From IMG/VR virus record IMGVR_UViG_3300029319_000482, positions 1 to 24,739 of that record: a stretch of 24,739 bases of DNA, one strand, 5' to 3'. Origin of the DNA: a virus. Under the pieces are notes generated by a model, which saw only the letters and a program-made list of their open reading frames with translations, did no database searches and had not been told where the DNA came from. Each line of letters begins with the position of its first letter. The stretch's first letter is position 1. Both the position numbers and the translations under genes were made by a program. Positions 1-24,739 of the stretch are shown here, in pieces.

Positions 1-222
1 GGCCACCTTTTCAAATGCTTCTGCCATAATCTCATGATGTCTTCCATGAATAAAAGAGGGCCACATTAACTTTACAAACGGAAGAAAATTTTCTCTTGCT
101 GTTTCTTTTTCTTTTACGGATTCATATTCTTCTATTAAAGCAAGTATCTCTTTTTGCTGCTCTGGCGGCAAGCCACTTATCTTTTCAAGATTCCCTTTTA
201 ATAGATGACTAAGATCATTCAT
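1..222 (-). CDS. terL: Terminase large subunit, N-terminal part (continues past left edge)
   Basis: The frame starts with ATG at 222 and is open for 74 codons to the window edge, so only the N-terminus is visible. It ends with a segment reading FVKLMWPSFIHGRHHEIMAE, typical of the stretch just before the adenine-binding/Walker A region of large terminases (a tryptophan-proline element and the GRHH motif). The family packages DNA into proheads, using an ATPase and a nuclease domain; both lie outside this window. The start overlaps the end of the upstream small gene by 8 bases (TGA at 217-215), so the two are probably translationally coupled. A leftward promoter lies at 538-565 and terS lies upstream on the same strand. 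Family call from the N-terminus alone, but the packaging context supports it. Confidence 0.82.
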   Translation of the reverse strand, partial: MNDLSHLLKGNLEKISGLPPEQQKEILALIEEYESVKEKETARENFLPFVKLMWPSFIHGRHHEIMAEAFEKVA

Positions 223-442
223 AAATATCTCTATTGATAGGAGGCCGGTTCTCAATAATGTTTCTTGCCAACTCTATCATCCATAAACTCTCCTTGTCTT
301 CAACTGAAGAAGACACATAAAGCATTCTATCACCATTCTCATCTGTAGACCATCCAATTATGATAGCTTCATCTAATTCACGCTCTTCTAGATTTTCAGG
401 AGGGTTTCTGTAATCGTCTAAAGATACTACATTGTCTGACAA
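215..442 (-). CDS. Small conserved-type phage protein upstream of terL (TTG start)
   Basis: A 75-residue acidic soluble protein beginning MSDNVVSLDDYRNPPE with a central IIGWSTDENGDRML stretch and an SSVEDKESLWMIELAR helix. This resembles small unnamed proteins often seen near phage structural or packaging genes. The start is TTG at 442-440. It is favoured because AAGGA lies 7 bases upstream and no in-frame ATG or GTG gives a better fit. No catalytic motif or membrane segment is seen. It is the first gene after the 538-565 promoter and overlaps the terL start, so it is probably co-expressed with the terminase. Function unknown. Confidence 0.75.
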   Translation of the reverse strand: MSDNVVSLDDYRNPPENLEERELDEAIIIGWSTDENGDRMLYVSSSVEDKESLWMIELARNIIENRPPINRDIYE

Positions 443-483
443 ATAATGTTCCTTTGCAATATATATAAATATAATATTTATAT

Positions 484-514
484 ACTTCTTTAGTATCTAT
501 ATAAACTTCTTTAG
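484..514. repeat. Pair of direct repeats 21 bp apart (possible operator)
   Basis: ACTTCTTTAG occurs at 484-493 and again at 505-514, inside a 16-base similarity with two differences. The centre-to-centre distance of 21 bp is two helical turns. The repeats lie just downstream of the leftward promoter at 538-565, between its start site and the first gene. A repressor or activator site is possible but unproven. Confidence 0.35.
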
Positions 515-537
515 AATATTTATATATATTATAATTT

Positions 538-565
538 ATTATACTTTCTTTTTTATTTTTGACAA
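538..565 (-). promoter_or_regulatory. Sigma70-type promoter for the terL transcript
   Basis: Read on the minus strand: TTGTCA (565-560), a 16-base spacer, then TATAAT (543-538). Transcription would start near 531 and run into the small gene at 442 and terL. The -10 is a perfect consensus and the surrounding DNA is very AT-rich. Activity is inferred from the sequence only. Confidence 0.6.
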
Positions 566-600
566 TAGAAAAAAAGTAAATTTGTTAAAATTTTATATTT

Positions 601-700
601 GAGTGTGCAGAATAACGTGCGGCTGTGTGTAGCCACGGCCGTGTCACATGGGTGGGTGTGGGTAGGTGGGGTCAAGCCTAGTACAAAAAAATTTTAGACC
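601..700. other. G-rich, palindrome-rich island between terS and terL (possible packaging site)
   Basis: The 443-780 spacer holds no gene. Most of it is A/T, but about 600-700 is G-rich. It contains a hairpin (GGCT 621-624 with AGCC 631-634), a perfect 10-bp palindrome CACGGCCGTG (634-643), and a quadruplex-type run with G3 or G4 tracts at 650-652, 654-656, 660-662 and 668-671 (loops of 1, 3 and 5). Packaging-initiation sites (cos or pac) often lie beside terS, so this is a candidate. That role is inference. Confidence 0.4.
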
Positions 701-762
701 GGACACAATCAAAAAAAATTATAATCGAAAATAGAAATAATAAATATATCGTGACTAGCTGT

Positions 763-782
763 AAAACTTTACGTAACTTTTT
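763..782. repeat. Dispersed palindrome, copy 1
   Basis: AAAACTTTACGTAACTTTTT, a near-match to the 20-bp palindrome AAAACTTTACGTAAAGTTTT. It ends on the last bases of terS (stop at 783-781). With copy 2 it brackets terS exactly. Confidence 0.7.
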
Positions 783-1323
783 ATTTATTAATTATTGTGT
801 TTAGCTTTGTTAATAATTCACTTTCAATTTCTGTCGATGTTCTATCTCTTTTATCTTGTATGTTTATATTAGTTTCAAATATTCCTAAATTCTTACCTAA
901 CATTTCCAAAGCCTTTAATCTAACGTGATCAGTTATATTTGTATCGTCTGCCATCTGTTCAATCTTCTTTAATATTGTTTCAATTTTACTTTCAGACAGT
1001 TTGACTTCATTCATGCGATGTAGACGCTGTTTTTGCTCTAATAGATGATTTATAAATATCCCAATGTTATCCTTAGATCTTAATCTACTAGCTAACATTC
1101 TTAGAGTGTTAGGCTTGATATCTTTACTTACATTGTAGTTGTTACGATATGCATCAATTAATTTCATGCCCTTTTCCCCGTTACGCCCCACGACATCATA
1201 GCAAAAGCCTCGCATTTTCTCGCTCAAATCTGATCCCATAACTTTATTATTTTTAGTCTTGTTTTTATCTTTATCGTTATTTGCAACGAGTGTTAATTTT
1301 GTTTTATTTTTTTTATCTGACAT
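781..1323 (-). CDS. terS: Terminase small subunit-like protein
   Basis: 180 residues from ATG at 1323, chosen because GAAAGG lies 7 bases upstream; a longer frame would need TTG at 1338 inside that site. The lysine/asparagine-rich N-terminus (about 1-30) is followed by a helical DNA-binding-like block (about 38-100). This has the small-terminase pattern: Phe-containing helix, 'G..G.KLIDAYRNNY', then a Leu/Ser/Arg helix and 'I...INHLLEQK'. A C-terminal helix reads HVRLKALEMLGKNLGIFE, typical of Terminase_2-type small subunits. Small subunits recognise viral DNA and load the large subunit. It is upstream of terL on the same strand, separated by a 338-base spacer. The palindrome copies at both ends are odd. 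Assigned by pattern and context. Confidence 0.68.
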   Translation of the reverse strand: MSDKKNKTKLTLVANNDKDKNKTKNNKVMGSDLSEKMRGFCYDVVGRNGEKGMKLIDAYRNNYNVSKDIKPNTLRMLASRLRSKDNIGIFINHLLEQKQRLHRMNEVKLSESKIETILKKIEQMADDTNITDHVRLKALEMLGKNLGIFETNINIQDKRDRTSTEIESELLTKLNTIINK

Positions 1324-1335
1324 TTTTTTACCTTT

Positions 1336-1357
1336 CAAAACTTTACGTAAACTTTTG
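1336..1357. repeat. Dispersed palindrome, copy 2
   Basis: Core AAAACTTTACGTAAACTTTT at 1337-1356. It lies immediately upstream of the terS ribosome binding site, a position suited to an operator in the 165-base divergent region between terS and the rightward gene. The rest of 1324-1488 is AT-rich with no clear consensus promoter. Confidence 0.75.
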
Positions 1358-1488
1358 GTCTGATGTTCTAACGACCTGCGACATTTAACTTATACTAACA
1401 TTTAATAATCTTTTCGTGTAGGTCATGAAAATAATTAAATTAATTTCAGAAAAAATCAAACCTCATTCGTAATAATTTATAACAACTA

Positions 1489-1776
1489 ATGGAGATCAAA
1501 TTGAATAACATAAAATTAAACGACAAAGTAAAGACCAATCAAATTACATCAAGACCATTAAAAGAAAATGAAATTGTCAGATATATGAAATTACCGGATG
1601 GTCAAAAAATAGGTCTTAATAAAAATGGACATTCTAATGTTAATATTCGTGAATGGGATATTGATGCAAATTGGATTGTAAAAAAAATAACTGAAAAAAG
1701 AATTGGATTGGTTCACAAAAATAATCCTAATGGCAAACCTAATTTATATCTTGCCCCTCATTTTATTAAAAAGTGA
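1489..1776 (+). CDS. Small unknown protein, first gene of rightward block
   Basis: Up to 95 residues. The ATG at 1489 has no ribosome binding site, while its own GGAG (1491-1494) lies 6 bases before an in-frame TTG at 1501. The true start may therefore be TTG 1501 (91 residues), matching the GGAGA-spaced starts used elsewhere here. The protein is basic, Asn/Lys-rich and beta-like (MKLPDGQKIGLNKNG, REWDIDANWIVKKI), ending LAPHFIKK. No membrane segment or known motif. Divergent from terS. Function unknown. Confidence 0.6.
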   Translation: MEIKLNNIKLNDKVKTNQITSRPLKENEIVRYMKLPDGQKIGLNKNGHSNVNIREWDIDANWIVKKITEKRIGLVHKNNPNGKPNLYLAPHFIKK

Positions 1777-1910
1777 TGGGCAAATATTGCATAAATAATA
1801 GAATGGCATTTAATGGCGTTTTAAGCGTCATACAGCCACGAAACGATATTCATGTATGTTATTACATATTTCTTTATTTCAGCGTTTTTGTTAGTGACAT
1901 TGACTTTGGT

Positions 1911-1959
1911 AAGGTTAGGTAAAATAAAGTAAAATAATGTTAAATAAAGTAAATTATAT
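1911..1959 (+). promoter_or_regulatory. Five in-phase decamers (curved-DNA/UP-element-like)
   Basis: About 50 bases built from roughly 10-bp units, three of them very close: TAAAATAAAG (1920-1929), TAAAATAATG (1930-1939), TTAAATAAAG (1940-1949). A-tracts repeated each helical turn bend DNA, and this run ends directly at the -35 element at 1962. It may act as an UP element. Bases 1777-1910 hold nothing recognisable. Confidence 0.5.
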
Positions 1960-1961
1960 AC

Positions 1962-1995
1962 TTGTTATTTAGAGTGAAAATTATTATATATAGGG
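1962..1995 (+). promoter_or_regulatory. Promoter in front of structured RNA
   Basis: TTGTTA (1962-1967), a 17-base spacer, TATATA (1985-1990), then AGGGAGAC. The sigma70-like spacing is ideal. The TATAGGGAGA at the start site also matches the initiation end of T7-class single-subunit RNA polymerase promoters, although the upstream half of a T7 promoter is not well matched. Either reading puts +1 at about 1993, where the structured RNA begins. Confidence 0.55.
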
Positions 1996-2176
1996 AGACA
2001 GCCTCTGTACGGCAAAACTGAACTGATTAGTGAAACATGGTATCAGTAGGAGTTGGGATGCTCCTCGAATTTTGGCAAGGATACAAAAGACACTCACAGC
2101 CCCCACAATGAAGATCGATGAGATTGCTCTATGGGCTAGGTAGGAACTACTAATGTTTTGCTCTATAGAGGCTGTT
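1993..2176 (+). ncRNA. Candidate multibranched structured RNA of about 180 nt
   Basis: The ends pair perfectly: ACAGCCTCT (1998-2006) with AGAGGCTGT (2167-2175). Internal helices fit inside: CAAAA 2013-2017 with TTTTG 2070-2074; ACTGAT 2022-2027 with ATCAGT 2042-2047; AGGAG 2048-2052 with CTCCT 2061-2065, directly stacked on the previous one; AGCCC 2098-2102 with GGGCT 2133-2137, holding CAAT/ATTG; and GTAG 2140-2143 with CTAC 2147-2150. TTGCTCTAT occurs twice (2124-2132, 2158-2166). No start-to-stop gene explains the region. It sits between a promoter and the first small gene (2209), so it may be a stable RNA, a long structured leader or a riboswitch. I do not recognise the family. Confidence 0.6.
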
Positions 2177-2208
2177 ACAATTTAATCAAAATAAAATGGA
2201 GAACTATT

Positions 2209-2478
2209 ATGGAAAAGCAATTAATTAATGTCGTTCAATATCATTCAGTCATGAATAAATGGATGATCGTTAGAGCCAATTCTACAATCGATTATAAAGA
2301 TGGGAATGGTCAAGTTGTTAAAAAATTATTTGGAACTAGAGATAAGGCTTTGAGTTACATCAAAGAGAATTACAGATCTACAGTACATAAATTTTATCCA
2401 AAGACTTTTTATTTTAATAAAAATGGGCAAGGCTTACGACCTTTTAATTGGCACTCGCCTAGTGCTTACAATCTTTAA
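2209..2478 (+). CDS. Small unknown protein after structured RNA
   Basis: 89 residues from ATG at 2209, with GGAGA 6 bases upstream; a longer frame from 2158 would run through the structured RNA and lacks a ribosome site. It begins MEKQLINVVQYHSVMNKWMI and contains KLFGTRDKALSYIKENY, a beta-strand then helix pattern common in tiny phage proteins. It is basic and soluble. The next small gene also begins MEK after a near-identical leader (TTTAATCAAAA plus AATGGAGA). Function unknown. Confidence 0.7.
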   Translation: MEKQLINVVQYHSVMNKWMIVRANSTIDYKDGNGQVVKKLFGTRDKALSYIKENYRSTVHKFYPKTFYFNKNGQGLRPFNWHSPSAYNL

Positions 2479-2480
2479 TT

Positions 2481-2532
2481 GCACTACTTAGGGCAGTATT
2501 TATTTACTGCCCTTGTTAGTTCAATTGAACTA
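2481..2532 (+). repeat. Two-hairpin intergenic cassette, copy A
   Basis: 52 bases: AGGGCAGTA 2490-2498 pairs with TACTGCCCT 2505-2513, followed by a 16-bp palindrome TAGTTCAATTGAACTA (2517-2532). It follows a small gene directly. A second 52-base copy is at 2956-3007, where a stem G-C pair is replaced by A-T on both sides, so pairing is conserved. It could be a processing site or weak terminator. Confidence 0.65.
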
Positions 2533-2535
2533 CAT

Positions 2536-2583
2536 AGACCACGTAATATAGAGTAGATTAAGTTGCGAAAATTTACGTGGTCT
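2536..2583 (+). other. Hairpin in leader of the 2614 gene
   Basis: AGACCACGTA (2536-2545) pairs perfectly with TACGTGGTCT (2574-2583) across a 28-base loop, directly after cassette A and before the next gene's leader. There is no T-run after it, so a processing or stability role is more likely than termination. Confidence 0.5.
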
Positions 2584-2613
2584 TTAACTTTAATCAAAAA
2601 AATGGAGACTATT

Positions 2614-2802
2614 ATGGAAAAAAGAACTTGGCAAATATCTTGGTTCATTGGTCATGGCAAAACTAAATCAGTTTTGGAAACAGTAGATCCATCTGACTAT
2701 GTTGATAAATACATGGAAAGGGAGACACTAAGGGATGAGGCTTATACAAAGTATAAATTACATCCGGAAAAAATGGTCATGATCAAAGAATATAAGCAAT
2801 AG
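2614..2802 (+). CDS. Small unknown protein
   Basis: 62 residues from ATG at 2614, with GGAGA 6-7 bases upstream. The longer reading from a TTG at 2563 has no ribosome site and starts inside the leader hairpin. The product is charged, with aromatic residues near the start (RTWQISWFIGHGKTKS) and a helical acidic/basic remainder (DYVDKYMERETLRDEAYTKY). No motif recognised. The next gene starts 8 bases after its stop. Function unknown. Confidence 0.65.
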   Translation: MEKRTWQISWFIGHGKTKSVLETVDPSDYVDKYMERETLRDEAYTKYKLHPEKMVMIKEYKQ

Positions 2803-2810
2803 GAGAGACT

Positions 2811-2954
2811 ATGAAAAAATACACTTTCAAAGTAACGATCGAGGGAATGAATGGATACCTCACGTATACAGTTGAGGCGAACTCAAAAGATGAGGCTGTC
2901 CAAAAAGTATACGATGATGCTGAGAAATTGCCCACAATCGTTTACGATATCTAA
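2811..2954 (+). CDS. Very small unknown protein (47 aa)
   Basis: ATG at 2811 with AGGAGA 5 bases upstream, ending TAA at 2954. The product begins MKKYTFKVTIEGMNGYLTYT and continues VEANSKDEAVQKVYDDAE. The beta-beta-alpha layout with a 'SKDEAVQKV' helix is common among tiny phage proteins. It is followed immediately by the second hairpin cassette. A frame overlapping it from 2851 is rejected in its favour. Function unknown. Confidence 0.7.
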   Translation: MKKYTFKVTIEGMNGYLTYTVEANSKDEAVQKVYDDAEKLPTIVYDI

Positions 2955-2955
2955 T

Positions 2956-3007
2956 GCACTAATTAGAGCAGTAATAACTACTGCTCTTGCTAGTTCATTA
3001 GGAACTA
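2956..3007 (+). repeat. Two-hairpin intergenic cassette, copy B
   Basis: Same length and order as 2481-2532. AGAGCAGTA (2965-2973) pairs with TACTGCTCT (2979-2987), and TAGTTC (2991-2996) pairs with GAACTA (3002-3007). Relative to copy A the stem carries a paired change (G-C to A-T). Confidence 0.65.
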
Positions 3008-3033
3008 AATTAATCAATACATTGGAGTACTAA

Positions 3034-4230
3034 ATGCTTAAAAATAAAATAAATTTAGCTTATGAAAAATATGATTATTCAAAAAAAGAAATAGCTGAAC
3101 ATACCAAGATTATTAAATCTATGGTTAGAAAATGCATGAACCATTTAAAGAAAAAAGAATATGAATTAGACATCACTAAATATGATGTTGATAAGGCAGT
3201 AGCTGTAACTAAAATTATTAACACTAAAAGTGCCGGTGCAACTAATGCATGCAGAAATAAAATTCAAATTAATCTTAGTTATTGGCAACACCATAACGAA
3301 AAGCATTTTCATAAAGAATATGACAGCTTTAATAATGATCCTCATATTGGTGGCAGACAATGCCTCAACTTAGATCATGCTTATTTAGTTAGTGTTAGTC
3401 ATGAGGTTGCCCATCATGTGCAATATGCAAAGGCAAAATATATCAAAAGATTTAGAGGCAATTATCGAAAGCCTCATGGAGATTGTTTCAAAGCAATCTA
3501 CAGATATTTAAGAAGAGATTTAATAAATCCTATCATTGATAAGGATCTATTGGATGACAACCAACAAACTGCAACATTAAAAACCAAGGAGGTACTAATG
3601 CAGAAAAACAAAACTTTGATATCAGATGATATCGTTAAACAAATCGCTGAACAAGAGCAACAGCATAATGTTTTAAAGGGATCTAATAAGCAAAACTCAT
3701 CTGAGATGAGTGCTATTAGATTAGATCAATATGCTACAGCGATGATCCCAATTAATCAGATTGCAAGAACTGATACCGGCAATATTTCAGAGGATGCAAC
3801 CAATGAATTATTGACCACGTTCCAAGTTCGATGCGACATGACAAAAGGTCAAGCTGATCTTTTTAAACGTAACTGTGTCTTGTTTACTAACAAGCATGAC
3901 TTACCAAAAAGTAATTTGACCAAGACTTACATCATGGATCTATTTAAAAAGTTGGATATCAAATCTCAAGCAAGTTTGATTAATCACAACAAGGGCGATG
4001 ATGTTAAGTCTCCATTGGATACAATCATTGATAAGTTGGTAGGTTTAACAACCAAGACCGGAAAGCAAAGGGATGGTCTGATCATGACAAAAAAAGAGTT
4101 GGAAGACTTTGAGATCAGATTAAAGAATAGATTTGAGATTGCTGATAAAGGTCGCAATGCTGTTAAGGATGCAGAGACAGAGCAAAAAGTTATCGATGAT
4201 GTAACTGATGCTCTTCTTGATGCATCATGA
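3034..4230 (+). CDS. SprT-like zinc metallopeptidase with C-terminal extension
   Basis: 398 residues; ATG at 3034 with TTGGAG upstream. The first half (about 60-170) is SprT-like: a helical lead-in, NKIQINLSYW, then SVSHEVAHHVQ with the zinc-binding, catalytic HExxH, and a third candidate ligand in KPHGDCFKAIYRYL. SprT/Spartan-type proteases cleave proteins, including those crosslinked to DNA. The second half (about 189-398) is Lys/Asp-rich, helical and without a known fold, and may be a separate product because AAGGAGG precedes an in-frame ATG at 3598. It heads a group with the MoxR ATPase and the VWA/zincin protein. The protease call rests on motif spacing; substrate unknown. Confidence 0.65.
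   Translation: MLKNKINLAYEKYDYSKKEIAEHTKIIKSMVRKCMNHLKKKEYELDITKYDVDKAVAVTKIINTKSAGATNACRNKIQINLSYWQHHNEKHFHKEYDSFNNDPHIGGRQCLNLDHAYLVSVSHEVAHHVQYAKAKYIKRFRGNYRKPHGDCFKAIYRYLRRDLINPIIDKDLLDDNQQTATLKTKEVLMQKNKTLISDDIVKQIAEQEQQHNVLKGSNKQNSSEMSAIRLDQYATAMIPINQIARTDTGNISEDATNELLTTFQVRCDMTKGQADLFKRNCVLFTNKHDLPKSNLTKTYIMDLFKKLDIKSQASLINHNKGDDVKSPLDTIIDKLVGLTTKTGKQRDGLIMTKKELEDFEIRLKNRFEIADKGRNAVKDAETEQKVIDDVTDALLDAS
3598..4230 (+). CDS. Possible internal in-frame product of the SprT-like gene
   Basis: An ATG at 3598, in frame at residue 189, is preceded by AAGGAGG (3586-3592) with 5 bases between. This is the best ribosome binding site in the block, better than that of the full-length start. The 210-residue product would begin MQKNKTLISDDIVKQIAEQE and lacks the protease domain. 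The sequence between the domains (about residues 172-188) looks like a linker. Either one gene makes two proteins or two ancestral genes have fused through loss of a stop. No motif in the product. Confidence 0.45.
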   Translation: MQKNKTLISDDIVKQIAEQEQQHNVLKGSNKQNSSEMSAIRLDQYATAMIPINQIARTDTGNISEDATNELLTTFQVRCDMTKGQADLFKRNCVLFTNKHDLPKSNLTKTYIMDLFKKLDIKSQASLINHNKGDDVKSPLDTIIDKLVGLTTKTGKQRDGLIMTKKELEDFEIRLKNRFEIADKGRNAVKDAETEQKVIDDVTDALLDAS

Positions 4231-4244
4231 GCAAGGGGGATAAT

Positions 4245-4379
4245 ATGAATATCAAAGATGTTATCGATCAAATAACTTACATCAATGAGGATGTAGTAGA
4301 TGATAAGGAAAAAAGAAAACAACTGCATGAACTAGGTTGGAAACTCATTAATGCTACTCGCCCCAATGACAATGAGTAA
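4245..4379 (+). CDS. Very small unknown protein (44 aa)
   Basis: ATG at 4245 follows a G-rich ribosome site (AAGGGGGA). An in-frame ATG at 4227 overlapping the previous stop (ATGA) could add six residues. The product is acidic and helical: MNIKDVIDQITYINEDVVDD then KEKRKQLHELGWKLINATRP. Coupled to the upstream gene by near-overlap. Function unknown. Confidence 0.6.
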   Translation: MNIKDVIDQITYINEDVVDDKEKRKQLHELGWKLINATRPNDNE

Positions 4380-4397
4380 ACATCGAATGTACAACTT

Positions 4398-4440
4398 TGC
4401 ACAGATCTTAATGGTCTGTGCATGATTGTCCATCCGGACA
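4398..4440 (+). other. Tandem hairpins before the MoxR gene
   Basis: TGCACAGATC (4398-4407) pairs with GGTCTGTGCA (4413-4422), 10 bp with one U-G. TGTCC (4427-4431) pairs with GGACA (4436-4440). No T-run follows, so these look like processing or stability structures rather than terminators. A TTTAATCAAAA leader like that of the 2209 and 2614 genes follows. Confidence 0.5.
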
Positions 4441-4479
4441 GCCATGAAAATGGTTTAATCAAAAATAAGGAGTATTGAT

Positions 4480-5556
4480 ATGAGAATATCAGAAATAAAA
4501 AACGTAATGCAAAGTGTAATAATCCAAAACTACGAGAATATAAAAAAGGGAGCAAGTAAAGATAGACTTATCGCTTTGTATATTCAAGGTGGTGTTGGTC
4601 AAGGCAAGACCTCAGCAGTTAGATCTATGACTACTGATCAGCTAATTCTCGATGCTGTCCAAAGAATATTTGGTCAGAAGATTGATAAGTTAGAGTTTAG
4701 TAACTTAGGTTTAGCAATGTTCGATCCGGCAGAATTAGCCGGTTGGTGTGTGCCTAATGCAGATCAACAAAGCATGACTAGGCTTAGACCGGAGTTCTTG
4801 CCAAAAGATGGCTTTGGAATTTTATTTGTTGACGAGGTGGCTCAAGCTACTTTGATGCACCATAATATTTTTGGTCAGCTTGTAGATGAAAGAAGATTAG
4901 GTAATCATTACTTAGGCGATGGTTGGATAATCATATCGGCAGGCAATAGGCTCAAGGATAAAGCCGGAAGTAACAAGCTTCCGTCACAGCTTAGGGATAG
5001 ATTTACATATTTAGACCTAGAAATAGATCTTGACGATCTATTAAAATACTATGCTGAGAATAATGTAGATCCAAGGATCAGCAGTTGGCTTAAATTTGAC
5101 GATCAGTATTTATATGAGTTTGACGTAAATGCTGACAGCAACTGTACACCTAGATCAGTTGAAAGAGCATCGACCTTAATGAATTTAGGTTTGGACAGCT
5201 TATCTCTTAGAGGTGTTCTTAGTGGTCAAATTGGAGAGACAGCATCCGGATCTCTTATCGCTCATATGAAATTGTATGATAAGCTACCGGACTTTGACAG
5301 CTTAGTTAAAGATCCAAGTAATACAGCAATACCGGAAGACAGAGGAGTGCTGTATGCTCTTTGTGGATCATTGGCAAGTAAGATGACTATGGAGAATTGT
5401 TCTCCAATTCTCACTTATATGCAGAGAATACCGGAGCAAGAGTATATGGCTTTCATGCTTAAAGATGCAGTAATGAGAAATAAAACCTTAGTGACTAGTC
5501 CGGCAATGAAAGCTGTCTTGGGATCTCAAGGTAAGTTAAAAGACTTGTTACTTTAA
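4480..5556 (+). CDS. MoxR-type AAA+ ATPase
   Basis: 358 residues; ATG at 4480 with AAGGAG 7 bases upstream. Walker A is GGVGQGKTS (residues 37-45), Walker B is ILFVDEVAQA (about 113-122), a sensor-1-like IISAGNR follows near 150, then PSQLRDRF with an arginine-finger candidate. A helical lid domain follows. MoxR ATPases form hexamers and work with VWA-domain partners as chaperones that remodel or insert metals into target proteins. The next gene encodes exactly such a VWA partner, and a SprT-like protease precedes it. What it acts on in infection is not visible. Assigned from motifs plus pairing. Confidence 0.8.
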   Translation: MRISEIKNVMQSVIIQNYENIKKGASKDRLIALYIQGGVGQGKTSAVRSMTTDQLILDAVQRIFGQKIDKLEFSNLGLAMFDPAELAGWCVPNADQQSMTRLRPEFLPKDGFGILFVDEVAQATLMHHNIFGQLVDERRLGNHYLGDGWIIISAGNRLKDKAGSNKLPSQLRDRFTYLDLEIDLDDLLKYYAENNVDPRISSWLKFDDQYLYEFDVNADSNCTPRSVERASTLMNLGLDSLSLRGVLSGQIGETASGSLIAHMKLYDKLPDFDSLVKDPSNTAIPEDRGVLYALCGSLASKMTMENCSPILTYMQRIPEQEYMAFMLKDAVMRNKTLVTSPAMKAVLGSQGKLKDLLL

Positions 5557-5568
5557 TCAACTTGGTAT

Positions 5569-5593
5569 GTGGTATCCTGTAATGGGATACCAC
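5569..5593 (+). other. Hairpin between MoxR and VWA genes
   Basis: GTGGTATCC (5569-5577) pairs perfectly with GGATACCAC (5585-5593) across a 7-base loop. The palindromic repeat at 5596 follows, then TTTTTT, so partial termination between the two genes is possible. Confidence 0.5.
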
Positions 5594-5595
5594 GA

Positions 5596-5617
5596 CAAAA
5601 CTTTACGTAATTTTTTA
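5596..5617. repeat. Dispersed palindrome, copy 3
   Basis: Left arm and centre intact (CAAAACTTTACGTAA), right arm degenerate (TTTTTTA). It lies directly upstream of the ribosome binding site of the VWA gene. Confidence 0.6.
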
Positions 5618-5627
5618 GGAGTTATTA

Positions 5628-6845
5628 ATGCAAGATTTAAAATTAGAAGATAAGTTCTCAAAGATAAGAATACAATTACTTTGGGATAGAGATGATAAAG
5701 GTCATGCCTTTTGGGGCATCATGTTAGCTAAAATGAAAATTATTGAGAATAATAAATTTGATACTTGTGCAACTGATGGCAGAGACATTTTTTATAATCG
5801 TCAATATTGTGAAAGCCTATCATTCGAGCATTTAAAAGGTGTTATTGTTCACGAGGTAAAACATAGGGCATTGATGCATCATGTAAGGCAACAGCATAGA
5901 GACACGACAGCATGGAATGTAGCTTGTGATCTATCAGAAAATCCTATTATCATTGATGCCGGTTTACAGTTGCCGGATGGTGTATTGCTTGATCCAAAAT
6001 TTAAGGGATGGAGTGCAGAGAAAATTTATAATGTGATTTATCCTCAGATCCAACAGCACATGAAGAAAATGCAAATGTCTGCAAGTGGTGCAAGTGACGA
6101 TGGACAAAATGGTCAAGGCGAACAACCTAGTTGGTTACAGCCTCAATCATGGGGCAATATCGTTGATAATGTCTGCGACAAATTGTCTCCATCTGAGTTA
6201 AAAGAAGAAGAGGCTAGTGTTAGGGAAGATATTTTCCAAGCAGTACGTCAAGCTAAGGATCGAGGTACAGTTCCGGCAGAGATCAAGAAAATGATTGATA
6301 GAATGAAGAGGGCAGAAATAGATTGGGAAGATGTTATTCAACGTCATGTCCAAGGCGATGTTCCTCATAATTTTACCTATCGTAAGATCCACAGAAAATT
6401 TTATTATAATAATAATATCATTGCTCCAACTATTGATTATGTTGGCTGTGGTCATGTAGTTGTTGGTGTCGATAGTTCCGGATCTGTCACAGATAAAGAA
6501 CTACAATTATTTTTAGGTGGTCTTAATGCTTTGTCATTAGAACTTAAACCTAAATCTGTAACGATCATAACTTGCGACAGCAAAATTCAAAATGTCTATA
6601 AGTTTGAGCAAGGCGAAGAGATCACTAAAATTTCTGCTGATGGCAGAGGTGGAACATGTGTCATGCCGGTGTTCAATTACATTGAAGAACATGACTTGGA
6701 TGTAGACAGCTTTATCTATTTTACTGATATGGGAGTGCATGACTTTCCGGAAGAAGAAATGCCATATCCGGTTCTTTGGGTCAGCACAGATCTTGACAGC
6801 GATAAAGCACCAATTGGTCAAACTACATATCTAAAGGTGGCTTAG
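5628..6845 (+). CDS. Zincin plus VWA-domain partner of the MoxR ATPase (DUF2201-like)
   Basis: 405 residues; ATG at 5628 with AGGAG upstream. The N-terminal part has a metallopeptidase-like motif VIVHEVKHRALMHH (HExxH at residues 75-79) followed by WNVACDLSENPIIIDAGL, the signature of the DUF2201 N-terminal family. The middle (about 145-185) is a Gln/Gly-rich linker. The C-terminal domain starts VGVDSSGSV near 279, a MIDAS DxSxS site for metal-dependent binding, with later aspartates at CDS and FTDMG that suit a VWA fold. The family acts with MoxR ATPases, and the genes are adjacent here. Whether the zinc site still cuts protein is unknown. The only long spacer of the block follows, with a ribozyme. 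Confidence 0.8.
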   Translation: MQDLKLEDKFSKIRIQLLWDRDDKGHAFWGIMLAKMKIIENNKFDTCATDGRDIFYNRQYCESLSFEHLKGVIVHEVKHRALMHHVRQQHRDTTAWNVACDLSENPIIIDAGLQLPDGVLLDPKFKGWSAEKIYNVIYPQIQQHMKKMQMSASGASDDGQNGQGEQPSWLQPQSWGNIVDNVCDKLSPSELKEEEASVREDIFQAVRQAKDRGTVPAEIKKMIDRMKRAEIDWEDVIQRHVQGDVPHNFTYRKIHRKFYYNNNIIAPTIDYVGCGHVVVGVDSSGSVTDKELQLFLGGLNALSLELKPKSVTIITCDSKIQNVYKFEQGEEITKISADGRGGTCVMPVFNYIEEHDLDVDSFIYFTDMGVHDFPEEEMPYPVLWVSTDLDSDKAPIGQTTYLKVA

Positions 6846-6869
6846 TGCCACTTTTGGAGAATTTCGAGG

Positions 6870-6926
6870 CTCTAGGATGGTCACACAGAGGCGAAACGAT
6901 AGTCTCATGTGTGATTATACCTAGAG
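6870..6926 (+). ncRNA. Long three-part hairpin upstream of the ribozyme
   Basis: CTCTAGG (6870-6876) pairs with CCTAGAG (6920-6926); TCACACA (6881-6887) pairs with TGTGTGA (6908-6914); GAGGC (6888-6892) pairs with GTCTC (6902-6906, one G-U). All are nested on one axis, with a 9-nt apical loop GAAACGATA. The CACACA strand could instead pair with the UGUGUG loop of the hammerhead's stem I (6950-6955). No known family recognised. Confidence 0.6.
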
Positions 6927-6936
6927 ATTTTACTAT

Positions 6937-6989
6937 GCTGATATAGGAATGTGTGTTCCTACTGATGATCACGAAAGTGTGAAATCAGC
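6937..6989 (+). ncRNA. Type III hammerhead ribozyme
   Basis: All parts are in order. Stem III 5' strand GCTGAT (6937-6942); cleavage-site base A6943 (triplet AUA, a valid NUH); stem I TAGGAA (6944-6949), loop TGTGTG, TTCCTA (6956-6961); core CTGATGA (6962-6968); stem II CAC/GTG capped by a GAAA tetraloop (6970-6979, flanked by a U-U at 6969/6980); core GAA (6981-6983); stem III 3' strand ATCAGC (6984-6989), pairing perfectly and giving the expected A15.1-U16.1. The one departure is the U-U where a G-C usually closes stem II. Self-cleavage after 6943 would separate the VWA message from the 7020 gene and leave the ribozyme core on the downstream RNA. Confidence 0.88.
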
Positions 6990-7019
6990 TAACTACTATC
7001 ATTATTTATGGAGTAACTA

Positions 7020-8036
7020 ATGCAATATGATATAGAAAAAAATAATTGGGCAAAGATATCCCATTCCAAAGTTTTGCAAGAACAATATATTTTAAGAAGT
7101 TATTTAAACTTTCTTAATCATGGATGTAAAAGTTTTGGATTTAATCAAAATCAATTAGTCCAATTAAAAAAGAGTAGTGCCACTTATTTAGCTACAAGTG
7201 GTTCAGCTAATCCATTAACTGACGATGAGAAAAATTTCATCGAGATGTTTTCAAGAGGAACTAATCATTATCATAATCATGGATTAGAAAGTATCTCAAG
7301 CTGTGCTGAGGCTGTCAGACAAATTAGAAGAAAGCAAAAACATAAAAGTTCTATTTATTCTAATAAGGTGGATGGTCGAAAAGTTTTTAGAAAAGAACGT
7401 GAATACACTCATGGATTTTTTAATGGGCAATCAGTTCATAAAAAGTTTGAGACATTATCTCAATGCTTTGCACAGAAATGGTGGAGAGATAAGCAATCAA
7501 GAACCAATATTATTGTTAAGGTTGATGCACTCTCACAGAAAATTTCTTACGAGAAAGCTGAAAGAGGCAGAGCCGGTAATTGGAACTATAACAGCGATGA
7601 GAAAAATACATTAACTTTAACTCCATCGTGGTTTAAAAATGTATTCATGAAAGGCTTGGCAACCACAATATATAAAAGCAAAACAGCATTTATTGCTAAA
7701 GCTAATCCTATTGAGGTATCAGAAAAAATTAAGTCTCAAAATTTAAATGCTTATGTCGTTGACGTTGTTACTTGTTACGATGGCATTATTGACGTTGAGC
7801 ATGATGTTTACTGCTTGGCTTATGAAAGCAAACCATCAGAACAGCTTAAAGTTGAGAATGATTATGGTGGTAATGTGCCTATGCCACAAGGAGAGGCTCA
7901 TAAGATTGGTCTGACCAATAATATTATCTACACTCCGGCAGAGACAATTAATTCTGTGTCCTCTAATTTTCGTAGGGCAGAAAATGTCATGAGTGGCAGA
8001 GTTCAGAAAAATATACTTGATGCTATGGGAGTTTAA
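7020..8036 (+). CDS. Unknown protein downstream of the ribozyme
   Basis: 338 residues; ATG at 7020 with GGAG about 7 bases upstream, 30 bases after the ribozyme. Basic and soluble: an N-terminal helical region, an aromatic-rich KFETLSQCFAQKWWRDKQSR stretch, a beta-rich central part with SWFKNVFMKG, then VDVVTCYDGIIDVEHDVYCL. No Walker, zincin, HTH or transmembrane motif is visible. It lies in the same rightward block as the MoxR/VWA pair and may be a substrate or partner of that pair; this is guesswork from position. The next gene starts 1 base after its stop. Confidence 0.65.
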   Translation: MQYDIEKNNWAKISHSKVLQEQYILRSYLNFLNHGCKSFGFNQNQLVQLKKSSATYLATSGSANPLTDDEKNFIEMFSRGTNHYHNHGLESISSCAEAVRQIRRKQKHKSSIYSNKVDGRKVFRKEREYTHGFFNGQSVHKKFETLSQCFAQKWWRDKQSRTNIIVKVDALSQKISYEKAERGRAGNWNYNSDEKNTLTLTPSWFKNVFMKGLATTIYKSKTAFIAKANPIEVSEKIKSQNLNAYVVDVVTCYDGIIDVEHDVYCLAYESKPSEQLKVENDYGGNVPMPQGEAHKIGLTNNIIYTPAETINSVSSNFRRAENVMSGRVQKNILDAMGV

Positions 8037-8037
8037 A

Positions 8038-8265
8038 ATGGATTATATTTACGATAGAAAATTATTCTTAAATACAGCTAGATGTTATAATATGATGAAT
8101 GAATATTGGACAGTTTATAAAGCTGTAAAAAAAGAATTTGGGGATGACGATGAAAAGTTATTCACGAATAAAATAAGAGAAAGATTTTATCCTATGGTAA
8201 AAGAAAAAGTTTTGATGGCAAAGAAAAGAGCTATCAAAAAGAATTGGGGGAAAGATCACTCCTAA
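8038..8265 (+). CDS. Small basic unknown protein
   Basis: 75 residues from ATG at 8038, with GGGAG in the end of the previous gene as ribosome site; upstream alternative starts fall inside that gene. It begins MDYIYDRKLFLNTARCYNMM and has a helix-rich charged body (KAVKKEFGDDDEKLFTNKIR) and a Lys-rich tail ending KKNWGKDHS. Possibly nucleic-acid binding by charge only. Coupled to the 7020 gene. Function unknown. Confidence 0.6.
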   Translation: MDYIYDRKLFLNTARCYNMMNEYWTVYKAVKKEFGDDDEKLFTNKIRERFYPMVKEKVLMAKKRAIKKNWGKDHS

Positions 8266-8291
8266 ATGTGGGCAAAAGTGGATGCCTAATT

Positions 8292-8330
8292 GTGAGTGAG
8301 GTTTTCTTATATTTTATTTCCCTCATTCAC
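8292..8330 (+). other. Long-loop hairpin
   Basis: GTGAGTGAGG (8292-8301) pairs with CCTCATTCAC (8321-8330), 10 bp with one G-U. The A/T-rich loop is 19 bases. It follows the 8038 gene and could slow or end transcription, but no T-run follows on the plus strand. Confidence 0.4.
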
Positions 8331-8332
8331 AG

Positions 8333-8342
8333 TTTACGTAAA
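8333..8342. repeat. Dispersed palindrome core, copy 4 (short)
   Basis: Only the 10-bp centre TTTACGTAAA is kept, in the 318-base spacer 8266-8583 that has no gene. Confidence 0.4.
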
Positions 8343-8443
8343 TGCTATGTATCCCTAAATGTGCATCCCCCCATTATTTATTTTGATGTACATCATGGGT
8401 AAAGCTGTTGATCTTTTTAAAGCAATAGTCAGCTAATACATGG

Positions 8444-8537
8444 AAAGCCACACAAAAAGGCTCTTAGAGCCTCGTGTAGGGGATGCTAAACCATCCCCTA
8501 TACAAAACCTACCAAATAGGCTTTATGCTCTGTGTGG
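8444..8537 (+). other. Multi-hairpin spacer, possible structured leader
   Basis: AAAGCC (8444-8449) pairs with GGCTTT (8519-8524) around two hairpins: AGGCTC/GAGCCT (8458-8472) and a 12-bp stem built on TAGGGGATG/CATCCCCTA (8477-8485 with 8492-8500). An alternative closing helix CCACAC (8448-8453) with GTGTGG (8532-8537) would exclude the first, as in a two-state switch. The gene at 8584 follows. Confidence 0.4.
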
Positions 8538-8583
8538 GCATATAACAGCCATTAATCATAATTAACAAAAAAAGGGAGACAAT

Positions 8584-8769
8584 ATGTCTAATACAAAAAC
8601 AAAAATTAAATCGTGGAAAGATATCCCACCAAAAAACTTAACTTATGCTAAAGCTATGCTTGAGATCGAGGGCATAGTAAATGCTGAGATAAGCACCTAT
8701 AACAAGACCAACAAAGAGATGGCTTTATATCTGACTAAATGTTGGCATATTATACAGAGAGGATTTTAA
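8584..8769 (+). CDS. Small unknown protein
   Basis: 61 residues; ATG at 8584 with GGGAGA upstream. Begins MSNTKTKIKSWKDIPPKNLT, then a helical part (AKAMLEIEGIVNAEISTYNK). No motif recognised. First of three tiny genes that touch or overlap (8584, 8771, 8970) and end in the convergent region before the leftward replication block. Function unknown. Confidence 0.6.
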   Translation: MSNTKTKIKSWKDIPPKNLTYAKAMLEIEGIVNAEISTYNKTNKEMALYLTKCWHIIQRGF

Positions 8770-8770
8770 A

Positions 8771-8983
8771 ATGCGAAACAATCCGGATGATTTATCCAAT
8801 CAATTAATCAATGAAATAAAGAAATGGCTCAAGCATGAGATTAAACATCAACAGCCTATCGTGGATGGAAAAGAAATTCTTACTGATGGAACTGAGGGCA
8901 TTTGTGAGGGCAGACATGAATGTGCTAAGAGTTTATTAAATCAAATAAAAAAATGGGAGAAAAAACTTTATGGAAATGATTGA
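8771..8983 (+). CDS. Small unknown protein
   Basis: 70 residues; ATG at 8771, one base after the previous stop, with AGAGGA as ribosome site in the previous gene's end. Helical and charged: a central 'EILTDGTEGICEGRHECAKS' has two cysteines and a histidine but does not form a recognised zinc site. The final 14 bases overlap the next gene. Function unknown. Confidence 0.6.
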   Translation: MRNNPDDLSNQLINEIKKWLKHEIKHQQPIVDGKEILTDGTEGICEGRHECAKSLLNQIKKWEKKLYGND

Positions 8984-9131
8984 ATTACTTAGCTTGATAT
9001 ATAAATTACGAGATGATATCGAGAGACAAAAAGGCATCCATTACGATCACATGAGGCAATTAGATAAAATGATTGATATCGTTAAGCCTCTAGCTGATCA
9101 TGAGAATAAACTACAAGATCCAAATTTATAA
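8970..9131 (+). CDS. Very small helical protein (53 aa)
   Basis: ATG at 8970 with GGGAGA about 10 bases upstream, inside the end of the 8771 gene. Stop TAA at 9131. Product MEMIELLSLIYKLRDDIERQ followed by a heptad-like helix (HMRQLDKMIDIVKPLADHEN): a likely short coiled coil. An alternative start is the ATG at 8976. Last gene of the rightward block. Function unknown. Confidence 0.55.
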   Translation: MEMIELLSLIYKLRDDIERQKGIHYDHMRQLDKMIDIVKPLADHENKLQDPNL

Positions 9132-9172
9132 TAAATTTCTGTCTTGTCGTGATGCCCCCTAAAATATCTAGA

Positions 9173-9194
9173 CAAAACTTTACGTAAAGTTTTG
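9173..9194. repeat. Dispersed palindrome, copy 5 (perfect)
   Basis: The best copy: AAAACTTTACGTAAAGTTTT (9174-9193) is a perfect 20-bp palindrome, extended to 22 by flanking C and G. It lies between convergent genes, directly beside the terminator. Confidence 0.85.
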
Positions 9195-9202
9195 AAAAAA
9201 TT

Positions 9203-9229
9203 AAGGGCAATCGAGGAGTGATTGCCCTT
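9203..9229 (-). terminator. Intrinsic terminator of the leftward replication transcript
   Basis: AAGGGCAATC (9203-9212) pairs perfectly with GATTGCCCTT (9220-9229), with a 7-base loop. Read leftwards it is followed by AATTTTTT, the usual U-run. It lies 59 bases past the stop of the 9288-9782 gene. Read rightwards there is no T-run, so it serves mainly the minus strand. Confidence 0.78.
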
Positions 9230-9287
9230 ATATAGCATGAAAATGAGTTGACACTCATGTAATCTATAAATCCCACCAATAAATTAG

Positions 9288-9782
9288 TCAACTATTTCCC
9301 CAAAAATTATAAAACTTTTCCACTTTTTCAGCTAAAAAGCTGAAATTTTTTTTGATCCAATTCATTTCACGTAACGTGATGTGGTCATCCTCAACTATTT
9401 TTTTTAATATTTTGTATGCTGTTTCGTTGCCGGTAGATTTTATTGCAGAAAAACAATCCAATACTTTTCTTTTTAATATTGCCTTTTTTAAATTCAGAGG
9501 TTCGTGTGTAGCTATTTTTATATTATAATTTGTTGCTCTCACTCCAACAAATCCAGATCTACAATAATCAGAATAAAACTTATCAATAATTTTGTAATCA
9601 TCTAGCGATATACTATCATCCATGAGTAGCGTGTCTAGGCACGTTTGATCAACTATTCTGACCCTCACTCCATCGTCTTTGAACTCTGCTTTGGCAGTAT
9701 GTTTTCCTGCGTATATAGGTATCTTAGAGTAATTTTTTTTACTTTTTTTAGAAGCTGATATCCTTGTACTCTTTTGGCTCAT
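9288..9782 (-). CDS. Unknown protein coupled to the primase-helicase
   Basis: 164 residues. The ATG at 9782 lies inside the end of the primase-helicase gene (35-base overlap) and has no good ribosome site, so coupling is likely. The N-terminus is Ser/Lys-rich and looks disordered (RISASKKSKKNYSKIPIYAG). The rest mixes beta and helix, with two helical blocks near the end (NETAYKILKKIVEDD, NWIKKNFSFLAEKVEKFYNF). No motif recognised. Its place suggests a replication role, but that is position only. Ends before the terminator. Confidence 0.65.
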   Translation of the reverse strand: MSQKSTRISASKKSKKNYSKIPIYAGKHTAKAEFKDDGVRVRIVDQTCLDTLLMDDSISLDDYKIIDKFYSDYCRSGFVGVRATNYNIKIATHEPLNLKKAILKRKVLDCFSAIKSTGNETAYKILKKIVEDDHITLREMNWIKKNFSFLAEKVEKFYNFWGNS

Positions 9783-11568
9783 AATAATTGTTAACAGTTT
9801 TCTTTGGTTTTAGCATATCTTCCGTTTTTGATAAAGCCTCGTATCTAGATGTTATCTTATCATATTCTAATTCTCTCTCCCCAATTTGACCTACCCAAGA
9901 AAATCTACATTTCCAAACCATGATTTGAGTTACATTGCTTTTTGATGGTCTTGGTCGATGAACTGTTAATCCTACATCTGATTTACTAAAAAAAGATGCA
10001 GATCCGGCAATGTCATAGCCTTTTGGTGGTGGTGTCGTTCCATCTTCTCGTCTTGTCATTTTATTAGGATGGGCAACAAACCAAATATGTATGCCATGTG
10101 CTTGTGCAAAAACTCTTAATTTTGTAAGCATATCTGATATCCAATCAGTTTCAGATGTTGTAATATCTTTTGCTATATAATTGTAAGGATCTATTACACA
10201 GCCACGAATACCAAATCTAAATACAGCAGTTTTTAATCTTTCTAAGATGCTGTCTAACGTGGATAGCGATCCATCTGCTTGATACAAGAAACAAAAGTTT
10301 TCTGAAACAAACTTTTTTCCAATTGCTAAATCATGTGTAGATACCTTTGGTGTTACTCCATCAAAGAAAGGTTTGCCAACATATTTACTAATCAACTTTG
10401 CTATATGTATTCGTGGTTCGTTTTCAAAAGAACAAACTCCAAATTTCCAACCTTTGTCTTTTGCAATGTTGATCATTATTTGATCTACAAACTCAGATTT
10501 ACCGGATGATGGATGTCCGGTAACAACAGTAAGCTGACCCTCAACTACTGTGTATATTTCATCTATACTCTTGTATCCGGTGCTAAGACCATTACCAATT
10601 CCATGCTCGTATATTTCATCAACTTGTTCATAAAAATGATTAGCATCATAAAGACCTGAAACCGGATAAGGGATAGGATTTTTTATTATTTCTTCTAGCT
10701 TTTCTTTTCCATGTTTTACTAAAATTTCATTGGCATCCTTGCAATCTTGTGGATAGACAAGTTTAAAACATTTATCTTTACCAACTCTTCTAGCAATCTC
10801 TTCTTCCATAGCTTGACCGGCTTGATCATTGTCCATAGCTATTATAATTTTTTTACACTTATCTAGTTTTTCTTTTGAGTTCCAAATAAATTTAAATTTG
10901 CCATCTTCTCTAGGATCTATTTTGCCATCCACAACTTTCATGACAGCACCATGTGGTATTGATATGCTGTTGTTACAACCTACTTCCATGAGAGATAAAC
11001 AATCCATCTCTCCCTCACAAATTATTATTTCATCTTCTTTGTCTAAATTATCAATGTTATAAAAGTTTTCTGCCTTACCATAACTAGCAAAACCTTTATC
11101 CGGAAAAGATCGTATCTTGGCAAAATGATAAGACCCCTTTGTGTCTTGATATGGAAAAACTAAACAAGAAGCCTCTTTTTTAATCGCACCTATGTAGTGA
11201 TTAATAAATTTTACACCGGCTTTTGTTGCTGTTTCTTTGGATATTCCTCTGCTTAATAAGTATTGTAAACTACCATTGTTTTCTTCGATCTCGTTTAAAT
11301 TATTAGTAAATGATTGATTAATGTTTACAACTTTTTCACTTTCCACAGATTTTCTCCTCATTTGATTTAAATTTTCATCATTAAATTTTATGCCACCATC
11401 TTCTCCACAATGCCAACAATAATACATAATTACATCATTGCTAATCTTTAGCGACAATGTTTTCTGATCTTTCTTTTTTCTTGTATGTGAACAAAATGGG
11501 CAGATTGCCTTGTGTTGACCACCACCTAATTTTAGGGCAACACTTCTAATTGAGTGCCTCATCTCCAT
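9748..11568 (-). CDS. Primase-helicase (T7 gp4-like)
   Basis: 606 residues from ATG at 11568, which sits 6 bases after AAGGAG; the ATG at 11574 directly abuts that site and is too close. N-terminal zinc ribbon: CPFC (about 23-26) and CWHC (about 51-54). Then TOPRIM with IIICEGEMDCLSLM near 175 and IIIAMDNDQAG near 235, the acidic residues that bind metal. A DnaB/RecA-type helicase follows, with Walker A TGHPSSGKSE near 345 and CVIDPYNYI as Walker B, then FVAHPNK. It primes lagging strands and unwinds DNA. A promoter at 11594-11622 precedes it. A single fused protein of this length is usual in T7-like replication modules. Confidence 0.88.
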   Translation of the reverse strand: MEMRHSIRSVALKLGGGQHKAICPFCSHTRKKKDQKTLSLKISNDVIMYYCWHCGEDGGIKFNDENLNQMRRKSVESEKVVNINQSFTNNLNEIEENNGSLQYLLSRGISKETATKAGVKFINHYIGAIKKEASCLVFPYQDTKGSYHFAKIRSFPDKGFASYGKAENFYNIDNLDKEDEIIICEGEMDCLSLMEVGCNNSISIPHGAVMKVVDGKIDPREDGKFKFIWNSKEKLDKCKKIIIAMDNDQAGQAMEEEIARRVGKDKCFKLVYPQDCKDANEILVKHGKEKLEEIIKNPIPYPVSGLYDANHFYEQVDEIYEHGIGNGLSTGYKSIDEIYTVVEGQLTVVTGHPSSGKSEFVDQIMINIAKDKGWKFGVCSFENEPRIHIAKLISKYVGKPFFDGVTPKVSTHDLAIGKKFVSENFCFLYQADGSLSTLDSILERLKTAVFRFGIRGCVIDPYNYIAKDITTSETDWISDMLTKLRVFAQAHGIHIWFVAHPNKMTRREDGTTPPPKGYDIAGSASFFSKSDVGLTVHRPRPSKSNVTQIMVWKCRFSWVGQIGERELEYDKITSRYEALSKTEDMLKPKKTVNNYYEPKEYKDISF

Positions 11569-11593
11569 ATTCATCTCCTTGCTATACCTTTCA

Positions 11594-11622
11594 TCATTAT
11601 TTTAAAACAAAGAAATCGTCAA
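11594..11622 (-). promoter_or_regulatory. Promoter for the primase-helicase gene
   Basis: On the minus strand: TTGACG (11622-11617), a 17-base spacer, then TAATGA (11599-11594). Start would be near 11587, close to the ribosome site. The -35 is good and the -10 only fair. Confidence 0.4.
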
Positions 11623-11693
11623 CAAAAAAAATTTTTTCAAATAAAATTTTTAAATTGCACAAGTATGTAATATAATATAATTACGCATAACGA

Positions 11694-11732
11694 GGCAGTA
11701 ATGTTTTTTGTTTCCTTTCTTACATTACTGCC
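11694..11732. other. Long-loop inverted repeat upstream of the primase gene
   Basis: GGCAGTAATG (11694-11703) pairs perfectly with CATTACTGCC (11723-11732) across a 19-base A/T-rich loop. The GGCAGTA/TACTGCC arms resemble those in the cassette at 2490-2513. It lies between the leftward 11797 gene and the primase promoter and may end the upstream transcript. The rest of 11575-11796 is A/T-rich. Confidence 0.45.
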
Positions 11733-11796
11733 ACCTCCTTTAATATATATAAATATTCTATACAAGTTTATATAACAGTTAATATATATATATATA

Positions 11797-12123
11797 TTAT
11801 ATACTGACAATTTTGTTTTGAATAACTCTTCTTAATCTCTCCCCTAAATATCTTGCAACGACCGGTTTGCTCATTAAAATTTCTTTTACTAATTTTGACA
11901 TTTCTTCAGCATTTAATGACCCTAAATCGCATACCATACTAAAATCATCAGATTTTAACCACTTGCCTACAGCAAGTTTTTCTTTATGACTACCTAAATA
12001 ACTATCAGAAATCGCTTGGCACATCACATGTTTCCAAAGGCGAGACTCTGATGTGAGTTCGTGGTGTGGCTCTATCCAAACCCCAATGAACATGCTTTTG
12101 TTTGACTTGTCTGTCATTAACAT
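11797..12123 (-). CDS. Conserved-type small phage protein overlapping rusA
   Basis: 108 residues; ATG at 12123 with AAGGA 7-8 bases upstream (an in-frame ATG at 12117 is the alternative). The core reads ESRLWKHVMCQAISDSYLGS then AVGKWLKSDDFSMVCDLGSL. This 'LW..V..QA..D' plus 'WL.S.DF..VCDL' pattern is one I associate with unnamed phage and prophage proteins found near replication genes. Its first 119 bases overlap the end of the RusA gene in another frame, a long dual-coding stretch. Likely helical, DNA-associated by context only. Confidence 0.68.
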   Translation of the reverse strand: MLMTDKSNKSMFIGVWIEPHHELTSESRLWKHVMCQAISDSYLGSHKEKLAVGKWLKSDDFSMVCDLGSLNAEEMSKLVKEILMSKPVVARYLGERLRRVIQNKIVSI

Positions 12124-12397
12124 AGATCTTTCCTTGCATACAATCTAGAACAACACTCTCATCTAGATCCGGTCTTCTAGATGCATAATATATAATTAAC
12201 TCTACTTTTACGTCAGTTTCAATAAGATTTTCTAATTGTGGACATTGTTGTGCAAATACTTTTTCATAATTTCTAGCTTTATCAGATTTAATAACTCCAA
12301 ATCTTTTTCCAAAATTTACTATTTTTCTTGAATTTGCCTTGGATGCAGGCTCTCCATGTATAACAAAATTTATACTTTTATTTATTTCTATTGACAT
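12005..12397 (-). CDS. rusA: RusA-family Holliday-junction resolvase
   Basis: 130 residues; ATG at 12397. The family pattern is clear: FVIHGEPASKANSRKIV at the start, a beta strand VKVELIIYY, then RRPDLDESVVLDCMQGKIYV with acidic residues for metal-dependent cleavage, NDRQV, and a final strand TPRTHIRVS. RusA is a small dimeric endonuclease that cuts four-way DNA junctions formed in recombination and replication. The last strand lies inside the overlap with the 11797 gene. It starts within a divergent region whose rightward promoter overlaps its first codons. Confidence 0.8.
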   Translation of the reverse strand: MSIEINKSINFVIHGEPASKANSRKIVNFGKRFGVIKSDKARNYEKVFAQQCPQLENLIETDVKVELIIYYASRRPDLDESVVLDCMQGKIYVNDRQVKQKHVHWGLDRATPRTHIRVSPLETCDVPSDF

Positions 12398-12418
12398 TAT
12401 TTTACCTATACTTATATT
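12391..12418 (+). promoter_or_regulatory. Promoter for the rightward recombination block
   Basis: TTGACA (12391-12396, perfect -35), a 16-base spacer, then TATATT (12413-12418). Transcription would start near 12425, about 20 bases before the nuclease gene. The -35 overlaps the divergent rusA start codon (ATG at 12397-12395), so the two directions may interfere. Confidence 0.65.
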
Positions 12419-12444
12419 TAAAAGTGCATGAATAGGAGAATGAC

Positions 12445-13356
12445 ATGAAGATTACCAATAAATTTGGTATGCCACAACCATTTGTCGATTTTGCCATAAA
12501 CGACAAGTACAGTAAAGGCAAAGCTGATATATCTGTAACATCACTAATTGATAGTCCTAGAGTTAGGATTATGAAAGATGTTTATCAAGATCAAATAGAA
12601 GTTGATGCTGTGGATATGGTTTGGGCATTATTTGGAACTGCTGTACATTCAGTATTAGAACAATCTAATTCATCTAAAAATATTATAAACGAAGAAAGAA
12701 TATTCGCAGAATTAAACGGATGGATTTTATCCGGTGCTTTAGATAGGCAAGAAATAACTGACAATGTTGCATCAATAATAGATTACAAGGTTACATCAGT
12801 TTGGTCAGTAATTTATGGAAAAATAGAATGGGAAAGACAGCTTAATTGTTATGCTTGGCTCTATAGGCAAAAGAAAGAAAACATTGGTAAGTCAGTTGGA
12901 TCTCTAAAAATATGTGCAATTTTAAGAGATTGGAACAGAAGAGATGCTGAGAAAAAAGAAAATTATCCACAAGCACCAATCGTATTTGTAGACATACCAC
13001 TTTGGGATGCTGAGATTGCTCATCAATATGTCTCTGAAAGATTACATTTACATCAAGATGCTCAGATGAGTTACGATTTATTAAAAGATCTTCCTCTTTG
13101 TACTGACGAAGAAAGATGGAAAAAGAATGATACGTGGGCAGTAAAGAAAAAAGGTCAGAAAAGAGCCATTAGAGTTTTGGAAAGTGAACACGAGGCTGAA
13201 AACTATGTCAATTGGCATAACGAAACTGACACAGCATATATTAAGAAAACAGATTTAGAAATAGAGTTTCGATGTGGAGAACACACTCGATGTGGCAACT
13301 ATTGTTCAGTTGCTGATTTTTGCAATCAATACAAAGGAGAAAAAGATGGCAGATAA
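12445..13356 (+). CDS. PD-(D/E)XK nuclease with cysteine cluster (RecB/Cas4-like)
   Basis: 303 residues; ATG at 12445 with AGGAG 7 bases upstream. The RecB/Cas4-like order is visible: LFGTAVHSVLEQ (His motif), GWILSGALDR with the first acidic residue, SIIDYKVTS (the D-x-K active site), then QLNCYAWLYRQ (QxxxY motif). The C-terminus has four cysteines spaced C-x5-C-x3-C-x5-C (EFRCGEHTRCGNYCSVADFC), which could bind an Fe-S cluster as in Cas4/AddB relatives; the pattern differs because no N-terminal Cys is obviously paired. Probably a DNA end-processing exonuclease acting with the annealing protein at 13874. First gene of its transcript. Confidence 0.75.
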   Translation: MKITNKFGMPQPFVDFAINDKYSKGKADISVTSLIDSPRVRIMKDVYQDQIEVDAVDMVWALFGTAVHSVLEQSNSSKNIINEERIFAELNGWILSGALDRQEITDNVASIIDYKVTSVWSVIYGKIEWERQLNCYAWLYRQKKENIGKSVGSLKICAILRDWNRRDAEKKENYPQAPIVFVDIPLWDAEIAHQYVSERLHLHQDAQMSYDLLKDLPLCTDEERWKKNDTWAVKKKGQKRAIRVLESEHEAENYVNWHNETDTAYIKKTDLEIEFRCGEHTRCGNYCSVADFCNQYKGEKDGR

Positions 13357-13630
13357 AAAAACAAAAAAGTTAATGGAAACACTTGAAAAAGAAAAAATGA
13401 AAAGGGCAAGAAACAAAAAAGGTCACTTTGTTGCAGACGATCCTAATACACCACAGAACGAGGCTTATGTTAAATCAAGTGGTAAAGTCAAGGTTGGGTT
13501 AAATGCCCACATAAACGAGGCAACTAATAAAGGGAAGCCTATTAAAAGGTTCTTTTTAGTTAGATGGTATGATGCTTTTGTCAAGGGATATAATAAATTT
13601 GTTGCTGATTTATTTGGAGATATAAAATGA
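13346..13630 (+). CDS. Small conserved-type phage protein
   Basis: 94 residues from ATG at 13346 with AAAGGAGA upstream; a longer reading from 13274 lies inside the nuclease gene. The N-terminus is a Lys/Glu helix (ADKKTKKLMETLEKEKMKR), followed by KKGHFVADDPNTPQNEAYV, a motif I associate with unnamed phage proteins, and a hydrophobic-aromatic C-terminal part (RFFLVRWYDAFVKGYNKFVA). Overlaps the nuclease end by 11 bases and the next gene by 4. The DDPNTP-NEA region suggests a short conserved binding element. Function unknown. Confidence 0.7.
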   Translation: MADKKTKKLMETLEKEKMKRARNKKGHFVADDPNTPQNEAYVKSSGKVKVGLNAHINEATNKGKPIKRFFLVRWYDAFVKGYNKFVADLFGDIK

Positions 13631-13884
13631 GCGATAAAGTAGATTTATGTTATTTGCCAACGAATGGATTGTGCAAGTTAAATGAAATTTTGGATGACAG
13701 TTTCTTTCCGTCTAATCAAGAGAATATTATTAAACAAGAGTTGATAACATACGAAAAGATAGATGGTGCAATAAAGAAATCAATATTCCAAAGAAATTAC
13801 ATTGGAACAAGACATCATGATGGTCACATCACAGAAATCTTTCCAACTAAATTAGCAGAAAAAGAGGTAAAAAATGAAAAGTGA
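13627..13884 (+). CDS. Small unknown protein
   Basis: 85 residues; ATGA overlap with the previous stop (13627-13630). Contains two cysteines early (DLCYLPTNGLCKLNEILDDS) and a His-rich RHHDGHITEIFP near the end. No recognised domain. Overlaps the next gene by 11 bases, so it is part of a tightly coupled string. Function unknown. Confidence 0.6.
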   Translation: MSDKVDLCYLPTNGLCKLNEILDDSFFPSNQENIIKQELITYEKIDGAIKKSIFQRNYIGTRHHDGHITEIFPTKLAEKEVKNEK

Positions 13885-14602
13885 TATACCGGATAAAGTT
13901 GCTGAAACTTTAAAAGATATAGGAATGACATCAAAAGAAGCCGGATGGAATTGTCATGGAACTTACGTTCTTTTACATAAGGCATTAGAAAAAGTTGCTG
14001 TTCACAAAAAAATATCTTTTAAAGAACCTACAGTATTAGAATGTAACTCAGAGAAAAAGGTGGTCAGTTTGTTGGTCACCGGAACTATGGGAGACAAGTC
14101 AGAATGGTCTATAGGAGAGGCATCCCCATCAAATAATAAAAACAGCTATCCCTATGCGATGGCTGAAAAGAGAGCCAAAGACAGAGTGATACTAAAACTC
14201 GTGGGTCTTCATGGAGATGTTTATGCAGAAGATGAGGCTGATGCTTTTAAAGAGGCAAGACCTCAAGAGATTAAAGGTGGCACTATGGATAATGGATCTA
14301 AAGAAGTCGTTGAAGAAAAACGAAAGCCACCTAGACAGCCACTTATAGATGTAAAAGACATTGAAAGTGACAAGGTAGAAACCATTCCTGCCGATCAAGG
14401 GGCGAACATAATTAAAGAAGTTTTTAAAACTTTTATGCCAAACGAAGACATAGATAAACTCAGAAGATTTAAAGATGTTAATAAAGAGGCATTAATACAG
14501 TTAAAAGAATTTGATGAGAAAGCCTATCAAGAGGTTAAGGATTTATTTATGAAAAGAGCAGAAGAACTCAAAACTAAAGCAAAAGGAGAAGTAAATGAGT
14601 GA
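13874..14602 (+). CDS. Putative single-strand annealing protein (Rad52-like)
   Basis: 242 residues; ATG at 13874. The N-terminal half has a beta-rich layout with LLVTGTMGDKSEWSIGEASP followed by SYPYAMAEKRAKDRVILKLV and LHGDVYAEDEADAF. This 'GEA.p.n....YP..MAEKRAKDRVILKL..' pattern is one I link to phage Rad52/Sak-type annealing proteins, where the helix after the beta sheet packs on DNA. The second half (about 125-242) is charged and helical, probably an interaction tail. The neighbouring nuclease fits an exonuclease-annealer pair. The family call is tentative; an unnamed conserved protein is the alternative. Confidence 0.5.
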   Translation: MKSDIPDKVAETLKDIGMTSKEAGWNCHGTYVLLHKALEKVAVHKKISFKEPTVLECNSEKKVVSLLVTGTMGDKSEWSIGEASPSNNKNSYPYAMAEKRAKDRVILKLVGLHGDVYAEDEADAFKEARPQEIKGGTMDNGSKEVVEEKRKPPRQPLIDVKDIESDKVETIPADQGANIIKEVFKTFMPNEDIDKLRRFKDVNKEALIQLKEFDEKAYQEVKDLFMKRAEELKTKAKGEVNE

Positions 14603-14903
14603 ACAAAATAATTATCCACCAAGTGGAACTTTATTTGCAACCAAGGAAAAAAGAACTGAAAAGTCTCCGGACTATACCGGTCAGTTTGAATTGTCACATG
14701 AGGTTATAATAGACCTCTATGGTCAAATGAAAGAGGGTATTGAAAAGCCTATATTTAGCATGGTTGGTTGGAAGAAGTATAGTAACAGAACCGGAGTTTC
14801 ATTTCTTTCTGTAAGAGGAAATGTTTATGAGCCAAAGGAGTTAAAGGATATACCTAGACCTAAGCCAAAAGAGACAAAAGGCAAAGAAGATTTTGAAATT
14901 TAA
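14595..14903 (+). CDS. Conserved-type small DNA-metabolism protein
   Basis: 102 residues; ATG at 14595 (the ATGAGTGA overlap with the previous stop), with GGAGA upstream. The pattern PPSGTLFATKEKRTEKSPDY then GQFELSHEVIIDLYGQM and FSMVGWKKYSNRTGVSFLSV is an N-terminal strand-turn module plus a beta core, recalling small OB-like or DUF736-type phage proteins. The C-terminus is Pro/Lys-rich (IPRPKPKETKGKEDFEI), typical of an exposed acidic-ended tail. It may bind DNA beside the annealer. Not certain. Confidence 0.6.
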   Translation: MSEQNNYPPSGTLFATKEKRTEKSPDYTGQFELSHEVIIDLYGQMKEGIEKPIFSMVGWKKYSNRTGVSFLSVRGNVYEPKELKDIPRPKPKETKGKEDFEI

Positions 14904-14918
14904 TTAAGGGAGAAAATA

Positions 14919-15152
14919 ATGGAAGACAATAAACCACAATCAAGTGTTCCTAACGTCAGTTTTGAGGCTGTTAAAACCTCAATGATGCAAGACAAGAATG
15001 GAACAAATATTAAACTAACAATACATCCAAACGATGTTCCGGCTAAACTACATAAAGATTGGGTTGGATCTCGTTACATGGTTGTTATGGTCAAGATAAA
15101 TGACGATGGCACTCCGGAGCAAGGAGAGGATGATGTCATCAAACAAACATAA
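14919..15152 (+). CDS. Small conserved-type phage protein
   Basis: 77 residues; ATG at 14919 with GGGAGA upstream. The core NIKLTIHPNDVPAKLHKDWV then GSRYMVVMVKINDDG resembles unnamed proteins common beside phage recombination genes (strand, 'HPNDVP', helix, strand). No catalytic motif. Its end overlaps the following HTH gene by about 20 bases. Function unknown. Confidence 0.65.
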   Translation: MEDNKPQSSVPNVSFEAVKTSMMQDKNGTNIKLTIHPNDVPAKLHKDWVGSRYMVVMVKINDDGTPEQGEDDVIKQT

Positions 15153-15372
15153 TGAAGATGAGGTTATGTCTGAAGAGTATTTAACTCTTCAAGGCTTGGC
15201 TAAAATGCTTGCGATAACAAAGCCAACTCTTTACAAAATTATAAGAAATGAGGAACTTGGTTTTCCTAAGCCTTTTCCATTGATGAACACACAACAAAGG
15301 AAAAAAAACCTTTGGAGCAAGAAAGAGGTTCGAGAATGGCTTGAGCATCAGAGAGATCAAAAAGTTACGTAA
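15133..15372 (+). CDS. AlpA/MerR-like helix-turn-helix protein
   Basis: 79 residues from ATG at 15133, 6 bases after GGAG; ATG at 15166 is an alternative start giving a core-only product. A short winged-HTH of the AlpA/excisionase type is clear: LTLQGLAKMLAITKPTLYKI (helix-turn-helix), NEELGFPKPFPL (wing), then LWSKKEVREWLEHQ. Such proteins bind DNA as excisionases or regulators. The stop codon (TAA, 15370-15372) lies inside a copy of the palindromic repeat, and the next gene starts 4 bases later. The repeats could be its operators; this is speculation. Confidence 0.68.
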   Translation: MSSNKHNEDEVMSEEYLTLQGLAKMLAITKPTLYKIIRNEELGFPKPFPLMNTQQRKKNLWSKKEVREWLEHQRDQKVT

Positions 15373-15379
15373 AGTTATG
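15358..15379. repeat. Dispersed palindrome, copy 6 (spans stop and start)
   Basis: AAAAAGTTACGTAAAGTTAT holds the HTH gene's TAA stop in its centre and runs into the start codon of the next gene. The left arm differs at one or two positions from consensus. Confidence 0.65.
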
Positions 15380-15823
15380 GCTAGGATAAAATACGAGTCT
15401 CAAGATAACCTCAGACAAGAAAAAAATGTTTTAGGACACATGTCACGATTGTGGGATGTGTCTTATTCTAAATTGCCACTAGATTACAAATTAGATTATG
15501 CGATGTATAGAAATGACACTTTGGTAGGTTTTGCTGAAGTAAAATGCAGAAAGCCATCAATAAAAGATTTTCCAACTTATATAATATCTTTAGCCAAGAT
15601 TATGAAAGCAAGAAGACTAGCATCTGTAACTGGAACTAAATCAGTTTTGATTGTTAGTTGGTCTGATGCAACTGGCTGGATAGATGTGTTCTCAGATTTT
15701 ACTGTAAAACAAGGTGGCAGAAAAGATAGAGAAGATTGGCAAGATCAAGAGCCAGTATGTCACTTTGATATTAATGATTTTAAAATAATTTCACACAACG
15801 ATTTATCCGGCAGCCAAGAATAA
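15377..15823 (+). CDS. PD-(D/E)XK-like nuclease
   Basis: 148 residues from ATG at 15377; earlier TTG-type starts lie inside the HTH gene. The core is KLDYAMYRNDTLVGFAEVKC: an acidic residue after LDYA, then E-V-K, the D...ExK pattern of the restriction-endonuclease-like fold. It is followed by a helix (DFPTYIISLAKIMKARRLAS) and strand SVLIVSWSDATGWIDVF. Such small nucleases in phages act on recombination or replication DNA. Which DNA it cuts cannot be told. The lack of a strong ribosome site suggests coupling to the preceding gene. Confidence 0.6.
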   Translation: MARIKYESQDNLRQEKNVLGHMSRLWDVSYSKLPLDYKLDYAMYRNDTLVGFAEVKCRKPSIKDFPTYIISLAKIMKARRLASVTGTKSVLIVSWSDATGWIDVFSDFTVKQGGRKDREDWQDQEPVCHFDINDFKIISHNDLSGSQE

Positions 15824-15837
15824 CAGAGAGGTAAAAT

Positions 15838-16053
15838 ATGTCACATTTTAAGTTAGCTAAAAAAGAAATTGAGATGTTTGTTTTGTCAATGAAAATACAT
15901 AGAAAAAAGATAGATGAGGAACATCCTCATTCTGATAACTACGAATATTTGCATCCGGTATCTAAACAAATAAGATATCTTGATAGCTTGATAGGCAAAA
16001 TGGAAAATGAATTAAAAGTAAGATCAATGCGACCACATAAAGTAACAGTATAG
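15838..16053 (+). CDS. Small helical unknown protein
   Basis: 71 residues; ATG at 15838 with GAGAGG upstream. Helical and charged, with heptad-like spacing (FKLAKKEIEMFVLSMKIHRK, then YLDSLIGKMENELKV). The middle has HPHSDNYEYLHPVSKQIRYL. Likely short coiled coils. No motif. Function unknown. Confidence 0.6.
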   Translation: MSHFKLAKKEIEMFVLSMKIHRKKIDEEHPHSDNYEYLHPVSKQIRYLDSLIGKMENELKVRSMRPHKVTV

Positions 16054-16063
16054 GGAGTGATGT

Positions 16064-16264
16064 ATGTTTAAGGCAATGGCACTAATATGTAGTGCTTGGA
16101 TAGCAAATGGAGAGGCGAAACAAGCATGTTTTACTCACATGTTTGAATGGGAGTTTGAAACAAAAAAAGAATGTCAAATTAAGTTGTTGTACTATCGAGC
16201 AAAAGAAGCACCACCTTATCACAATATAGTTTTAGGGGAATGTATAAAAGTTAATAAATTATGA
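16064..16264 (+). CDS. Small cysteine-containing protein, possible signal-like N-terminus
   Basis: 66 residues; ATG at 16064 with AGGGAG upstream. The N-terminus MFKAMALICSAWIANGEAKQ is hydrophobic with Ala/Ser near a possible cleavage site, and four cysteines (residues 9, 22, 37, 59) could form disulphides outside the cytoplasm. A short phage family with 'C...F..EC' elements looks similar, but I do not name it. Export is a weak inference because the hydrophobic stretch is short. The next gene begins 10 bases after its stop. Confidence 0.55.
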   Translation: MFKAMALICSAWIANGEAKQACFTHMFEWEFETKKECQIKLLYYRAKEAPPYHNIVLGECIKVNKL

Positions 16265-16274
16265 AAGGAATAAA

Positions 16275-16532
16275 ATGAAATTAGCAGACGGATATGAAAA
16301 GGCATTTATTGGAACGACCATAAGTGCTTTTGGCAGAAAACAAGTAGCATTATATGATTATGATAAATGTATAATGGTACTCATGAATGATAATAATTGG
16401 GATGAAGAGGAAGCTATAGAATGGTTTAACTTCAACACAATAGGGTCTTGGGTAGGCGAAGATACTCCCATATTTGTTAATATGCATAAACTAGATGTCA
16501 TAAATGATTTCTTGGAGGATGACGATGAGTGA
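16275..16532 (+). CDS. Conserved-type small acidic phage protein
   Basis: 85 residues; ATG at 16275 with AAGGA upstream. The pattern YEKAFIGTTISAFGRKQVAL, YDYDKCIMVLMNDNNWDEEE and AIEWFNFNTIGSWVGEDTPI is shared by an unnamed family found in many phages and archaeal or bacterial elements ('C...L.....EEA.EWF.FN..G.WVGE.TP'). The C-terminus is acidic (DDDE). It overlaps the next gene by 8 bases. Function unknown. Confidence 0.68.
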   Translation: MKLADGYEKAFIGTTISAFGRKQVALYDYDKCIMVLMNDNNWDEEEAIEWFNFNTIGSWVGEDTPIFVNMHKLDVINDFLEDDDE

Positions 16533-16770
16533 TAACGTAAACAGACCAAGCCACTATAGAAAAGGCAAAGTAGAGTGTATTGATGCAATTAAATCTGCCT
16601 TAGCTGAGGGCTACGAGTATTACTTACAAGGAAATATATTAAAATATGTGTGGAGATATAATCACAAGAACCAACTAGAAGATCTTGAAAAAGCACAATG
16701 GTATCTCAAAGAATTAATAAAAGTAAAAAAAAGACCACCTAACAATTACCTCCCGGGAGGAAGTTCTTAG
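16525..16770 (+). CDS. DUF3310-family protein
   Basis: 81 residues from ATG at 16525, preceded by GGAGG with 6 bases between; an earlier ATG at 16519 directly abuts that site. The whole protein is the DUF3310 signature: NRPSHYRKGKVECIDAIKSA, then YLQGNILKYVWRYNHKNQLE and DLEKAQWYLKELI. Members are common in phages beside nucleotide and DNA-metabolism genes, sometimes annotated as nucleotide kinases without proof. The gene's end holds a GC-rich palindrome CCTCCCGGGAGG (16749-16760), which may help end transcription. Last gene of the rightward block. Confidence 0.8.
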   Translation: MSDNVNRPSHYRKGKVECIDAIKSALAEGYEYYLQGNILKYVWRYNHKNQLEDLEKAQWYLKELIKVKKRPPNNYLPGGSS

Positions 16771-16772
16771 AC

Positions 16773-16794
16773 TAAAACTTTACGTAAACTTTTG
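16773..16794. repeat. Dispersed palindrome, copy 7
   Basis: AAAACTTTACGTAAACTTTT (16774-16793) lies in the 34-base gap between the DUF3310 gene and the convergent giant gene. Confidence 0.75.
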
Positions 16795-16804
16795 CTAACT
16801 ACTA

Positions 16805-19800
16805 TCATGCAGTCTTTCGTATGCCTACACTTCTCATGAGCTGAATACCTTTCTTCATAATTTCTTGTATTCTTTCTCTACGAAGTTTTATTAGTTTCTT
16901 TCTTGTTTCTTCCGGTATTCTTAAATTTCTTTCTAATTCTTTTATTTGTCTTAATAATCTGTTTCTTGCATTGTCTAATGCTTTGAATCTGCCAAATATT
17001 CTGACCTCATCATCGTATCTAGCCATTAGCTTCTGCATACTTTCTCTGTCACCTCTTCTTCTAGCTAAATCAAATCTAGAGAATATCGTGAATAGCTCTT
17101 TTCTCTTTTCTAAATAATTTTGTGTATCAACTCTATCAGACGGCTGTGCTATTACCTTCCTAACAAATGGTATTCTATTTTCTAAGTTACCCTCAAAGTC
17201 TCCTGTGGCTATTGCCGGTATAGTTTCAAATACTAAATTTGCACTTCTACCTACAAAAGCACCTGCACCACCAATGACATATTCGTAGAAATACTCAACA
17301 GTATCCGGAGAAACATCAATCAATCCACCCTCAACTTCATCTCCTCCGGTTAAATCACTAATAGTTTGGACTATAAACTTAGATAAAGCTCCGGTGTTAC
17401 TCCAATGAGTATAGGCATCAGGTGTAGTAGAAGAAGAGTACATAGGTGTTTCTTTATATATTGGATCTCCTCTGTAGTTTTTATTTATCATCATTTCTCC
17501 AAGAGGCTTTACTGATGTTGGCACGAGATAGGTTTCAAAGTTTTCAATAGCACCAAATGGGCTGAGAGTTTCCATAGTAGTGCCAAAAATACTGTTTGCC
17601 ATCTGACCAAATGTATACTCGCCTCGTGTGTAGCGACTTAATGCTCTTCCTAAGTTGAATGGCATATTTAATCCATAAGCTAGTGGTATTGTTATGAACT
17701 TCTCATCTGTTAGTCCAAATGTACCAAATACTAAATTATGCTCTAGCTTGTAATCACTAAGCTGATCATATGGATTTTGCTCATCTTCATCGTCTGGATC
17801 TCTAAAGAACGCCATAAGCTGATCTTGAAGCATTCCGTATACAATCAATCCACCTAAAAGTTTTCTAACTTTAGGCGACTTATAAGCCGCATTAAATATA
17901 GCCATACTGCCTTGTACAGATGCATTATAAAATAAATATAATGAGTTCATGAAAACTTTGTCTTCGCCACCTTTTGCAAAGTTTACTGTGACGTTTCTCG
18001 CTGCCTCGGCAGCTCTAGCATCAGTGAAACCTCTTTTCTTTAAATTAGTGAATGTAGCTACACGAACACCATTTTCAATTACAGTATTGTAGTCTTCTAA
18101 AAACTTTAACAGGCTTTTGCCTTTCTTTAAAAAGAAGTTGTTTCTTTGTACACCTAGAGATGTGGTGTCGCTTATGTCTTGTAACAGCTTATTAAGATTA
18201 TCCATTTGATCTTGAACTGTACCCATCATGTTTGTAGCGTTTTTACCACCGGCTCTAACAAACTTATTATACTCTTGTGACCAGTAGCTTGTATCATCTT
18301 GATTTCTTAAAACTTTTCTAATTCCATTAATAGCACCTGCAACATCTTTTACTATCTCTTTTGTAATTCCTTCTGCATCGTGTTGTTGTATATTTATAAG
18401 TGCTGTCTCTAAATCTTTTGCAAAGTTAGGAATAACAAACGCTGGGTTATAAGATGTATTAACATTTGATAAAAATCTATTTAACTTAGATAAAGCCTGA
18501 AATATAACATGGCTTGTTTTTGGATCGTAATGATGTTTAAACGCTCTGGCTAGGCTTTGTCTGTAAAAGTTTACGTAAACTTCTTCTCCATCAACTTTGA
18601 CTGTAAGCTGTAATGGATCTAAAGGCTCTTTTACATTTGTTACTTCACCAAAATTTTCTTTTAAATCTGTACGCAAATTATCGTTTGTAGCGAAACTTCC
18701 ATCACTCTGTTCTTCTTGGCCGCGCAGTAACCTGACTAAATCTTGCCCAACTTTATTTCTTTCAGATCTGTCAATAGCACGTTGATTTTGAGCAATCGTA
18801 GAAGCAAGAATATTCTCTGCATATTTAACACCTCTACCTCTGGCTTTAATATCCTCTTTACCTAAAGCTCCAAAGTAATTAACAGTTCTTCTTTTCTTAT
18901 TGAGCCTGTCATCATTAAACTCATCTGTAGAGTCTAAATCACCACGCAAAGGTACATAATGTTTAAATCTAGCTATATTATCATCGTATTCTTGCTTAGT
19001 TACCAATCCACTTTCGTATCTTATGTTGTTAGTGCTTGTTACAATTCTTTTTACACTTCTATCTACAGATCTAAATATTTCTTGATTTTTACTATCTAAT
19101 CCATCAAACCAGTCTAGTATTACATTGGCTTCTCCATTAGACATACCAGACCCTAGTCCTCTATTATATTCTTGAAGTATTTGCGCATTTCTTTCTTTAG
19201 CATGCATAGCATACAAATAAGCATCAACAAGAGCCATCTTTGGATCAACTGTTACATCTAATGCTCTTTTTACATATCCTTCGTCTTGTGCTTTAGCTGC
19301 TGCTTTAGCAGAGAGTTCTTGTAAATTATTTAATTGAGCTTCTGAAATATCAATATTCCTAATTTCTTCAATTAATGGTTTTACAATTGTTTCTTCTAAA
19401 TCAGATATTTTAGATCCAATAATACCTGTAGAGTTTACCTCTCTTAGGTAAGGATCCATAGCGTCTGCTATTGTGTAGCCTTTATCACGTAGCTCATCCA
19501 TCATAGCGCCTACAGGTTGAAAAGAATCTTGATATTTTTGTACTATTCTTTGTGCAGCCTCAGCTCTAGTTCTGCCAAACAATAATTTTTCTGGTATTAT
19601 TTTTAAACCTTTAGCAATTAAACCACTTAAATTATCGTATCTAATATTAAGTTGCGCGGTAGCTATGTCACGATCATTTTTTTCCTGTTGTCTTTGCTGT
19701 TCACTTTGTGGTGTTGCTCTTACTCTTGAGCGTCTAGTCTCAGGTTCTCCGGCAACATTTGCTCCACTTCCGATGTCATTTCGGGTAAACCTTCCGGGAA

Positions 19801-24739: not shown

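Follow-up and report, generated by a model that had tools for sequence, protein, structure and literature searches.

The locus

The window (the whole stretch of DNA analysed here, an IMG/VR virus record of 24,739 bases) belongs to a tailed phage carrying terminase, primase-helicase, exonuclease and ATPase genes; a very large ORF of 2558 residues with a GTG start (16805-24481, minus strand) extends nearly to the end of the record. The large terminase of the relatives is 53-55% identical to those of Pelagibacter phage HTVC027P and of phage 023Pt_psg01, which indicates a marine phage group distantly related to the SAR11 phages.

We consider here the interval that separates a divergent small-terminase gene, on the minus strand at 781-1338, from the first early gene of the plus strand (ORF 2209-2478), whose ribosome-binding site GGAG (2198-2201) and ATG (2209) are read from the sequence at 2197-2211. 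As the sequence-only reading had noticed, no gene uses the region; an overlapping coding frame was considered and dismissed, because inserts of 27 and 31 nt in relatives break it and no gene covers the interval. What lies there is a folded RNA of the plus strand, at 1996-2177, that we call R1. It is found just 3' of a promoter and just 5' of the ribosome-binding site of the first gene, the latter site being ~20-55 nt 3' of R1 in an unpaired A-rich linker.

The probable early promoter (1962-1990, plus strand) combines TTGTTA (1962-1967) and TATATA (1985-1990) with a spacing of 17 nt. It matches the consensus weakly (8 of 12 positions) and stays below the scanner threshold, so that it was unlisted; comparable -35/-10 pairs nevertheless recur just 5' of R1 in the relatives, all these calls being consensus-level only. 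The earlier claim that the RNA stands right behind a promoter is upheld by this recurrence, while the window match itself remains weak. The expected start falls a few bases before the closing helix P1, and with +1 expected at ~1996-1998 in the window, the distance of about 5 nt first proposed between +1 and the closing helix holds. In the clade of L012 and L014 the likely promoter is located further upstream, giving the RNA a 5' extension.

The gene that follows R1 is not constant: nine different N-terminal sequences are present among the relatives, i.e. at least nine different first genes, which ties R1 to the promoter rather than to a gene. Between R1 and the gene we found no terminator, no expression platform and no element masking the ribosome-binding site. 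The sequence-only reading had left the choice between a stable noncoding RNA and a riboswitch-like leader of the early genes. The structured noncoding leader is retained, on account of synteny, covariation and the covariance-model match described below; the riboswitch-like part is not. The leader position and the multibranched fold would suit a riboswitch, or a protein-binding leader through which the first early gene regulates itself, but with at least nine first genes, no terminator or platform, no sequestration of the ribosome-binding site and no Rfam match, R1 does not behave as a riboswitch class and such a gene-specific role is very unlikely.

Structure of R1 and its conservation

In the window and its relatives R1 is a multibranched RNA of 178-211 nt, delimited by a covariance model built without the window clade and by an alignment of 22 distinct relatives. 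It is closed by P1, whose strands 1997-2018 and 2155-2176 (plus strand) pair along 1997-2009/2164-2176 and 2011-2018/2155-2162, with compensatory changes at several pairs. The two 9-base arms first proposed for the closing helix, ACAGCCUCU (1998-2006) and AGAGGCUGU (2167-2175), are indeed paired, within a longer helix of 21 pairs interrupted by a single mismatch (2010/2163).

At least five further helices had been proposed inside the closing one; they lie at the places given them, and comparison sorts them. P3b (2048-2065) is a hairpin with the invariant loop UGGGA (2054-2058), where a comparison of the clades shows full compensation at three of the four pairs (CCUA/UAGG versus AGGA/UCCU). P4 joins AGCCC (2098-2102) and GGGCU (2133-2137) in an almost invariant helix (2098-2137) that is paired in 99% of the cells of the alignment; its 5' strand belongs to the block CACAGCCCCCACAAU (2095-2109), which is the same in 22 of 22 sequences except at the first base. 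P5 (2113-2125), with the loop GAUGA, is paired in 100% of cells and compensated at three of four pairs. These three helices have comparative support, whereas P2 and P3a, thermodynamically disfavoured in the window, are weak there: the consensus P3a (2040-2044 with 2080-2084) competes with a hairpin of the window clade, ACUGAU/AUCAGU (2022-2027 with 2042-2047), present in the minimum free energy fold, and its pair probability is ~0.01. The same fold contains P6 (2139-2151, GGUAG/CUACU), a hairpin of the window clade only, which the other clades do not possess. A pairing of the UGGG of the P3b loop with CCCA (2102-2105) is possible from the sequence, both sides being invariant. More generally the loops and joining sequences of R1 are conserved beyond the needs of pairing.

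Could this fold be fortuitous in an AT-rich spacer? The single-sequence statistics alone are modest enough to raise the question: the fold of the window has an energy of -59.8 kcal/mol and a z of -3.3 against shuffled sequences (1 in 200), and 9-bp inverted repeats at the spacing of P1 are unremarkable, with 19 in the window against 16.8 in randomised sequence, though only 0.26 is expected by chance when at least five G/C are required. Such repeats being frequent by chance in this AT-rich sequence, GC-rich ones apart, the structure claim rests on the relatives. The window copy matches the covariance model built without its own clade at 57.4 bits (E 2.7e-15), and the copies of the window clade together reach 57-62 bits (E 1e-16 to 3e-15) with the model drawn from the larger set only. 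Standard pairs fill 96.8% of the pair cells in the 22 distinct sequences, although the alignment was fitted to the covariance model, so that pair counts lean towards it; sliding the structure by 1-3 columns lowers the pairing to 31-51%. Changes on both sides of a helix, the evidence called for by the sequence-only reading, kept the pairing at 15 pairs, against 8.6 in shuffles, of which one in 500 was as high, most of these double changes setting the window clade apart from the other copies, so that few evolutionary events stand behind the count. The diversity of R1 is indeed small, with essentially two deep lineages. P1, P3b, P4 and P5 are well supported by covariation.

The model match, the synteny and above all the compensatory changes refute a chance fold, to which we grant practically no probability. 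Judged from these sequence comparisons, R1 is a conserved structured RNA, and the folded RNA of ~180 nt noticed in the single sequence is real, the relatives being decisive through the covariance-model match and compensation.

Distribution of R1 and comparison with known RNAs

Scans with exact patterns, which more divergent copies could escape, revealed R1 in 34 other IMG/VR contigs: four close copies by a 16-base exact pattern, 29 true matches by a second pattern, and L009. Matches of the second pattern in L026 and L028, and others in L003, L006 and L146, are chance matches in other sequence. Wherever the contig extends far enough, R1 has the small-terminase gene on one side and the early operon on the other, and a model search of six full records found a single site in each, the matches on the second strand being the same site. 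The copies form two groups. One is the window clade (98% identical internally), whose R1 is much diverged (53-60%); the other is larger, and some of its members carry an insert of 27-31 nt. R1 is better conserved than the neighbouring genes in some pairs, e.g. L013 and L054, with 91% against 69-80% nucleotide identity.

Two strict patterns found no R1 in GTDB genomes, hence no host or prophage copy at that strictness. The covariance model did not detect it in 80 large-terminase relatives, and it is absent from the stretches examined of the pelagiphages HTVC027P, HTVC023P and 023Pt_psg01, one model match in HTVC023P being a chance hairpin. L069 carries in its early leader CCCCACAAUGAA (reverse strand, ~3578-3590 in plus coordinates), a stretch that the window R1 contains in identical form; homology is not supported by the model, and the match may be due to chance.

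No Rfam 15 family matches R1 at gathering score for the window, L018, L038, L014 or L013, and a permissive scan, extended to E 10, returned no credible match. The RNA had been called unrecognised, which is borne out; R1 appears to be an RNA family of marine viruses undescribed in the open-access literature. Two well-known RNAs invite comparison. The packaging pRNA of phi29 is a phage-encoded structured RNA of ~120-174 nt with paired ends; R1 too has paired ends and is coded near packaging genes, but its phages possess small and large terminase genes and it heads the early genes. The 6S RNA has a long closing stem and one long bubble hairpin; R1 is of similar size and also has a long closing stem, but its interior is multibranched. 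Neither corresponds to an Rfam match of R1.

Hammerheads in the same position

Hammerheads clustered around prophage genes have already been described (Perreault et al. 2011, PMC3088659), and the sister phages offer many of them. L063 belongs to the same group and retains the promoter with ~25 bases of R1; a different leader follows, and the type III hammerhead at its end directly precedes the ribosome-binding site. The leader of L066 is homologous to it (84% identity over 184 nt), and a two-sequence fold of leader and hammerhead displays nine doubly compensated pairs. L063 (5384-5620) and L066 (reverse strand, before the hammerhead) thus possess a common structured leader in the position of R1. 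L069 and L064 carry yet other leaders with hammerheads.

Hammerheads are also repeated further in the early region, in an intergenic cassette made of a GC hairpin, a type III hammerhead, GGAG and a start codon. It is found in L059 (4833-4883 and 5416-5466), L012 (2257-2307), L023, L030, L038, L043 and others, for a total of 20 distinct context-plus-ribozyme sequences. A strict descriptor gives one to three hammerheads per locus in most relatives and none in 14.8 Mb of shuffled sequence; the standard-core hammerhead of L038 (3911-3965) matches RF00008 with 36 bits (E 7e-7), below the gathering score of 48.5. Taken with R1, these cassettes suggest that early gene expression is organised largely by RNA structures.

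R1 resembles the RF00008 type III arrays in being placed just upstream of phage genes, in a slot that hammerheads hold in sister phages, but it is not one of them: the hammerhead core, in which CUGANGA and GAAA join three stems, is absent (no GAAA, and CUGAUGA is not kept in the window clade), RF00008 does not match, and the true hammerheads of the relatives lie elsewhere. Might it cleave itself as a ribozyme of a new kind, or serve as a processing element? The equivalent position, the direct replacement in L063 and the compact fold with invariant unpaired blocks would agree with it. At the opposite, no known ribozyme family matches even at E 10, and a fixed cleavage-site context is lacking, R1 being at variable distances from the ribosome-binding site. 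Such a ribozyme is possible, if unsupported, and we hold it for improbable.

Possible function of R1

R1 seems to be the leader RNA of the early operon, whichever gene comes first, and to act on the early transcript or on its polymerase, as it is independent of the following gene and has neither switch nor terminator after it. Synteny, covariation, the independent model match, at least nine first genes, the single copy and the lack of platform or terminator count for this reading, as do the higher conservation of R1 in some pairs and the leader with hammerhead that occupies its slot in L063, L066 and L069.

A possible model is the put RNA of HK022, which closely follows an early promoter, works without phage protein and does not require tethering (PMC9378689). 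Both are structured RNAs placed just behind a phage early promoter whatever gene comes next, the promoter at 1962-1990 and R1 from ~1996 in the window being similarly arranged in relatives. On the other hand put has ~70 nt and two stem-loops, while R1 has 178-211 nt, a closing helix and a multibranched interior. Put suppresses pausing and termination through the zinc-binding domain of the polymerase beta' subunit, an action that R1 might share. By size and shape R1 fails to be a put, and by analogy it may work like one without belonging to the class. Every early transcript would begin with R1 as its first ~180 nt; this RNA would fold while leaving RNA polymerase and, least certainly, might bind the transcribing polymerase in the manner of put and thereby allow read-through of the early operon and its intergenic hairpins. 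As put activity needs no tethering, such a role would also fit the sister phages, where the leader is presumably cut off by the hammerhead. Besides the much larger size of R1 and the lack of a sequence link with put, the large divergence of the window-clade copies (53-60%) and the survival of L063 without R1 speak against it. So do the few convincing plus-strand terminators of the early operon: those at 2490-2513 and 7223-7242 were flagged, and the scan total of 7 against 3.0 in shuffles is a modest excess. A put-like action is the explanation we favour, tentatively and by analogy.

Two close rivals of the put-like leader have to be weighed. In the first, the early transcript would release R1 as a stable noncoding RNA that acts in trans on the host machinery early in infection. 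Since no terminator follows R1, a discrete RNA of ~180 nt would require processing; RNase III could cut P1, whose predicted 21 pairs with one mismatch are long enough, and in sister phages the hammerheads that follow the leaders would make the cut. Loops and joining sequences conserved in excess of pairing are in line with this reading, the lack of a conserved processing site 3' of R1 is not, and we regard it as a serious but minority possibility. In the second, R1 would be a 5' stabiliser and insulator: its paired 5' end would resist pyrophosphohydrolase and 5'-end-dependent nucleases and the context of the ribosome-binding site would be kept constant, a task that the 5'-OH ends left by hammerheads would perform for other genes and clades. 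In the window, as in several relatives, P1 begins at the expected +1 or a few nt from it, the linker that leads to the ribosome-binding site is similar, and in L063 a hammerhead leader replaces R1. But conservation of the inner helices and loops goes far past what pairing of the 5' end requires, and the 5' extension of the L012/L014 clade would move P1 away from the end; this explanation seems to us slightly less probable than action in trans.

A bolder proposal, which we consider rather unlikely, goes beyond the put-like leader: R1 would represent a novel RNA class, either catalytic or polymerase-modifying, exchanged with hammerhead-terminated leaders, and a whole viral family would run its early operon by RNA alone, with no dedicated antitermination or processing protein.

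Other folded RNAs in the window

A second strongly folded and conserved RNA is observed at 6832-6990 (z -5.8 over 6770-7000), flanked by a gene that ends at 6845 and another at 7020. It is unreported by Rfam and, in some of the relatives, shares bases with a short reading frame. At its end stands a hammerhead-like motif (6938-6988), and the relatives show three compensated versions of the stem II of this motif. At 2490-2600 and 4380-4470, early intergenic positions where relatives have hammerheads, there are also hairpins and small branched folds.

Follow-up and report, generated by a model that had tools for sequence, protein, structure and literature searches.

A type III hammerhead ribozyme lies on the plus strand between two genes of a 24.7-kb IMG/VR virus record (hereafter the window, meaning the whole stretch of DNA analysed), where its sequence and placement make it likely to be functional and to serve as message punctuation in a phage operon. 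The predicted cut, after position 6943, would separate the VWA message from the gene for a 338-aa protein.

The hammerhead and its gene junction

The ribozyme sits in a 174-nt gap without a confirmed gene, which also carries a strong hairpin, a AACTACTATCAT element and a GGAG. The genes and RNA elements of the junction are as follows.

4480-5556, plus strand: MoxR-type AAA+ ATPase gene, 358 aa (PHROG 1297, 2e-58), operon partner of the VWA gene
5628-6845, plus strand: gene of 405 aa with a DUF2201_N putative metallopeptidase and a VWA-like domain (PF13203, 3e-32; PF09967, 1e-19)
6870-6926, plus strand: strong hairpin, 57 nt (-32.8 kcal/mol, z -8.2), ending 10 nt before stem III
6937-6989, plus strand: type III hammerhead ribozyme, U10.1-U11.1 variant, identified by sequence, family model, orthologues and covariation
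6937-6942 with 6984-6989: stem III, GCUGAU/AUCAGC, 6 bp, including the A15.1-U16.1 pair
6943, plus strand: H17 = A, in the AUA triplet 6941-6943; the cut is predicted between 6943 and 6944 from the position in the fold
6944-6949 with 6956-6961: stem I, UAGGAA/UUCCUA, 6 bp plus a U-G closing pair, loop UGUGUG
6962-6968, plus strand: catalytic core CUGAUGA (C3-A9), read from the sequence
6969-6980, plus strand: stem II, with U6969 opposite U6980 at 10.1-11.1, then CAC/GUG (6970-6972/6977-6979) and loop GAAA
6981-6983, plus strand: second core strand GAA (G12AA14), read from the sequence
6990-7019, plus strand: spacer, 30 nt, with the conserved AACTACTATCAT at 6991-7002 and a GGAG ribosome-binding site at 7011-7014
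7020-8036, plus strand: downstream gene, 338 aa, starting 76 nt past the predicted cut

The ATPase partner gene is annotated MoxR in Roseobacter phage CRP-7, and a plus-strand gene that appears SprT-like by eye, without a Pfam match, precedes MoxR and VWA in that order. The 338-aa product has no match in Pfam, PHROGs or isolated phages.

Read base for base, the 53 nt form a complete type III hammerhead, and the invariant core, cleavage triplet and three stems named in an earlier sequence-only reading are all present in order. The two core strands agree with the hammerhead consensus C3UGANGA9 and G12AA14, A6984 pairs with U6942 as A15.1-U16.1, and the cleavage-site nucleotide is A6943, thus H and not G. 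Stem III is open and stems I and II are closed by their loops, as in type III topology. A Watson-Crick pair at 10.1-11.1, usual but not strictly required in hammerheads, is absent; the U-U that the same reading had noted in place of G-C is indeed U6969-U6980. Loop sequences are conserved among related ribozymes with this U-U (UGUGNN and GAAA/AAAA); they resemble those of satellite RNA hammerheads, and loops I and II would be of the tertiary-stabilised type.

A model of the family described below gives this site 74.8 bits (E 5e-21), its sole credible match in the window; the window is one of the 40 training sequences of this model, and the scan of other records gives the fairer view. No second hammerhead was found in the window by the family model or by other scans of it. 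A strict structural finder returned 0 matches in 0.9 Mb of reversed/complemented control sequence, which, with the score, bears out the earlier claim that accidental occurrence is improbable. That the site is a real type III hammerhead is strongly supported by the conservation and compensatory changes described below. The Rfam hammerhead search that had been proposed as a check came back empty: Rfam 15 reports no hammerhead at the site in 301 nt, even at E up to 10, and the copy does not reach the RF00008 (Hammerhead_3) gathering cut-off of 48.5. The window copy shares with RF00008 the core, the A15.1-U16.1 pair, a NUH site and three stems with stem III open, and differs in having U-U for the base pair 10.1-11.1, A17 for C17 and a three-pair stem II.

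Predicted folding of the isolated 53-mer slightly favours a non-hammerhead pairing (-15.2 versus -12.9 kcal/mol, 2.3 kcal/mol apart), whereas the minimum-energy fold of the 174-nt context includes the hammerhead stems. As the competing fold is better in isolation, not in context, a conditional switch is conceivable, though unlikely: stem III' AUCAG would pair with the core CUGAU in an inactive fold, with ions, temperature, a ligand or translation of the gene before it deciding whether the RNA cuts. All seven aligned orthologues have CUGAU in both stem III and the core, the U-U cannot offer the G10.1 N7 that has been published as contacting metal (PMC7151607), and a phage core variant, A6C, has been published as Mn2+-preferring (PMC7151607). 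Many family members, however, have CUGU/ACAG or another stem III that could not form the same alternative, and the energy models ignore the loop-loop contact.

Orthologous junctions and the predicted cut

Orthologous junctions were collected via neighbouring proteins and via a sequence pattern. The ribozyme occurs at the matching place in three phage lineages, in which the 338-aa protein is 50-56% and the VWA protein 68-73% identical. The window has CAC/GUG as stem II, L005 has CUC/GAG, and L008-L010 share UGC/GCA with the L021 lineage; two of the three pairs of this stem are altered on both sides, and the GAAA loop and U-U base are constant across these versions. The CUGAUGA core is constant in 7/7 aligned orthologues, the conservation in related phages that the sequence-only reading had called for, and with the compensatory changes it backs the type III assignment. 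The core variant of L204, CUGACGA, is an allowed change at N7. DNA identity between the window and two other lineages is 91-93% over the ribozyme, 71-74% over the VWA gene and 60-61% over the 338-aa gene.

In three relatives (L199, L200 and L211; VWA 72-73% identical) exactly the ribozyme stretch is missing and the hairpin and AACTACTATCAT-GGAG leader are retained. The ribozyme is therefore not essential at this junction, and its clean absence alone in near relatives marks it as an optional module, probably gained or lost as a unit. Relatives conserve the hairpin whether or not they have the ribozyme, and its retention without the ribozyme suggests that it probably has a role of its own. The AACTACTATCAT element likewise recurs before the post-VWA gene in many relatives, some without the ribozyme, and is also found at window positions 16797-16808, between convergent gene ends near 16.8 kb.

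The conserved stretch could instead be a small gene at 6846-6990, with a GTG/ATG start overlapping the VWA stop and the hammerhead incidental or secondary. The overlap is TAATG/TAGTG, the frame in L008/L009 (~59 codons) spans the ribozyme and meets the next gene in an ATGA overlap, and in the L021-like lineage it runs into that gene. The frame is broken, however, in the window and its near kin, which are one base shorter around 6935, and in L010 it shifts beyond the ribozyme. Substitutions in stem II follow the pairing, those that distinguish the hairpin arms of the window from those of L212 are mostly non-synonymous, and no protein relative was found. On the broken frame, the non-synonymous arm changes and the missing protein relative, we reject this frame as a gene and regard the whole reading as very unlikely.

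L009 and L010 have an additional hammerhead 4.1 kb upstream of the junction copy, and tandem arrays exist in other contigs, as might be expected of an excision device in which two hammerheads flank a block and release a defined, possibly circular RNA, as in retrozymes or viroid-like RNAs. We give this hardly any credence. The window has one copy only and not the two direct repeats of a retrozyme or viroid-like RNA, the flanked blocks are ordinary protein genes, and, in a 2011 study of prophage hammerheads (PMC3088659), circular or spliced products were sought and not found.

Message punctuation is the reading we prefer. A cut after 6943 between the two messages is predicted from hammerhead chemistry; the orientation, the constant spacing to start codons and the repeated occurrence at gene junctions back it. 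RNA polymerase would continue past the MoxR-VWA genes and transcribe the 338-aa gene as well, and the ribozyme would fold in the nascent RNA and cut after A6943. The upstream message would then finish with the 6870-6926 hairpin, ~17 nt more and a 2',3'-cyclic phosphate, which should protect it from 3' exonucleases. Its downstream counterpart would begin with a 5' hydroxyl and the folded ribozyme remainder, 76 nt before the start codon, a leader that should be a poor substrate for decay that senses a 5' monophosphate. Each message could thus have its own decay and translation, with no need for a terminator or a new promoter. RNase III cuts the early polycistronic mRNA of T7 at junction hairpins into stable monocistronic pieces; there a host protein cuts, whereas here the RNA itself would do so.

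Several other features of the window were observed. Positions 1985-2185, between small genes, are likely a structured RNA with a long outer stem (-60.5 kcal/mol, z -3.3); nearby segments are ~70% conserved in the L027/L134 lineage, and Rfam gave no match. Positions 1828-1875 resemble the 6870-6926 hairpin (GTCATACAG..CGAAACGATAT..TGTATGTTAT), with CAUACA/UGUAUG replacing CACACA/UGUGUG, and an inverted repeat at 2538-2582 (GACCACGTAA ... TTTACGTGGTC) is followed shortly by a small gene. An open frame of >2,550 codons on the minus strand (16805-24739) runs past the window end and is probably a giant phage polyprotein. The second hammerheads of L009 and L010 (L009:753-805, L010:754-806) are canonical type III (G-C, GUC) and lie upstream of the SprT-like gene; the window has at the matching place a GC hairpin and then a small UAGUUC...GAACUA hairpin, without a ribozyme.

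The U-U family and its hairpin-ribozyme-start layout

A scan of IMG/VR with the 19-base core pattern CTGATGATNNCGAAAGNNTGAAA, which does not select stems I and III or the A15.1-U16.1 pair, matched 88 stretches; the matched G-C pattern gave 35. Among 64 distinct matches with enough upstream sequence, stem II is paired in 63, and 61 are complete hammerheads with stem I, A15.1-U16.1 and stem III as well. An alignment of 40 distinct members has 97% of its cells paired (helices 93/100/100%), with double-sided changes at 14 of 15 pairs and a covariation of 1.006 versus 0.07-0.10 in slid controls; most of these members were chosen by a finder that requires pairing, and 61/64 is the unbiased figure. 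U-U at 10.1-11.1 is the norm in most family members and not peculiar to the window copy. For members of the U-U type, Rfam 15 reports no hammerhead at gathering or at E up to 10, and only a G-U member reached 32.2 bits, below the gathering cut-off of 48.5. Copies may be numerous, with seven in 4.6 kb of one record and five in each of three others. BLAST against isolated phages (INPHARED) gave only partial, chance-level matches to the ribozyme, and the VWA neighbourhoods of Roseobacter CRP-7, Vibrio K479, Thermus phiFa, Erwinia S6, Synechococcus MinM2 and Rhizobium TM3_14A contain no hammerhead copies.

The typical layout is a GC-rich hairpin, the hammerhead, ~25 nt with a ribosome-binding site, and a start codon, all on the coding strand. 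A ribosome-binding site and start codon follow the ribozyme in 88 of the 102 copies with flanks, at a median distance of 25 nt (5-95%: 20-34), and an obvious pair within 110 nt is missing in the other 14; random positions have such a pair within 110 nt in 22.5% of cases. Only 4 of the 102 lie inside open frames. The 65 nt upstream of stem III have a median z of -3.2 in 90 non-redundant copies versus -0.43 at control starts, and z is below -2 in 62 of these copies versus 17% of control sites. The gap between the hairpin and stem III is usually 0-6 nt. In the window, the 6870-6926 hairpin, absent from the earlier reading, looks like the other half of the device, and the predicted cut would leave it close to the 3' end of the upstream message. 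Intrinsic termination was considered for this hairpin and appears disfavoured, as nothing but AUUUUAC comes after it and in most family members the ribozyme begins directly after the hairpin, with no U run between them.

Among loci collected solely through VWA similarity, 30 of 80 contain copies, with all 51 hits on the VWA strand, and the remaining 50 have no copy; the search alignment included proteins from ribozyme-bearing loci. Copies lie +85 to +190 nt past the VWA stop in phages whose VWA protein is 24-73% identical to that of the window. Others precede a MoxR or SprT-like gene, and the MoxR-VWA operon is repeatedly bracketed. Ten genes that lie downstream of clustered copies were compared with PHROGs; they gave mostly unknowns and one MoxR-type ATPase, which points to no common function of the punctuated genes. 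The patchy distribution across VWA loci and the clean presence/absence between close relatives would suit a relic, decayed or neutral, left by a mobile hammerhead on its way through phage genomes. Set against this are the invariant core with compensatory stem changes, conservation better than that of both neighbouring genes, and the fixed distance to start codons, and we consider a relic very unlikely.

Two contigs of metagenome-assembled genomes carry tandem arrays. L155:4826-6840 (Paceibacterota, JAGVDT010000057) has eight U-U copies 150-450 nt apart, and L139:2473-6530 (Parcubacteria, JANLIU010000041) has nine copies, eight G-C with a UUC site and one U-U. Each array copy is preceded by a GC hairpin, the spacers lack convincing genes, and both arrays lie downstream of a gene with a similar N-terminal sequence. 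Such arrays would chop a long RNA into small units.

The U-U pair, the cleavage nucleotide and known systems

We tallied pair 10.1-11.1 and nucleotide 17 in 80 ribozymes, non-redundant at 80%, with the U-U and G-C sets drawn partly from separate scans. A17 is present in 37 of 43 U-U members (3 C, 3 U) and C17 in 29 of 34 G-C members, a coupling with a Fisher p of ~8e-13, a statistic that ignores common ancestry. Both kinds coexist in the same genomes. As G10.1 contacts metal via N7 (PMC7151607), U-U members must manage without it, and loss of this known ligand could slow cleavage. We tentatively raise the possibility that U10.1-U11.1 with a non-C site marks a distinct type III subclass that works without the G10.1 ligand and is kept beside canonical G-C/GUC hammerheads for a different rate or different ions, giving a genome graded self-cutting marks, each with a protecting 3' hairpin.

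The kind of system is already known. In Perreault et al. 2011 (PMC3088659), clustered prophage hammerheads flank one gene or a few, a role in processing long phage transcripts was proposed, cleavage of native arrays was shown, and natural U10.1-U11.1 mismatches were published as hammerheads, a surprising rarity among mixed types. Those phage hammerheads share with ours an intergenic position on the coding strand, near gene starts and often clustered; compared with the accessible text of that study, a large U-U type III family, an abutting upstream hairpin and a fixed start-codon distance are added here. HDV-like theta ribozymes of gut tailed phages are likewise self-cleaving, with a proposed role in RNA processing, but have another fold and are tied to tRNA 3' trailers, not mRNA junctions (PMC10879173). 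A literature search on hammerheads of marine and tailed phages returned only the 2011 study and unrelated papers, and the searched literature, as far as its accessible text extends, contained no description of a dominant U-U/A17 type III family, an abutting hairpin or a fixed start distance; because subscription papers and preprints were outside its scope, this is not proof of novelty. What looks new is how large the U-U family is, how strongly U-U is coupled to a cleavage nucleotide other than C, and the cassette of hairpin, ribozyme and start.

The family is a large, conserved set that is invisible to the standard RNA database, and the coupling between pair 10.1-11.1 and nucleotide 17 offers a fresh starting point for work on hammerhead catalysis. 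Relatives that differ naturally in having the ribozyme (L202) or lacking it (L199) are ready comparisons. Hairpin, ribozyme and start codon together would give phages a protein-independent means of splitting their messages, with a placement that makes this function directly testable.
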